Source: Rhizobium sp. RM (GTDB taxonomy: Bacteria; Pseudomonadota; Alphaproteobacteria; Rhizobiales; Rhizobiaceae). From it: a DNA stretch of 64,000 nucleotides. Below the pieces are notes generated by a model. It did no database searches, was not told where the DNA came from, and was given only the letters and a program-made list of their open reading frames with translations. Positions 1 through 64,000 of the stretch are shown piece by piece. Both the position numbers and the translations under genes were made by a program. How positions within the stretch are numbered: position 1 is the first letter of the stretch; each line of letters begins with the position of its first letter. The DNA lies in the NCBI RefSeq assembly GCF_013390595.1, contig NZ_JACAWV010000022.1, positions 744,001 to 808,000 of the forward strand. The letters are read 5' to 3'.

Positions 1-1
1 G

Positions 2-295
2 TGTCAGGAACGCAGCATTCCGGTCATGGCGTACTCGCCGATCGAACAGGGACGCATCCTCGACAACCATGCTCTGATCCATATTGCCAAAGCCTATCAG
101 GCCACGCCGGCCCAACTCGCATTGGCGTTCCTGCTGGAGCGCGACGGCGTCATCGCCATTCCGAAATCCGCAAGAGCGGAACGTGTCGAGGAAAATCGCG
201 GCGCGATTGAGCTTGAAATCACCGAAGAAGACTGGGCAGCGCTCGATGCTGCCTTCCCGCCACCATCCCGCAAGATCGCTCTCGAAATGCTGTGA
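2..295 (+). CDS. Aldo/keto reductase, C-terminal fragment
   Basis: The reading frame is open from the first bases of the window, so only the last 97 or so residues are present and the start lies upstream. The visible part matches the C-terminal end of the aldo/keto reductase barrel: the segment SPIEQGRI, then a region reading AIPKSAR that in this family contacts the NADP 2'-phosphate, then the helix RVEENRGAIEL and the closing element LTEEDWAALD-like. These enzymes reduce aldehydes and ketones with NADPH in the cytosol. The substrate cannot be told from this fragment. The next gene is on the other strand and converges on it. Confidence 0.85.
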   Translation, partial: CQERSIPVMAYSPIEQGRILDNHALIHIAKAYQATPAQLALAFLLERDGVIAIPKSARAERVEENRGAIELEITEEDWAALDAAFPPPSRKIALEML

Positions 296-380
296 TATGT
301 CATGAAGATGACGGTGTTTCCGGAATCGGTCCGGCAACAGCTTGAATCAGATTATCAGAGCCGAACGACACTTTGAAGCC

Positions 381-410
381 AAAGAAAGCCGCCCGGTCAA
401 CCGGACGGCT
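381..410 (-). terminator. Rho-independent terminator after the SRPBCC gene
   Basis: Read on the minus strand, a GC-rich stem of about nine pairs (GCCGTCCGG with CCGGGCGGC, one mismatch) closes a four-base loop and is followed by TTTCTTT. It lies about 20 bases past the stop codon of the SRPBCC gene, so it ends the arsR-SRPBCC transcript. Confidence 0.75.
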
Positions 411-429
411 CTTGCATTCAAGAAAGCAC

Positions 430-963
430 TTAACGCGGAATTCTGTCTTCATATTCCTTTTTCAACACCAGCCACCGATCCCAGAAAGGACCGGGCGCCT
501 TGTCGTGCAGGAGGTCGGCAAGAATATCGAGATGGACGTGCCAGCCGGAGCTGACACCCAGCATTTCCGCACGGTTGGCGAGCCGACGATGAACGAGCGT
601 CAGCAACACCTCTTTGCCCAGGGCCTGCAGTTCGATCGACACTTCACCACTTTCATCCCAGCTAAACACAAGCCGGTGTGGCGGAATGACGGTTATGATA
701 CGGCTCGCCATCTTGTGCTCCTCCGAAAAACCGTCGGGGCGCTTGCCGGGTGGGTCCGTCAATTCATCGTTTCGCCAGACGAGTTCGAAGGGTGCCCCGG
801 CGGCCAGTTTCATCTCACCGGAAGCCAGCCAGCGGCGGCGAAGATCGCTGTCCGTCAGATAGGACCAGACCCGCTCGATCGGTCCCGGCAAAAGTCGCTC
901 GATCTTCACGGTCGCTGGCTCGACAATCCGGCCATAAGCGTCGGGCATTACAATATCAGTCAT
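430..963 (-). CDS. SRPBCC (AHSA1/START-like) domain protein
   Basis: A 177-residue protein with the AHSA1-type SRPBCC fold signature: a first strand VKIERLLPGPIERVWSYLT, then RRRWLASGEM, a middle segment HRLVFSWDE and the C-terminal long helix HVHLDILADLL. Family members bind hydrophobic ligands in a cavity; no specific ligand can be named. An upstream ATG at 969 is possible, but the GGAGG element sits about 8 bases from the ATG at 963, which favours the shorter form. The gene overlaps the end of the arsR-type gene by a few bases, so the two are co-transcribed and probably translationally coupled. ArsR/SRPBCC pairs are common in alphaproteobacteria. Confidence 0.85.
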   Translation of the reverse strand: MTDIVMPDAYGRIVEPATVKIERLLPGPIERVWSYLTDSDLRRRWLASGEMKLAAGAPFELVWRNDELTDPPGKRPDGFSEEHKMASRIITVIPPHRLVFSWDESGEVSIELQALGKEVLLTLVHRRLANRAEMLGVSSGWHVHLDILADLLHDKAPGPFWDRWLVLKKEYEDRIPR

Positions 964-1324
964 TGTCATTTCCTCCGTTTAGAATGGGTTTGTCCTGATC
1001 GTGCTCCCTGAGCATCTGTTCGAGAACATCGAGACGGCTGTTCCAGAACTGCCTGTAGAAATCGAGCCACTCATGCGCCTCCGCCAGCGGCCCCGGCGCC
1101 AGGCGACAAAAATGGGTGCGCCCCCTCACCTCCCGCTGGATGAGACCGGCGTTCTCCAACGTCTTGATATGCTTGGACGCTGCTGCCAGCGACATGTCGA
1201 ATGGCTCTGCCAGTTGGCTGACCGTCCGCTCACCACGCGACAACTCGCGCAGCATCGTGCGGCGTGTCGCGTCGCCGAGGGCATGAAAGACGGTGTCCAG
1301 ATGGGGAGCGAGTAATTCAACCAT
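956..1324 (-). CDS. ArsR/SmtB-family transcriptional repressor
   Basis: A 122-residue winged-helix regulator. The DNA-binding part reads FHALGDATRRTMLRELS, QLAEPFDMSLAAASKHIK (recognition helix) and LIQREVRGRTHFCRL (wing). There is no CxC metal-binding motif in the recognition helix, so it is not a classic arsenic or zinc sensor. The frame extends upstream to 1396, but the ATG at 1324 gives the usual family length and lies inside a 20-base palindrome, as expected for an autorepressor. It overlaps the downstream SRPBCC gene. Probable role: local repressor of its own two-gene operon; the signal is unknown. Confidence 0.85.
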   Translation of the reverse strand: MVELLAPHLDTVFHALGDATRRTMLRELSRGERTVSQLAEPFDMSLAAASKHIKTLENAGLIQREVRGRTHFCRLAPGPLAEAHEWLDFYRQFWNSRLDVLEQMLREHDQDKPILNGGNDND

Positions 1325-1334
1325 ATTGTTGAAT
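1315..1334. promoter_or_regulatory. Palindromic operator overlapping the arsR start codon
   Basis: ATTCAACCATATTGTTGAAT has 7-base arms ATTCAAC and GTTGAAT around a 6-base centre. It covers the ATG of the ArsR-type gene at 1322-1324. A second related palindrome lies 39 bases upstream, centre to centre. Symmetric sites of this kind over the start region are typical of ArsR-family autorepression. Confidence 0.65.
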
Positions 1335-1355
1335 ATAAGCGCCCGAGAGAAAAAG

Positions 1356-1371
1356 TCAACCAAGTGGTTGA
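1356..1371. promoter_or_regulatory. Second TCAACCA/TGGTTGA operator upstream of arsR
   Basis: TCAACCAAGTGGTTGA is a palindrome with 7-base arms and a 2-base centre, sharing the TCAAC half-site with the palindrome over the start codon. The two sites would place two repressor dimers over the promoter and translation start of the arsR-SRPBCC operon. Confidence 0.6.
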
Positions 1372-1393
1372 ATAACTCTGCAAGGGTGCCCGC

Positions 1394-1428
1394 CAAAACA
1401 AAAACGCCCGCGGTTTCCCACGGGCGTT
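1394..1428 (-). terminator. Rho-independent terminator after ilvH
   Basis: On the minus strand an 8-pair stem (AACGCCCG with CGGGCGTT) with a 10-base loop runs into TTTTTGTTTT. It is about 30 bases past the ilvH stop codon and closes the ilvIH transcript ahead of the arsR promoter. Confidence 0.85.
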
Positions 1429-1457
1429 ATATCGGAAACAACGGCTTAGGGGCGTTT

Positions 1458-2030
1458 TTACATACCCTGCGAGCCACGGTTCATGGCAGCGATACCGGTG
1501 CGGCAGATTTCGATCAGGCCGAGAGGCTTGATGATCGCCACGAACTGGTCGATTTTCGAGGACTTGCCGGTGATTTCGAAAATGAAATGCTCGACCGTTG
1601 CATCGACCACCTTGGCCTGGAACGCATCGGCAAGACGCAGAGCCTCGGCACGGTCTTCGCCGGCACCGGCAACCTTGATAAGCGCCACTTCGCGCTCGAT
1701 CGGCCGCTCCTGCCCCAACTCGCGAGCGCGGACTGTCAGATCGAGAACCCGGTGCACAGGAACGATGCGCTCCAACTGGGCCTTGATCTGCTCCAGAACG
1801 ACCGGCGTGCCACGGGTCACGATGGTGATACGCGACAGATGCGCCTCATGTTCCGTCTCCGAAACCGTAAGGCTTTCGATGTTGTAGCCCCGGCCTGAAA
1901 ACAGGCCGATGACGCGGGCAAGCACGCCGGGCTCGTTGTTGACGAGAACCGACAGCGTGTGGTTTTCCGCAACCGCCGTTTCCTTCTGGATGAAGTAGGC
2001 AGAGCCGGTGGGTTGTAGGTGTGCGTTCAT
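1458..2030 (-). CDS. ilvH: Acetolactate synthase small (regulatory) subunit
   Basis: A 190-residue regulatory subunit of acetohydroxyacid synthase, the first common enzyme of valine, leucine and isoleucine synthesis. The N-terminal ACT domain is clear (HTLSVLVNNEPGVLARVIGLF, then GYNIESLTVS), where valine binds to inhibit the enzyme; the C-terminal half carries the second domain (FEITGKSSKIDQFVAI). A GAGGAAA ribosome site lies about 6 bases before the ATG. It follows the large-subunit gene by 21 bases in the same direction, forming an ilvIH operon controlled by the leader at 3908-4056. Confidence 0.97.
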   Translation of the reverse strand: MNAHLQPTGSAYFIQKETAVAENHTLSVLVNNEPGVLARVIGLFSGRGYNIESLTVSETEHEAHLSRITIVTRGTPVVLEQIKAQLERIVPVHRVLDLTVRARELGQERPIEREVALIKVAGAGEDRAEALRLADAFQAKVVDATVEHFIFEITGKSSKIDQFVAIIKPLGLIEICRTGIAAMNRGSQGM

Positions 2031-2051
2031 GTCGTTTTCCTCTTCCCGCTC

Positions 2052-3857
2052 TTAAACCAGCTGACGGCCCTTGGCGTCGATGGCATTGGCAACAGCCTCG
2101 TCCGTCGCCTCATCCGGCAACAGCATCTCGTTATGGGCTTTACCAGACGGGATCATCGGGAAGCAATTGGCAAGATTGGCAACGCGGCAATCGAAGATAA
2201 CCGGCTTCTTGACCGCAATCATCTCAGCAATCTTGTCGTCCAGTTCCTTCGGGTCGTCGCAGTACATGCCGACCGCGCCGTAAGCTTCCGCCAGCTTGAC
2301 GAAATCAGGCATCGCTTCGGTATAGGAGTTGGACAGGCGGTTGCCATGCAGCAACTGCTGCCACTGACGAACCATACCCATATACTGGTTGTTCAAAATG
2401 AAAATCTTGACCGGCAGGTTATACTGGATGGCGCAGGACATTTCCTGAATGCACATCTGGATCGAGGCATCACCGGCAACGTCGATGACCAGCGCATCCG
2501 GATGGGCAACCTGAACGCCGATGGCGGCAGGCAGACCATACCCCATGGTGCCGAGGCCACCGGATGTCATCCAGTGGTTCGGTTCTTCGAAACCAAAGAA
2601 CTGCGCTGCCCACATCTGGTGCTGGCCGACTTCGGTGGTGATGTAGGTGTCATGTCCCTTCGACGCCTCATACAGACGCTGAAGCGCGTATTGCGGCATG
2701 ATGACATCGTTTGAGTTCTTGTAGGCGAAGGAATTGCGGGCACGCCAACGATCGATCTGCTGGTGCCAGTCTGCCGTCTGCGCTTTTTCAGGCTTCTTCG
2801 GCAGCGCACGCCAGAGGCGAACCATATCCTCGAGAACATGGCTGACATCGCCGATGATCGGAACGTCGACACGAACGTTCTTGTTGATCGAAGACGGATC
2901 GATATCGATGTGGATCTTCTTGGAGTTCGGCGAAAACGCATTCAGACGGCCGGTAATACGGTCATCGAAACGCGCACCGATACAAACCATGACATCGCAA
3001 TCGTGCATGGTCATGTTGGCTTCGTAAGATCCGTGCATGCCCAGCATGCCGAGCCAGTTCTTGCCAGATGCGGGATAGGCACCGAGCCCCATCAGGGTCG
3101 AGGTAATCGGGAAATTGGTCAGCTCGACCAGTTCGCGCAGCAAGCGGGTTGCTTCCGGCCCGGAGTTGATAACGCCGCCGCCCGTATAGAAAACAGGCTT
3201 TTTTGCCTTCGACATCAATTCGATGGCCGCATGAATGGCGTTCAGATCGCCTTGGACCTTCGGCTTGTAGCTCTTCTGCTGAACAGCAGCGGAAGGCGGC
3301 GTATAGGTGCCGGTGGCAAACTGGATATCCTTGGGAACGTCAACGACAACCGGACCCGGACGGCCGGTCTGAGCGATGCGGAAAGCCTCATGGATGATGC
3401 CAGCCAGTTCGTTGACGTCCTTTACCAGCCAGTTGTGCTTGGTGCAGGGGCGCGTAATACCAACCGTGTCGCACTCCTGAAACGCATCGGAACCGATCAG
3501 TGTGGTCGGAACCTGGCCGGAAATGCAGACGAGCGGAATGCTGTCCATCAACGCGTCCTGCAGAGGCGTAACCGCATTGGTGGCACCAGGACCGGAGGTG
3601 ACAAGCATGACGCCGACCTTGCCAGTGGAACGGGCATAACCTTCGGCCGCATGGCCGGCGCCCTGTTCATGGCGCACGAGGATATGCTGAATGTCTTCCT
3701 GCTGGAAAATCTCGTCATAAATCGGAAGGACTGCACCGCCCGGATAACCGAAGATGTGCTCCACACCGTTATCCTTGAGGGCTTTCAGAACGATTTCCGC
3801 GCCCGTCATGCGATTGCTGTTTTCCGTATTGTCCTTATCCGTCATTGCCTGTTCCAT
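2052..3857 (-). CDS. ilvI: Acetolactate synthase large (catalytic) subunit
   Basis: A 601-residue thiamine-diphosphate enzyme (often named IlvB/IlvI) that joins two pyruvates, or pyruvate and 2-oxobutyrate, to start branched-chain amino acid synthesis. The N-terminal domain has GYPGGAVLPIYDE and the catalytic glutamate in RHEQGAGH (about residue 64). The C-terminal domain holds the TPP/Mg motif GDASIQM...ILNN and the region NQYMGMVRQWQ. Two in-frame ATGs, at 3857 and 3845, could both serve as start. The gene is preceded by a leader peptide and attenuator, so branched-chain amino acid supply likely sets its expression. Confidence 0.97.
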   Translation of the reverse strand: MEQAMTDKDNTENSNRMTGAEIVLKALKDNGVEHIFGYPGGAVLPIYDEIFQQEDIQHILVRHEQGAGHAAEGYARSTGKVGVMLVTSGPGATNAVTPLQDALMDSIPLVCISGQVPTTLIGSDAFQECDTVGITRPCTKHNWLVKDVNELAGIIHEAFRIAQTGRPGPVVVDVPKDIQFATGTYTPPSAAVQQKSYKPKVQGDLNAIHAAIELMSKAKKPVFYTGGGVINSGPEATRLLRELVELTNFPITSTLMGLGAYPASGKNWLGMLGMHGSYEANMTMHDCDVMVCIGARFDDRITGRLNAFSPNSKKIHIDIDPSSINKNVRVDVPIIGDVSHVLEDMVRLWRALPKKPEKAQTADWHQQIDRWRARNSFAYKNSNDVIMPQYALQRLYEASKGHDTYITTEVGQHQMWAAQFFGFEEPNHWMTSGGLGTMGYGLPAAIGVQVAHPDALVIDVAGDASIQMCIQEMSCAIQYNLPVKIFILNNQYMGMVRQWQQLLHGNRLSNSYTEAMPDFVKLAEAYGAVGMYCDDPKELDDKIAEMIAVKKPVIFDCRVANLANCFPMIPSGKAHNEMLLPDEATDEAVANAIDAKGRQLV

Positions 3858-3907
3858 CCCGAGTTGGCTTTGGATATCGCTGAGCCTTACGGCCCGTGTG
3901 AAGACAT

Positions 3908-3984
3908 AAAAAAAGGCCCCTAGAGGAGCCTCGTTTAGCGCATGGGTGCTTTCGCCGGATGGTTACACCATCCTGCCCATGCGC
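3908..3984 (-). promoter_or_regulatory. Transcription attenuator of ilvIH
   Basis: On the minus strand, the leader RNA first forms a long hairpin: arms GCGCATGGG and CCCATGCGC (3976-3984 and 3938-3946, perfect 9 pairs) enclosing an inner GGATGG/CCATCC stem that contains the leader stop codon. Just downstream is a terminator: GGCTCC, loop TCTA, GGGGCC and seven T's (3908-3930). A ribosome stalled at the Val/Leu/Ile codons of the leader would cover the 5' arm of the first hairpin. A clean antiterminator pairing was not found by eye, so the exact switch is inferred. The terminator lies about 50 bases before ilvI. Confidence 0.75.
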
Positions 3985-4019
3985 CGTCCCACCACGATAA
4001 GTACGTTAAGATTTTTCAT
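3963..4019 (-). CDS. ilvIH leader peptide
   Basis: An 18-codon open frame encodes MKNLNVLIVVGRRMGRMV. It carries the run V-L-I-V-V at residues 6-10, exactly the three amino acids whose synthesis the downstream ilvIH genes start. It ends inside the first hairpin of the attenuator. No Shine-Dalgarno sequence precedes the ATG, and the predicted promoter places the transcription start within about 3 bases of it, so the peptide is probably made from a leaderless mRNA, as is known for trpL of Sinorhizobium. Its function is to sense charging of Val, Leu and Ile tRNAs by translation speed. Confidence 0.8.
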   Translation of the reverse strand: MKNLNVLIVVGRRMGRMV

Positions 4020-4027
4020 GGGGCGGA

Positions 4028-4056
4028 GTGTTAGCCACAAACGCGGCAGCCGTCAA
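4028..4056 (-). promoter_or_regulatory. Predicted ilv leader promoter
   Basis: On the minus strand TTGACG (4051-4056) is followed, after exactly 17 bases, by TAACAC (4028-4033). The expected transcription start is about 6-8 bases further, near 4020-4022, next to the leader ATG at 4019. The -10 is imperfect, the -35 is good. Confidence 0.55.
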
Positions 4057-4223
4057 CGCATATTGCGGAAAAAATCATCTTCCGTTCATTTTATTGCCAG
4101 AACGACCGCCAAAACGAAATTTTCGAACGATATCGCTACACCAGTTGTTAAATAGGTTCATCTTATTCTGGAAAGCACAGGCGCTGTCCGAAATGCGGTC
4201 TTGTCCAGCGCCCGGGATGACAT

Positions 4224-6218
4224 GTGAACAACGGCGAGTTTTATTCATCGTCCAAGACGGACGAAAACGAGCGACGATCCAGCCAGCAAGCGCCCAATCG
4301 GCAGCTTGGGCGTGTGATCGCCTGCGATGGCGCACGCGCCACAATCGCCGCAGATACCGATCCCGGTTCCACCGATCTTTCACAACTCTGGTCCGTGGGC
4401 CGCCTTATCTCCATCGAGATGGGCACCAGCCGGGTTGCCGCCCTCACCTGCTCGATGCGCACCAAAGACGACGGCTGGTCGAGCGACGGTAGCAACACGT
4501 TGCTGATTGAGGTCGACCTGCTGGGTGAAGTCTACCGGACGGAAGATGGCAGCGAACGCTTCTCGACCGGCATCTCACGATATCCTTATCTTGGCGCCGT
4601 GGCGCATCGCATCCGCACAAGCGATCTCTCGAAAATCTACGATAGCGGCAAGCGCGACGCCTGTGTCATTGGCAAGCTCACGCAGGACGATGCCATCGAC
4701 GCAACGATCAGCATTCCGCAGATGCTGGCCAAACACTTTGCCGTCGTCGGCTCCACGGGTGTCGGCAAATCGACCGCTGTTTCATTGCTGCTCAACAAGG
4801 CAATCGAAACCGACCCGAAACTTCGTATCCTCATTCTCGATCCGCATAACGAATTCGCCGCCGCCTTCCCCAGCAATTCCGTCGTCATCGACACCGATAC
4901 GCTCGATCTGCCGTTCTGGCTGATGCGACTGGATGAGTTTGCCGAGGTAGTGTTTCGCGGGCGAAAGCCGGTTCCTGAAGAGATGGACATCCTTCGTGAT
5001 CTTATCCCCGATGCAAAACGGGTTTTCCGGGGATCAGAGGGCTCTGCCGTTCGGCGCAGTTCCGACAAGAGCGCGGTCACCTCGGACTCACCCATTCCCT
5101 ATCGGATCGCCGATCTGCTGGCGATGATCGACGAACGCATCGGCCGACTTGAAGGACGCAGCGACAAGCCCGCATTGCGCTCGCTCAAAATCCGTATCCT
5201 CTCGGCGATCAATGATCCGCGCTATCACTTCATGTTCTCCAGCAACACGATCAGCGACACGATAATGGAAACGCTGGCACATATTTTCCGTGTTCCCGGC
5301 GATGGCAAACCGATCTCTGTCTTCCAGCTCTCCGGCATTCCATCTGAAGTCGTAAACTCCGTTGCCTCGGTGCTTTGCCGCATGTCGTTTGAACTCGCCG
5401 TTCTGGCACGTGGTTCGCTGCATATGCTGGTGGTTTGCGAGGAAGCGCACCGTTATGTTCCGGCAGACCCGGAGCGCGGCTTTTTCCCGACCCGACAGGC
5501 GATTGCCCAGATTGCCAAGGAAGGCCGAAAATACGGCATTTCCCTCGGCGTCATCAGCCAGCGGCCGAGCGAACTGGATCAGACGATCCTGTCGCAGTGC
5601 TCGACGGTTTTTGCCATGCGTCTCTCCAACGAGAACGACCAGAAGATCATTCTTTCTGCGGTGCCGAACTCGTCGACATCGACCACAAGCTTCCTGTCGT
5701 CGATCGGCAATGGCGAAGCAATCGCCTTTGGTGAGGCTGTCAGTGTGCCTATGCGGATGCGCTTTGACCGCGTTCCCACTGCCAAGCTGCCGAAAGCCAG
5801 TGGCGCCACCACCCACGCAGTACAGGAAACGCCTGATACCGTCGATCTGAGCTCCATCGTCACACGCATGCGGGCCGCGGCAAAGCCAACGATCTCCGGC
5901 TTCCAGCAGAGCTTCGATGCCGCATTCCCGGTCTCCGAGACACCGGAACCGCAGGAGACTGAAGAAACACAGAACTGGCGACAGGAACTGCACAGCCCGT
6001 CAAATACGGTTGAAGGCACGCGCGGCTACGAACCCTATCGTCCAGACATGTTGCCCGGACGCAGTGCGCAGCCTGCCCAAGCCGACCCAGTCAACGACCT
6101 GCGGAAAGCCTCTTTCCAGTTGCAGGCGCAGAACGCCCCGCCACCAGTCGAAAACAGACCGTCGCTGCGCGAAAGTCTGCTCAAAAAACCACTCGGCAGT
6201 CTTTATCGCAAAGATTGA
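4224..6218 (+). CDS. HerA-type ATP-binding protein
   Basis: A 664-residue P-loop ATPase of the HerA/FtsK-like class. An N-terminal barrel-like region (residues about 25-150) precedes the Walker A GSTGVGKST at about 176-184. A conserved ILDPHNEF follows, and the HerA-type Walker B LVVCEEAHRYV lies near residue 405, then the sensor/arginine part IAKEGRKYGISLGVISQRPSELD. The last 150 residues are Pro/Gln/Glu-rich and look disordered. HerA proteins are hexameric DNA translocases that usually work with the nuclease NurA; no NurA-like gene is adjacent here. The start is a GTG with a weak ribosome site, so it is uncertain. Precise function is unknown. Confidence 0.85.
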   Translation: MNNGEFYSSSKTDENERRSSQQAPNRQLGRVIACDGARATIAADTDPGSTDLSQLWSVGRLISIEMGTSRVAALTCSMRTKDDGWSSDGSNTLLIEVDLLGEVYRTEDGSERFSTGISRYPYLGAVAHRIRTSDLSKIYDSGKRDACVIGKLTQDDAIDATISIPQMLAKHFAVVGSTGVGKSTAVSLLLNKAIETDPKLRILILDPHNEFAAAFPSNSVVIDTDTLDLPFWLMRLDEFAEVVFRGRKPVPEEMDILRDLIPDAKRVFRGSEGSAVRRSSDKSAVTSDSPIPYRIADLLAMIDERIGRLEGRSDKPALRSLKIRILSAINDPRYHFMFSSNTISDTIMETLAHIFRVPGDGKPISVFQLSGIPSEVVNSVASVLCRMSFELAVLARGSLHMLVVCEEAHRYVPADPERGFFPTRQAIAQIAKEGRKYGISLGVISQRPSELDQTILSQCSTVFAMRLSNENDQKIILSAVPNSSTSTTSFLSSIGNGEAIAFGEAVSVPMRMRFDRVPTAKLPKASGATTHAVQETPDTVDLSSIVTRMRAAAKPTISGFQQSFDAAFPVSETPEPQETEETQNWRQELHSPSNTVEGTRGYEPYRPDMLPGRSAQPAQADPVNDLRKASFQLQAQNAPPPVENRPSLRESLLKKPLGSLYRKD

Positions 6219-6229
6219 AGCCGTCAGCC

Positions 6230-7126
6230 TCACGGCTGAATGCGCTCCCAATCCTCTCCCATCTGGTTCCGAAACCAGGTCATCTGGCGTTTGGCGTATT
6301 GGCGTGTCGCAGCCGCTGATTTCTCGATGACCTCGGCTTCGCTCATCTGACCCGACAACATCGCTGCGATCTGCGCAACACCGATCGCCTTCATCGCTGT
6401 CGCATCTTCCGGCAAACCAAACGCCAAAAGCGCTTTCACCTCGTCCACAGCACCGCTTTCCATCATCTTTTCAAAACGGCTGTTAATGCGGGCATGCAGC
6501 ACGGGGCGTTCTGGCAGAACGACAAATTTCCGGGCGCGGTCGGTGTCGACAATCACGGGACCACGCGCCTGCTGGAAATCGCGGATCGATTTTCCGGTGG
6601 TTTCAAGAACCTCGAGAGCGCGCACAATGCGCTGGCCATCGCCTTCTTTCAGCACTCGCGCCATTTCGGGGTCGCGACCGACAAGCTCCTTGTGGAGAAC
6701 CTCCGCTCCCTCCTGCAACAAACGGTCGCGAAGTCCGTCCCGAATAGCGGCCGGAATGGCTGGCATATCCGAAAGACCGCCTGTCAGCGCCTTGAAGTAA
6801 AGCCCCGTCCCGCCAACGATTACGGGAAAACGACCTTCCCCGCGCAACTGCTGCAGAAGCGCGGCAATGTCGCGCAGCCATTCACCGGTCGAATAAAGCC
6901 GGCTTGCTGCAACATGGCCGTAGAGAAGATGCGGAACACCCTCCATTTCGTCCTCGGAGGGCCGCGCTGTCAGCACCTGAAGTGTGTCGTAAACCTGCAT
7001 GCTGTCGGCATTGATGACGACGCCACCCCGCTCCCGTGCCAGACGAAGCGCAAGCGCGGACTTGCCGCTTGCCGTCGGGCCGGTTATCAGGATCGCATCA
7101 AAATTCTCATCAAGGTTTTTCATCAT
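6230..7126 (-). CDS. miaA: tRNA dimethylallyltransferase
   Basis: About 298 residues. It transfers a dimethylallyl group to N6 of adenosine 37 in tRNAs that read U-starting codons, the first step to ms2i6A. Seen: the P-loop LITGPTASGKSALAL near residues 13-27, the substrate motif VINADSMQVYD, VGGTGLYFKAL, and the C-terminal AATRQYAKRQMTWFRNQ. Two consecutive ATGs at 7126 and 7123 are the likely starts, with GAGAG just upstream; a TTG further upstream is less likely. The start codon overlaps the divergent serB start at 7125, so each gene's promoter must lie inside the other gene. Confidence 0.96.
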   Translation of the reverse strand: MMKNLDENFDAILITGPTASGKSALALRLARERGGVVINADSMQVYDTLQVLTARPSEDEMEGVPHLLYGHVAASRLYSTGEWLRDIAALLQQLRGEGRFPVIVGGTGLYFKALTGGLSDMPAIPAAIRDGLRDRLLQEGAEVLHKELVGRDPEMARVLKEGDGQRIVRALEVLETTGKSIRDFQQARGPVIVDTDRARKFVVLPERPVLHARINSRFEKMMESGAVDEVKALLAFGLPEDATAMKAIGVAQIAAMLSGQMSEAEVIEKSAAATRQYAKRQMTWFRNQMGEDWERIQP

Positions 7127-8015
7127 GGCTCTCGTTGCCACGCTTATCGCCAATCCGTCAAATCCTGTTCTGACATCTGCCCTCGGCGAAGCGGCCGCGA
7201 AGGCCGTGAAAGCCTCCGGTCTCTACTGGCTGGCAGACGGAATTGCCTGCGATATCGTCCTGCCTGAAGGAACGGATATTGCTTCAGCCTATGATGCCCT
7301 GCGCGCATCTGTCGGTGGTGAAAAAATCGACGTCGTGGTTCAGGACCAGGAAACACGCCGCAAGAAAATCCTGATTGCCGATATGGACTCGACCATGATC
7401 GGCCAGGAATGCATTGATGAGCTGGCCGCTGAAGTCGGCCTCAAGGAGAAGGTCTCCGCGATCACCGCTCGTGCCATGAATGGCGAGATCGCTTTCGAAC
7501 CGGCCTTGCGCGAACGCGTTGCCCTGCTCAAGGGCCTCCCCGTTTCCGTCGTCGACGATGTCATTGAAAAGCGCATCACGCTGACGCCCGGCGGCAGGGA
7601 ACTGATCGCCACCATGAAGGCCAAAGGGTATTATACGGCGCTCGTTTCGGGCGGCTTCACCGTCTTTACAGGTCGGGTCGCAGCCATGCTCGGTTTTGAT
7701 GAAAACCGCGCCAACCTGTTGGGTGAAGCGGATGGACAGCTCGACGGCACCGTTGCCGAACCCATTCTCGGCAAGCAGGCAAAGGTGGATGCACTAAACG
7801 ACATCGCCTCGAAGCTTGGCATCACGCCGGATGAAGCAATGGCGGTTGGTGATGGCGCCAACGACCTCGGCATGCTGCATCTTGCAGGCTCCGGCGTGGC
7901 CCTGCACGCCAAGCCGGCCGTCGCGGCCGAGGCCCAGATGCGGATTGACCACGGCGATCTGACCGCGCTGCTTTACATTCAGGGCTACCGCAAGACGGAT
8001 TTCGTCAGCGCATGA
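7125..8015 (+). CDS. serB: Phosphoserine phosphatase
   Basis: A 296-residue HAD-family enzyme that removes phosphate from O-phosphoserine, the last step of serine synthesis. The catalytic DxDxT motif is in ADMDSTMIGQECIDELA near residue 86, motif II is in the segment ALVSGGFTVF, and the Mg-binding motif III reads VGDGANDLGML. The N-terminal 80 residues form the regulatory region usual for bacterial SerB. The ORF is open further upstream, but the ATG at 7125 gives the family length. It is divergent from miaA with interlocking start codons and overlaps the following acetyltransferase by 4 bases (ATGA). Confidence 0.96.
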   Translation: MALVATLIANPSNPVLTSALGEAAAKAVKASGLYWLADGIACDIVLPEGTDIASAYDALRASVGGEKIDVVVQDQETRRKKILIADMDSTMIGQECIDELAAEVGLKEKVSAITARAMNGEIAFEPALRERVALLKGLPVSVVDDVIEKRITLTPGGRELIATMKAKGYYTALVSGGFTVFTGRVAAMLGFDENRANLLGEADGQLDGTVAEPILGKQAKVDALNDIASKLGITPDEAMAVGDGANDLGMLHLAGSGVALHAKPAVAAEAQMRIDHGDLTALLYIQGYRKTDFVSA

Positions 8016-8593
8016 TCATTCGCGAGACACCTCGGCTCATTCTGCGCGAATGGAAGGAAAGCGACCGTGACCTGTTCCGTGAAATCAATGCGGACGCCAA
8101 AGTCATGGAGTTTTTTCCTTTCCGTCGCAGCCACGCGGAAGCGGACGCGGTCCTCGAAACCATCAATGGCATGATCCGTGGCAGCGGCTACGGCTTTTAT
8201 GCCGTAGAGCTCAAGGAAACCGCAGAGGCAATGGGTTTCTGCGGCATCTCCCCCGTCATGAATCTCGACCCGCCCTTCCCGCTCGGCACGATGGAAATCG
8301 GCTGGCGGCTGGCGACACGCTACTGGGGACATGGCTATGTAACGGAGGCGGCAAAATCGCTTCTGGCGATGGCCTTCGATGAAAAGGAGACGCCGGAAAT
8401 CGTCTCCTTCGCCGTCCATAACAACCATCGCTCCACCTCGGTCATGGAGCGGATCGGTCTGAAACGTGATCCATCGCGCGACTTCGACCACCCGCGCGTG
8501 CCCGAAGCCACCCATTCTCATCTTCGCAGGCACGTCACATATGCGCTGAGCCTCGAAGAATGGCGGGCGACCAGAAGCGAGACCGCAAAGTAA
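8012..8593 (+). CDS. GNAT-family N-acetyltransferase
   Basis: A 193-residue acetyltransferase of the RimJ/RimL-like type: it opens with IIRETPRLILREWKESD and has the acetyl-CoA-binding stretch IGWRLATRYWGHGYVTEAAKSLL followed by VHNNHRSTSVMERIGL. Such proteins acetylate protein N-termini or small molecules; the substrate cannot be told here. Its ATG overlaps the serB stop codon (ATGA), indicating translational coupling with serB. It ends 10 bases from the converging SDR gene. Confidence 0.9.
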   Translation: MIIRETPRLILREWKESDRDLFREINADAKVMEFFPFRRSHAEADAVLETINGMIRGSGYGFYAVELKETAEAMGFCGISPVMNLDPPFPLGTMEIGWRLATRYWGHGYVTEAAKSLLAMAFDEKETPEIVSFAVHNNHRSTSVMERIGLKRDPSRDFDHPRVPEATHSHLRRHVTYALSLEEWRATRSETAK

Positions 8594-8603
8594 GCGACAT
8601 CAG

Positions 8604-9353
8604 CTATTTCACCGCCGCGTTGCCACCATCGGAATAAAGCGCCGAACCTGCCACAAAGCTGGACATCGAACTGGCGAGAAACAGCGCGGCCTGCGCCAGC
8701 TCCTCCGGCTGCGCAATGCGTTTCAAGGCATGCAGGCTTGCCGCCCACTCCTTCTGCGCATCATCGCCTGCCATCGCTGTATCGACCCCGCCCGGCAACA
8801 GCGCATTGGCGCGGATGCCACGTGCGGCATAATCCGCCGTAATGCCCTTCACCAACCCCATCAGCGCCGCCTTCGACGCGCCGTAAGCCGCCATGCCCGG
8901 TAAACCGACGCTTGTCCCGACGAAGCTGGACGTAAACACAAGCGAGCCGCCACCGCGTTTCAGCATCGACGGGATCTGGCTGTGCGCTCCCAGATAGGCC
9001 GAGGTCAGATTGGCGGTCAGGGTGTAATGCCACTCATCCGGTGTCAGCTCCGCAAGCAGCTTCATGGCACCGACCGCGCCCGCATTATTGACGGCAACAT
9101 CGAGACCGCCAAAAATCGCCTCGGCCGCATCGACCAGACGAGCGTGGGTTTCCGGCAATCCGACATCGCCCGTCACGGCATGGGCACGGCCACCACGTTC
9201 CGCAATCGCCAGCGCAACATCTTTCAACGCCGTATCTCCACGTGCGTTGATGACGACGGATGCCCCGTGTTCGGCAAAAAGCAAAGCCGTCGCCCGGCCG
9301 ATGCCGGACGACGCGCCAGTGATGATTGCAACCTTATTGTTCAGCAGTTTCAT
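8604..9353 (-). CDS. SDR-family oxidoreductase
   Basis: A 249-residue classical short-chain dehydrogenase/reductase. Cofactor motif TGASSGIG at the N-terminus, NNAG in the middle, catalytic serine in FTSSFVG and the YxxxK pair in YGASK. The C-terminal SDGGNAAVK is typical of the family. ATG starts at 9353 and 9368 are both possible; 9353 is preferred because AAGGA and GGAGGG precede it at usable distances. The substrate is unknown. It stands alone, converging with the serB-GNAT pair. Confidence 0.9.
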   Translation of the reverse strand: MKLLNNKVAIITGASSGIGRATALLFAEHGASVVINARGDTALKDVALAIAERGGRAHAVTGDVGLPETHARLVDAAEAIFGGLDVAVNNAGAVGAMKLLAELTPDEWHYTLTANLTSAYLGAHSQIPSMLKRGGGSLVFTSSFVGTSVGLPGMAAYGASKAALMGLVKGITADYAARGIRANALLPGGVDTAMAGDDAQKEWAASLHALKRIAQPEELAQAALFLASSMSSFVAGSALYSDGGNAAVK

Positions 9354-9438
9354 ATCCTTGCCCTCCATTGGCGAGAGCAAGGAATAGGATCACGTCACCG
9401 CGTCAGCCACCCGTTTCCTGCCGGGTGAAGCGAATGTG

Positions 9439-10983
9439 TTATTCGATTGGAAGTGCGACAACCCGTAGATTGCCCTGCGCGTCGGCCACCATCATGTGCG
9501 CGTTCTTGCGCCCTTCGGATTTCAGGCCATTGACACGAACCAGCACGTCACCCGGAACCTCCATGAAGTCCTGTCCGACTTCGACGATCACATCGCCCGC
9601 CTTCATGCCTTTCTGTTCCGCAGGCGAGCCAGCATCGACGGATGCGACCAGAACGCCTTCGACGCTTTCGGCAATGCCCTTTTCTGTGCGCAGTTCATCG
9701 CTCAGCATCACGAGGTTCATACCGAGAACCGCTTGAGGAGCTTCGCGGACCTCAGGGGTCTGATCCTGTGCCTGATCGTCCGCGCCATCATCATCTTCCG
9801 GTACGACGACGGAGCCGTCTCCATCCTCGCCCTGCTGTTCGTCTGCAGACGCCTTTTCGTCAGCCGCATCCTGCAACTGGCCAAGCTTGACCCGCACGGT
9901 CTGCTCCTTGCCATCGCGCAGAACCACCACATCGACTTCCTTGCCGACCGGGCTTTCCGCAACGATGCGCGGCAGGTCGCGCATTTCGTGAATATCCTTG
10001 CCGTCGAATTTCAGGACAACGTCGCCGGCTTCGATCGGCCCGTTTTCAACCGGACCACCCTTTACCACGCCGGAAATCAGCGCGCCCTTGGCTGTCTCCA
10101 TGCCAAGGCTGGCCGCCACATCATCGGTAACCGGCTGAACGCGCACACCGAGCCAGCCGCGACGCGTTTCACCGAATTCGATCAGCTGCTGAACGATGTT
10201 CTGGGCAAGCTCCGTGGGAACCGCAAATCCGATGCCGATCGAGCCGCCGCTTGGCGAAATGATCGCCGTGTTGATGCCGATAACCTCGCCCTTCATGTTG
10301 AAGAGCGGGCCGCCGGAGTTACCCTTGTTGATCGCCGCATCCGTCTGGATGAAGTTGTCGTAGGGACCGGCATTGATGTTTCGTCCACGTGCGGAGATCA
10401 CACCGACTGTCAGCGAACCGCCGAGACCGAACGGGTTACCGATCGCCATCACCCAGTCGCCAATGCGCATGCTGCGGGAATCGCCGAACTTGACGGCTTT
10501 CAATGGTGCCTTTGGCTCAACTTTAAGGACCGACAGGTCCGTTTTGGTATCGGTGCCAACCAGCTTCGCCTTGAGCTTCGTGCCATTCGGGAAAATGACC
10601 TCGATCGCGTCAGCGCCTTCAATGACGTGATTGTTGGTGACAACATAACCGGTGGGGTCGATGACGAAACCCGAGCCAAGCGAACTGACCTTGCCGCCAT
10701 TGTCAGGCTTCTGATTGTCGAAGTAATCCTTGAAGAATTCCTGGAACGGCGAGCCTTCCGGCAGGCGTGGCGGTGTCGGCCCTTTGCCCTCGGTCTTGAC
10801 GTTCTGGGACGTCGAGATGTTCACGACCGCATCCAGCAGCGGTGCCGCAAGATCGGCGACCGATTCCGGCCCATTGCTTTGCGCTCTTGCTGCAACCGGC
10901 ATGGTAAGGCCGCCTGCAACGACAGCGATGCCGGCAACGGCGGCAATGCTGTTGCGGAAGGGCGAAAGAAGGGTCAGGGCCAT
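9439..10983 (-). CDS. degP: Do-family periplasmic serine protease/chaperone
   Basis: A 514-residue DegP/HtrA protease that degrades or refolds damaged envelope proteins. Residues 1-35 form a Sec signal peptide ending at AARA. The catalytic triad is visible: His in VTNNHVIEGAD, Asp in TDLSVLKV and Ser in NKGNSGGPLF. Two PDZ domains follow (RRGWLGVRVQP..., and a shorter one around GSPAEQKGMKAGDVIVEV), separated by an acidic Glu/Asp/Gln-rich linker at about 385-420. It lies downstream of hflKC but is separated from them by a terminator, so it probably has its own promoter (see 11016-11034). Confidence 0.95.
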   Translation of the reverse strand: MALTLLSPFRNSIAAVAGIAVVAGGLTMPVAARAQSNGPESVADLAAPLLDAVVNISTSQNVKTEGKGPTPPRLPEGSPFQEFFKDYFDNQKPDNGGKVSSLGSGFVIDPTGYVVTNNHVIEGADAIEVIFPNGTKLKAKLVGTDTKTDLSVLKVEPKAPLKAVKFGDSRSMRIGDWVMAIGNPFGLGGSLTVGVISARGRNINAGPYDNFIQTDAAINKGNSGGPLFNMKGEVIGINTAIISPSGGSIGIGFAVPTELAQNIVQQLIEFGETRRGWLGVRVQPVTDDVAASLGMETAKGALISGVVKGGPVENGPIEAGDVVLKFDGKDIHEMRDLPRIVAESPVGKEVDVVVLRDGKEQTVRVKLGQLQDAADEKASADEQQGEDGDGSVVVPEDDDGADDQAQDQTPEVREAPQAVLGMNLVMLSDELRTEKGIAESVEGVLVASVDAGSPAEQKGMKAGDVIVEVGQDFMEVPGDVLVRVNGLKSEGRKNAHMMVADAQGNLRVVALPIE

Positions 10984-11015
10984 AAGAGTCCTCGCGTTTC
11001 AAATAGTATCGCCTG

Positions 11016-11034
11016 ATTATATGCTCAAAGCATA
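11016..11034 (-). promoter_or_regulatory. degP promoter -10 with abutting palindrome
   Basis: On the minus strand a perfect TATAAT (11016-11021) lies 33 bases before the degP ATG. Overlapping its upstream edge is the perfect palindrome TATGCT-TTG-AGCATA (11020-11034) in the spacer region. No good -35 hexamer is visible at 17 bases, which fits a promoter controlled by a bound protein, but no regulator can be named. Confidence 0.45.
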
Positions 11035-11156
11035 AGGCGGAATGATGAAGTGTAAAAATACCTTTTCGTGAACAGGCAATTCCTCCCGCCCCGCACAATC
11101 AAGCCGTACAACAAACCGCAACAGGTGCAAGGGCCGCGCGCAGAAATTCAGGCGCG

Positions 11157-11186
11157 CAAAAGAAAGAGGCCGGTGTGACCGGCCTC
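11157..11186 (-). terminator. Terminator between hflC and degP
   Basis: On the minus strand GAGGCCGG, loop TCACA, CCGGCCTC is followed by TTTCTTTT, a strong hairpin just past the hflC stop codon. It separates the hflKC transcript from degP. Confidence 0.85.
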
Positions 11187-11194
11187 GTTTCAGA

Positions 11195-12106
11195 TCAGTT
11201 CGCAGGCGCGGCAGGTGCCGCTGGCGGCGCGCCGTCGATATTGTTGAAGTAGCGGAAGAAGGTCGAGTCAGGCGAAAGCACCAGCGTCGTACCATTCCCG
11301 TTCAACGCCGTGGCGTAAGCCGCCATGGAACGATAGAACTCGAAGAAGCTCGGATCGCGCTGGAACGCTTCACCGAAAATCCGGTTACGCTCGGCATCGC
11401 CCTCACCGCGCAGCACTTCCGACTGACGGCTCGCATCCGATTCCAGTTCAACAACCTGACGGTCGGCGATAGCGCGACGGCGCTGGCCTTCTTCGTTACC
11501 GCGTGCGCGGATCAGTTCCGCCTCGGCCAGACGTTCCGCCTTCATGCGGTCGAAGGTCTGCTGCGAGACTTCCTGCGTCAGATCGGTTCGACGAATGCGC
11601 ACGTCGACGATGCTGAGACCAAGCGATTCCGCATCGGGACGCAGATCGTCGCGAACGTCCTGCATCATCGATGCACGTTCATCAGACAGTGCAGCTTCAA
11701 AGCCGCGCAGACCGTAGACCCGGCGAAGCGAGGCATCGAGACGGGTACGGAGACGCGATTCTGCCGACATCTGGTCGCCGGAGACGGTTTCGCGGAAGCG
11801 TCGGGCATCGGTAATGCGATAGACGACGAAAGCATCGACTTCGTAGAACTTGCCGCCTGAGACCTGAACGCGGATGTTGTCATGATCGAAACGCAGGGCG
11901 CGGTTTTCGATGTACTGAACGCGATCGGCATCCATGAAGGCGAAAGGCAGCTTGAAGTAGAGGCCCGGCTGGGTCTTCACATCCTGAATTTCACCGAAGC
12001 GCACAACGATGGCCTGCTGGCGCTCGTTAACGACGAAGACCGACGAATAACCGAAGAACAGGAGAACGGCGAGGCCGACGAGAATGGCCGTAAAACGGTT
12101 ACTCAT
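11195..12106 (-). CDS. hflC: HflC, membrane protease modulator
   Basis: A 303-residue SPFH/band-7 protein. One N-terminal membrane segment (about residues 7-24) is followed by VVNERQQAIVVRFGEI and the band-7 domain, then a charged coiled-coil helix (DRMKAERLAEAELIRARGNEEG). HflC with HflK forms a large periplasm-facing cage around FtsH and restrains its proteolysis. The gene starts one base after the hflK stop codon, so the pair is co-translated. Its C-terminus is Ala/Pro-rich. Confidence 0.95.
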   Translation of the reverse strand: MSNRFTAILVGLAVLLFFGYSSVFVVNERQQAIVVRFGEIQDVKTQPGLYFKLPFAFMDADRVQYIENRALRFDHDNIRVQVSGGKFYEVDAFVVYRITDARRFRETVSGDQMSAESRLRTRLDASLRRVYGLRGFEAALSDERASMMQDVRDDLRPDAESLGLSIVDVRIRRTDLTQEVSQQTFDRMKAERLAEAELIRARGNEEGQRRRAIADRQVVELESDASRQSEVLRGEGDAERNRIFGEAFQRDPSFFEFYRSMAAYATALNGNGTTLVLSPDSTFFRYFNNIDGAPPAAPAAPAN

Positions 12107-12107
12107 A

Positions 12108-13232
12108 TCAGTTGCCCCCCTGCTGTGGTGCGCCAGGATTGCCGCGCATGATTTCGTTCAGAGGCAGATAAGGTACCACGCCCTGCTTTTCGTCGATGAT
12201 GACCTTGTTGGAACCCTTCAGAACCTGCTCCATGGTTTCCAGGAACATACGCTGACGCGTAACATCAGGTGCTGTGCGGTACTGGTCGTAGATAGACACG
12301 AAGCGCTGAGCCTCACCCTGAGCCTCGTTGACGACACGCGACTTGTAAGCGTTCGCTTCTTCGAGGATCTGCGCAGCCTGACCGCGTGCGGCACCAAGCT
12401 TCTGGTTGGCGTACTGGTTGGCTTCCTGGACGAAACGGTCTTCATCCTGTTCGGCGCGCTGTACTTCGTCAAACGCGTCGGCAACTTCGCGCGGCGGAGC
12501 CGCATCTTCGATTGCCACGGCATTGATGGAAATGCCGGCACCGTAACCGTCCATGGTAGCCTGGATGATGGCGCGCACGTCGGCAGCGATAGCCTGACGG
12601 TTGTCACGGAAGATGTCCTGCGCCGGACGACGGCCAACAACCTCACGCATGGCGCTTTCGGAAACCTGCTGCAGGGTTTCGGACGGGCTGTCGACGTTGA
12701 AGAGGTAGGACTTCGGATCGGAAACGGTAAAGAGCACCGAGAACTGGACGTTGACGATATTCTGGTCACCCGTCAGCATCACGCCGCTGCTCGAAGACGA
12801 CGATGCGCGTGCACCGATGTTCTGCTGCTGCTCCGTAACCTTGACGATTTCCACCGTCTCGATCGGCCAGAGATGGAAATGCAGGCCAGGCATCGAAACT
12901 TCATCCTTCGGACGACCGAAACGAAGCTCTACGCCGCGCTCATCAGGCTGAACGGTATAGATGGACTGGATACCGAGGAAAACGAGAACAACAAGGGCGA
13001 TGATCGCAACGACGCCGCCGTTGAAATTGCCCGGCATGACGTTCTTGAAACGATCCTGGCTGCGACGAATGATCTCTTCCAGATCCGGAGGGCCACCATT
13101 GCCGCCACCGCCGCCACCGCGAGGCCGGTTCGGTCCCTGCCCCCACGGGCCGCCGCCGCCCTGATTGTTACCTCCACCGCCGCCGCCGCCCCAAGGGCCG
13201 CCGCCGCCTCCATTTTGATTGCTCCAGGGCAT
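12108..13232 (-). CDS. hflK: HflK, membrane protease modulator
   Basis: A 374-residue SPFH/band-7 partner of HflC. The first 50 residues are extremely Gly-rich with repeated GPWG blocks, as in other alphaproteobacterial HflK. One membrane segment follows (VVAIIALVVLVFLGIQSIY), then TVQPDERGVELRFG, the band-7 domain and a long helix. The ATG at 13232 has GAGGT close upstream; a TTG one codon earlier is unlikely. It is first in hflK-hflC, with thyA-folA upstream on the same strand. Confidence 0.95.
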   Translation of the reverse strand: MPWSNQNGGGGGPWGGGGGGGNNQGGGGPWGQGPNRPRGGGGGGNGGPPDLEEIIRRSQDRFKNVMPGNFNGGVVAIIALVVLVFLGIQSIYTVQPDERGVELRFGRPKDEVSMPGLHFHLWPIETVEIVKVTEQQQNIGARASSSSSSGVMLTGDQNIVNVQFSVLFTVSDPKSYLFNVDSPSETLQQVSESAMREVVGRRPAQDIFRDNRQAIAADVRAIIQATMDGYGAGISINAVAIEDAAPPREVADAFDEVQRAEQDEDRFVQEANQYANQKLGAARGQAAQILEEANAYKSRVVNEAQGEAQRFVSIYDQYRTAPDVTRQRMFLETMEQVLKGSNKVIIDEKQGVVPYLPLNEIMRGNPGAPQQGGN

Positions 13233-13346
13233 CAATACCTCTTTATATAAGCCTCCCGCCTCCGTTCGAACCGGTCGCTCGCGTCCGGCGGGAATATCGA
13301 CCTCGTTATAGGAAGGAGAAGCGCCTGTTTCAACGCAGAGGTGGTA

Positions 13347-13373
13347 ACTAAATACCCGATCAGGGTAAATAGT
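13347..13373. repeat. Imperfect dyad at the 3' end of folA
   Basis: ACTAAATACCC (13347-13357) and GGGTAAATAGT (13363-13373) form an 11-base dyad with 9 matching positions and a 5-base centre. It lies directly after the folA stop codon and about 115 bases upstream of hflK. There is no T-run, so it is not a usual terminator; it could be an operator or a 3' stabilising hairpin. Confidence 0.35.
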
Positions 13374-13901
13374 TCACTTTGACGCGGCTCTTCGTAAATA
13401 AGTGGCAAATCTGACGGGGTAATTGTCCTTTTCCCCGGCAGGAGCGGCAGTTTCATCGACTTTCTCGAAAACCGAGGGATCGATTTCCGGGAAAAATGTA
13501 TCGCCTGCGAGCGCTACCTCCACATGGGTGACGGAAAGTTGATCGGCTAACGACATAGCCTGGCGGTAAATTTCTCCGCCGCCGGCCACAAACACCTCAT
13601 CGACGCCCGACTGGATAGCCTTGCTTTTCGCTAGCGCCACAGCCTCCTCCAGCGAAGATGCAACCTCGACACCTGCGGGGCGGTAGGTGCTGTCGCGGCT
13701 GACGATGACATGCGGCCTGCCTGGCAGGGGGCGCTCTCCGACAGACAGGAACGTCTTGCGCCCCATGATCAGCGGCTTGCCCATCGTCATCGCCTTGAAG
13801 CGTTTCAGATCGGTCGAGAGTTTCCACGGCATGTCGAGATCACGGCCGATCACGCCGTTTTCCGAGACCGCGACGATAATCGTGATGCGAGGCTCACTCA
13901 T
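13374..13901 (-). CDS. folA: Dihydrofolate reductase
   Basis: A 175-residue enzyme that reduces dihydrofolate to tetrahydrofolate with NADPH. It shows the family start [21 protein letters not shown], the catalytic Asp region ([24 protein letters not shown]), and [14 protein letters not shown] near the nucleotide site. It overlaps the thyA stop by 4 bases (ATGA). Pairing with thyA makes sense because thymidylate synthase converts methylene-THF to DHF, which this enzyme recycles. Confidence 0.96.
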
Positions 13902-14692
13902 ACTGCGATCGGTGCCTTGATGCTTGAATCAGCCTCATAGTTTTCGAGCGTAAAGTCCTCGAATTTAAAGGCGAACAGATCCTTGACATCAGGATTGATC
14001 CGCATGGTCGGCAATGGCTTGGGCGTGCGTGTCATCTGCAGCTTCGCCTGCTCGAAGTGGTTCGAATAGATATGCGCATCGCCAAGCGTATGCACGAAAT
14101 CGCCGGGCTTCAGGCCAGTGACCTGCGCCACCATCAACGTCAGCAGCGCGTAAGAAGCGATGTTGAAAGGCACGCCAAGGAAAATGTCTGCCGAACGCTG
14201 GTAAAGCTGGCAGGAGAGCTTGCCGTCAGAGACATAGAACTGGAACAGGCAATGGCAGGGCGGCAGCGCCATTTCGTCAACCAGCGCCGGGTTCCAGGCG
14301 GAAACGATGTGACGGCGTGAATTCGGATTGGTCTTCAGGCTTTCAACGAGAAGAGCGATCTGATCGATATGACGGCCGTCCGGCGCAGGCCACGAACGCC
14401 ACTGGGCACCATAGACAGGTCCGAGATCGCCATTTTCATCCGCCCATTCATCCCAGATGGTCACACCGTTGTCCTTGAGATAGGCGATGTTTGTCTCGCC
14501 TTTCAGGAACCAGAGCAGTTCATGGATGATGGAGCGCAGATGCAGTTTCTTCGTGGTGAGAACCGGAAAACCTTCGGAAAGATCAAAACGCATCTGATAA
14601 CCGAACACCGAACGCGTGCCGGTGCCAGTACGGTCTCCACGGTCGGAGCCGGTTTCCATCACATGCCGGAGAAGGTCGAGATATTGTTTCAT
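13898..14692 (-). CDS. thyA: Thymidylate synthase
   Basis: A 264-residue enzyme, the same length as E. coli ThyA, converting dUMP and methylene-tetrahydrofolate to dTMP and dihydrofolate. The catalytic cysteine is C146 in [10 protein letters not shown]. Other signatures: [11 protein letters not shown] near the N-terminus, [20 protein letters not shown], and [12 protein letters not shown]. The frame is open to 14752, but the ATG at 14692 matches the family. It is first in the thyA-folA operon. Confidence 0.97.
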
Positions 14693-14771
14693 GCGGTCCG
14701 CCGTCGTTTCAGTCACTATACGGAATATAGTGGCAAGCGACAGCGGAACCAACGACAGATTGGGGTTTTCC

Positions 14772-14798
14772 CAAAAAAACGGGACGCCTCAAAGCGTC
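14772..14798 (-). terminator. Terminator after the DUF2853 gene
   Basis: On the minus strand GACGC, loop TTTGAG, GCGTC is followed three bases later by seven T's. The gene's TGA stop lies in the loop. The stem is short but the T-run is clean. Confidence 0.6.
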
Positions 14799-15097
14799 TG
14801 GAGTTTACCGAGTTCCTTGGCAACCAGATAATAGAAAGTCACGCGAGATTTGGAGCGATCCGCCGCCATGGCTTTCGCAACGGAGGCGATCGCCTGATCG
14901 GCGCTGTCGTCGGTCACACCGAGTTTCTTGCCGCACCAGCTTGCCTTGACCCGGCCAAGTTCGTCGGCGTCGGATGCAGACACAAGTGAAGAATCCCGGT
15001 TGCGCAAGGCAATTCCGAGGTGCTTGACGATCTTGCCAACGATAGCCTCGTCGGCCGCTGCATCGTATTTTTTCACATCCGCTAAGTAGTCAGTCAT
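14789..15097 (-). CDS. DUF2853 family protein
   Basis: A 102-residue soluble, alpha-helical protein matching the DUF2853 family by overall pattern: MTDYLADVKKYD, then KHLGIALRNRDSSLVSASD, and a C-terminal segment RSRVTFYYLVAKELGKL-like. The family has no assigned function. It is monocistronic, with its own terminator, transcribed away from the tmRNA gene. Confidence 0.75.
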   Translation of the reverse strand: MTDYLADVKKYDAAADEAIVGKIVKHLGIALRNRDSSLVSASDADELGRVKASWCGKKLGVTDDSADQAIASVAKAMAADRSKSRVTFYYLVAKELGKLQTL

Positions 15098-15249
15098 ATC
15101 TGCTCCTTGTGCGCCCCGGCCCGGCGTTTCTTAAAAGCGACCGGTTGCAGGGAGAATGTGCCAGCAAATTCTTCGCGTCAAGGATGCGCCAAAGTGCACA
15201 TAAGACAGGGATGGCTTCATCGATTTGTCACCTTCCCCCTTTTCTACGC

Positions 15250-15604
15250 CATCGGAAACGCCTATATGAGCCGTGCCGGGATTTATCCCGGCTATGGCGA
15301 TAAACGGTCGGTGTAATAAACCTATTGGACCCGGGGGCGGTACCCGGCGCCTCCACCAAAAACCGGCGGGCCTTGTGAGGCCGGCTTTTGATGGGGGCGA
15401 AATAGGATCGACAAGGGCGTAAAGATCGAACTTTTGCTCGGCATGATACCGCCGTTATCGGGTCACAAGTGTAGTTGCAAACGACAACAACGCTAAGGAA
15501 TACGCTCTCGCTGCCTAATGGCGGTGCGGGAATTCCGCTCTAAAGCCCTTACGGTTAGCCCCGTAAGGCGGGGTTCGGAGGTACCTGGCAACAGAAACCT
15601 CCAC
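15250..15604 (+). ncRNA. ssrA: Two-piece (permuted) tmRNA
   Basis: Alphaproteobacterial split transfer-messenger RNA. The acceptor piece comes first and ends at 15358 with CGCCTCC-ACCA. A linker with a CCGGC/GCCGG hairpin (15359-15392) is removed in processing. The coding piece starts at 15393 with GGGGGCG, which pairs with CGCCTCC and gives the G3-U70-type wobble that alanyl-tRNA synthetase requires. The tag frame 15477-15518 encodes ANDNNAKEYALAA then TAA. The RNA rescues stalled ribosomes and marks the products for ClpXP. The 5' and 3' limits are approximate; a hairpin GGAGGT/ACCTCC at 15577-15602 probably ends the coding piece. Confidence 0.95.
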
Positions 15605-15734
15605 CTTCTCCATTTTGCCGGAATTCGTTTTATGATAGCTGACTCGCATGCGACGTCGGCTTTTCCGTTGATGCGGTTTAAGACATTGCGTATACTTGGT
15701 TAAAAGACGTTCGAATAAGGAAAGACAGGACCGC

Positions 15735-16247
15735 ATGGGGCAGGATCATATCCGTTACGACATTCTCGCACAGGATGCCCTTCGCGGCGTTATTCGCAAG
15801 GTATTGAGTGAAGTTGCCGCAACTGGCCGCCTCCCCGGCGACCATCACTTCTTCATCACCTTTCTGACGGGTGCACCCGGTGTGCGCATTTCCCAGCATC
15901 TCAAGGCGAAATACGCTGAACAGATGACAATCGTTATCCAGCACCAGTTCTGGGACCTGAAGGTGACGGAAACCGGCTTTGAAATTGGCCTTTCCTTCTC
16001 GGATACGCCGGAAAAGCTGGTGATTCCCTATAACGCCATCCGTGGTTTCTACGATCCGTCCGTGAACTTCGAACTGGAGTTCGACGTGCCGCTGTCCGAA
16101 GAGGAAGAGGCCGAAGACGCCGAGATCACAGCTTACCCTGTGTCGCATGAGGCAAAGCCTGCAGCTTCCGCTGAACCCGCCAAGGCTGGTGAAGAGAAGA
16201 AGGAAGGCTCTGTTGTCTCGCTGGATGCCTTCCGCAAGAAGCAGTAA
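15735..16247 (+). CDS. sspB: SspB-type ClpXP adaptor
   Basis: A 170-residue alphaproteobacterial SspB. The substrate-binding domain occupies about residues 1-115 (YDILAQDALRGVIRKVLSEV, FFITFLTGAPGVRIS, IVIQHQFWDL, IPYNAIRGFYDPSV), followed by a flexible acidic and Ala/Glu-rich linker and a short C-terminal peptide VVSLDAFRKKQ that in this family docks to ClpX. The frame is open upstream to 15696, but the ATG at 15735 has AGGA nearby and matches the family start. It tethers ssrA-tagged proteins to ClpXP and lies 130 bases after the tmRNA gene. Confidence 0.93.
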   Translation: MGQDHIRYDILAQDALRGVIRKVLSEVAATGRLPGDHHFFITFLTGAPGVRISQHLKAKYAEQMTIVIQHQFWDLKVTETGFEIGLSFSDTPEKLVIPYNAIRGFYDPSVNFELEFDVPLSEEEEAEDAEITAYPVSHEAKPAASAEPAKAGEEKKEGSVVSLDAFRKKQ

Positions 16248-16294
16248 GCCACTTCACCGGATCTGACGATCGAAACTTGAGGAGTGATATCCGC

Positions 16295-16498
16295 ATGGCC
16301 GCCGATATCGTCAATCTGCGTCAGTTCCGGAAACAGAAGGCCCGCAGCGAAAAGGACAAACAGGCGGAACAGAACCGCCTGACCTTTGGCCGCACCAAGG
16401 CGGAGAAAAATCTGACATCCGCTCTGAATGACAAGGCGAAAAAATCGCTGGATCAAGGTCGCCTCGAAAAGCCCGAGGATGAGGCGAGCAAGGACTGA
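16295..16498 (+). CDS. DUF4169 family protein
   Basis: A 67-residue basic, highly charged protein matching DUF4169: MAADIVNLRQFRKQKAR, a Lys/Glu-rich helix and FGRTKAEK. The ATG at 16295 has GAGGAG at a good distance. It follows sspB by about 50 bases on the same strand and precedes a ribbon-helix-helix gene, a conserved trio in rhizobia. Function unknown; the charge and length suggest an RNA- or protein-binding helix, which is inference only. Confidence 0.8.
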   Translation: MAADIVNLRQFRKQKARSEKDKQAEQNRLTFGRTKAEKNLTSALNDKAKKSLDQGRLEKPEDEASKD

Positions 16499-16602
16499 CG
16501 CGGTCGAAGAACCGTATCGAAAAAGAATCGAAAAACAGGGATTTGCGGACGAATCATGATGCAGATGTCCAACCGGAAAAGTGAAGACCGGAGGCCAGTC
16601 TG

Positions 16603-16812
16603 ATGATCCGCAAGCACTCGGCGACGCTACACGGCCATCGCACCAGTATTTCTCTGGAAGACGCCTTTTGGGATGAACTCAAAGTCATCGCTGAAAAACG
16701 CAAGATCAGTTTCGCCGCTCTTCTTGCAGAGATCGACGACAATCGCCCTGCCGACAGCAATCTCTCCTCTTCCCTTCGCGTTTTCGTACTCAACTGGTTG
16801 AAGGGACGGTAG
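16603..16812 (+). CDS. Ribbon-helix-helix domain protein
   Basis: A 69-residue protein that is almost entirely one Arc-type ribbon-helix-helix domain: strand TSISLEDAFWDELKVIAEKR, then ISFAALLAEID and a final helix SSSLRVFVLNWLKGR. A GGAGG site lies about 7 bases before the ATG. It is the third gene of the sspB-DUF4169-RHH group. The fold usually binds DNA as a dimer of dimers; its target is unknown. Confidence 0.85.
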   Translation: MIRKHSATLHGHRTSISLEDAFWDELKVIAEKRKISFAALLAEIDDNRPADSNLSSSLRVFVLNWLKGR

Positions 16813-16988
16813 CGCTTTTGCGCCCGCCAAGGACTACGAAACAATTCTGCCAAAAACTCATAACGGCGTGAAAGCATTCATTAATCATTCGCGGTCTAAT
16901 TTGCACTGCAAGGCATTTTTGTATTGCGTAGCCTTGTTTCAAGTTTTCTCAAGTCTCCCTCATTCTTCTCTTCCAGTGAGCCGCAACA

Positions 16989-17315
16989 ATGGTTTCTGCC
17001 GTTTCCGGAGCAGGCGCTGCCGCATCCGTTCTTTCTTCGTCCTCCACGTCTTCATCCAGCACCGACGACCTGAAAGCCCAGATTGCCGCCAAGCAATCGG
17101 AACTCAGCGAAGCTGCTGACGAGAAGGCAAAGGAAGAACTCAAGGCTGAAATTGCGACCCTGAAAGCGCAGCTCGAAGCGTTGGAAAACAGCTCGAAGTC
17201 GCAGTCATCCGGCAGTGCGGCCAAAGAAGGCAGCCTTTCTGGAGAAAGCGACCGGATCGGCACGACAAACTTCAGCGAAGAGACGCCGTTCGGCGAACGC
17301 GAAGCCTACGTATAA
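16989..17315 (+). CDS. Small Ser-rich coiled-coil protein (FlxA-like)
   Basis: A 108-residue protein. Residues 1-25 are Ala/Ser-rich with a run of SSSTSSSST, residues 27-70 form a charged coiled coil with repeated Glu/Lys/Ala heptads (LKAQIAAKQSELSEAADEKA), and the tail is polar. The organisation resembles FlxA-like proteins, but the match is weak by eye. There is no signal peptide or membrane segment. It stands alone, converging with the large AsmA gene, with a shared terminator between them. Confidence 0.6.
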   Translation: MVSAVSGAGAAASVLSSSSTSSSSTDDLKAQIAAKQSELSEAADEKAKEELKAEIATLKAQLEALENSSKSQSSGSAAKEGSLSGESDRIGTTNFSEETPFGEREAYV

Positions 17316-17329
17316 TTTCCAGCCAGCCT

Positions 17330-17352
17330 GAAAATCCCCAAAGGGGATTTTC
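17330..17352. terminator. Bidirectional hairpin between converging genes
   Basis: GAAAATCCCC, loop AAA, GGGGATTTTC: a perfect 10-pair stem with T-runs on both strands from the stem itself. It lies between the Ser-rich protein gene and the AsmA gene, ending both. Confidence 0.75.
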
Positions 17353-17359
17353 ACTGCCC

Positions 17360-20300
17360 TCAGGGCGTCGCGGCACCTTCCGGGGGAGCCAGTTGCCGTA
17401 TGGCATTTTCAGTCGGCGGAACGGTCAGAACGGGAGCAGATTGCTGCTCAGGCGCAGTCTGTTGCTGTTGCTGTTGCTGCTGTTGTTGCTGCAACCGCTC
17501 CTGCTGTTCCTTCTCCTGACGCAAACGTTCTTCCGCCTGCGCCTTGAGACGCGCCTCTTCCTCGGCCTTCGCCTTGGCTTCTGCCTCGGCCCGCTCCTTG
17601 GCAGCCTGACGCTCTGCCGCTTCAAAGCGATAAAGCGCAACTTCACGACGTAGGCGCTGCTTCTCGAGCACGCTCGCCTGCATCGCTTCCACCCGCCGCC
17701 GCTCACGCTCGAATGCACGCAGGGAAAGATAGCCCGTCAGACCTGCGACATCAGTGGTCAAAGCAGGTGCGGCAAGCGCGCCGGCGTAACTCAAGCGGAT
17801 TGAAGGCTCAGCGCCTGCAAGCGCCTCAGTGCCAGGATTGAAAAGCAGATCGAGATCGCTCTTCAATCCTTGCGCGGCAATGTCGATCGTTGCTTCCCCG
17901 GAGAGCGTGACTTGAGGCTGCTCCACCCGAATATTTGAGAAACGAAGTGCGCCACCACTCAAGGAGAACGGCAAAGAAACATCACCGAGCGGAATTTCGC
18001 CCTGCCAGACCGTCTGGTCGACAAGAGGACGAACCTTGGCGGCGTCGATCGGCGGCTGCAACGCATCGGCCGCCTGCAGGATTGGCTGGAAGGCTGCGGG
18101 GTTAAGCCCCTTCACCACGAGACCAGTTGTGCGAATCTCACCCGATCCGCCGGCAGATTTGAGAATCTCGCCAACACTTTTCCCGGTGGATTCGGCAGTG
18201 AGGTCAACCGCAACGCGGGCGGTCGCAACGGGACCATTCGCATTCGCCCAGAGAATCGATTGAGGATCGGCATCGGTGACAGCAATCTTGGTGCGGAAAA
18301 TCCCCGCGCCTTCTCCAGTCGACATGGCAAGCCTGCCGGATACCTTGCCACCGAGGAACGCGCCTGAGACATCATCCATCGAGAACGTACCGGACTTCTG
18401 CGACAGCGTTGCAGATAGGCCTGTAATGGCGCCAAATGGCCCGGCATCGAAGTTCTCCGCCTTGAACGCCACGGACGCATCGAGATCGGGAAATGCTGCC
18501 ATGGCCAGTGGCTTGGCATTCAGCGCACCAGTTTCGGGATCGATCACCGGTCCGTAAATCGCATCACCGAACCAGGCCAGATCGGCATTTTTTACAGAGA
18601 GATCACCCGTGACCGAATGGGGCGCATTCCGCGGCAAGGTCAGATTGCCGGAAACGGGATTACCGCCCGCCTGACCATTGATCGAAGAAAGTACGACCTT
18701 TTCCGCATCAACTGCTACCTTCGCCCCAGCCTTCAGCGCCATACCTCCACCAAGTTGCGGCAGACCGACCGCATTCATGATGAGATAAGGCTCGATATCG
18801 GCGCTCTCCAGGGCGAGGTCGGCTTCGCCGTTCCCGAAATCGGCAGCACCAAGCGCGAAGGAACCATTGGCAGAAAAATGGGTCCGCTCTGTCGAAAAAC
18901 GAATGTCGGTCTGCGCGGCAGAACCGAGCGTACCATTCAGCTTGACGGAAAGAAGGCCCTCGCCGTCAGCATCGAATGGAAGGGGATCGAGCCCAGCCTG
19001 CCCGAACAGGATCGCGGTCGACTGGTTTTTCAAAACGGCTTCAAGCGTCATTGCCGTATCATCGGTGATCGACAGGAAATCGGGCATCTTGGCGACGGCG
19101 GACAGTCGGCTGCCATTGACGGTGCCCGATACAGCGACGTTTGCCCCGCCATTTTCGCTGTTGACAGAGACGTCGACCGCCAGGTCGGAATTGGCGTACC
19201 AGGAGGCACTGGCGGCAAGCCGGTTCAGCAACGGATGGTTGGGAAGCTTCTGCTGCAGCATTGCGAAGAATGGCTGCATATCGGCTGCATGCAGGTTGAC
19301 GGTGCCCTTGCCCGCATATTTGAGCAACGAACCTTGCAACTGTCCACGCGCCCGCACCTCGGCGCCGGCGACATCACCGGCGGTCAGATTATCGAGCGAA
19401 AGCACGCCTCCAGCCAGCGTGAATGCTGTCTGGACGTGATTGGCGGCAACGCCCGCCATGTTGAACCGGTCTGCCTTGAATTTTGCTTCAATACGATGAT
19501 CAAGCACAGAACTGCCGACCTGATCGCCGAGCACCAGGCTGCCAAGTGCTTTCAACGCATCGACATCGATTTCATTGCCGGAAAGATCGACGGAAAGATT
19601 GGATGTCTTGCCATCCGAGCGGCGGTCAAGCTCACCTTTCAGGGAGGCATCGCCAATGGCGAGTTCCAGATTGGCAAAACGCTGGTGAAGCGTCGTCAGC
19701 GAAACATCCGACGAGAAGCCAGCCGCATTGAGCTGGCGGATCGCCGGATCGACCGACCCGGACAACCAGTTCGCCAGACCAGAAGGCTGGTTGGAAGCGA
19801 CAAGCAGATTGCCGTTGAAAGCAGGCCCACCCGTCAGGGCAAGCGATCCCTTGGCCTCAAGTTGCGTTCGGCCCGGCAAGGTGGCGACCGCATTGACGAT
19901 CTGCCAGCCGTCGCCATCTGGACGAACGTCGAGACGAATATCGCGGATGGTGGTGTCATCGGACACCAGCGCGGGAAGACTGATGCTTGCCTTGCCCGGA
20001 ACCGGCGGCACCGGTATCCGCGCCACCATGGCCGCAAACGCTTCGATCCGCTGGCGAACCGACGTTGTTGGCATGCGAGACGTTTTTCCGGTCTGCACGG
20101 ACGGAGGGGCAAAACGTCCCACGTCAATCTGCTGGCCATCGGCTGTCAGAAGAAATTCCGGCTTTGCACCCGTGTCGAGGGTCGCTTCTCCCGTAACGAT
20201 ATAGGGGTTTTCGCTTCCGCCAAGTTCCATCCGGTAACTGGGGATGCGCACGCTTTCATTGGTCAGTTCGAAATTGCCGCGGGTGCGCGGAGCAGAGAAG

Positions 20301-21076
20301 ATCGACTGCGCAGCCTCCTGCTTCTGCTTCTCGTCCTGCCGGAACAGGAAGGAAAAGGAGCCGCTATAGACAGGTTTGCCAAGCGCTGCGGAAACAGCAC
20401 CATCGAGGTCAATCTCGACCGGATGGTCATTCGGCATAATGCGAAGACGCAGCCCCATACGGCCGGCCGCATGATCGGGCTCACTGCTGGACAGCGAAAA
20501 CGAACCTGAATAACCGTCAACCGTCGCGTGGCCTTCGGCCTTCCATGGACCGATGAGCGAATTTGCTGACATGTCGGCGTTGAGGCCTGTAACAATGCGA
20601 TTGCGGCCGGACTGCTCATCGATAAACTCGATCTGCCCGCCTTCTATCTCGACGCTTTCGAGGACAACGGTGCGAGCCGGAATTTCGGCCCGGCTGCCGC
20701 GCATCCAGTCCAGGGTACCGTCTTTCAACAGGCGCACGCGTGCCTTCGGCTCCTCGATGCGCATATCGAAGATACGCGCTTCGCCGGAGAGGAATGGCGC
20801 AAGCTCGGCATCCATCGAGAACCGCGCAATCTGAATGAGAGGCGATCCGTCCGCATCCGTGCCGGCGCGCACATCATGCAGCGTAACAGAAGGAAACGGT
20901 AGAAGCCGCGCTTCTACCGGACCATGGACGACGACCTTTTTGCCAACGATGCGGCTTGCCTGGTCTTCAAAATCACGCCGGAAATCCGTCCAGTCGATGA
21001 AATAGGGAATGAGCAGCGCTGAAAACAACGCCACCACAAGCAGTCCGCCCAGAAAAACCAGTATGCGTCCGAGCAC
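17360..21076 (-). CDS. Very large AsmA-family protein
   Basis: A 1238-residue AsmA-family protein (YhjG/TamB-related bridge-like proteins). It begins with one membrane segment (about residues 4-24) and FIDWTDFRRDFEDQASRIVGKKVVVHGPVEARLLPFPSVTLHDV, whose VxGxVxxxLLPxPxVxLxDV pattern marks the AsmA N-terminal domain. The long middle is beta-rich and would lie in the periplasm; C-terminally there is an AsmA_2 region, then a Lys/Glu/Ala coiled coil and an 11-glutamine run. The start is GTG with AGG upstream. Family members are linked to envelope lipid transport or outer membrane assembly; the exact role here is unknown. Confidence 0.85.
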   Translation of the reverse strand: MLGRILVFLGGLLVVALFSALLIPYFIDWTDFRRDFEDQASRIVGKKVVVHGPVEARLLPFPSVTLHDVRAGTDADGSPLIQIARFSMDAELAPFLSGEARIFDMRIEEPKARVRLLKDGTLDWMRGSRAEIPARTVVLESVEIEGGQIEFIDEQSGRNRIVTGLNADMSANSLIGPWKAEGHATVDGYSGSFSLSSSEPDHAAGRMGLRLRIMPNDHPVEIDLDGAVSAALGKPVYSGSFSFLFRQDEKQKQEAAQSIFSAPRTRGNFELTNESVRIPSYRMELGGSENPYIVTGEATLDTGAKPEFLLTADGQQIDVGRFAPPSVQTGKTSRMPTTSVRQRIEAFAAMVARIPVPPVPGKASISLPALVSDDTTIRDIRLDVRPDGDGWQIVNAVATLPGRTQLEAKGSLALTGGPAFNGNLLVASNQPSGLANWLSGSVDPAIRQLNAAGFSSDVSLTTLHQRFANLELAIGDASLKGELDRRSDGKTSNLSVDLSGNEIDVDALKALGSLVLGDQVGSSVLDHRIEAKFKADRFNMAGVAANHVQTAFTLAGGVLSLDNLTAGDVAGAEVRARGQLQGSLLKYAGKGTVNLHAADMQPFFAMLQQKLPNHPLLNRLAASASWYANSDLAVDVSVNSENGGANVAVSGTVNGSRLSAVAKMPDFLSITDDTAMTLEAVLKNQSTAILFGQAGLDPLPFDADGEGLLSVKLNGTLGSAAQTDIRFSTERTHFSANGSFALGAADFGNGEADLALESADIEPYLIMNAVGLPQLGGGMALKAGAKVAVDAEKVVLSSINGQAGGNPVSGNLTLPRNAPHSVTGDLSVKNADLAWFGDAIYGPVIDPETGALNAKPLAMAAFPDLDASVAFKAENFDAGPFGAITGLSATLSQKSGTFSMDDVSGAFLGGKVSGRLAMSTGEGAGIFRTKIAVTDADPQSILWANANGPVATARVAVDLTAESTGKSVGEILKSAGGSGEIRTTGLVVKGLNPAAFQPILQAADALQPPIDAAKVRPLVDQTVWQGEIPLGDVSLPFSLSGGALRFSNIRVEQPQVTLSGEATIDIAAQGLKSDLDLLFNPGTEALAGAEPSIRLSYAGALAAPALTTDVAGLTGYLSLRAFERERRRVEAMQASVLEKQRLRREVALYRFEAAERQAAKERAEAEAKAKAEEEARLKAQAEERLRQEKEQQERLQQQQQQQQQQQTAPEQQSAPVLTVPPTENAIRQLAPPEGAATP
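17459..17491 (-). repeat. Eleven-codon CAG/CAA polyglutamine tract
   Basis: Eleven consecutive glutamine codons (alternating CAG and CAA in part) lie near the C-terminus of the AsmA-family protein, in a Gln/Glu-rich stretch. Changes in repeat number by whole codons would keep the frame. Confidence 0.9.
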
Positions 21077-21167
21077 TTGACCTGCATCTCCCTTCGCGAA
21101 GCTGAAAATCTATTGCCTTTTGCCTTAGCGGCAATCAGCCTTTTGTACCAATCAAATATGAGACTAT

Positions 21168-22580
21168 TCAGGAAAGCCGGAACAGTTTACCGGGATTGAA
21201 GATATTGTCGGGATCAAGCGACGTTTTGATGGCACGCATGACATCAAGTGCATTGCCCGCCTCTTCAGCCAGAAAACTCATCTTCCCCTGCCCGACACCA
21301 TGCTCACCGGTGCAGGTGCCATCCATGGCAATGGCGCGGCGGTTGAGCCGGGCAACGAAGGCTTCCGTCTTTGCAACGCTCTCCGCATCCTTACCGTCGA
21401 AAAGCACAAGCACGTGGAAGTTGCCGTCGCCAGCATGGCCTACGATCGGTGCCAGCATGCCGTTTTCGAGAATGTCCCGCTGGGTCTCGACAACACAATC
21501 GGCAAGCCGTGAAATCGGCACGCAAACATCTGTCGAAAGGCCATCGAGATGAGGAGCGAGCGCGCGTGACGCCCAGTAAGCATCGTGCCGGGCTTTCCAG
21601 AGCTTGTTGCGCTCGGCGGCATCGCTCGTCCATTTGAAATCGGTGCTGCCGAATTCTCCGACAATCTCGGCAAACTGTTCGGACTGCAACGCAGCCGTTT
21701 CCTCCGTTCCGTGGAACTCTACGAACAGCGTCGGCTTTTCCTGATAGCTCAGTCCGGAATAGGCGTTGCAGGCCCGGACCTGAACCTCATCCAGAAGCTC
21801 GATACGAGCAACGGGAATGCCCATCTGGATCGTCATGATCACTGCATCGCAAGCCGATTTGATCGTATCGAACGTGCAGACACCGCCCGCGATCTTTTCC
21901 GGAATGCCCTGCAACCGAAGTGTGACCGAGGTCAGCACACCAAGCGTGCCTTCGGCACCGACGAAAAGCCTTGTCAGATCGTAACCGGCAGAGGATTTGC
22001 GGGCACGGCGCGCCGTGCGGATTTCTTCACCATTCGCAACGACGGCGGTAACCGCGAGCACATTGTCTTTCATGGTGCCGTAACGCACGGCATTGGTCCC
22101 CGAGGCGCGGGTCGACGCCATGCCGCCAATGGAAGCATTTGCGCCCGGATCGATGGGGAAGAACAGACCCGTATCGCGAAGGTAGGTATTCAGGTCTTCA
22201 CGCGTGACACCCGGCTCGACGGTCACATCAAGATCCTCGGCATTCACCGCAAGGATGCGGTTCATCCTGCTGAAATCGATGGAAATACCACCGTTCGGCG
22301 CGTTAACCTGACCTTCCAGAGAGGAGCCGGTTCCGAAGGGAATGACCGGCACCTTGTGTTCGGCACAAACCTTTACGACGGTTTTCACGTCGTCGGCGCT
22401 TTCGGCGAAAACGACACCGTCTGGCGCCTGCAATGTCAGATAGGTTGTGGTGTGGCCGTGCTGCTCACGAAAGGATTGTCCGGTCTGAAACTTGTCTCCG
22501 AACTGCTGCTTGAGGATACCGAGGACAGCGGCGATACCGTCTTCATTGCGTTTTCCCGCCACCACATCCTTCAAAGCCAT
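21168..22580 (-). CDS. FAD-linked D-2-hydroxyacid dehydrogenase (GlcD/LDHD type)
   Basis: A 470-residue flavoprotein of the PCMH-type FAD-binding family. The FAD domain shows VIPFGTGSSLEGQVNA, VTVEPGVTREDLN, the segment PGANASIGGMASTRASGTNAVRYG and GAEGTLGVLT. The C-terminal domain has the conserved CTGEHGVGQGK and a histidine-rich GHAGDGNFHVL. Such enzymes oxidise D-lactate, glycolate or other D-2-hydroxyacids and pass electrons to the respiratory chain; the substrate here is not settled. No glcE or glcF genes are adjacent. A 19-base palindrome lies about 30 bases upstream of the start, suggesting regulated expression. Confidence 0.88.
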   Translation of the reverse strand: MALKDVVAGKRNEDGIAAVLGILKQQFGDKFQTGQSFREQHGHTTTYLTLQAPDGVVFAESADDVKTVVKVCAEHKVPVIPFGTGSSLEGQVNAPNGGISIDFSRMNRILAVNAEDLDVTVEPGVTREDLNTYLRDTGLFFPIDPGANASIGGMASTRASGTNAVRYGTMKDNVLAVTAVVANGEEIRTARRARKSSAGYDLTRLFVGAEGTLGVLTSVTLRLQGIPEKIAGGVCTFDTIKSACDAVIMTIQMGIPVARIELLDEVQVRACNAYSGLSYQEKPTLFVEFHGTEETAALQSEQFAEIVGEFGSTDFKWTSDAAERNKLWKARHDAYWASRALAPHLDGLSTDVCVPISRLADCVVETQRDILENGMLAPIVGHAGDGNFHVLVLFDGKDAESVAKTEAFVARLNRRAIAMDGTCTGEHGVGQGKMSFLAEEAGNALDVMRAIKTSLDPDNIFNPGKLFRLS

Positions 22581-22609
22581 CGCTCAATCTCCGCCATAAC
22601 ATCTGCGCG

Positions 22610-22628
22610 TAACGGACTCAGTCCGTTA
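22610..22628. promoter_or_regulatory. Operator-like palindrome upstream of the dehydrogenase gene
   Basis: TAACGGACT-C-AGTCCGTTA is a perfect 9-base inverted repeat with a 1-base centre, 30-48 bases before the dehydrogenase ATG. The symmetry suggests a binding site for a dimeric regulator; no regulator gene is next to it. Confidence 0.55.
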
Positions 22629-22715
22629 ACGAATTTCGACAGGTGGTATGGGATACACTCTGGGCTTTGTCCAGCATTGCAACGCTGCCGGAAAGGAATT
22701 TCCGGCAATCGTTTT

Positions 22716-25700
22716 CTATTCGGCAGCCAGCAGCGGCTTGTCTTCCTCCAGCGCCTTTCGGCGTGCCGCCATCTCGAGTTCGCGATGCAGACGGATCTCC
22801 TCGTCGGCCTGCGGCTTGGCGAAACGGGCAATCAGAAGATACGACACCGGTGTGATATACAGCGTCACCAGCGTCGCAAAGCCAAGTCCTCCGACAATGA
22901 CCCAGCCAAGCGCGATACGGGCTTCTGCACCAGCACCCTGCGCCAGAACCAGCGGCACGCCACCTAGAATGGTGGCAATCATCGTCATCATGACCGGGCG
23001 CAGGCGGATGCTGCAAGCCTTCTCGATCGCTTCACGCACCGTCGCTCCCTGATCGCGCAGGTGATTGGCGAACTCCACAATGAGAATACCATTCTTGGCC
23101 ATCACCCCGACCAGAAGCACGAGACCGATCTGGCTATAGACATTGAGGCTCGAGCCGGTGACCAGCAATGCGATCACGGCACAAGCGAGCCCGAGCGGCA
23201 CTGTCGACATGATGATGATCGAACTCAGGACGCTTTCGAACTGCGCTGCCAGCACCAGGAAAATAATGGCGATGGCGAAACCGAAGGTCAGCAGCATACC
23301 GCTGGAATTTTCCTCCAGCGTCGCCGCCTCGCCAAGCGGCAGCAGACGCGCACCGGCCGGCATAATGGACTGAGACAGTTCATTGACCTTGGCGACAGCC
23401 TCGCCCAGCGACACGCCATCCCTGAGGTTGGCAGTAAAGCCAACAGACGGAAGCTGCTGTTCGCGATTGAGCTGCGGCGCAACCGCGTTTTCCTTCAGGC
23501 TGGCAATGACGGACATCGGCACAATCTTGCCGTCACCCGTCTTGAGGAAGACGTTTTCGAGATCCGTTGGGTCGTTGATTGGCCGCGTCGAAGACAGGAG
23601 ACGAACCGGGATCGCATCACCGTCGACGAAGACGTCAACAATGGAGCGCCCTTCAAGGAGTGACTGCATGGCGCGCGACAGACCGGTGATATCGATACCG
23701 AGGTCGGAAGCGCGTTCACGATCGATCGAAACGGAAAGCTGAGCCTGGTTAGGTTCGTTATCGAAACGCGGCGTATCGAACAGCCCGCTCTCTTCCATCG
23801 ACAACAACAGCTTCTGCGTCGCTTCTGTCAGAGCCTGATAGTTGCTGCCCACCATCGCCATCTGCAGGCCGTTGCCGGCACCACGAATGCGAAGGCTGTT
23901 CGGCTGCATGGCGTTGCCGCGCAGTGCTGGCACCTTGTTGGCAGCCGATGTGACATCCGCAGCGATCTGGTTCTGCGTCCGCTCGCGATCAGCCCACGGC
24001 GCGAGCGTCAGAACCATGAAGCCCGTATTGGACGAACCGTTCATGCCGGTAATGGAATAGATGTTGCGGATTTCTCCACTGTCGCGAAGCGGCTGAAGAT
24101 TCTCTTCGATCCGCTGCAACTGATCGCGCGTATATTCCAGGCTGACGCCCTGCGGAGCCGTAACGCGCATCATGATCGACGAGCGGTCTTCACGCGGGGT
24201 CAACTCATTCTGGATCATGCCGAAGGCAATCCACGACAGGCCCGAGAAACCGAGAGCAACTACAATCACAATAAGCGGATTGTTGAGGCACGATGAAAGG
24301 GTGGACTTGTAGGTAGAGGCAAAGACATTGCCGAACCATGCAAGCGGCCCAGTCGGTTCTTTCAGGCCATGCTTCAGCATTCTGGACGCGAGCATCGGGC
24401 AAAGTGTCAGGGCCACGACCGAGGACAATCCGACAGCGAAGGCGAGTACGAAACCGAATTCGCGGAACAGACCACCAAGCTGGCCCGGCAGGAACGATAG
24501 CGGAATGAAAACTGCTGCCAGCGTCGCGGTCGTCGCCAGAACCGCGAAAAACACTTCCTGAGTACCAAGGACCGCGGCCGCGCGTGGCCCCATACCCTCT
24601 GCACGGCGGCGCACGATATTTTCAAGAACGACGATGGCATCATCGACGACCAGACCCGTCGCCAGCACGATGGCAAGCAGCGTCAGGATGTTGATCGAGA
24701 AGCCGACCATATAGATGGCAACGAGTGTACCAACCAGCGCAACCGGCATGGTGATTGCCGGAATAAGCGTCGCCCGCCAGTCACGAAGGAAGAGGTAGAG
24801 GACAACGACAACGATCAGCGCAGAAAGCCCTAGCGCCAGTTCGACTTCGTGCAACGCTCCTTCGATGAAGACGGCGTCATCACTGGTGACGACGACACGC
24901 GTTCCCTCGGGAAGGTTTGGCGTCATGGCATCAACCGCAGCCTTTACGCCTGTCGAAATATTGAGGGTGTTGGACTGCGCCTGACGGATGACGCCGAGAC
25001 CAACGCCCTGCACACCGTTGGACCGCAGCGAAGTGGATTCATCGTCCGCACCGAGCATGACAGTCGCAACGTCGCGGAGGCGAATATTGTCCTTGATAAG
25101 CAGATTGGAAAAATCCTCCGGTTTGGTCAGGCTTGCCGTTGCACGCACGACGATGTCCTGCGTCGTGCTTTTCAGCGACCCGGCCGGGACGTCCAGCGCG
25201 GCACTGGCCAGCGCATTGGACACGTCCGTTACCGTCAGCCCCCGGCTTGCCAGAGCCGCCTGATTGAGATCGACGCGGAAGACTTTTTCCTGATCGCCGT
25301 AAAGCTCGACATCGGCCACGCCGTCGACAGAGGCCAACCGGTCGATGATCTCGTCATCCACCAGCTTGGTCAGGTCTTCCATGCTGAGCGTAGAAGATGT
25401 GACAGCCAGGCGCATGATCGGCTGGCTATCAGAATCCGCCTTGATGATCTGCGGCTCGTCGGCATCGTCAGGCAACTGGTTCGTTACGCGGCCAATGGCA
25501 TCGCGCACATCGTTCGCTGCAACGGCCAGATCGACATTGTCGCCAAATTCAAGCGTCACACGGCTGGTGCCGAACTGCGACTGGGACGAGATCGTCTTGA
25601 CGCCGCTGACGCGCGCCACAGCACCTTCAATCGTCTGCGTGACTTCCTGGTCGATCGTTTCGGGAGCGGCGCCGTCATAGGTTGTACGAACACTGATAAC

Positions 25701-25868
25701 AGGACGATCGACATCCGGCAATTCGCGGACTTCGACACCCACAAGCGCTGCAAGCCCGGCCACGACGAGAAGCGTATTGATCACCGCTGCCAGAATGGGG
25801 CGGCGAACGAAGAGCGCAGTGAAGGCGAGTTTTGAATCCTGACCGGACGGCGGCGTCTGTGCTGTCAT
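22716..25868 (-). CDS. RND efflux pump inner-membrane permease
   Basis: A 1050-residue RND transporter of the AcrB/HAE1 type. It has the N-terminal RRPILAAVINTLLVVAG membrane segment, a first periplasmic domain, and the proton-relay aspartate pair in TM4 (ATGLVVDDAIVVLENI). The second half repeats the plan, with GVMAKNGILIVEFANHLRD. It would export drugs, dyes or other hydrophobic compounds using the proton gradient, as a trimer with the adaptor encoded just upstream; the two genes overlap by 4 bases. No outer-membrane TolC-type gene or TetR-type repressor is next to them. Confidence 0.95.
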   Translation of the reverse strand: MTAQTPPSGQDSKLAFTALFVRRPILAAVINTLLVVAGLAALVGVEVRELPDVDRPVISVRTTYDGAAPETIDQEVTQTIEGAVARVSGVKTISSQSQFGTSRVTLEFGDNVDLAVAANDVRDAIGRVTNQLPDDADEPQIIKADSDSQPIMRLAVTSSTLSMEDLTKLVDDEIIDRLASVDGVADVELYGDQEKVFRVDLNQAALASRGLTVTDVSNALASAALDVPAGSLKSTTQDIVVRATASLTKPEDFSNLLIKDNIRLRDVATVMLGADDESTSLRSNGVQGVGLGVIRQAQSNTLNISTGVKAAVDAMTPNLPEGTRVVVTSDDAVFIEGALHEVELALGLSALIVVVVLYLFLRDWRATLIPAITMPVALVGTLVAIYMVGFSINILTLLAIVLATGLVVDDAIVVLENIVRRRAEGMGPRAAAVLGTQEVFFAVLATTATLAAVFIPLSFLPGQLGGLFREFGFVLAFAVGLSSVVALTLCPMLASRMLKHGLKEPTGPLAWFGNVFASTYKSTLSSCLNNPLIVIVVALGFSGLSWIAFGMIQNELTPREDRSSIMMRVTAPQGVSLEYTRDQLQRIEENLQPLRDSGEIRNIYSITGMNGSSNTGFMVLTLAPWADRERTQNQIAADVTSAANKVPALRGNAMQPNSLRIRGAGNGLQMAMVGSNYQALTEATQKLLLSMEESGLFDTPRFDNEPNQAQLSVSIDRERASDLGIDITGLSRAMQSLLEGRSIVDVFVDGDAIPVRLLSSTRPINDPTDLENVFLKTGDGKIVPMSVIASLKENAVAPQLNREQQLPSVGFTANLRDGVSLGEAVAKVNELSQSIMPAGARLLPLGEAATLEENSSGMLLTFGFAIAIIFLVLAAQFESVLSSIIIMSTVPLGLACAVIALLVTGSSLNVYSQIGLVLLVGVMAKNGILIVEFANHLRDQGATVREAIEKACSIRLRPVMMTMIATILGGVPLVLAQGAGAEARIALGWVIVGGLGFATLVTLYITPVSYLLIARFAKPQADEEIRLHRELEMAARRKALEEDKPLLAAE

Positions 25869-27025
25869 TGGCTGGCAACCTCCGCCGGTTTTTCATTGGC
25901 GACACGCACGGCACCGCCCTCTCTCACACGCTGCAGCCCTTCAGTGACAACGGGCTCACCCTGCGCCAATTCACCCCTCACCAGAACGGCATCGGGGTTG
26001 CGCTGCACGATCTGCACCCGCACCTTGGAGGATTTTCCCTCGGCAACGCGCCAGACGTAAGACCCGTCAGCATCCCACTGAACAGCCAGAGGATCGACCG
26101 AGGCATAGGCCTCGCCGCTGAAATGCATGGTGACGCCAAATGACATGCCGGCGCGCAACTCATCCTTCGCATTGTCAAAACGGGCACGAATCCGGATCGT
26201 GCGGCTCGCTTCATCGACCCGGTTATCAACCGCCTCGATTTCACCCTTGAAGGTTTCCCCAGGCCGCGAGATCGATGTGGCGTCCACCGGCATACCAACC
26301 GATATCGCTGTCGTGAAGCGTTCCGGGGCCCAGAAATTGACAAGAATTCTGGAGCGATCGTCGATGCTGACAATGCTCGACTGCGTCGTTACGTTATCTC
26401 CGATGTTCACCGCGACGATACCGGCAATGCCATCGATGGGAGCGACGATGTCACGGCGCCTGAGGTTGAGTTCCGCGGTGCTGAGTGCAAGTTTTGCAGC
26501 CTCCTCGCCAATCTGGGCATCGAAGACATCGAGACGCGACATCGACTTCAGATTCTTGTAGGAATTCGACTTCTCGATTGCGCTCTTCAAAGCCACCTGT
26601 GCCTTGTCGCGCTCGATCACCTGCTCGTCGTCATCCAGCCGCGCCAGCACCTGGCCCTTTTTGACCTTGGCACCCGAAGAAATGAGGATTTCCGAAATCG
26701 TGCCTGAGGTCTGCGGCATGACGACGACGGACTGAATGGCTTCGCCGTTACCGATGGCATTCAAACGGTCATTGACCGTGCCCTGCTTCACAGGCGCGGT
26801 AACGACCAATGTTGCGTTTCCGCCGCTACGGCCTGCACCGCCATTCTGGCCTGGTTTTGCAGCCTGCCCGGGGGTGGCCTGCGCCACCTCGACTGGAGCA
26901 GCTTTCTCGGCGCCAATGCCGAAACTTGCGAGCACATTTCGGGCGTCGGGCGAAACAAACGCCCAAAAACAGAGCCCCGCCCCAACGACGGCAAGGCTGA
27001 CACCCACCTGTTTCCAGACCCGCAT
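25865..27025 (-). CDS. RND efflux periplasmic adaptor subunit
   Basis: A 386-residue membrane-fusion protein. An N-terminal membrane anchor (about residues 7-24) is followed by a Pro/Gly/Ala-rich stretch, the barrel-sandwich/lipoyl half TSGTISEILISSGAKVKKGQVLARLDD, a helical hairpin, and the returning half RRDIVAPIDGIAGIVAVNIGDNV, then beta-barrel domains. It couples the RND permease to an outer-membrane channel. The ORF is open to 27103, but the ATG at 27025 has GGAGAG just upstream and gives a proper N-terminal anchor. Partner gene: the permease at 22716-25868. Confidence 0.93.
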   Translation of the reverse strand: MRVWKQVGVSLAVVGAGLCFWAFVSPDARNVLASFGIGAEKAAPVEVAQATPGQAAKPGQNGGAGRSGGNATLVVTAPVKQGTVNDRLNAIGNGEAIQSVVVMPQTSGTISEILISSGAKVKKGQVLARLDDDEQVIERDKAQVALKSAIEKSNSYKNLKSMSRLDVFDAQIGEEAAKLALSTAELNLRRRDIVAPIDGIAGIVAVNIGDNVTTQSSIVSIDDRSRILVNFWAPERFTTAISVGMPVDATSISRPGETFKGEIEAVDNRVDEASRTIRIRARFDNAKDELRAGMSFGVTMHFSGEAYASVDPLAVQWDADGSYVWRVAEGKSSKVRVQIVQRNPDAVLVRGELAQGEPVVTEGLQRVREGGAVRVANEKPAEVASQ

Positions 27026-27266
27026 ATATCTCTCCGATTGATCCGCACAGCAGTATTGTTTCCGGTCGATGATAATCACCGGGATTAATTGCAGTATTCC
27101 CACTTGCCAGTTTCAAGGCAACGCACAAATACGTTCCTTACGTAATTGTAATTTGAATGGTTTTATGGCCGTACCGACAGGGCATCGCATTGCCATCGCA
27201 AATATCTGCTGTTGCGGTAATCTCCCGATCCATTGCCCTACGAAGCAATGACGACAGGAGGAAACA

Positions 27267-27677
27267 GTGAGCACCGTAGAAAAACACCCAAATCCTGAAA
27301 CAGATCCGCGCGTCAAAGCAGTCTTCGACGACATCCGCGCCACCCGGAAATCGGATTTCATCAACAATATGTGGCTCTATCTCGCCTTCGATGCCGACCT
27401 TCTGGAAAAGACCTGGGCCGAGGTTAAAGCGGTTATGGCGACGCCGTCAGCGCTCGATCCCCTCGTCAAGGAAATGCTTTACATCGCAGTTTCGGTGACC
27501 AATGGATGCTCTTATTGTGCTCACTCCCACACGGCGGCGGCAAAAGCCAAGGGCATGACTTCAGCCGAACATGCGGATTTGCTGCGGGTGATTGCTCTTG
27601 CCGCCAAGACAAACCAGCTTGCGACGGCGCTGCAGGTGCCCGTTGACCCTGCCTTCGACGCAGATAAACCCGCCTGA
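27267..27677 (+). CDS. AhpD-like carboxymuconolactone decarboxylase-family protein
   Basis: A 136-residue all-helical protein of the AhpD/CMD family. The redox centre is visible as C81-S-Y-C84 with H88 (NGCSYCAHSH), the pattern used in alkylhydroperoxidase activity. The start is GTG with a strong AGGAGG five bases upstream. It is probably a small peroxidase or thiol-redox protein in the cytosol; its reductant and substrate are unknown. It lies 99 bases before the uvrD-type gene on the same strand but with no clear operon link. Confidence 0.88.
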   Translation: MSTVEKHPNPETDPRVKAVFDDIRATRKSDFINNMWLYLAFDADLLEKTWAEVKAVMATPSALDPLVKEMLYIAVSVTNGCSYCAHSHTAAAKAKGMTSAEHADLLRVIALAAKTNQLATALQVPVDPAFDADKPA

Positions 27678-27776
27678 TCGAAAAATGCCTTGGAATAGGC
27701 GTTTTGGCGGGCGATACCGGAATAAAAGCAGAACGTGGTTCTGGCCTTTACATCCCGAATCACTACATTGGGCCGC

Positions 27777-30245
<2,469 letters not shown>

Positions 30246-30253
30246 AAACCGAA

Positions 30254-30278
30254 GAAAAGTTTTGATACAAAACTTTTC
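30254..30278. terminator. AT-rich hairpin after uvrD
   Basis: GAAAAGTTTTG, loop ATA, CAAAACTTTTC: a perfect 11-pair stem directly after the uvrD stop codon. There is no separate T-run after it; the stem's own CTTTTC end may serve. It may be a terminator or a processing hairpin. Confidence 0.5.
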
Positions 30279-30337
30279 GCGTAGCCATGAGTTCAGCGCT
30301 GCAATAAAGAAAATGCCGACATAGATGCGCAAACTTG

Positions 30338-31162
30338 GTGAGGGCTGTTTTGCACATATTGCCGACTAGCAAGAAAAAGCTCGCGGTTTTCCTCATCAAT
30401 ATGGATGGTGCGAAAAAACGCCTTGAGGATATGACGTCCCGCCTCGAGGCTGCTGGACTGACTGCGGACCGTATTCCCGGTGTTAACGGCAGGGAACTGA
30501 ACTATCCCATCCCGGAATTCAGCGAAATCTCCTATATGCTGATGCACGGTCGCCGCACCTCGCCACCGGAAATCGGTTGTTATCTCAGCCACATCGCCTG
30601 CGTCCGCAAGTTTCTCGAAACTGACGCTGATCTCGCCTTGATCCTGGAAGATGACGTCGCCTTCGAGCCTGACTTCGTGGAATCGCTCGATCAGGCATCT
30701 CTCTTTGGCAATGACTGGGATTTGTTGCGCCTGACCACCGTCAGCAATGGGCGGAAATTTCCGTTCCGCACACTTCCCAATGGTCGCTCGCTGGCGATCG
30801 CGCTGACGCGGGAAAAGGGATCGGGCGCCTATCTCGTCAATCGCAAAGCGGCAAATTGGATATCAAGGCTGGTGCCGATGCGGCTCGCCTACGATATTGC
30901 CTTCGATCTGGAATATCTTTCCGGCATCAAGGCCGCTTTCATCGCACCGCTTTGCGCGACGCAGGATGCGGATGGCGAAAGCCAGATTCAGAACAATCTG
31001 CGCATCTATCGCCTGCCGCGATGGCGATATTTCACAGTACTTCCTTACCGCGCCTACCTGGAAACAAGCCGATTCATCGTCAGGGGTGTTCGCCTGGCGT
31101 TTGCAAAACTTCGTGTTGCGCTGGAACGCGGAAAACCGGTCAGGAAAGGACTGGCCGGCTAG
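30338..31162 (+). CDS. Glycosyltransferase family 25 protein
   Basis: About 274 residues. The N-terminus (KKLAVFLINMDGAKKRLEDMTSRL) and the conserved AGIPGVNGR-like segment followed by EIGCYLSHIACVRKFLE and LILEDDVAFEPDF mark the GT25 family (LPS glycosyltransferases). ILEDDV carries the metal/sugar-nucleotide aspartates. A likely role is adding a sugar to lipopolysaccharide or another envelope glycan. The start is not certain: a TTG at 30335 and a GTG at 30338 are both possible and neither has a convincing ribosome site. No LPS genes are adjacent. Confidence 0.85.
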   Translation: MRAVLHILPTSKKKLAVFLINMDGAKKRLEDMTSRLEAAGLTADRIPGVNGRELNYPIPEFSEISYMLMHGRRTSPPEIGCYLSHIACVRKFLETDADLALILEDDVAFEPDFVESLDQASLFGNDWDLLRLTTVSNGRKFPFRTLPNGRSLAIALTREKGSGAYLVNRKAANWISRLVPMRLAYDIAFDLEYLSGIKAAFIAPLCATQDADGESQIQNNLRIYRLPRWRYFTVLPYRAYLETSRFIVRGVRLAFAKLRVALERGKPVRKGLAG

Positions 31163-31167
31163 GCACC

Positions 31168-31287
31168 TCAGACCTCTCCCGGTGTGAAACCGATGAGATA
31201 GATTGCCGCGACAACAGCGGCGACGATGAAGATGGAAATGACGAAAATCGTCATTCGTTTAAGGGGCTTGCGTGTCGTCTTTTGCAT
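31168..31287 (-). CDS. Small single-span membrane protein (39 aa)
   Basis: A 39-codon frame starting with ATG at 31287: a basic N-terminus MQKTTRKPLKRM, a single hydrophobic span TIFVIS...AAIYLIGF (about residues 13-33) and a short tail TPGEV. The basic-then-hydrophobic layout is that of an inner-membrane microprotein with the N-terminus inside. No clear Shine-Dalgarno is visible upstream, which lowers confidence. It is below the length that most gene finders report. It converges with the GT25 gene and is divergent from the DMT pair. Function unknown. Confidence 0.5.
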   Translation of the reverse strand: MQKTTRKPLKRMTIFVISIFIVAAVVAAIYLIGFTPGEV

Positions 31288-31420
31288 GGGACGATAACGG
31301 CCCGCCGTCGGCATTTGTTCCACACGCGATGACATGCCGGGAAAACCCGGAAATTTGTTTCCTCTTCAACGGCATATCGGTTAGAGCTGAATCACATCTC
31401 CAGCTAGTCTCCGGCTTCCC

Positions 31421-31903
31421 ATGACTGACACGACGCATCCCCGTCTCAATCCGCTCCACCTTGCTGCCGCTTTCGCCAGCGGTTGTCTTCTGACGCTGAT
31501 GGTGCACTTCAATGGCCAGCTTGCCCATTATGGAAACGCGCTGTTTTCGTCCTGGACAGCCCATGGCACCGGCACGGTAGCAGCATTGATCTATCTGGCG
31601 ATCCTGCGTGGAAGGACCGAAGTGGACGGAACAGCCAAGCCGAAGGCACCGCTTTGGGCCTATTGTGGTGGTGTCGTCGGCGCGGCAATCGTCATACTCA
31701 CCTCCACTGCCGTCAACTCGCCGCTGGCGCTGTCGGGCACTATCGCACTTGGGCTCGGCGGACAGGTGATTTTCAGTCTTCTGGCGGATCTCCTCGGTCT
31801 TTTCGGCCTTCCGAAACGACGCCCGGATATGCGCGACATGGCTGCTGTCGCGCTGATCCTCGGCGGCAGCGCGCTCATCATTCTTGTCGGGAGAGCATCA
31901 TGA
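31421..31903 (+). CDS. DMT-family (DUF606/YdcZ) membrane protein, first of pair
   Basis: A 160-residue membrane protein with about five hydrophobic segments, of the DUF606/YdcZ branch of the drug/metabolite transporter superfamily (half-size, 4-5 TM). Typical parts: LHLAAAFASGCLLTLMVHFNGQLA and the repeat-unit start LWAYCGGVVGAAIVIL. Its stop overlaps the next gene's ATG by 4 bases. The paired architecture suggests the two proteins form a heterodimer. Substrate unknown. Confidence 0.8.
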   Translation: MTDTTHPRLNPLHLAAAFASGCLLTLMVHFNGQLAHYGNALFSSWTAHGTGTVAALIYLAILRGRTEVDGTAKPKAPLWAYCGGVVGAAIVILTSTAVNSPLALSGTIALGLGGQVIFSLLADLLGLFGLPKRRPDMRDMAAVALILGGSALIILVGRAS

Positions 31904-32325
31904 TCCTCTGGATAGCGATGGCTTTCACGGGCGGTCTTTTCGTGGCACTGAGCCGCCAGATCAACGGTCGGCTCAGCCTTTCCAACTCACCGCTGATTGC
32001 ATCGTTCTGGAACCATATCGTCGGCTTTGTTGTGCTGACGATCATCGGGCTGATCTTTGGCGGTCTGATACCGCCGGGTGCAGCCGATGCACCTTGGCTC
32101 GCCTTCATCGGGGGGCCGATCGGCGTGGTTTTCATTGCGTCGGGAAGCTGGCTCATCCCCCGTATCGGCGCAGTCAACACCGCCCTGCTGGTCATCAGCG
32201 GTCAGATGGTCTCAGGTGTTTTGCTGGATCTTTTCAGTGAGAACCCACCGAATATGTGGCCAAGCGCACTCGGTATCCTGCTGATCCTGGGTGGAATGAT
32301 GCTGACCCAGCGGCGCGGCAAGTAG
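31900..32325 (+). CDS. DMT-family (DUF606/YdcZ) membrane protein, second of pair
   Basis: A 141-residue half-size DMT protein with about four or five membrane segments: MILWIAMAFTGGLFVALSRQ, FWNHIVGFVVLTIIGLIFGG, IGGPIGVVFIASGSWLIP and LGILLILGGMML. The SRQINGRLS segment parallels the VHFNGQLA of the partner, as expected from duplication. It overlaps the first gene by 4 bases (ATGA), so the two are co-translated. The frame is open much further upstream, but the ATG at 31900 gives a protein beginning at a membrane segment. Confidence 0.82.
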   Translation: MILWIAMAFTGGLFVALSRQINGRLSLSNSPLIASFWNHIVGFVVLTIIGLIFGGLIPPGAADAPWLAFIGGPIGVVFIASGSWLIPRIGAVNTALLVISGQMVSGVLLDLFSENPPNMWPSALGILLILGGMMLTQRRGK

Positions 32326-32378
32326 GACGTTCTAACGCCGATCTCTACCGCAGACGCCTGTGTCTTGTCGCAACAAGG

Positions 32379-33656
32379 TCAGGAGTCCGACCCACGCGAG
32401 AACATGTCGAGCAGTGTCTTGCCGCTTTTCGCGCCGCCATTACCACCGGTGCTGGCCAGTGTGGGGCGGTTGCCGTTCAGCTTCGGCACCACGACCATGC
32501 GCTTCACCTCACCGCGCTTGAACGCTGCGAGGAAGCGTGAGTAATCGCGGAACACGACGCAACCATTCGATTCACCACGTTTCGCCAGCATGTAGGTATG
32601 TGCCAGCAGACCGTTGCGGCCGTGCGGATTGACACCGTTTTCCGGCGTCAGGCGAATGGCTTCCACACCATGAAATAACGCTTCGCGCATGGTCAGCTTG
32701 TAGCTGGATGGCGGCGTGGAACCACGCATCTTCACGTGAACATACTCAGGATTGTCGCGCATCTTGCCGATACCAGAGTGCGCTTCGAGCTTCTCACCAT
32801 TCGGCATATGCACGACACCGGAAGAGATATCGTAGATAGCAGTTCCACCGCCGCGATCCGGCCATGGAACAGCATCCATCTTGCTGGGCTCACGCACCGG
32901 ATTGTCGGGCTTTGCGAATGCAAGCATCGCACCCGTACTCTGCTTCGGCTGCGCGGGGGCACGGGCCGGCACCGGAACCTCGGCAATTTGTGAGGACTGA
33001 TCCTGGGTTTTCGGCAAAGCCGGACGTGGCGACGGTTCGACAGTTTCCGCAGCAGCCAGTTCCGGCCGGAAACTCGGCAACGGAACATCGTTGGGAAGCA
33101 CAGTGCTGGCTTCTTCTTCAATCTGCGGCCGTGCTAGAGCAACCTCAAAGGCAGGGTGTTCGGCGACAGGACCGCGATAAGCGACTTCAGAGGTCCGACC
33201 CAGGGCAGAATCGACGATGGCTGCCGGTTTCAGAGCAGCAACCTCTCGGACATGCGCCTGCGCTTTCGCGTTGGCGGCAGCACCGAAACGGTCGGTAAAC
33301 TCCTTCGAATTGATCTGAGGCGCCAGGCTCGCAAGACGCTGCGCCTTTTCATTGCCACGGCCCTGATCATTCAGGCGGGAAAATTTGCGGACGTGAATGT
33401 TCCGTTCCGCGGTCTCGACAATTGCGGTTTCAGCCGATCCCAGCCGGGCAACAAGTGTCTTTTCGAAATTGCCGACACCATGTGAGGCAGCCGCCATGGT
33501 ATGCAGAGACGCAAAGGCCGTGATCGCACACAGGCCTGCAAATGCTCCGCCGGCCAGGAGGGCCGAAATACGGCCAAGAGATGAGGATTTTCCTCTCTTG
33601 GCGGAAGACACACCGGCAAGGCCGGAGCCACTATAGGCTGCAGCAGAAAACGCCAT
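32379..33656 (-). CDS. DUF2778 protein, probable L,D-transpeptidase-like envelope protein
   Basis: A 425-residue protein. Residues 28-50 form a membrane anchor (ISALLAGGAFAGLCAI), residues about 60-270 are Pro/Ala-rich and disordered, and the C-terminal third is a DUF2778 domain. Within it H353, S363 and C366 sit in HTYML...ESNGCVVF, the His...SxGC arrangement used by L,D-transpeptidases and by the Tlde1 effectors that share this domain. A catalytic periplasmic enzyme acting on peptidoglycan is therefore plausible, but is an inference. No type VI secretion genes are nearby, arguing against an effector. Confidence 0.75.
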   Translation of the reverse strand: MAFSAAAYSGSGLAGVSSAKRGKSSSLGRISALLAGGAFAGLCAITAFASLHTMAAASHGVGNFEKTLVARLGSAETAIVETAERNIHVRKFSRLNDQGRGNEKAQRLASLAPQINSKEFTDRFGAAANAKAQAHVREVAALKPAAIVDSALGRTSEVAYRGPVAEHPAFEVALARPQIEEEASTVLPNDVPLPSFRPELAAAETVEPSPRPALPKTQDQSSQIAEVPVPARAPAQPKQSTGAMLAFAKPDNPVREPSKMDAVPWPDRGGGTAIYDISSGVVHMPNGEKLEAHSGIGKMRDNPEYVHVKMRGSTPPSSYKLTMREALFHGVEAIRLTPENGVNPHGRNGLLAHTYMLAKRGESNGCVVFRDYSRFLAAFKRGEVKRMVVVPKLNGNRPTLASTGGNGGAKSGKTLLDMFSRGSDS

Positions 33657-34073
33657 GATACTCGTTACTCGAACCGTTCACGCAGATCCGGCTGAAGCCG
33701 GAGGAAATTTGGGGTATCCGAATCGCGGACAATGATCTCGCCGGTTTCGGAACTGACTGGTTCGAAGCATGACGAATTATGGTAACCAAATCCTTTACGT
33801 GCCCCTGAAAAAACATGTCATCAAGATCAGCGCATTAAGGCGACAGGTCGTGCGGCATATCTTTTCCGTACCCTGAAGGGACAGAGCACCTTCTTCGCCG
33901 CGTGGTCAGGTAACGGGCGACTTGGCCGAAAATTTGCTGCAATTGCGGCAGGACCGGGACAAGTGTCATTGACACTCTGCGCCGAATGCCTCTTGCCAGA
34001 AGGCGGTTCATAAAGGACTTGATCGAAAAATCGTGGCTTGGCATCCTCCTGGTAACAATTCGGGAGGTCCATC
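33657..34073. other. Gene-free 417-base interval
   Basis: No convincing coding sequence: short frames exist, including an 88-codon one on the minus strand, but they have no ribosome site and no recognisable protein. It holds the promoters of the DUF2778 gene and pncA and a perfect palindrome at 33962-33976. Confidence 0.6.
33962..33976. promoter_or_regulatory. AGTGTCA-T-TGACACT palindrome upstream of pncA
   Basis: A perfect 7-base inverted repeat around one central base, about 100 bases before the pncA start. It looks like a dimeric regulator site; its owner is unknown. Confidence 0.5.
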
Positions 34074-34700
34074 ATGAAGGCTCTGTTGCTCATCGATATT
34101 CAGAACGGTTTTTGCCCTGGCGGTAATCTTGCCGTTGCTGATGGTGACAAGGTGGTCCCGGTCGCCAACGCCTTGATCGACAATGGCGGATATGACCTCA
34201 TCGTCGCCTCGCAAGACTGGCATCCGGAAAACCACGGCAGTTTCGCATCTCAACATCCCGGCAAAAAGCCTTTCGACATGGGTGAACTGTCCGGAAAACC
34301 ACAAATGATGTGGCCAGATCATTGCGTGCAGGGAACGGCAGACGCCGAATTCCATCCCGACCTGAAGACGGAAGCTTTCGACTATATCCAGCAGAAGGGC
34401 GAGAACCCTGCTGTCGACAGCTATTCCGCCTTTCGCGACAACGACCAGTATGCGGCAACAGGTCTTGCCGACTATCTTAGCCGCCAGGGCGTTACCGTAC
34501 TGGATATCTGTGGCCTGGCGACGGACTATTGCGTCAGCTTCTCCGTTCTTGACGCCATCGACATGCTCCCTGGCGTCAAGGTTCGATTTATCGAGGACGC
34601 AAGTCGCGGAATTGACCCCAAAGGCATAAAGACCGCGATCGCCTCCATGCAGGCGAAGGGCGCAACGACCATTAAAAGCCGGGACATATTGCGCGCCTGA
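34074..34700 (+). CDS. pncA: Nicotinamidase
   Basis: A 208-residue isochorismatase-fold hydrolase that deamidates nicotinamide to nicotinate for NAD salvage (and activates pyrazinamide in other bacteria). Catalytic Asp is in LLIDIQNGF; metal ligands lie in ASQDWHPENHGSFASQHPG; the catalytic cysteine is in GLATDYCVSFSVLDA. A GGGAGG site lies about 5-6 bases upstream of the ATG. Monocistronic; azlCD starts 206 bases further on. Confidence 0.95.
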   Translation: MKALLLIDIQNGFCPGGNLAVADGDKVVPVANALIDNGGYDLIVASQDWHPENHGSFASQHPGKKPFDMGELSGKPQMMWPDHCVQGTADAEFHPDLKTEAFDYIQQKGENPAVDSYSAFRDNDQYAATGLADYLSRQGVTVLDICGLATDYCVSFSVLDAIDMLPGVKVRFIEDASRGIDPKGIKTAIASMQAKGATTIKSRDILRA

Positions 34701-34906
34701 TCGCACCCAGGCACAGGCCACGTACCGACCCAGTCTTTATTGCTGATGAAGGCTGACTGTCATTGGGCAAGGACAACAAATCCATTTCCGGACGATGCGG
34801 CGACAATCCCCTTCATGTTCAAGGGAATCAATCGATCCATTCATCCAATTCGTTTGCCATCCAGCATGCGGGGTTATAGGAGCAGCGTCATCAGGAGTTA
34901 TCACAG

Positions 34907-35620
34907 ATGTTTGACGCAGATTTTCGCGAAGGCCTTCGAAACGGCCTTCCGATTGCCCTTTCCGCCGCGCCCTTCGGTGCTCTTTTTGGCGCCGTTGCCG
35001 TGGACAATGGTCTGAGCGTGGTCGAGGCAACCATTATGAGCGGCACCGTTTATGCGGGTGCCAGCCAGCTTGTCGGCATAGAACTGTTCGGCCAGAAGGT
35101 TGCGCCGTGGTTGATCGTGCTCTCGGTTTTTGCGGTCAACTTCCGTCATATCCTCTATTCCGCGGCCATCGCGAAGATGATTGCGCACTGGAGCTTTGCC
35201 CAAAAGACGGCAGGCTTTTTCCTTCTCGTCGACCCGCAATTCGCCGAAGCCGTCAGGCGGTATGAAAACGGTCAGACGCTTGGATTTTCCTGGTATGTTG
35301 GTTTTGCCACGCCAGTCTATGTATTCTGGCTTGCGATGACGATCATTGGCGCATCGCTCGGCAACCTGATCGGCGATCCCAAAGCGATTGGCCTGGATGT
35401 CCTCCTGCCGATCTACTTCATGGGCATGGTCCTGAGCTTCAGAACACGCGCCAATTTTTACCCCGTCATGTTGGCAAGCGCGGTCGGAGCCACGGCTGCC
35501 TATCATTTCGTTGGATCACCCTGGCATGTCAGCCTTGGAGCGCTCGTCGGCATCCTCGTTGCAGTTCTCTACCCGCCGTCGCCGGACACGAGCGGCGCGA
35601 ACGAGGGAGAAAACCGATGA
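34907..35620 (+). CDS. azlC: AzlC-family branched-chain amino acid exporter subunit
   Basis: A 237-residue membrane protein of the AzlC (LIV-E) family. Signatures: REGLRNGLPIALSAAPFGALFG, TIMSGTVYAGASQL and a central NFRHILYSAAIA. With the small AzlD partner it exports branched-chain amino acids or analogues. AGGAG precedes the ATG. Its end overlaps azlD by 4 bases (ATGA). Confidence 0.93.
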   Translation: MFDADFREGLRNGLPIALSAAPFGALFGAVAVDNGLSVVEATIMSGTVYAGASQLVGIELFGQKVAPWLIVLSVFAVNFRHILYSAAIAKMIAHWSFAQKTAGFFLLVDPQFAEAVRRYENGQTLGFSWYVGFATPVYVFWLAMTIIGASLGNLIGDPKAIGLDVLLPIYFMGMVLSFRTRANFYPVMLASAVGATAAYHFVGSPWHVSLGALVGILVAVLYPPSPDTSGANEGENR

Positions 35621-35931
35621 GCGACATTTTTCATGCTGACACGCTCCTGCTGATTGCCCTCGCGGCCATCGCCACCTATCTGACGCGAATTGGTGGTTAC
35701 GTGTTGATGACACGCATGAAGTCCATTCCACCACGAATGGAGGCGGGCCTGAATGCCGTTCCCGTCGCGGTTCTCACCACGCTCGTCGCACCCGCCTTTT
35801 TCGAAGGCGGATACGAGGTCAAGATCGGAATGGTTGCCGCGCTGATTGTCTGCCTGCGTTTTCAGGGACTGACCATGCTCGTGGCTGGCTGGGCGGTTGT
35901 CATCGCCCTGCGCCATTTCGTTATCGCATAA
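35617..35931 (+). CDS. azlD: AzlD-family exporter subunit
   Basis: A 104-residue membrane protein with three or four hydrophobic segments; ATYLTRIGGYVLMTRM, MEAGLNAVPVAVLTTLVAPAF and LTMLVAGWAVVIALRHF. It is the usual small partner of AzlC and starts within the azlC stop codon. Its 3' end overlaps the converging aminopeptidase gene by 11 bases. Confidence 0.92.
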   Translation: MSDIFHADTLLLIALAAIATYLTRIGGYVLMTRMKSIPPRMEAGLNAVPVAVLTTLVAPAFFEGGYEVKIGMVAALIVCLRFQGLTMLVAGWAVVIALRHFVIA

Positions 35932-37756
35932 GGGGCTTTGTGGCCTCTACCAGCCATGCCTTCACGTTTGCATCGCTTATCAGCGGCGAAACCTTTTCGG
36001 ACACGGTGGCGTGGTAAGCATTCAGCCACTCCAGTTCCTCGTCGGTCAAAAGTGACGTAACGATCAGTCGGCGATCGATCGGGCACCAGGTCAGCGTCTC
36101 GAATGACAGCATCGGCTGATCGCCACCCTCCACATCTTCCGCCTGACGGACATAAATCAGGTTCTCGATACGGATGCCGAAAGCGCCGGGTCGATAATAA
36201 CCGGGCTCGTTCGACAGGATCATGCCGGGCAGCAGTTCCTGTGTTGCAAGCCGCGAGATACGCTGTGGCCCTTCATGAACAGAAAGGTAAGAGCCGACAC
36301 CATGCCCGGTTCCGTGCGCGTAATCGGCACCGGCTTTCCACAAAGCGATACGCGCCAGAGGGTCGAGATCGCATCCGCGCGATCCCTTTGGAAACTTCGC
36401 CAGGCTGATAGCAATCATGCCTTTGAGTACCAGCGTGAAAAAGCGCTTCTGTTCGTCCGGCACGGAGCCGATCGCAACCGTGCGCGTGATATCTGTGGTT
36501 CCATTGACATATTGTGCACCGGAATCGACGAGGAACATCTCGCCATCCTTGAGAGCACGATCGCTCTCCGTCGTCACCCGGTAGTGAATGATCGCGGCAT
36601 GTTCCCCTGCCCCGGAAATCGTATCGAACGAGACATCCTTGAGCGGGTTCTGCATGGCCTGCCCCACCCGTGCGCGTGCCGCCTCAAGCGCTTTTACGGC
36701 CTCGATCTCGCTGATGCTGCCCGGTTTCTGGCTGTCCAGCCAGCAGAGATATTCGACCATCGCCGCACCATCCTGAACGTGCGCCGCCGCAGAGCCGGCA
36801 AGCTCCGCTTCGTTCTTGCAGGCGCGCGGCAACCGGACGGGATCGACCGCCTCGACAAGATCGCCACCAGCCGCGGTGATTGCACGGGTCAGGGCAACGG
36901 GCGCCAGATCGATATCGACCATCACACGCCCACCAGCGCTGGCAATGGCATGCAGGCGTGGTTCGATCTGGGACGGTGGCAACTGCGTCGCAAGCTGTGC
37001 CAGATAAGCCTCGACCTCGATCCCGGTTTTCCGCTTATCGAGGAAAATATCGGCCTTTCCATCCGCATAAATGATGGCACGTGCCAGCGGGTGCGGTGTG
37101 TGTGGAACGTCGTTGCCGCGAATATTGAAGATCCAGGCAATCGACGACGGGTCCGTCACCAGCGCGGCCTGAGCGCCTTTTGACTGTACCGTCTCGGCTA
37201 CCGCGGCGATCTTGTCTTTCGCGAGCTTGCCGGTAAAGGCATCCGGCTGGATCGTCACCGGTTCCAGCGGCTCGGACGGACGACCTTCCCACAGTGCATC
37301 CAGCGGGTTCTTTTCCAACAGAACCACCTTGCCACCCTTGCCGACCAAGGTTTTTTCAAAACGCTTCAGCTCCGCATCGGTGTGGAGCCAGGGATCGATG
37401 CCAAGACGAAAGCCTTGCTGGGCATGTTCCGATAACCAGATCGATGGCGGAGCACCGACGAGATCGCCGCCGCTGAAGACAGATTGATCGACCTGCGACG
37501 TCAACTGCGTCGTGTAACGGCCATCAACGAAAACGACCGCTTGATCGCGCGTGACAAGCACAATCCCCGCAGACCCTGTAAAGCCCGTCAACCAGGCCAT
37601 CCGTTCCGATGCCTCAGGCACATATTCGCCCTGATATTCATCGGCGCGCGGCACCAGAAAACCATCGATCCCCAAAGCATCGAAGCGGGCACGAAGGGCG
37701 TCAACGCGGGCCTTGCCGAATTGCGGCGCGGATTTGTTTTCGAAGGTCTGGAACAT
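35921..37756 (-). CDS. pepP: Aminopeptidase P family protein (X-Pro aminopeptidase)
   Basis: A 611-residue M24 metallopeptidase of the long, three-domain type found in rhizobia and eukaryotes. The C-terminal pita-bread domain carries the five metal ligands: DSGAQYVNGTTDIT (two Asp), the His region HGTGHGVGSYLSVHEGP, and Glu in NEPGYYRPGAFGIRIEN and a later ENLI. Domains 1 and 2 precede it. It removes N-terminal residues before proline, in the cytosol (no signal peptide). Its 3' end overlaps azlD on the other strand. The name is assigned by family; a more specific substrate is unknown. Confidence 0.9.
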   Translation of the reverse strand: MFQTFENKSAPQFGKARVDALRARFDALGIDGFLVPRADEYQGEYVPEASERMAWLTGFTGSAGIVLVTRDQAVVFVDGRYTTQLTSQVDQSVFSGGDLVGAPPSIWLSEHAQQGFRLGIDPWLHTDAELKRFEKTLVGKGGKVVLLEKNPLDALWEGRPSEPLEPVTIQPDAFTGKLAKDKIAAVAETVQSKGAQAALVTDPSSIAWIFNIRGNDVPHTPHPLARAIIYADGKADIFLDKRKTGIEVEAYLAQLATQLPPSQIEPRLHAIASAGGRVMVDIDLAPVALTRAITAAGGDLVEAVDPVRLPRACKNEAELAGSAAAHVQDGAAMVEYLCWLDSQKPGSISEIEAVKALEAARARVGQAMQNPLKDVSFDTISGAGEHAAIIHYRVTTESDRALKDGEMFLVDSGAQYVNGTTDITRTVAIGSVPDEQKRFFTLVLKGMIAISLAKFPKGSRGCDLDPLARIALWKAGADYAHGTGHGVGSYLSVHEGPQRISRLATQELLPGMILSNEPGYYRPGAFGIRIENLIYVRQAEDVEGGDQPMLSFETLTWCPIDRRLIVTSLLTDEELEWLNAYHATVSEKVSPLISDANVKAWLVEATKPLMR

Positions 37757-38038
37757 GAGTGTTTTCCGGATGCTGTCATCTTGATGTGGTGATTGGCATG
37801 ACCGGCAAAGCGGTCACGGCAGCCGACAATGGCATGCCGGCAGACAACGTTTCAAGCAATGAAATTGGCACAAAAAATATGCATTACGCATTCCATTAGT
37901 CATACATTGGATCGACAGACATGCGAAATACGCATACCTACCGTGAAATCAGACCCCTAACCAAGCAAAATGGCATCGCTTATATTCAGATCATCGAGCG
38001 GGGAGACAAACTTCTCCGTACAACCAAGGATTTGAAAA
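37757..38038. other. Intergenic region with ATGC...GCAT repeats
   Basis: A 282-base interval between the pepP start and a small gene. It holds two related inverted repeats, ATGC-N5-GCAT at 37879-37891 and ATGCG-N5-CGCAT at 37921-37935, 43 bases apart. No other gene is seen. Confidence 0.45.
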
Positions 38039-38212
38039 ATGGCAAAGTCTTTCCTCCGCACGGCTTTCGATCGCGTTATTGAAGCACGCGAGCGTCAGGT
38101 AAGCCGCCACGTCGACGCAGCCCTGCTCAACCTCGACGACAAGTCGCTCGAAGCGCTTGGCATGAACCGCGCAGAGCTTCGCCGCAAGGCAAAGTCCAGC
38201 TACGTATTCTGA
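38039..38212 (+). CDS. Small basic protein of 57 aa
   Basis: A 57-residue protein, MAKSFLRTAFDRVIEARERQ at the start, then an amphipathic helix VDAALLNLDDKSLEALGMN and RAELRRKAKSSYVF at the end. AAGGA lies 8 bases upstream of the ATG, and a strong terminator follows about 110 bases after the stop, so it is a real monocistronic gene. The protein pattern resembles the DUF1127-like small rhizobial proteins, but this is not certain. It may bind RNA or protein; function unknown. Confidence 0.72.
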   Translation: MAKSFLRTAFDRVIEARERQVSRHVDAALLNLDDKSLEALGMNRAELRRKAKSSYVF

Positions 38213-38323
38213 TTGCCTCCAGGCGCGGATCTCCTCCCTCCACCGCGTCTGAGACTGGAATACGTGTACCCGCTTGAGTTCCTCCTCCTCGACTCGCGGG
38301 TTAGATCAGCAAGACTGATCACA

Positions 38324-38349
38324 GGCGGCGCGAAAGCGCCGCCTTTTTT
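38324..38349 (+). terminator. Strong terminator after the 57-aa gene
   Basis: GGCGGCGC, loop GAAA, GCGCCGCC followed by six T's: an 8-pair all-GC stem with a GNRA-type loop. The T-run is only on the plus strand, so it ends the 57-aa gene transcript and not prmA. Confidence 0.9.
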
Positions 38350-38366
38350 ATGCTGTGAAGAAGAGT

Positions 38367-39245
38367 TCAGTCCTTGCGAAGATGCAGTGTGACCCAGCCG
38401 TTGCGCCAGATCGTGCGGACATGCGAGAGCCGCGCGCCGTTATAGGCGGCAAGCACCTTCCAGCGTTGCGACGCCAGAATTCCAGACAGAATGACCGTAC
38501 CGCCCGGCGCCAGGTGCGAAACGAGCTGTGGTGCCATCTTGATCAACGGCCGCGCCAGAATATTGGCGATGATCAGGTCAAACGGGCCGTGTCTGCGAAA
38601 CGCATCGGAATGGAAACCTGGAGCGGTCTCCAGCGTCATACCGGAAGCAATACCGTTCAAACGAACGTTTTCCTTTGCGACCTTGACGGCAATCGGATCG
38701 ATATCGGTGGCAAGAACCGGGATCGGCCGCATCTTGCGAACGGCAATTGCCAGCACGCCGCTACCGGTGCCGAGATCGAGCGCGTTGCGAACCGTGCGGG
38801 CGCGAAGCACATCTTCGATCATTTCCAGGCAGCCGGCCGTCGTGCCGTGGTGACCGGTACCGAATGCCTGTCCGGCCTCGATTTCGATCGCAAGATCGTT
38901 GGCCCGAACCTTGTCGCGATCGTGCGAGCCATGAACGATGAAACGCCCTGCCCGAACGGGCTTCAGGCCTTCAAGCGACTTCGCGATCCAGTCGATATCC
39001 GGGACAGCTTCCTGTTCAATGACGAGGCCGGAGAAAGCGGGCTCGAGCAGCGCTGCGAAGCGCTCGCGATATTCCTCCTCCTCCTCAGCCATGAGATAGA
39101 TCGACGCTTCCCAGATGTCGCGTTTCTCGTCCACTTCGGTCGTGGCGATCGCAACATCCTCTTCGCCGAAATAATCCGACATGAGATCGAGAATTTCACC
39201 GGCCTTGATTTCGGTCGTGGTGACGTAAAGTCGAATTTCGCTCAC
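38367..39245 (-). CDS. prmA: Ribosomal protein L11 methyltransferase
   Basis: A 292-residue SAM-dependent methyltransferase that trimethylates ribosomal protein L11. N-terminal substrate domain (EIRLYVTTTEIKAGEILD, IWEASIYLMAEEE), then GQAFGTGHHGTTAGCLEM and the SAM motif ALDLGTGSGVLAIAV, then IANILARPLIKMAP with the N-I-L-A motif. The ORF is open to 39293, but the GTG at 39245 with AAGGAA upstream gives the family length. Cytosolic, probably monocistronic. Confidence 0.95.
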   Translation of the reverse strand: MSEIRLYVTTTEIKAGEILDLMSDYFGEEDVAIATTEVDEKRDIWEASIYLMAEEEEEYRERFAALLEPAFSGLVIEQEAVPDIDWIAKSLEGLKPVRAGRFIVHGSHDRDKVRANDLAIEIEAGQAFGTGHHGTTAGCLEMIEDVLRARTVRNALDLGTGSGVLAIAVRKMRPIPVLATDIDPIAVKVAKENVRLNGIASGMTLETAPGFHSDAFRRHGPFDLIIANILARPLIKMAPQLVSHLAPGGTVILSGILASQRWKVLAAYNGARLSHVRTIWRNGWVTLHLRKD

Positions 39246-39364
39246 GGCGGGCTGCTTTCCTTGGCTGCGGGTCTGCGTTTGCCTTTGCCACAAAAAACCC
39301 GCAAGTCCAATAACCCAGCGTGAAACTCGGCTCGGTTTTGTCCGCGACGCGATGTATTTGCGAC

Positions 39365-39964
39365 TTAGCTTTTCAGAAGATTTTTCAGCTTCTCAACGGC
39401 AACATCAGGGTTTTCACCATAAGCGATGGTCGACACAAAGCGTGAATTCGCATCGAGCAGGATCACCGATGCCGTATGATCCATCGTGTAGTCACCGTTC
39501 GGATCCTTATCATCGACCGGCACCTTCTTGGCATAGATGCGATAGCCTTTGAGCGTCTCTGCAATCCGCTCGGGCGAACCGGTGACACCGATAATCCGCT
39601 TTGAGACATTCGAGACGTATTGCTGCATGATTTCAGGTGTATCCCGCTCGGGATCGACGGAGATGAAATAGGCCTGCATCTTGTCACCGGCCGGGTCGAC
39701 CTGCTCCATCCAGCCATTCAGCTCGAAAAGCGTCGTCGGGCAGACCTCAGGGCAATGGGTGAAACCGAAGAAAAGAGCAGTTGGCTTGCCGGAGAAGTTC
39801 TTCTCAGTAATCGTCTGACCATTCTGGGCCGTCAGTTCGAAGGGCACGCCGTAAGGCGCCTCCACCATCTGCTCACGCGACTTGGTCATTTCCAGCGTCA
39901 GCCAGCCAATGACACCGCCAAGAACGACGACAACGGCCCACAATGCGATGCGAATATTTCTCAT
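39365..39964 (-). CDS. SCO/SenC/PrrC family copper protein
   Basis: A 199-residue thioredoxin-fold protein anchored by an N-terminal membrane segment (residues 6-25). The copper/thiol site is C71-P-E-V-C75 with H163 in MDHTASV. These proteins deliver copper to the CuA site of cytochrome oxidase, or act as thiol-disulfide reductases, in the periplasm. Neighbour: a 52-residue membrane protein on the same strand. No cytochrome oxidase genes are in the window. Confidence 0.93.
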   Translation of the reverse strand: MRNIRIALWAVVVVLGGVIGWLTLEMTKSREQMVEAPYGVPFELTAQNGQTITEKNFSGKPTALFFGFTHCPEVCPTTLFELNGWMEQVDPAGDKMQAYFISVDPERDTPEIMQQYVSNVSKRIIGVTGSPERIAETLKGYRIYAKKVPVDDKDPNGDYTMDHTASVILLDANSRFVSTIAYGENPDVAVEKLKNLLKS

Positions 39965-40102
39965 GTTTCGATCCTGCCCATCAGCGAATACCGCCGACCT
40001 TCGCCGTCTGGATAATCAACCGTGACAGCGGCCGCAAATCAACTCGACGTATTTCCGCCGACCGCGCTGATTTGTCACAAACATTCGACGCCGATCAATC
40101 TC

Positions 40103-40261
40103 TCAGAAACACCAGGAAATTCCGCTCTGGACGGCGGAAAGGAAAATGTCCGTACCATGCTTCACCCATCCGTCGAACGTCAGAAGCACGACGGCCAATC
40201 CGGCAGCGGTCGCGATGCCGGCAAGCGCAAATTTAAGCGGACTGGAAAGAAGTTCGTTCAT
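40103..40261 (-). CDS. Small membrane protein (52 aa)
   Basis: A 52-residue protein with start MNELLSSPLKF and a hydrophobic segment ALAGIATAAGLAVVLLTF (about 12-29), then WVKHGTDIFLSAVQSGISWCF. The ATG at 40261 is the first suited to this layout; the frame continues 22 codons upstream but without good start evidence. It lies upstream of the SCO gene on the same strand, so a copper- or respiration-linked role is possible but only inferred by position. Confidence 0.55.
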   Translation of the reverse strand: MNELLSSPLKFALAGIATAAGLAVVLLTFDGWVKHGTDIFLSAVQSGISWCF

Positions 40262-40489
40262 GACAACGATTATAACCGGCTTTCTGCCACGCGAGAACAC
40301 CCAAAAATACGTGCCGTTTCGAGGCACATCGGCGCAAATGTTAGGGAATGTTTAAAAGCTTGCAGCGCATTATCGCCGCCAGCGGTTTTCAAGCACCGAC
40401 ATGATGTCCTCCGGGGAAACTCCCGCTACCGCATAGAGCCTCCATATCACACAGGCCTGCCAGAGAGCCATCAGGGGAAAGTTCCGGCC

Positions 40490-40957
40490 ATGTCCAACGC
40501 CATCAAGCAATCCGGCGCGTATCTCGAAATCGTTTCCTTCCATCTCGGCGATCAGGAATTCTGCATCGACATCATGGCGATCCGCGAAATCCGCGGCTGG
40601 GCGCCGGTTACGCCGATGCCGCACACACCGCCCTACGTCTTGGGCCTCATCAACCTGCGTGGCGCCGTCATCCCTGTCATCGACATGGCAGGCCGCCTCG
40701 GCATGAAGATGACCGAACCGTCCGAACGTTCCGCCATCATCGTCACCGATATTGGCGGCAAGCTTGTCGGCCTGCTGGTAGAGCAGGTCTCCGACATGAT
40801 GACCATCCGCTCGGAAGATCTGCAGCCGGCACCAGATATCATCCCTGAAGAACAGCGCAGTTTCTGCCGCGGCATCGTCGCACTGGAAAAAAGCATGGTC
40901 TGCTTCCTCAACCTCGACACCGTCATTGCTGACGAGTTGGCGCGCGAAGCCGCCTGA
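40490..40957 (+). CDS. cheW: CheW chemotaxis coupling protein
   Basis: A 155-residue scaffold protein linking chemoreceptors to CheA. It shows the family pattern: EIVSFHLGDQEFCIDIMAIREIRGW, VLGLINLRGAVIPVIDM, and LLVEQVSDMMTI. The ATG at 40490 with AGGGGA upstream matches the family; the frame is open far upstream. It stands alone with no other chemotaxis gene in the window, which is common for an extra CheW copy in rhizobia. Confidence 0.95.
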   Translation: MSNAIKQSGAYLEIVSFHLGDQEFCIDIMAIREIRGWAPVTPMPHTPPYVLGLINLRGAVIPVIDMAGRLGMKMTEPSERSAIIVTDIGGKLVGLLVEQVSDMMTIRSEDLQPAPDIIPEEQRSFCRGIVALEKSMVCFLNLDTVIADELAREAA

Positions 40958-40988
40958 CGGGACCAAACAAAAAATCGAGATTGATTTG

Positions 40989-41017
40989 AACGGCAGGCCT
41001 CACGGCTTGCCGTTTTT
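40989..41017 (+). terminator. Terminator after cheW
   Basis: AACGGCAGGCC, a short loop, GGCTTGCCGTT and then TTTTT: a stem of about 10 pairs with one mismatch on the plus strand. It overlaps the last codons of the converging creA gene, so part of that gene's end codes for the cheW terminator. Confidence 0.75.
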
Positions 41018-41491
41018 CCATGTGACCGGCTGATTGTAGAGCGGCACCGTGGAGATCGCCATCTTGGCAGAACCGTCTGTCAGTTCCCTGGCGTGGATAA
41101 GATAGATCAGGGTGTCATTCGTCTTGTCGTAGACACGGCTGACAACAAGCTTTTTCCAGACCAGAGACATGCCCTGCCGAAAAACCTCTTCACCGCCCTT
41201 GGACAGATTGATGTCGCCAATCTCGACCGGGCCGGTCTGGCTGCAGGAAATGGCATTGTTCGACGGATCTTCAAACCAGTTGCCATTTTTCAGCCGGTCG
41301 ATGACACCACGTTCGAAATAGGTGACGTGGCACGTCACCCCACTGATTTTGGGATCGGCGATAGCCTCGACGACAATGTCGTTGCCGATCCAGTCGACCC
41401 CGACCTCGCCAACGACTTCGGAATGCGCGACTGTCACCGGTAGCACAGCCAGAAATCCTGCAAAAAGCGACAGCAAACCCTTCGTCTTCAT
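41000..41491 (-). CDS. creA: CreA family protein
   Basis: A 163-residue protein of the CreA family (PF05981-like): VGEVGVDWIGNDIVVEAIADP, then GVTCHVTYFERGVIDRLKNG and SCSQTGPVEI. Residues 1-22 are a Sec signal peptide (LLSLFAGFLAVLPVTVAHS), so it acts in the periplasm. The ATG at 41491 has GGAGAA nearby. E. coli CreA is of unknown function; the name reflects an old genetic location only. Confidence 0.88.
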   Translation of the reverse strand: MKTKGLLSLFAGFLAVLPVTVAHSEVVGEVGVDWIGNDIVVEAIADPKISGVTCHVTYFERGVIDRLKNGNWFEDPSNNAISCSQTGPVEIGDINLSKGGEEVFRQGMSLVWKKLVVSRVYDKTNDTLIYLIHARELTDGSAKMAISTVPLYNQPVTWKNGKP

Positions 41492-41538
41492 CGCATGTTC
41501 TCCATTGCACCCAGATGAAAGATAGGAAGTCCGACCGG

Positions 41539-42171
41539 TCAGGCAACCCGCGAAGCGACGCGTTTTTTCATGCTGCACGGCTCGTAGCCGGTGGCCGTCA
41601 GCCGACCGGCTACCATGCCGATCCTGTCCGGCACCTCGCGAATATCCGCAACCTTGAGTGCCTTTGTTGCAGCGATCGCGGCTGCAGCGCAAACCACGGC
41701 ATCTTCCGCCGCATTGTGATGCACAAAACGAAGCTTAAGATGATCGGCGATGACGTTGAGTTTGTGAGATGGCAGTTGCGGCCACACGCGCTGGGAAATC
41801 TTGACGCTGCACAAATAGGACAAGCGCGGATAACGCTGCCGATATTTGTCGAATGAAGCCCGCATGACGCTGAAATCGAAGGCTGCGTTGTGGGCAATCA
41901 TTGTGGCGTCGTGAAAATCGTCAATGAACTCTTCCATGACGTCCGGGAACTCCGGCGCATCCTCGACATCAGCCGGACGAATGCCGTGAACGGCAATATT
42001 GAAAGGCGAAAACCGCATGTCCTTCGGCCGGATGAGCCGCTCCTCGACCCGGACGATCTCACCCTGTTCTATCCATGCCAATCCAACGGAGCAGGCGCTT
42101 CCCCTCTCCTCATTGGCGGTTTCGAAGTCGATGGCGATGGTTTTCAAGAGTGATTCCCGTTCTTTCAGCAT
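41539..42171 (-). CDS. DEDDh-type 3'-5' exonuclease
   Basis: A 210-residue protein of the DnaQ/RNase T exonuclease superfamily. The DEDDh residues are seen as IAIDFETAN (Asp, Glu), MIAHNAAFDFSVM (Asp) and HHNAAEDAVVCA (His...Asp). It has no polymerase-associated domain, so it is a stand-alone exonuclease, possibly an RNase T/ExoX-like enzyme. The ATG at 42171 is used; a TTG eight codons further in is also possible. Cytosolic; substrate unknown. Confidence 0.85.
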   Translation of the reverse strand: MLKERESLLKTIAIDFETANEERGSACSVGLAWIEQGEIVRVEERLIRPKDMRFSPFNIAVHGIRPADVEDAPEFPDVMEEFIDDFHDATMIAHNAAFDFSVMRASFDKYRQRYPRLSYLCSVKISQRVWPQLPSHKLNVIADHLKLRFVHHNAAEDAVVCAAAAIAATKALKVADIREVPDRIGMVAGRLTATGYEPCSMKKRVASRVA

Positions 42172-42193
42172 CCCGGCATAAACCGGTTTCGCC

Positions 42194-43096
42194 TCAAAGA
42201 GAACCGTCAGTGGCTGAGCCGGCCTCGGAAAGCATCCAGTCTCTCAACTTCACGAGATCGGGATTATCCAGCGCCCGTTGCGGGAAAACGAGGAAATAGG
42301 CCAGCGTGCTGGTGATATCCTTCTCGAACGGCGCTAACAACGTCCCTTCAGCAAGCTCCCGCGACACAAGCGAACGCCGGGTGAGTGCAACACCATGCCC
42401 TGCTTTGGCAGCATCAAGCGCACCGTTGCTGTCGATGAACACGGTTCCGCCGGATGCATCGACATCCATCGCTCCGGCCGTTTCCAGCCAAAGCCGCCAT
42501 TCGTTCCGGTTTTCATCGTGCAGAAGCGGAACGGATTGCAGATCGCCGGGGGTCCGAAGAGGGCCACGTTTTTCGATAAGAATTGGCGAACAGACCGGCA
42601 AGGTGCTGTCATCAATGAACCTGATGCTCTCCAGCCCCTCATAGCGGCCATACCCGTGCCGAACGGCTAGGTCGACATCATCCTTCGAGAAATCCACCAG
42701 ACGATTGGTCACGCTGATGCGGACATCGACATGCGGGTTCTGTTGCTGAAATGCCGGAAGTCTTGGCATCAGCCACTGCGCGGCGAAGGTTGGCGTGCAG
42801 CTCAAGGTCAGAACCGAGATCCCGGACCTGGCCGTCAGTTCCGCCGTCGCCTCGCGCATCATCCGAAACGCCGTGCGAAGCGCGCCGTAATATCGTTCCC
42901 CTTCACGCGTCAACTGAATGCTACGGGGCCGGCGGAAAAACAGCTGCACGCCGAGACGGGATTCGAGTTCGCGGATTTGCAGGCTTACGGCACCGGGTGT
43001 CACGCTCAACTCGTTGGATGCGAGTGTTACACTGCGGTAGCGTGCTGCCGCCTCAAATGCCTGCAAGCCTTTCAAAGATGGAAGTTCGGCAGCCAT
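42194..43096 (-). CDS. LysR-family transcriptional regulator
   Basis: A 300-residue LTTR. The winged helix-turn-helix reads LKGLQAFEAAARYRSVTLASNELSVTPGAVSLQIRELESRLGVQLF-type (N-terminal 65 residues), and the effector domain starts at about 90 with LTLSCTPTFAAQWLMPRL and has GLESIRF. It resembles the GcvA/AmpR subgroup. It is divergent from the EamA transporter gene, with a dyad (43192-43211) between them, so it most likely controls that transporter and itself. Inducer unknown. Confidence 0.92.
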   Translation of the reverse strand: MAAELPSLKGLQAFEAAARYRSVTLASNELSVTPGAVSLQIRELESRLGVQLFFRRPRSIQLTREGERYYGALRTAFRMMREATAELTARSGISVLTLSCTPTFAAQWLMPRLPAFQQQNPHVDVRISVTNRLVDFSKDDVDLAVRHGYGRYEGLESIRFIDDSTLPVCSPILIEKRGPLRTPGDLQSVPLLHDENRNEWRLWLETAGAMDVDASGGTVFIDSNGALDAAKAGHGVALTRRSLVSRELAEGTLLAPFEKDITSTLAYFLVFPQRALDNPDLVKLRDWMLSEAGSATDGSL

Positions 43097-43191
43097 AGTT
43101 TAGTTCACCTCAATCATCCAGCGAGAAACAATCGTTTGAAAACCAAAAGAAATCGGAGATAAATAAGCATAAATCAGCCAGAACAACCAGA

Positions 43192-43211
43192 TCGACAAGA
43201 GAATTTGTCGA
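43192..43211. promoter_or_regulatory. Dyad between the LysR and EamA genes
   Basis: TCGACAA-N6-TTGTCGA, a perfect 7-base inverted repeat in the shared promoter region, about 96 bases from the LysR ATG and 77 from the EamA ATG. It is the best candidate LysR binding site (T-N11-A type). Confidence 0.6.
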
Positions 43212-43287
43212 GGAAAACTCAACTCATATCGGGTGGTGTTTGGCCGATTAGTTTGGGAATATTCGACTTTCGGAGAGGGAGACGATC

Positions 43288-44202
43288 ATGTCGACACCAA
43301 AACAAATGGACGCCAAGGAATGGGGGATGCTGGTCACACTATCCCTGCTCTGGGGCGGATCGTTCTTCTTTATCGGCATCGCAGTGAAAGAACTGCCACC
43401 GGTGACGATTGTGACATTGCGAGTTTTCCTGGCCGCAATCGCACTGCTGATTGTTTGCCGCGTCATGGGCCTTCATTTGCCCCGCCAGGGAGCCGTATGG
43501 CGCGCCTTTTTCGGCATGGGCTTGCTGAACAACATCATTCCCTTCTGCCTGATCGTCTGGGGCCAGACACATATTGCCAGCGGCCTCGCCTCCGTTCTGA
43601 ACGCCACGACCCCGCTATTTACGGTGATCGTCGCGCATTTCCTTACCACCGACGAAAAGATGACCGGCAACAAGCTGGCAGGCGTTCTGATCGGCTTTGC
43701 GGGTGTCGCAACGATGATCGGGTCAACGGCATTCGCCGGCGCGACATCGGGGTTCTGGGGACAGATCGCCATCTTGGGAGCGGCCATTTCCTACGCGTTT
43801 GCAAGCATCTTCGGACGCCGTTTCAAGGCGATGGGTGTACCACCGCTGATGACGGCAACAGGCCAGATATCCTCGTCTACGCTCATGCTCATCCCGCTTG
43901 CGCTTTTGATCGACAAACCGTGGACACTGACGATGCCTGGCCTGGAAACCTGGGGAGCGCTGGTCGGAATTGCGCTGCTGTCAACTGCGCTCGCTTACCT
44001 GATCTTCTTCCGTATTCTGGCAACGGCGGGAGCGACCAACCTTGCCCTCGTTACCTTCCTTATTCCCGTCAGCGCCATCCTGCTCGGCTCAATGTTCCTT
44101 GGCGAACGTCTGGAACCCAAACATTTCGCCGGCATGGCAATGATCGCCGCCGGGCTTGCCGCGATCGACGGAAGGCTGCTGAGACGGTTCAAACTCGCCT
44201 AA
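43288..44202 (+). CDS. EamA/DMT-family transporter
   Basis: A 304-residue membrane protein with about ten TM segments in two EamA repeats, starting EWGMLVTLSLLWGGSFFFIGIAVKELPPVTIVTLRVFLAAIALL and repeating from about residue 150 (GQIAILGAAISYAFASIFGRRFKAM). GGAGAGGGAG precedes the ATG. DMT exporters remove amino acids or other metabolites; the substrate cannot be told. Divergent from the LysR gene and probably its target. Confidence 0.9.
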   Translation: MSTPKQMDAKEWGMLVTLSLLWGGSFFFIGIAVKELPPVTIVTLRVFLAAIALLIVCRVMGLHLPRQGAVWRAFFGMGLLNNIIPFCLIVWGQTHIASGLASVLNATTPLFTVIVAHFLTTDEKMTGNKLAGVLIGFAGVATMIGSTAFAGATSGFWGQIAILGAAISYAFASIFGRRFKAMGVPPLMTATGQISSSTLMLIPLALLIDKPWTLTMPGLETWGALVGIALLSTALAYLIFFRILATAGATNLALVTFLIPVSAILLGSMFLGERLEPKHFAGMAMIAAGLAAIDGRLLRRFKLA

Positions 44203-44418
44203 AACGACAACGGGCGTTGACAGCAGCGCATGGCATCAGCATCCTTCCGAACATGATCGCACAGTCCAAAAATACGATGCTTAACATCATCACCTCCGGT
44301 AAACCGGCGGGCGATGGAGCATTGGCGCAGTAGACCAGCGATCTTTGTCCATCCAGCCCTGCCGCCAGAGCAGGGCAATTTGGATACCTGCTCTCCGGCC
44401 CAATCAAGGAGAACAGCG

Positions 44419-44952
44419 ATGCCACAGCCACAAGATGGTACTCCACCCTCTTCAGACTTCAGGATCGACGACCTGATCGTTCGTGGGATCAGACCAGACG
44501 ACGCAGAAGGTCTGACCGATGTCCTCAACCTGCCGGGCGTCCGCCTCGGCACGTTGCGCCAGCCCTTTCAGAGCGTGGCATGCACACGTCAATACATCGA
44601 GGGACTTTCGCGCTCGGATATCGTCGTCGCGGCTGAGTGGCGCGGCCGTATCCTGGGAAATGCCGGGCTGCATGCGAAATCCGGCAGGCAGAAGCATGTC
44701 GCGACACTGGGGATTGGCATCCATGACGATTTCGTCGGCAAAGGCATCGGCTCCAGACTTCTGGCCGCGCTGATCGATGCGGCAGAAAACTGGCACGACA
44801 TCCATCGGATTGACCTCACCGTTTTTACGGACAACACAGCCGCCGTGCGCCTCTATGAAAAATTCGGGTTTGAGATCGAAGGCACATTGAGGAACTATGC
44901 ATTTCGCAACGGCACCTATGCCGACTCCTACCTCATGGCACGGCTGCGATAG
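44419..44952 (+). CDS. GNAT-family acetyltransferase
   Basis: A 177-residue acetyltransferase with the RimI-type pattern: RIDDLIVRGIRPDDAEGLTDVL at the N-terminus, LGIGIHDDFVGKGIGSRLLAALID as the acetyl-CoA site and DLTVFTDNTAAVRLYEKFGFEIEG. It looks like the L-amino acid or ribosomal-type acetyltransferase YhhY class. The ATG at 44419 has AAGGAG upstream; the frame is open further upstream. Converges with the APH-type gene. Substrate unknown. Confidence 0.9.
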   Translation: MPQPQDGTPPSSDFRIDDLIVRGIRPDDAEGLTDVLNLPGVRLGTLRQPFQSVACTRQYIEGLSRSDIVVAAEWRGRILGNAGLHAKSGRQKHVATLGIGIHDDFVGKGIGSRLLAALIDAAENWHDIHRIDLTVFTDNTAAVRLYEKFGFEIEGTLRNYAFRNGTYADSYLMARLR

Positions 44953-44958
44953 CAACGC

Positions 44959-45861
44959 TCAAGAGTAACGCTGCACCAGGTGATCCTCAAACACGTGCCG
45001 GATGGTTCGCCGCGACCATTCGGCAAGCTCCCCACTCCTGTCGCGATGGGCTGCAAGCGTAATCAGTGCCTTCCACAGCGCCCATCCGCGTCCGCGCTGC
45101 CATACCGCTTCATTGAGACCCAGCGCGGTATGGAAGACTGCGCGGCTCTCATGATCGAGCACGTTCCACGCCAGAATGAGATCGGACGACGGATCGCCAA
45201 CGCCGGAACTGCCAAAGTCGATCACGGCCGCCAGGCGATTGTTGCTGACCAGCAAATTGCCCTCGGCGATATCGCCATGGACCCAGACCGGCTTTTCCTG
45301 CCAATGACTGGAAAGCGCAAGCTCCCAAACCTCGCGCGCCAGCGTCGGATCAACCTCATCCTGGAGCGCCAACATTGCCAGTCGCGCCTCATCATCGTAG
45401 ACGCTGAGCGAACCGCCCCGATGAAAATTGTGATCCCCGGCAGGTGGCCCATTGGAAGCGTCAATGGCATGCAAGGCGATCAGGAAACTCGCAACGTCAT
45501 CGGCGAGCACCGACAGATCGACGCGGCCTAGACATTGGACAAGCGGATCGCCTTCAAGCCACGCGTAGATCGACCAGGGATATGGATATCCCTCCCCAGG
45601 CTCACCGCGCGCCAGTGGCACCGGAATGGGGACCGGCAAAGCGCTCGCCAGTTTCGGCAACCAGACATGCTCTTTTTCGATCTGAGGAACGTAACGTGCA
45701 GCACTCGGCATCCGCACCAGCATCGTTTCCCCAAGCCGGAAGCTGCGATTGTCCCAGCCGCCATGATCGACCGGACGAACAGGCATATCCGCCCATTGGG
45801 GAAACTGGTCTGCGACAAGGGCAACGACCTGCTCCGAGGAAACCCAAAGGCGGTCATCCAT
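44959..45861 (-). CDS. Aminoglycoside phosphotransferase (APH) family protein
   Basis: A 300-residue kinase of the APH/choline kinase fold. The catalytic loop is VWVHGDIAEGNLLVSN (Asp and Asn) and the metal-binding loop VIDFGSSGVGDPSSDLI. Many chromosomal APH-like proteins are not antibiotic-resistance enzymes but phosphorylate small molecules such as amino sugars or homoserine, and this gene is unlinked to resistance genes. It lies 6 bases downstream of ligA on the same strand. Confidence 0.9.
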   Translation of the reverse strand: MDDRLWVSSEQVVALVADQFPQWADMPVRPVDHGGWDNRSFRLGETMLVRMPSAARYVPQIEKEHVWLPKLASALPVPIPVPLARGEPGEGYPYPWSIYAWLEGDPLVQCLGRVDLSVLADDVASFLIALHAIDASNGPPAGDHNFHRGGSLSVYDDEARLAMLALQDEVDPTLAREVWELALSSHWQEKPVWVHGDIAEGNLLVSNNRLAAVIDFGSSGVGDPSSDLILAWNVLDHESRAVFHTALGLNEAVWQRGRGWALWKALITLAAHRDRSGELAEWSRRTIRHVFEDHLVQRYS

Positions 45862-45867
45862 CGGTGT

Positions 45868-48072
<2,205 letters not shown>

Positions 48073-48092
48073 TTAGCCGAAACAGAATACAA

Positions 48093-48128
48093 GCAAAACA
48101 GTTTTGCCTCGCCGCCCACAGCGGCGAG
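48093..48128 (-). terminator. Tandem hairpins after recN
   Basis: Two hairpins sit side by side: CTCGCCGC, CCACA, GCGGCGAG (48108-48128, just after the recN stop codon) and the palindrome GCAAAAC-A-GTTTTGC (48093-48107). On the minus strand the GC stem is followed by the second stem rather than a T-run. It may be a terminator or an mRNA-end hairpin before ligA. Confidence 0.45.
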
Positions 48129-49802
48129 CTAGTCCTTTGCAGCCAGAAGGCGTGCCGCCGCCGCCCTCGCCTCGTCTGTCACCGAGGCACCGGCCAACAT
48201 GCGGGCAATTTCTTCCGTACGGTGCTCCGGCTGCATGGTGGCAACCCGGGTGGCAATGCGCTCGCTGCCGTCGCCGGACGGCCCCTTGGAGATCAAAAGG
48301 TGCGTTACGGCACGCGCGGCAACCTGCGGCGCGTGGGTAACCGAAAGCACCTGCACCGTTTTCGACAACCGACGAAGCCGTTGGCCAATCGCATCAGCAA
48401 CAGCACCACCCACGCCGGTATCGATTTCGTCGAAGACAAGCGTTGGCGCCGAGCCACGATCGGCAAGCGCCACCTTCAATGCCAGGAGGAAGCGGGACAA
48501 TTCACCGCCGGAAGCCACCTTCATGATCGGCCCGGGACGCGTACCAGGATTGGTTTGAACCTGGAACTCCACAGTATCGATGCCGTCGGCCGTCGCCTGC
48601 TGCGCATCGGAAGCAACCTCGACGGAGAAACGTGCCCGTTCGAGCTTCAGCGCAGGCAATTCCGCCATAACGGCCTCAGACAGCGAACCGGCAGCCTTGT
48701 GTCGCTTCTCCGACAAAGCCGTGGCGGCATTATCGAACGCGGCCTTCACAACACCGAGATTGGCTTCCAGCTTGCCAAGCTGTTCTTCACCAGCATCGAG
48801 ATCGGCAAGGTCAGCCACCATGCGTTCGGCGAGCGCCGGCAGGTCTGCCACCGCGACATTGTACTTGCGGCCTGCGGCACGCAGCGCAAACAGGCGTTCT
48901 TCGACACGCTCCAACTCGCGTGGGTCGAACTCTGTACGCCGGAGCGCTGCTTCCACTTCCATTTGTGCGTTGGAGAGGCTGTCGAGCGCCGCGTCCATCA
49001 ATTGCACGGTTTCTTCAAGCAAACCTGGAGCCTCATGGCTCTTGCGCTCCAGCCGCCGCATCATCGAAGCGATCATCGGAACAGGCGAGGCATTGCCGTT
49101 CAGGAACTCGCTTGCCTCGGCAATATCTCCGGCAATGCGCTCTGACTTCTGCATCACGGCACGGCGTTCAGCCAGTTCGTCCTCTTCGCCATCACGCGGC
49201 GACAGGCCCTCGAGTTCTTCAACGGAGGCTCGCAGATAGTCCGCTTCGCGGGCTGCAGCCTCTACCTTTGCACGGTGGGTCTTCAGTGAGCGATCAGCGT
49301 CCTTCCAGGTTCGGTAGAGGCCCTGAACGGTCCGCACCTCATCTCCCAGCATCGCAAAGGCGTCCAGAAGCGCGCGATGCGCATCGGTATCGACGAGCGC
49401 GCGATCATCATGCTGCCCGTGAATCTCAACGAGTGTCTGGCCGAGCTGGCGCATCATCTGCACGCTCACGGCCTGATCATTGACGTAAGCCTTGGTACGT
49501 CCGTCAGAGGATTGCACCCGACGGAAAATCAGGTCGCCATCGTCATCCAGGCCATTTTCCCGCAGCAGCGCGCGGGCGGGATGGTTCTGTGGCACTTCGA
49601 AGCTCGCCGTGACCTGGCCCTTCTCTTCGCCATGGCGAACCAGTCCGCCATCACCACGACCACCAAGGGCCAGAGACAGACTGTCGAGAAGAATCGACTT
49701 TCCGGCGCCGGTTTCCCCCGTCAACACGGAAAGGCCCGCCTCAAAACCGAGGTCGAGCCTTTCAATCAGAACGATATCGCGAATCGAGAGCTGGACCAGC
49801 AT
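48129..49802 (-). CDS. recN: DNA repair protein RecN
   Basis: A 557-residue SMC-like ATPase for double-strand break repair. Walker A is GETGAGKSILLDSLSLAL (about residues 29-46), followed by two long coiled coils, and the C-terminal ABC signature (ASGGELSRFLLALKVA) and Walker B LVFDEIDTGVGG. A GATAGGG site lies before the ATG at 49802. It starts 15 bases after bamD. No SOS box was recognised near it. Confidence 0.96.
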   Translation of the reverse strand: MLVQLSIRDIVLIERLDLGFEAGLSVLTGETGAGKSILLDSLSLALGGRGDGGLVRHGEEKGQVTASFEVPQNHPARALLRENGLDDDGDLIFRRVQSSDGRTKAYVNDQAVSVQMMRQLGQTLVEIHGQHDDRALVDTDAHRALLDAFAMLGDEVRTVQGLYRTWKDADRSLKTHRAKVEAAAREADYLRASVEELEGLSPRDGEEDELAERRAVMQKSERIAGDIAEASEFLNGNASPVPMIASMMRRLERKSHEAPGLLEETVQLMDAALDSLSNAQMEVEAALRRTEFDPRELERVEERLFALRAAGRKYNVAVADLPALAERMVADLADLDAGEEQLGKLEANLGVVKAAFDNAATALSEKRHKAAGSLSEAVMAELPALKLERARFSVEVASDAQQATADGIDTVEFQVQTNPGTRPGPIMKVASGGELSRFLLALKVALADRGSAPTLVFDEIDTGVGGAVADAIGQRLRRLSKTVQVLSVTHAPQVAARAVTHLLISKGPSGDGSERIATRVATMQPEHRTEEIARMLAGASVTDEARAAAARLLAAKD

Positions 49803-49817
49803 GGTCTATGCCCTATC

Positions 49818-50660
49818 TCAAGCGCCAATCAGTTTCTTGCCGGCACGCGAAATCCAGGAGCCCTTGTTTTCACGCGGCTCAACCCCGCCGTTTTTCAGCA
49901 GCTTGAAGGAATCAGCATACCACTGGCTGTCTGGATAATTGTTGCCGAGAACGGCTGCAGCCGTCTGTGCCTCGTCGACCAGACCCATCGCAAAATAGGC
50001 TTCCGTCAGACGCGCCAGAGCTTCTTCGATCTGGTTGGTGTTCTGGTACTGCTCCACAACAATGCGGAAGCGCGAAATCGCCGCCAGATATTCCTTGCGT
50101 TCCAGATAATAACGGCCGACCTGCATTTCGCGGCCTGCAAGCTGGTCGCGTGCGAAACGGATCTTTGCCTGGGCGTCAGCGACATATTCCGAATCGGGAT
50201 AGTCGTTCACCACCTTGCTCATCGCCTCAACGGTACGCTGGGCAGCGCGCTGGTCCTGCGTGACGTCAGAAATCTGCTTCGAATAGGCAAGACCGATCAT
50301 GTACTGAACGTAAGCCGCATCCTTGGAACGCGGATACTGGCGCAGGAAACGGCTACCGGCAGCAATCGCCACGTCGTTCTTGCTCTGACGCGTGGCAATG
50401 AACGTCTGCATGACAAGTGCCTTCTGGCCCCATTCCGTGAACGGATATTGCTTGTCGATCGCCTCGAACTTGCGAGAGGCTTCGGTCATGTTACCGGCGT
50501 TCATGTTGGCAAGACCCTGCTTGTACAGAACATCCGGCGGATCGGTTTCCATGCCGAGTTTGGTGATGTCGATATCCGGATCGGACTGGCAGGCCGTAAC
50601 CGCCACGCTGGCGCCGACCAACATCAACGACACCGCGATTCCGCGCATCGTACTCTTCAT
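49818..50660 (-). CDS. bamD: BamD, outer membrane assembly lipoprotein
   Basis: About 280 residues. The N-terminus is a lipoprotein signal peptide (MKSTMRGIAVSLMLVG...VTAC), with cysteine as the lipid-modified residue followed by QSDP. The rest is TPR repeats typical of BamD/YfiO (KFEAIDKQYPFTEWGQKA, SRFLRQYPRSKDAAYVQY, DYPDSEYVADA). BamD is the essential lipoprotein of the Bam complex that inserts outer-membrane proteins. The ATG at 50660 is chosen because it gives the best signal peptide; 50684 is also possible. First gene of the bamD-recN-ligA group. Confidence 0.93.
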   Translation of the reverse strand: MKSTMRGIAVSLMLVGASVAVTACQSDPDIDITKLGMETDPPDVLYKQGLANMNAGNMTEASRKFEAIDKQYPFTEWGQKALVMQTFIATRQSKNDVAIAAGSRFLRQYPRSKDAAYVQYMIGLAYSKQISDVTQDQRAAQRTVEAMSKVVNDYPDSEYVADAQAKIRFARDQLAGREMQVGRYYLERKEYLAAISRFRIVVEQYQNTNQIEEALARLTEAYFAMGLVDEAQTAAAVLGNNYPDSQWYADSFKLLKNGGVEPRENKGSWISRAGKKLIGA

Positions 50661-51004
50661 TGCACCAGACCCTACATGCTTCATTCGACAGTTCCCACTT
50701 CCCGCGCAAATACATAAGCATCGGCTTTGTATTGGCGTTCTAGCCATAAAAGCATCCGCAGGGCAACGCAATGATGACGCATTAACGCATTTTTATGGCA
50801 TTGGAGCGCCCTGCAACCATTTGAACGCACAAAGGATGCCGTAAATCCCGCAATCGATACGACCTGTGTTGTGAAAATCGAATCCGACTTTTCGACGGCA
50901 AATACGAATATCGCCGTTACTGCAGCGAGTTACAGGTCCGGCAAAGAAAAAAGCCGCCCCAGTTTATGGAGCGGCTTTTCCGTCAATTGATGCTGCAAAC
51001 TGGC
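50661..51004. other. bamD upstream region
   Basis: A 344-base interval between the lpxC stop and bamD start. It holds the lpxC terminator and the bamD promoter region. No other gene is seen. Confidence 0.6.
50946..50979 (-). terminator. Terminator after lpxC
   Basis: On the minus strand AAGCCGCTCC, loop, GGGGCGGCTT runs into six T's. It lies 25 bases past the lpxC stop codon and closes the lpxC transcript. Confidence 0.85.
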
Positions 51005-51964
51005 TTATGCAGACCAGGGTGCGAATTCCGGCATGTTGACAGCAACGAACTCGCGAGCGCGAACCATCTGGCTGCGCGCTGCAGGTGCCTCAACAATTTC
51101 ATAGGCAGAGCGATCACTCAAAAGAGCCTTCAATGCGTTGGCATTGACCTTGTGGCCTCCGCGGTAGGAGCGGTAGCAACCGATGAACTGTGCGCCGGCG
51201 AGCGCCAGATCGCCAACGGCATCCAGCGTCTTGTGGCGGACGAACTCGTCCTTCGCGTAACGCAGGCCTTCCATGTTGATGACCGTGTTGTCGTCGGAGA
51301 TGACGACCGAATTCTCAAGCGAGGAACCAAGCGCATAACCGGCAGCCCAGAGCCGCTCGACGTCACGCATGAAACCAAAGGTCCGTGCACGGGACAATTC
51401 ATTCTTGAAGCTCTCAGCCGTCAGGTCACCCTTCCAGGACTGCTTGCCAATCAGCGGCGTATCGAAATCGATGTCCACTTCGAATCGCGTGCCGTCATAC
51501 GGACGGAACTCAGCCCAGGATGCACCGGCATCGATACGGACAGGCTTCGTCACACGAATGTAACGGCGCTTCACACCGAGATTCTTGACGCCAACCGCTT
51601 CGATCGCTTCAATGAAGGGCGCAGAGCTGCCATCCATGATCGGAACTTCCGGACCATCAACCTCGACAACGAGATTGTCGATGCCCATGGCATAGATAGC
51701 CGCCATGACGTGCTCGATCGTCGCCACTGACTGGGATAGCGAACGACCAAGCACGGTGCACAGGTCGGTATTGCCGACATTGGAAGAAACCGCCTTCAAC
51801 TCCGTTACACTGCCATTCTCATGGAGGCGGTGAAACACGATGCCCGTTCCGGCTTCTGCCGGCTGGAAGGTCATCGAAACCGGATTGCCGGAATGCACGC
51901 CAATGCCTTTAAGCTGAACAGCATTTGCGATGGTTGTCTGAAATCCGAGCAGTCCGATAGTCAT
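51005..51964 (-). CDS. lpxC: UDP-3-O-acyl-N-acetylglucosamine deacetylase
   Basis: A 319-residue zinc metalloenzyme that catalyses the committed step of lipid A synthesis. The zinc histidine region TIEHVMAAIYAMGIDN is near residues 83-98; the second site reads HKTLDAVGDLALAG, and the catalytic GYALGSSLENSVV segment is present. The ATG at 51964 (with AAGG upstream) is chosen; the frame extends to 52027. It is downstream of ftsZ, separated by a strong terminator, with a perfect CtrA-type box in between. Confidence 0.97.
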   Translation of the reverse strand: MTIGLLGFQTTIANAVQLKGIGVHSGNPVSMTFQPAEAGTGIVFHRLHENGSVTELKAVSSNVGNTDLCTVLGRSLSQSVATIEHVMAAIYAMGIDNLVVEVDGPEVPIMDGSSAPFIEAIEAVGVKNLGVKRRYIRVTKPVRIDAGASWAEFRPYDGTRFEVDIDFDTPLIGKQSWKGDLTAESFKNELSRARTFGFMRDVERLWAAGYALGSSLENSVVISDDNTVINMEGLRYAKDEFVRHKTLDAVGDLALAGAQFIGCYRSYRGGHKVNANALKALLSDRSAYEIVEAPAARSQMVRAREFVAVNMPEFAPWSA

Positions 51965-52147
51965 GCGTATGTGCCTTGTTTTATGAACCGCGCCGATGGC
52001 AGCGCCGCTCCTGTTTTCGCCGGTCATTCACGACCGGAAGCATCAGTAAAATCCTTTACCCAGGTTCATACATACGCACATGTAGGTCTAAGAACAAATC
52101 ACTGTTCGTTTCGGATTGTTACAAGACTAAATCATTGAAAAAATGAA

Positions 52148-52162
52148 TTAATTTACCGTTAA
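52148..52162. promoter_or_regulatory. CtrA-type box TTAA-N7-TTAA upstream of lpxC
   Basis: TTAATTTACCGTTAA matches the CtrA consensus TTAA-N7-TTAA exactly. It lies between the ftsZ terminator and the lpxC start, 184 bases upstream of the lpxC ATG. CtrA is the alphaproteobacterial cell-cycle response regulator; binding here is predicted only. Confidence 0.5.
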
Positions 52163-52172
52163 AAGCGTCACC

Positions 52173-52206
52173 AAAACAAAAAGCCCGGACCTTGCGATCC
52201 GGGCTT
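52173..52206 (-). terminator. Terminator after ftsZ
   Basis: On the minus strand AAGCCCGGA, loop, TCCGGGCTT is followed by TTTGTTTT. It is about 25 bases past the ftsZ stop codon and ends the long division-gene transcript. Confidence 0.88.
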
Positions 52207-52231
52207 TTCTGACTGCGATAGAATCGTCAGC

Positions 52232-53977
52232 TCAGTTCGACTGGCGGCGCAGGAACGCCGGGATTTCGAGCTGATCGTCTTCGTGGTTGCTGGACGAAGC
52301 AGGCGTTGCACGGCCGTGATCGTCAAGCTGGCCACGACGTGGTGCGTAGAGGCTTGCTTCCGGCGAAAGCTGGCGGCGCGGCTGCGGAGCCATGCTCGGA
52401 GCATCCATCATGTCGGACGGAACTTCTTCTTCTTCGCGGCGGCCAAGCGAGTTGGTGATGCGCTTCAGAAGACCCATCGGGCCACGCTCTTCCTGTGCAG
52501 CAGGAGCGGCGTGCGCACGGTGATCCATCTCTGCCTTTACGACCGGAGGAAAGTCCTCGACCTTCGGCATACGGACAGGCTCAGGCTGACGGGCAACCGG
52601 AGCAGGCTCCTGGTAGACCGGAGCTTGCGGCTGCATGCGTGGTGCCGGTGCGGCGACCTGCTCAGGCGCATGATAGACAGGTGCCGGAGCGACAGGCGCT
52701 GGTGCGGCCTGCTGTACCGGAGCGGCCGGACGCAGGGCTGCGGGAGCTTCAGCCGGAGCGGATGCGAAAAGCTTGCTCTGCGGACGGAAGTCCTGAGCAG
52801 GCTGCTGCGTTGCAAAACCGAGTTCACGTTCCATTTCAGCTTCTGCCGAACGGATGGTCTGTGCGATCGGGTCTACGGCCTTCGGTGCCTGCGAGACTGC
52901 GGCAGGCTGAACTGCGGCCGGAGCCGGAGCAACGGCCGCCGAAGGACGGATAAGGGGCTTCGCAGCGGCTGCTGCACGCATGTCGGCGACGTTCTGCTCC
53001 ATCTGGCCAGGAACGCGGTCGATACCGGTCGCAACGACGGACACGCGGATGAGGCCTTCCAGAGCTTCGTCGAAGGTCGCGCCGAGAATGATGTTGGCGT
53101 CCGGATCGACTTCCTCGCGGATTCGGGTCGCAGCCTCGTCGACTTCGAACAGGGTAAGGTCGCGACCACCGGTGATGGAGATCAACAGGCCCTGTGCGCC
53201 CTTCATCGAGGTTTCGTCGAGCAGCGGGTTTGCAATTGCCGCTTCTGCAGCCTGCATTGCACGGCCCGGACCGGAAGCTTCACCGGTGCCCATCATTGCA
53301 CGGCCCATTTCGCGCATGACCGAGCGAACGTCAGCGAAGTCGAGGTTGATGAGACCTTCCTTCACCATCAGGTCGGTGATGCAGGCAACGCCGGAGTAGA
53401 GAACCTGGTCGGCCATGGCGAAGGCGTCAGCGAAAGTCGTCTTGTCGTTGGCAATACGGAAGAGGTTCTGGTTTGGAATGACGATCAGCGTGTCGACGGA
53501 CTTCTGCAGTTCCTCGATACCCTGCTCGGCAAGACGCATACGGCGACCGCCTTCGAAGTGGAAAGGCTTGGTGACGACGCCAACGGTCAGGATGCCCTTG
53601 TTGCGTGCGGCCTGCGCGACAACCGGAGCAGCACCCGTGCCGGTGCCACCACCCATACCGGCGGTGACGAAGCACATGTGCGTGCCGTTCAGGTGATCGA
53701 TGATCTCATCGATGCACTCTTCCGCAGCGGCGCGACCGACTTCCGGCTGGGAACCGGCGCCGAGACCTTCCGTGACATTGACGCCGAGCTGAATGACCCG
53801 GTCTGCCTTGGTCATGGTCAGGGCCTGCGCGTCTGTATTGGCAACGACGAAATCGACGCCCTGAAGACCGGCCGTGATCATGTTGTTGACAGCGTTACCG
53901 CCACCACCACCGACACCGAAAACGGTGATGCGTGGCTTCAGCTCGGTGATATCCGGCTTTTGCAGCTGTATCGTCAT
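52232..53977 (-). CDS. ftsZ: Cell division protein FtsZ
   Basis: A 581-residue tubulin-like GTPase that forms the Z ring. The GTP-binding loop is [10 protein letters not shown] at about 109-117, followed by NTDAQAL and the synergy loop DFADVRSVM. The C-terminal 260 residues are a long, Ala/Pro/Gln-rich linker, much longer than in E. coli and typical of rhizobia, and it ends with the conserved peptide [12 protein letters not shown] that binds FtsA and other partners. The ATG has GAAGGA upstream. Last gene of the division operon. Confidence 0.97.
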
Positions 53978-54068
53978 TTTACCATTCCTTCTTTCTCTGG
54001 CCGCATCGCCCCGCTGGCCGATTCTTGAAAACTCAACTCGAAAACCTCCGGCATTGCCTCGAGGCTAC

Positions 54069-55400
54069 TCAAAAACTCTCTTTCAACCATTGCCCAACCC
54101 GGGCTATCCGGCCGCTACCGCCGCCAAACGGCGAGAACATTCCGCCTTGTGCTGCATGAATTTCGATATCCGCGACCTGCGGATAAATCATCAATCCGCA
54201 AGCTGTAGAAAATGCTGGGCCCTTTGCCGCGACCGGAAGACCGGCAACGCCCATAGGGCGACCGATGCGAACGTTGCGGGCGAGGATACGCCGCGCCGTT
54301 TCCGGCAATCCCGTCAACTGGCTCGCACCGCCCGTCAGAACGACGCGCTTGCCAACGATGGGACTGAAACCGGACTTCTGGATACGATCACGGATCAATT
54401 CCAGCGTCTCTTCGATACGCGCCCGCACAATGCGGGTTACAAGTGCTCTTGAAACTTGCGATGGTTGATCGCGATCATCTTCGCCAATTGGCGGGATCGA
54501 AATCATGTCGCGCTCATCCGCGCCATTCAGCAATGCCGAACCATGCACCACCTTCAGTCTCTCCGCATCTTCGATTCGTGTCGAGAGGCCTCGTGCAAGA
54601 TCTGTCGTAACGTGATGACCGCCGAGCCCGATGGCGTCGGTATGAATGAGGCGACCTTCGGCAAAAACCGAGATCGTCGTGGTGCCACCGCCCATGTCGA
54701 TCGCCGCACAGCCAAGCTCAACTTCATCGTCAACCAGCGCGGCCAAGCCGCTGGCATAAGGCGTCGCGACGATGCCTTCCACCGACAGATGCGCGCGATT
54801 AACGCAGAGTTCGAGGTTCTTGAGTGCTGTGCGCTCGACAGTGACAACATGCATATCGACACCGAGCAGATCGCCGTACATCGACAAGGGGTCGCGAATG
54901 CCACGCTCGCCGTCCAGGGAATAACCCGTAGGCAGGGAGTGCAGGATCGCACGATCCTGACGCATGGACTGCTGGCTTGCAGCCACGAGCACCTTGCGCA
55001 AGTCGCTTGCTTCGACTTCCTGTCCGCCGAGATCGATGCTCGCGGTGTAGATATCGCTGGCCAGACGCCCTGCAGAAACGTTGACGATCAGGCTATCGAC
55101 GGTCAGACCTGCCATGCGTTCCGCCGCATCGACAGCAAGACGAATAACACCTTCCAGCGCATCGAGATCGGCGATGACGCCGGATTTCACACCGCGCGAA
55201 CGCTGATGACCGATACCGATAATCTCGACCTTGTGCGTACGACCGGGAAGGATTTCGCTTTCCTGGCGCGGTGTCAGCCGGCCGATCATGCACACGACTT
55301 TGGTGGAACCAATATCGAGCACCGAAACGATGTGGCTGCGCTTGGAGGAAAGCGGCTTCAGGCGAGGCAGGCCGAAATGGGAAGAACCGAAAAAGCTCAT
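54069..55400 (-). CDS. ftsA: Cell division protein FtsA
   Basis: A 443-residue actin-like ATPase that links FtsZ to the membrane. Motifs: VSVLDIGSTKVVCMIGR (phosphate 1), CAAIDMGGGTTTISVF (phosphate 2) and the adenosine motif VVLTGGASQLTGL. The C-terminus ends RIARVGQWLKESF, the amphipathic membrane-targeting helix. The frame is open to 55640, but the ATG at 55400 overlaps ftsQ by 4 bases, which is the usual coupling in this operon. Confidence 0.96.
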   Translation of the reverse strand: MSFFGSSHFGLPRLKPLSSKRSHIVSVLDIGSTKVVCMIGRLTPRQESEILPGRTHKVEIIGIGHQRSRGVKSGVIADLDALEGVIRLAVDAAERMAGLTVDSLIVNVSAGRLASDIYTASIDLGGQEVEASDLRKVLVAASQQSMRQDRAILHSLPTGYSLDGERGIRDPLSMYGDLLGVDMHVVTVERTALKNLELCVNRAHLSVEGIVATPYASGLAALVDDEVELGCAAIDMGGGTTTISVFAEGRLIHTDAIGLGGHHVTTDLARGLSTRIEDAERLKVVHGSALLNGADERDMISIPPIGEDDRDQPSQVSRALVTRIVRARIEETLELIRDRIQKSGFSPIVGKRVVLTGGASQLTGLPETARRILARNVRIGRPMGVAGLPVAAKGPAFSTACGLMIYPQVADIEIHAAQGGMFSPFGGGSGRIARVGQWLKESF

Positions 55401-56329
55401 GTATTCTTCTCCGCTTTCTTGAGAGCTTTCGTCCGCGCCTCTACCGCCGCCTGACGGCGTTCGGCAGCACCTTCGGTCAGTTGAACGGTCGTACGGTCCG
55501 GCAGGCGCAGGTCGACAGCGGCGACATCGCGAGACAGAACCTTTTCTTCCAGATCGAGCCGCGCCAGAAGTTGCAGCGCCTTTGGCACGTTTTCTTCCGG
55601 CAGCTTGATAACGATGCCGTTGTCGAGATGCAGATCCCAACGACGACCGGCAATCCGCACATAGGCGCGTACGCGGTTGCGAATTTCAGGCCAGTCGGCG
55701 AGCTTGTCGACGAAACCGGCGGCACCCGTTTCCGCATCGCGCCCGACGAACAGCGGCAGAGAGGCGAATTTGTTGTCACGCAGCGGCGCGATCACGCTGC
55801 CGCTTTTTTCGATCAGCGACAGTTCCGAGCCGTGCTGCCAGATGCCAAAGGCCTGGCGCTCCTTCAGGCGAACCTCGATGGTCTTCGGGTAAACCTTGCG
55901 GACATCGACATCCTCGACCCAGGGCAGTTGCGCCAGCTTGCGGCGCGCAGCATCGATATCGAGCGCGATCAGCGACGTGCTGCCATCGAGACCGAGCAAC
56001 TGGAAGATATCGATCTCGGAGGTCTGCAGGTTACCGGAAACCTTCACGTCCTCAACCGCGAAACCCGCCGCCGAGGTGGTCGCCTGGGTCACGATATTCG
56101 TGTGCCCGCCAAGCGACATGCCGTAGAGGCCCGTCGCGGCATAAAAGGCAATCGCGGAAACCGTGCCGGTATGGGCCGGAATATGAATACGTCCAGAAGC
56201 GAGGCTGACGCAGAAGCGCACGATGCGACGCAGCGGACGCGGCAGAACCATGCGATCGTCGGCATTCGCCGGCGCCATAACCTGCTCGCGCTTTCTTGCC
56301 GTCGACTTTTTACCGGTCACCGCAAACAC
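55397..56329 (-). CDS. ftsQ: Cell division protein FtsQ
   Basis: About 310 residues. A cytoplasmic N-terminus is followed by a membrane segment ([20 protein letters not shown]), then the POTRA domain ([20 protein letters not shown]) and the FtsQ domain in the periplasm, where it recruits FtsL/FtsB and controls septal peptidoglycan synthesis. The frame starts at 56350, but a GTG at 56329 has a perfectly spaced GGAGGA six bases upstream and is preferred. It overlaps ddlB at its start and ftsA at its end, so the three are translationally coupled. Confidence 0.93.
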
Positions 56330-57243
56330 GAAGCGTCCTCCACCATCCAACGGACAAGTTCACCAAAGGAACGGCCCGCGTGGGCCGCCATCTCAGGCAC
56401 CAGGGAGGTCGGCGTCATGCCAGGCTGGGTATTCACCTCGAGCCAGATAACTTCGCCATCTTCCGAAAAGCGATCGTCGTAACGGAAGTCAGAACGGCTA
56501 ACGCCACGGCACCCGATCGCCTGGTGTGCCATGACCGCCAATGTTTGAATTTTTTGGTAAATTTTCGGTGAAATTTCTGCCGGGATGACATGTTTTGAGC
56601 CACCAGCAGCGTATTTTGCATCGTAATCATAGAAATTGTGACCAAGCGGCACCACTTCGGTGACACCGAGCGCCTCGCCATCCATGACACCGCAGGTCAG
56701 TTCGCGACCGTGGACATAACGCTCGACCATCACCTGATCGCCATAACGCCATTCCGACGATGTCAGAACCTGTGGGGGGTGCGACTGATCTTCCTTGACG
56801 ATGACGACGCCGAAGCTGGAGCCCTCACGGACCGGCTTGACCACATATGGCGGCGGCAAGGGATGCTCGCTGGTGAAATCGAAGCGGTTCATTACACGCT
56901 CCTGGGCAACCGGAATACCGGCTGCGGCAGCAACCTTCTTGGCCTGCGCCTTGTCCATGGCAAGGGCGGACGCCAGCACGCCTGAGTGCGTGTAGGGAAT
57001 GGCGAGATATTCAAGAACGCCCTGAATGGTTCCGTCTTCACCGAAGGGCCCATGCAACGCGTTAAAAGCAACGTCCGGGCGCAGCGCGTCCAGCACCGCC
57101 GCGATGTCGCGACCGACATCAACGCGCGTGACCTTGTATCCCTCGCCTTCCAGTGCAAGCGCGCAAGCCTCCCCCGACGACAGGCTGACCGGCCGTTCGG
57201 AAGAAATACCACCCATAAGAACAGCTACGTGCTTGCCGCTCAT
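56317..57243 (-). CDS. ddlB: D-alanine--D-alanine ligase
   Basis: A 308-residue ATP-grasp enzyme making the D-Ala-D-Ala dipeptide for peptidoglycan. Signatures: [20 protein letters not shown], the segment [34 protein letters not shown] (ATP-binding) and [20 protein letters not shown]. The ATG at 57243 with GAGGG nearby is chosen over the longer frame. It starts the ddlB-ftsQ-ftsA-ftsZ run. Confidence 0.97.
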
Positions 57244-57598
57244 GAAACCCTCTGACACCAACTCTCCGCTTTCGAACCGCCACCCGGTGATTCCGGGACA
57301 CGATCCTCATGATCAGTTAAACGCTATTAAGGTTAATGAACCGTTTACTTTCGTTAACCGCCCTGATCGGCAGACCGACTTTCGTTAAAGAATCAGCACC
57401 TACCCGGATTCCCTCCTTGGAATCAGAGAGTTGCGACGATTGCAACATGCAGATTTTCAATGATCGGAAATGGAAAGCCGGATTTCGGGGTAGCTGACAC
57501 CGTCAAACGCAAGAGCCAAACGTTAAGATGCGCGCGCTTTCCCCAACAAAAATCCGCTTGGCTTTCAGCCCGTTAGAAACGCAGCCTGAATCAAATTT

Positions 57599-57613
57599 TT
57601 AACAAAAGCTTAA
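57599..57613. promoter_or_regulatory. CtrA-type box TTAA-N7-TTAA upstream of the MFS gene
   Basis: TTAACAAAAGCTTAA is an exact TTAA-N7-TTAA match, 154 bases upstream of the MFS ATG and about 355 from ddlB. Predicted CtrA site; not proven. Confidence 0.45.
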
Positions 57614-57638
57614 TGAGCCGACGCGCGGTTTTCAGCGT

Positions 57639-57656
57639 TTTTCGCAATTGCGAAAA
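57639..57656. promoter_or_regulatory. 18-base palindrome upstream of the MFS gene
   Basis: TTTTCGCAATTGCGAAAA is a perfect 18-base palindrome, 112 bases before the MFS ATG. This length of perfect symmetry indicates a binding site for a dimeric regulator. Confidence 0.6.
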
Positions 57657-57702
57657 GAAAATGCGCTTTATTTCTTTTTTTGCATTTCAAAAGACCGAAA
57701 AT

Positions 57703-57714
57703 TGCGTTAACGCA
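57703..57714. promoter_or_regulatory. TGCGTTAACGCA palindrome near the MFS start
   Basis: A perfect 12-base palindrome 54 bases before the MFS ATG, flanked by A- and T-rich arms that continue the symmetry with one mismatch. It shares the TTGCG/CGCAA half-site with the 18-base palindrome, suggesting one regulator binds both. Confidence 0.55.
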
Positions 57715-57767
57715 TTTTGCGCCTGCGAAGGCCGCTAGTCTAAATCATCTACAATGGAACCAATACC

Positions 57768-59072
57768 ATGACCGACGCGATATCACCGGTATCGCCGACC
57801 GCTGACAATTCGAACGCTGTAAAGACAAATTCGCCTGCACGAGTTCTCACTGCCAGCCTGGTCGGCACGACCATCGAGTTTTTCGATTTCTACGTTTACG
57901 CCACTGCTGCAGTGCTTGTGTTCCCGGTCTTGTTCTTCCCGAACAACGATCCGATGACAGCTCTGCTTGCATCCTTCGCCACCTTCTCGATCGCCTTCTT
58001 CGCCCGCCCGCTCGGCGCGGTCGTATTCGGCCATTATGGTGACCGCGTTGGACGCAAGGCAACGCTGGTGGCCGCTTTGCTGACCATGGGCGTCTCGACC
58101 GTGGTGATCGGCCTACTGCCTTCTTATGAGACGGCTGGCGTTCTTGCACCGCTGTTGCTGGCGCTTTGCCGTTTCGGCCAGGGCTTCGGCCTCGGTGGCG
58201 AATGGGGCGGCGCAGTTCTGCTCGCAACGGAAAACGCACCTCCCGGCAAGCGTAGCTGGTACGGTATGTTCCCGCAGCTCGGCGCTCCGGTCGGTCTGTT
58301 CCTGTCCTCCGGCGTATTCTGGATTCTTCTGCACTTCATGTCGCAGGAAGCACTTCTGAGCTGGGGCTGGCGCATTCCCTTCGTCGCCTCGATCATCCTG
58401 ATCGCCGTCGGCATGTGGGTTCGCCTTTCGATCACCGAAACGCCCGACTTCCAGAAGGCTATCGACAAGGAAGAGCGTGTTGCCGTTCCGGTTGCAGAAC
58501 TGTTCCGCAACCATAAGCGCAGCCTCGTTCTCGGCACCTTCGTTGCTCTGGCAACCTTCGTGCTGTTCTACATCGGCACTGCCTATCTGCTGTCGTACAA
58601 CGTCAAGGTTCTGAAGATCCCGTTCCTCGACGCGCTCGAAGTTCAGATCCTCGGCTCCATCGTTTTCGGTATTTTCATCCCGATCGCTGGCAAGCTCGCA
58701 GAGCGTTTCGGCCGTCGTGAGATCCTCATCTTGACGACGGTTCTGATCGGCCTGTTCTCCTTCCTGCTGCCCGGCCTGATGACCGGTGGCGAAGGTTCGA
58801 TCTTCGTCTTCGCGGCGCTCGCGATGGTACTGATGGGCATGACCTACGGTCTGATCGGCACGGCACTTGCCGCTCCGTTCCCGACCCGTGTTCGCTACAC
58901 CGGCTCGTCCATCACCTTCAACATGGCCGGCATTTTCGGCGCCTCTCTGGCTCCCTACATTGCCACATGGCTGCAGGTGAACTACGGCATGGGTTATGTC
59001 GGTTATTACCTCTGCGTATCGGCGATCATCACGCTCGCCTGCATCCTGCTTTCGGGCAAGGATGAAGTCTAA
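57768..59072 (+). CDS. MFS transporter (MHS/metabolite:H+ symporter type)
   Basis: A 434-residue, 12-TM transporter of the MHS branch (ShiA/ProP-like). Typical parts: ASLVGTTIEFFDFYVYATAA, the RPLGAVVFGHYGDRVGRKATL loop motif, GLGGEWGGAVLLATE and KLAERFGRREIL. It should import an organic acid or osmolyte with protons. GGAA precedes the ATG. It is the only plus-strand gene inside the division/peptidoglycan cluster and has its own promoter with two palindromes. Confidence 0.93.
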   Translation: MTDAISPVSPTADNSNAVKTNSPARVLTASLVGTTIEFFDFYVYATAAVLVFPVLFFPNNDPMTALLASFATFSIAFFARPLGAVVFGHYGDRVGRKATLVAALLTMGVSTVVIGLLPSYETAGVLAPLLLALCRFGQGFGLGGEWGGAVLLATENAPPGKRSWYGMFPQLGAPVGLFLSSGVFWILLHFMSQEALLSWGWRIPFVASIILIAVGMWVRLSITETPDFQKAIDKEERVAVPVAELFRNHKRSLVLGTFVALATFVLFYIGTAYLLSYNVKVLKIPFLDALEVQILGSIVFGIFIPIAGKLAERFGRREILILTTVLIGLFSFLLPGLMTGGEGSIFVFAALAMVLMGMTYGLIGTALAAPFPTRVRYTGSSITFNMAGIFGASLAPYIATWLQVNYGMGYVGYYLCVSAIITLACILLSGKDEV

Positions 59073-59101
59073 GCCGAGCGCTTGAATCGCAGAAACAAAG
59101 A

Positions 59102-59136
59102 AGCCCGCGAAACCTTTGGTCTCGCGGGCTTTTTAT
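59102..59136. terminator. Shared terminator of MFS and murB
   Basis: AGCCCGCGA, loop, TCGCGGGCT followed by TTTTATT on the plus strand; the minus strand gives TTCTTTGTTT. The 9-pair stem lies between the converging MFS and murB genes and probably ends both. Confidence 0.8.
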
Positions 59137-59155
59137 TGTCAGCTTGTCAGGCGTA

Positions 59156-60121
59156 TCAGGCGCCGAGGAACGGTTCGACTTCACGTCCAGGCATGAAGAG
59201 ACCAAGGCGCTTGATTTCCCACTCAAGGCGAATGCCGGAGTTTTCGAACACGCGCTTGCGAACCGCTTCACCCAGATATTCCAGATCGTAACCGGTCGCA
59301 TGGCCCGTATTGATCATGAAGTTGCAGTGCAGCGAAGACATCTGCGCACCGCCGATCACCATGCCACGACCGCCGGCCTCGTCGATCAATTCCCAGGCAG
59401 AATGTCCTTCAGGATTCTTGAAGGTCGAACCGCCGGTCTGCTCGCGAATGGGCTGGACGGTTTCACGGTGATGACGAACGGCATCCATGTCGGCACGGAT
59501 TTTCGCCCGGTCTTCCGGGTAGCCTTCAAACAACGCACCAGTGAAAATCAGGCCAGCGTCAGCGCCGGAGTGGCGATAGCTGTAGCCCATGTCAGCGTTG
59601 GAAAGAACATGCTCGTTGCCCTGACGGTCAACAGCGTAAACTTCGACGACGCGTTCACGCGTTTCACCGCCATTCGCGCCGGCGTTCATACGCAACGCGC
59701 CACCGATCGAACCGGGAATGCCGTAATAGAAATGGAAGCCACCGATGCCATTGTCCATGGCCATCGCGGCGATGTGCTTGTCGGGGCAAATGGCGCCCGC
59801 CTTGAGGCGGTTTTCACCGGCCAGTTCGACCTGACCGAAACCTTTGGCGGAAAGACGAACGACAACGCCAGGAATACCACCGTCGCGAACCAGAAGGTTC
59901 GAGCCGACGCCGACGACCGTCAGCGGTACATCTTCCGGCAGCATTTTCAGGAAAGTGACCAGATCTTCCGTATCGTGCGGCTGGAACATGACCTCCGCCA
60001 GACCTCCCGCTCTGAACCATGTCACACGGTCCATAGGTGCATCCGGTGTCAGACGTCCCCTCAGTTCATTAACCCCGTCGCCGAGCCTCCCCAGCAATTT
60101 AACCCCATCGACCTGTCTCAT
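59156..60121 (-). CDS. murB: UDP-N-acetylenolpyruvoylglucosamine reductase
   Basis: A 321-residue FAD enzyme (type II MurB, no extra loop) that reduces UDP-GlcNAc-enolpyruvate to UDP-MurNAc. Motifs: [54 protein letters not shown] with the catalytic serine near TGGSTFKNP, and the C-terminal glutamate region. The ATG at 60121 overlaps the murC stop by 4 bases. Last gene before the MFS interruption. Confidence 0.95.
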
Positions 60122-61533
60122 GCAGACTTTCCTGATATGCTCTTCAATTCCGAAGGCAGCGCGGCCGCCCACTGGGTAATGTTCCCAGCCCCCAAGAGAA
60201 CCACGAAATCACCCGGATTCGCAATGCCTGCAACCACCGAAGCAAGGTCTTCGCGGTTTTCGAGGAAACGGGCGTCACGATGGCCCGCCGCCTTGATCGC
60301 CGAAACCAGTGTTTCCGAGTTCGCGCCTTCGATTGGATCTTCGCCCGCCGCATAGACCGGAGCAAGGAGAATCGTGTCGGCATCGTTAAAACAATGGGCG
60401 AAATCGTCGAAAAGGCTCGCCAGACGGCTGTAACGGTGCGGCTGATGCACCGCGACGATACGGCCCTTGCAAGCCTCACGCGCAGCCTTCAGCACGGCCT
60501 TGATCTCAACCGGATGGTGACCGTAATCGTCGAAGACCTGAACGCCGTTTGCTTCGCCCGTCAGTGTAAAGCGCCGCTTGACGCCACCGAAAGAGGAAAG
60601 CCCCTTCTTGATATCCGCTTCGGAAATGCCGAGGCGATTGGCGACGGCAATCGCTGCCGTGGCATTCGAGACATTGTGACGGCCTGGCATCGGCAGGACG
60701 AGATCCTTGAACGTAAAGACCTTGCCCGTGCGACGACGACGGATTTCCACGTCAAAGACCGAACGAATTCCATCAATGCGCACGTTGGAGAAACGCACAT
60801 CAGCCTGCGGATTTTCACCATAGGTGATGACCTTGCGGTCTTCGATCCTGCCGACCAGCGCCTGCACTTCGGGATGATCGAGGCACATGACGCCGAAACC
60901 GTAGAACGGCACGTTTTCCACGAACTGGCGGAACGCGGCGCGCACGGCATCAAAATTGCCGTAGTGGTCCAGATGCTCCGGATCGATGTTGGTGACGACG
61001 GCAACGTCGGCGGGCAACTTCAGGAAGGTACCGTCAGACTCGTCTGCTTCGACAACCATCCATTCGCCGGCACCCATGCGGGCATTGGTGCCGTAAGCAT
61101 TGATGATACCGCCATTGATGACAGTCGGATCGAGATTACCGGCTTCGAGAAGTGTGGCGACCATAGACGTCGTGGTGGTCTTGCCGTGGGTGCCACCGAT
61201 GGCGATGGCGTTACGGAAACGCATCAGTTCAGCCAGCATCTCGGCACGACGAACGATCGGCAGGTGCTTTTCACGTGCGGCGATGAGTTCGGGATTGTTC
61301 TTCTTGATCGCGGTGGACACGACAACGACTTCGGCATCCCCGAGGTTTTCAGCCCGATGACCAACGAAAACTTCGATACCCTTGTCACGCAAACGCTGCA
61401 CATTGGCACTGTCGGCCTGATCCGAACCCTGAACGCGGTGACCGAGATTGTGAAGCACTTCGGCAATGCCGCTCATGCCGATCCCGCCTATCCCGATAAA
61501 ATGGACAAGGCCTATGGCTTTCGGCATCTTCAT
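60118..61533 (-). CDS. murC: UDP-N-acetylmuramate--L-alanine ligase
   Basis: A 471-residue Mur ligase adding the first amino acid (L-Ala) to UDP-MurNAc. It has [17 protein letters not shown] at the N-terminus, the P-loop [18 protein letters not shown] (about 113-130), [10 protein letters not shown] and a C-terminal domain. It overlaps both murG and murB by about 4 bases, showing a tightly coupled operon. Confidence 0.97.
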
Positions 61534-62666
61534 GCCCCAACTCCTTCAACTTTCGATTTGAATTCCTGTACGGACTGACCGTTGGCGACTGCCTCTACCA
61601 GATCGGCAAGTGCATCCGCCGCATTCGGTTTACCCGTAGCCCTGGCCGCCGCCGCCGTCTCGGCAAGTCGCTCGGGCTCTGCAAGCGCCGATACCAGAAG
61701 ACCGGAAAGCTTCTGTGGCGACAATTCCGCCTGCTTGATGACCCTCGCACCACCCGCAGCCGAAAGCGCTGCGGCATTGGCAGCCTGATCGTGATCAAGC
61801 GCATGCGGATAAGGCACGAGAATGGACGGGCGCCCAATCACGGAGAGCTCCGAAACGGTCGACGCGCCGGACCGGCTGATAACAAGGTCGGCATCGCCAA
61901 TGCGAGCCGCCATATCGCCAAAGAACGGCGATACATCAGCTTTGACGCCAAGTTTCTTGTAGGACGCGATGACGCTGTCCTTGTCTTCCGGACGGGCCTG
62001 CTGCGTGACGGTCAGGCGAGAGCGTTGTGCATCGCTCATCAGGCAGATTGCCGCTGGAACCGCACCCGAGAAGAACTGTGCCCCCTGGCTGCCGCCAAAC
62101 ACGACAAGATTGAACGGCTCGCCCTGTTGCGAAGGCGTGTAGGGAATTTCCGAAGCATGCAGGACGGCAGGGCGCACCGGGTTGCCGGTTGCAATGGTCT
62201 TTTCGGCGTATTGGCCACTCGCGGTCGGAAGGAACCCGCCCGCAATCGCCTTCACGCGTCCCGCCAGCGCCTTGTTGGCGCGTCCCATAACGGCGTTCTG
62301 CTCGTGGATGATCGAGGGAACACCCAGGCCCGTCGACGCAAGCAGCGGTGGCACGGTTGGATAGCCGCCAAAACCGACAACAGCGACAGGCTTCAGTTTC
62401 GCAACCAGTTTTCTCGCCGAACGAAGACCGACCCAAAGCTTCCACAATGAACGCGCCACCGAAACCGGATTTTTCGATCCGAGCGTTGCAGATGGAACGA
62501 CATGAATTTCATCCGCGGGAAATTTTCCTGCGTAACGCTCGGCGCGACTGTCCGTCACCAGATGCACAGAATAACCGCGAGCTTTGAGCGTGTGCGCCAA
62601 AGCCTCGGCTGGAAAAACATGGCCGCCGGTTCCCCCGGCGGCAAGTAGAACAATACCCTTGCTCAT
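61530..62666 (-). CDS. murG: Lipid II synthase (UDP-GlcNAc transferase) MurG
   Basis: A 378-residue GT28 enzyme that adds GlcNAc to lipid I on the inner face of the membrane. Conserved: [44 protein letters not shown] and the donor-binding [11 protein letters not shown]. It overlaps murC by 4 bases and starts 5 bases after ftsW. Confidence 0.97.
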
Positions 62667-62671
62667 TCAGA

Positions 62672-63826
62672 TTACTCCGCAGGAACGCCTGAACCGACGC
62701 GGAAGAAGCTGCGTTCTTGCGCTCTCTTCTCCGGTCTGTGGCGCGTCAGGGCCAAAAGGAAGCCTGCCGTCACGCAGATCGCCATCATCGACGAACCACC
62801 ATAGGAAATCAGCGGCAGGGTCATACCCTTGGCTGGCATCAGTTCGAGATTGACGCCGATGTTGATCATGGACTGCATGCCGATCTGCAAAACCAGACCA
62901 GCCACCGCGAAACGGCAGAAATCGTCCTTTTCCTTGAACGCGTGGCTGAGACCACGCAGCACGATAAAGGCAAAGATCGCGACGAGGAACATGCAGAAGA
63001 CAATGCCGAATTCTTCCGCAGCCACGGAGAAGATGAAGTCGGTGTGGCTGTCTGGAATGATGCGCTTGACGATGCCCTCGCCCGGTCCGCGGCCGAACCA
63101 GTCGCCGCGAATGATTGCTTCACGTGCAGTGTCCACCTGGAACGTGTCGCCCTCACCTGTCCAGAAGCGGTCAATACGACCTGCAACGTGCGGCAGCATC
63201 AGATAGGCCGAAACGATACCAGCGACACCGAGACCGCCCAGTACGATGATCCAGAACCACGGAACGCCGGCCATGAAGAACATCCCGCCCCAGACAACGG
63301 ATGTCAGAATGGTCTGACCGAAGTCAGGCTGGGCAATGAGCAAAGCCGCGACAACGCTGAAGGTGATGATCGCAAAGAGGTTGCCAGGAATTTCAGGATG
63401 ACGTGCACGCTCCGCAAACAGCCAGGCGCAAACGATCACGAAGGCCGGCTTCATGAATTCGGAAGGCTGAATCGAAAAGCTGCCGATCGAGATCCAGCGC
63501 CGCGCGCCTTTGACCTCGATACCGAAGAACAGCGCGAAAATCATCATGAGCAGCGATGCGATCAGCAGAATGATCGCGACACGGCGCACTTGGCGCGGCG
63601 ACAGGAAAGAGAGGCCAACCATGATCGCCAGAGACGGCACCATGAACATCGCCTGTCGCTCGACGAAGAAGAAGCTGTTGAGGCCGATACGCTCGGCAAC
63701 CGCTGGCGATGCAGCGAATGACAGCATCAGGCCAATGCCCATCAATGCGATGAACGCCGCCAGAAAGAAACGGTCAATGGTCCAGAACCATTCGGCGACC
63801 GGACCACGATCAACACGGCTTACCAT
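62672..63826 (-). CDS. ftsW: Lipid II polymerase/division protein FtsW
   Basis: A 384-residue SEDS-family membrane protein, 10 TM segments, the septal peptidoglycan polymerase. Seen: DRFFLAAFIALMGIGLMLSFA, GARRWISIGSFSIQPSEFMKP (SEDS signature), GDWFGRGPGEG, and the C-terminal PLISYGGSSM. The ATG at 63826 has GGAG nearby and is preferred; the frame is open to 63853. Its ribosome site lies at the end of murD. Confidence 0.96.
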   Translation of the reverse strand: MVSRVDRGPVAEWFWTIDRFFLAAFIALMGIGLMLSFAASPAVAERIGLNSFFFVERQAMFMVPSLAIMVGLSFLSPRQVRRVAIILLIASLLMMIFALFFGIEVKGARRWISIGSFSIQPSEFMKPAFVIVCAWLFAERARHPEIPGNLFAIITFSVVAALLIAQPDFGQTILTSVVWGGMFFMAGVPWFWIIVLGGLGVAGIVSAYLMLPHVAGRIDRFWTGEGDTFQVDTAREAIIRGDWFGRGPGEGIVKRIIPDSHTDFIFSVAAEEFGIVFCMFLVAIFAFIVLRGLSHAFKEKDDFCRFAVAGLVLQIGMQSMINIGVNLELMPAKGMTLPLISYGGSSMMAICVTAGFLLALTRHRPEKRAQERSFFRVGSGVPAE

Positions 63827-63830
63827 GACG

Positions 63831-64000
63831 TCAGCTCCCCTTTCCCGAATCAACCAGCATCGTTACGCCCGCAAGCGCCGAAACGTGCGAAACGAAAGAA
63901 TCACCCCGCACTTCAAAATTCTTATATTGATCGAAGCTTGCGCAAGCCGGTGATAACATCACGACATTTCCAGCTTTCGCATCGTCGGCAGCATCGGACG
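63831..64000 (-). CDS. murD: UDP-N-acetylmuramoylalanine--D-glutamate ligase, C-terminal fragment
   Basis: Only the last ~56 residues are in the window; the start lies beyond the right end. The fragment reads [20 protein letters not shown] and then [14 protein letters not shown], the C-terminal signature of MurD, which adds D-glutamate to UDP-MurNAc-L-Ala. Four bases separate its stop from the ftsW ATG, as in the usual dcw order. Confidence 0.92.

Follow-up and report, generated by a model that had tools for sequence, protein, structure and literature searches.

A probable branched-chain attenuator before ilvIH in Rhizobium sp. RM, and related leaders before transporter and acetolactate synthase paralogue genes

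The ilvIH genes of Rhizobium sp. RM are very probably preceded by a branched-chain attenuator, as judged from sequence comparison. The element lies on the minus strand of the 64,000-nucleotide stretch of contig NZ_JACAWV010000022.1 that we analyzed (the window), where a leader of about 112 nt upstream of ilvI and ilvH contains promoter boxes, an 18-codon ORF, an outer stem, an inner hairpin and a terminator. Coding for V/I/L, the stem, the terminator, the codon-to-stem spacing and the leaderless promoter spacing are what the comparison of relatives brings out. The whole, including an antitermination account, is probably best explained as ribosome-mediated attenuation of ilvIH transcription in response to charged Val, Leu and Ile tRNA, where we infer the effect of starvation, the antitermination itself and a bridging role of the stem. 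The main idea of the original prediction for this DNA is sound and was largely anticipated in print. A fixed geometry that lacks an antiterminator, together with copies before exporter and paralogue genes, appears to be new here. We found no description of either in the open-licence literature, which for transporters was covered narrowly, through titles and the starts of abstracts.

The predicted features are as follows, in window coordinates.

4051..4056, minus strand: -35 box TTGACG (from the sequence; all 25 leaders examined in f1, the window's family, have TTGAC at the distance of a leaderless promoter)
4028..4033, minus strand: weak -10 box TAACAC (pattern match; rejected by the general promoter scan)
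3963..4019, minus strand: leader ORF MKNLNVLIVVGRRMGRMV, 18 codons plus stop (ATG 4019-4017, TAA 3965-3963)
3990..3995, minus strand: key codons V9-V10 (GTG GTG), the first starting 11 nt 5' of the stem
3976..3984, minus strand: 5' arm of the outer stem, GCGCATGGG, inside the 3' part of the leader ORF (covariation)
3938..3946, minus strand: 3' arm of the outer stem, CCCATGCGC (covariation)
3957..3973, minus strand: inner hairpin GGATGGT-GTA-ACCATCC, overlapping the leader stop codon (Rfam structure and fold)
3908..3931, minus strand: intrinsic terminator AGGCTCC-TCTA-GGGGCCT plus T tract (terminator scan, Rfam structure, covariation)
3898..4017, minus strand: match to Rfam RF02502, Atu_C8 sRNA (117.8 bits, E = 2e-25, full model; above the gathering threshold of 50 bits)
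2052..3857, minus strand: ilvI, acetolactate synthase 3 large subunit (NF006581, 1228 bits)
1458..2030, minus strand: ilvH, acetolactate synthase small subunit (NF008864, 222.3 bits)

Three parts that the original prediction had pointed out are all present on the minus strand: the 18-codon frame with its V-L-I-V-V run (4019-3963; codons 6-10 of MKNLNVLIVVGRRMGRMV), a perfect nine-pair hairpin that overlaps the 3' end of the leader ORF (GCGCATGGG/CCCATGCGC, 3984-3976 with 3946-3938), and a GC terminator with seven T's (3931-3908), which is also conserved in relatives. The terminator arms are AGGCTCC (3931-3925) and GGGGCCT (3920-3914), the seven T's occupy 3914-3908, and the T tract is 50 nt from ilvI. 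Just past the terminator, the segment GGGCC-GTAA-GGCTC (3868-3881, minus strand) resembles the terminator arms by eye and could pair after readthrough.

A leader transcript 5' end is predicted at about 4022-4019, at or no more than 3 nt from the ATG, and no purine-rich ribosome site is seen before the leader ATG in the window. The promoter had been called a good one. Its boxes TTGACG and TAACAC are indeed separated by a 17-nt spacer, a combination for which 0.01 exact matches are expected per window although the pattern was picked post hoc, but the -10 box is weak and a general promoter scan of 3500-4500 returns no promoter on either strand (0.6 in shuffles), missing that of the leader as well. 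A terminator scan of the same interval finds one terminator compared to 1.2 in shuffles, and one of such quality is no better than chance. Because single-sequence statistics are insufficient for this element, the case for it rests on conservation.

The full RF02502 model matches the leader and begins at the third base of its ATG, which is consistent with a leaderless 5' end but is no proof of it. Rfam lists the family, a Rhizobiales RNA, as 'Gene; sRNA', with a description line that has no leader ORF or ilvIH. The "C8" of its name reportedly stems from a transcriptome paper. The suggestion that the attenuated RNA could also act as a small RNA gains weight from this catalogued RNA family at the leader, and an RNA catalogued as a small RNA would in turn gain a likely cis role. 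RF02502 occurs once in the genome of the window and, at E <= 1e-3, in 217 of 397 genomes sampled from its order (72 of the 397 above the family cut-off). Within the window's family it is found in 193 of 199 genomes, and the six that lack it have genomes of 1.2-2.0 Mb. Matches outside the order are weak: in a set of 190 genomes from the class, ten have a match at E <= 0.01, and two of these ten belong to the order, including the window's own. L312, described below, is the one stronger exception.

A pattern scan of named genomes returned at least 120 stretches, and the 80 loci listed include several that lack a leader and come from unrelated phyla. Among the matches listed, Agrobacterium genomosp. 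13 (L118) is the closest named relative: its leader peptide is identical and its IlvI shares 96.3% identity, which suggests that the window belongs to Agrobacterium and f1 to Rhizobiaceae. Across 90% of the query, the leader shares 81.7% identity with a site in S. meliloti Ak57 that precedes acetolactate synthase genes and is divergent from a DUF87 gene, in a record labelled as a plasmid. A contig labelled Arenimonas (L167), also among the matches listed, carries a Rhizobium-like leader and ilvI (85.8%) and is probably mis-binned. Elsewhere in the window, positions 15236-15605 match the alphaproteobacterial tmRNA with 312.1 bits.

Attenuators of alphaproteobacterial ilvIH and ilvB genes are said to have been predicted by Vitreschak in 2004. 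An 'ilvIH cis regulatory' element between S. meliloti SMc01431 and SMc01432 is tabulated with a citation of Vitreschak 2004 in an excerpt of PMC2573895, and the basic idea is therefore not new. Sections of two other papers give an alphaproteobacterial 'ilvB leader peptide' as previously described, from the same source (PMC1273637), and attenuation of Caulobacter ilvIH and ilvBN (PMC4117421). These attenuators have the operon in common with our element and, in S. meliloti, the same interval between ilvI and a divergent gene, but exporter copies and the split between leaderless and Shine-Dalgarno (SD) versions are absent from the portions of the citing accounts that were available. Corynebacterium ilvB-II and ilvB-OMG motifs likewise have branched-chain-rich leader ORFs before ilvB genes (PMC10272879, in part), but belong to other bacterial lineages, and other ilv motifs are shown in an excerpt of PMC8632094. 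The main text of PMC3738593 and PMC4201532 does not mention ilv or acetolactate, and the available part of PMC5596092 is uninformative on both. A link between the leader and the rhizobial RNA smrC45 was rejected, since smrC45 is identified with speF in the excerpt of PMC2573895.

The comparison uses 112 leaders from 109 loci (L001-L110 minus L046, a wrong region of 208 bases), three loci having two leaders each. The gene behind the leader matches ilvI in 101 cases, one of which (L032) is the paralogue; ten leaders precede an MFS transporter gene and one a contig end. Removal of similar sequences reduced the set to 93 leaders, which were used for codons, column pairs, complementarity, truncated transcripts, path lengths and distances. 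In family f11 (L042-L044), a further leader with another ilvI lies some 2.7 kb beyond the order leader-ilvI-ilvH.

The first of the two key codons (position 0) encodes V, I or L in 93/93 leaders, as do positions +1 (91), -1 (91) and -2 (85), and the share falls to 51% at -3 and 12% at +2 outside this run. The score used to choose leader start codons rewards V/I/L runs and may bias the peptide starts, but the residue at position 0 comes from stem-anchored alignment columns, independent of that choice. Several synonymous codons are used per residue among the 93 leaders, and this variation of codons with retention of residue type argues that the leader is translated. At positions 0 and +1, 98 of 153 Val codons are GTA, compared to 4% of 143 Val codons in five ORFs of the window; the window leader itself has GTG at both key codons instead of the rare GTA. 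The distance from the first key codon to the stem is 11 nt in 109 of the 112 leaders. Hydrophobic codons and terminator, for which an alignment of relatives had been proposed along with the original prediction, are both kept.

If the leader were instead an unregulated small-protein gene with its own terminator, ilvI would have to be transcribed from elsewhere. This is highly improbable given that only those 50 nt separate the T tract from ilvI, that the 3500-4500 scan offers no other promoter on either strand (having missed the leader's own too), and that a V/I/L run at a fixed distance from a stem is unexpected for a free small protein. Formation of the terminator in all states at equilibrium would agree with such a gene, though the E. 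coli attenuators that served as controls behave likewise.

The promoter spacing of a putative leaderless transcript is found in the window's family but is not general across families. In f1, TTGAC lies 33-45 nt upstream of the start in 25/25 leaders and an SD-like sequence in 0/25. The same TTGAC spacing occurs in f23 (15/16) and f28 (2/2), and none of the 43 leaders of f1, f23 and f28 has an SD-like sequence. Such sequences precede 11 of 12 leaders in f11, and in several other families TTGAC is found 53-59 nt from the leader start. Both types coexist in f6, where 15 of 21 leaders have SD-like sequences and, by inspection, precede ilvI, while five leaders before MFS genes are of the leaderless type; L063, a sixth f6 leader before an MFS gene, was counted with the SD-like group because the script took an upstream ATG. 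This distribution suggests one attenuator with leaderless and led versions.

Covariation was scored in a 68-row alignment drawn from the 112 leaders, with no more than nine from any family. Seven of the nine outer-stem pairs are changed in both arms, and 94.8% of the stem's cells are paired in the 68 rows. The covariation score of stem plus terminator is 0.402, compared to 0.196 in shuffles (0/500 reach the observed score) and at most 0.139 when they are slid to six other placements, and the counts of pairs and of pair types in the two elements are matched by 1/500 shuffles. Across leaders the stem-loop is 43-53 nt long, the linker from stem to terminator has a median of 7 nt (range 1-10), and the stop codon is at least 27 nt from the terminator in 88 of 93 leaders (minimum 26). 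The median path from key codon to U tract is 82 nt, or 35 nt without the stem-loop. In relative terms this shortened path is no less variable than the whole, with coefficients of variation of 0.045 and 0.037, respectively.

Equilibrium folding of the complete leader was discarded as a test for an antiterminator. It forms the terminator in all states and does likewise for the E. coli thr, trp and leu leaders, so it does not discriminate, and truncated-transcript and shuffled-complementarity tests were used instead. In the former, the RNA ends at the 5' arm of the terminator, the ribosome edge is set to 13 (also 11 and 15), and the pairing of the arm with upstream sequence is recorded. We define a classical signature as a pairing probability of at least 0.55 in the stalled state that is also at least 0.3 above the stop state. 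The three E. coli leaders, with terminator arms set by eye, served as positive controls.

These tests bear on a classical trp/leu-type attenuator, in which stalling would free a segment that pairs with the 5' arm of the terminator by means of a short, non-canonical or lineage-specific contact that would pass unnoticed in the alignment. In the 93 leaders (edge 13), the arm pairs upstream with a mean probability of 0.35 in ribosome-free RNA, 0.26 when the first key codon is occupied, 0.39 when the second is, and 0.40 when the ribosome is at the stop, whereas the E. coli controls give 0.62-0.99 when stalled and 0.0 at the stop. The window leader has values of 0.40 at V1, 0.45 at V2 and 0.37 at the stop (edge 13), which do not amount to an antiterminator by this definition. 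All three E. coli controls show the classical signature and 88 of the 93 leaders lack it at edge 13. It does appear in 5 leaders there, in 2 at edge 11 and in 8 at edge 15, as well as in 3 of 53 second-type leaders and 2 of 21 f74 leaders (both described below). Complementarity of the inter-stem segment to the terminator arm is at chance, with means of 64% of shuffles and 61% of non-cognate pairs being equally stable, as opposed to shuffle fractions of 0, 1.5 and 6.5% in the three E. coli controls. Two leaders, L061 and L072, form strong duplexes with the terminator arm, yet among the 60 top-scoring column pairs just one joins upstream sequence to the arm, with standard pairing in 20% of rows. 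The order of peptide, stem and terminator is otherwise classical. Weighing these points, we regard the classical arrangement, which rivals only the bridging step below and not the attenuator as such, as possible but rather unlikely.

The original prediction had reported no antiterminator pairing, and it is likewise missing in most relatives. Its view of the leader as a branched-chain version of the trpL design stands as far as leader peptide, conserved V/L/I codons, stem and terminator are concerned, but not for the antiterminator, which is undetectable in most relatives. S. meliloti trpL/rnTrpL resembles the predicted leader in being a leaderless ORF whose terminated RNA starts at the AUG, according to sections of PMC7298713, which concern another amino acid and describe an antiterminator of a kind that is not detectable here.

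With no competing antiterminator visible, we propose that a stem-held ribosome blocks the terminator. The transcript would begin at the leader AUG and be translated without an SD sequence. When branched-chain amino acids are ample, the ribosome would reach the stop codon, at least 26 nt from the terminator and too far away to disturb it, and termination would release the RNA of about 120 nt that is catalogued as Atu_C8. Under starvation, the ribosome would halt at the V/I/L codons and RNA polymerase would continue into ilvIH. With V9 in the A site, the ribosome would extend approximately to the base of the outer stem, which could loop out about 47 nt and put the stalled ribosome some 0-10 nt from the terminator along the RNA, where it might block the terminator sterically. 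If this geometry is true, a stalled ribosome can govern termination with no refolding of the RNA, and switches of this kind would go undetected in searches for competing hairpins.

The bridging step, in which the outer stem holds the stalled ribosome near the terminator, is a tentative proposal that we consider doubtful. Sections of PMC4824070 report that in E. coli a ribosome close to a terminator, such as one at a stop codon, represses it, with full termination above 27 nt, but also that pausing or slowing of translation increases termination and that terminators less than 100 bp into a coding region are not repressed. The latter two results, together with the path variability, argue against a simple transfer of this proximity model. 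Two further points count against bridging. With the variable linker (1-10 nt), the ribosome edge would miss the terminator arm in the majority of leaders, and some four pairs of the stem would be opened by a ribosome positioned on the second V. E. coli pyrBI is similar in that ribosome distance sets terminator efficiency (PMC4824070, in part), but there UTP and RNA polymerase pausing are involved where we propose amino acids and a looped-out stem. By a pyrBI-type criterion, no antiterminator is seen and the stop distances fit, the linker length varies, and ribosome proximity is what we infer.

The terminated RNA, the peptide or both could instead be the main product and act in trans like S. 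meliloti rnTrpL/peTrpL (excerpts of PMC7298713 and PMC10117765), with attenuation of ilvIH secondary. Cataloguing of the region as the sRNA family RF02502 and conservation of the stem besides the terminator would agree with this, but the location of 101 of 112 leaders before an ilvI match and their tuned V/I/L codons fit control in cis, and we judge such a trans-acting role improbable.

A similar layout occurs in a second alphaproteobacterial order. A crude scan upstream of ilvI in 29 class-wide loci gave one convincing leader outside the window's order (L329), which led to family f74. Here, a GCGCATG...CATGCGC stem lies upstream of ilvI in 21/30 loci, and all of the 21 but L354, L360 and L376 (18 of 21) have a V, I or L codon 11 nt ahead of the stem. 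The terminator abuts the stem in 21/21 (0 nt), and 2/21 have the classical signature.

Leaders of this kind also occur before other genes. Of 60 genomes from the genus Rhizobium, 45 contain at least two RF02502 matches. We examined all 46 extra copies in these 45 genomes, defined as the lower-scoring matches, and labelled genes by their best reference-protein match: a Bcr/CflA-like MFS gene follows 29 of the copies, and an acetolactate synthase paralogue follows 17. The higher-scoring copy precedes ilvI in 6/6 genomes checked of the 45. Outside Rhizobium the picture differs. In the family sample, two matches are found in 7 of 199 genomes, three of which are Rhizobium; ilvI stands behind both copies in G455 and behind the second copy in G536, and G565 and G568 have a second copy too. 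One f6 MFS protein passes TIGR00710 (210.8 vs 200.9 bits) and one Rhizobium protein fails it (172.8), so we call these proteins only Bcr/CflA-"like". Named cases include R. etli IE4771, where the gene is annotated as an MFS transporter, and Devosia L142 and L143 are among the matches listed.

These second-type leaders number 66, or 60 when unique (42 MFS, 17 paralogue, 1 ABC), and the terminator arm could be found by pattern in 53. Both key codons are V or L, in frame, in 60/60, where extraction imposed the 11-nt position but left the residues free, and TTGAC lies 35-38 nt upstream in 58/60. The synthase paralogue (L275-L305, 16 loci) keeps HEQGAGH(A/T)AEGYA in 16/16, but the loop NNQYMGMVRQWQ of the window IlvI is missing or altered in 13 of 16, with a similar loop in L283, L286 and L290. 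Outside the window's order, the L312 leader (G745), MRMMQVSVVVGRRMGKAA, also precedes an MFS gene, which suggests transfer of leader and gene as a unit.

Taken as a whole, an attenuator without an antiterminator that has the same layout in two alphaproteobacterial orders, was duplicated in front of genes for Bcr/CflA-like transporters and for a diverged acetolactate synthase, and would induce export when charged branched-chain tRNA runs short is a speculative reading that we think is probably not correct in full. Were it true, the exporter copies would couple transport in nitrogen-fixing bacteria to a signal from branched-chain amino acids or tRNA charging, and export might be induced by, for example, an inhibitor of branched-chain synthesis or of aminoacylation.

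In one Rhizobium genome (G625; L301, L302), an MFS copy and a synthase-paralogue copy occur together. In Sinorhizobium sp. A49 (L117:1173), among the matches listed, a second-type leader lies upstream of an ORF that by eye looks like an ABC transporter. A second-type leader query matched 17 plasmid records (H1-H17), the best matches being mostly Rhizobium replicons larger than 2 Mb and some of the weaker ones being the ilvI leader itself.
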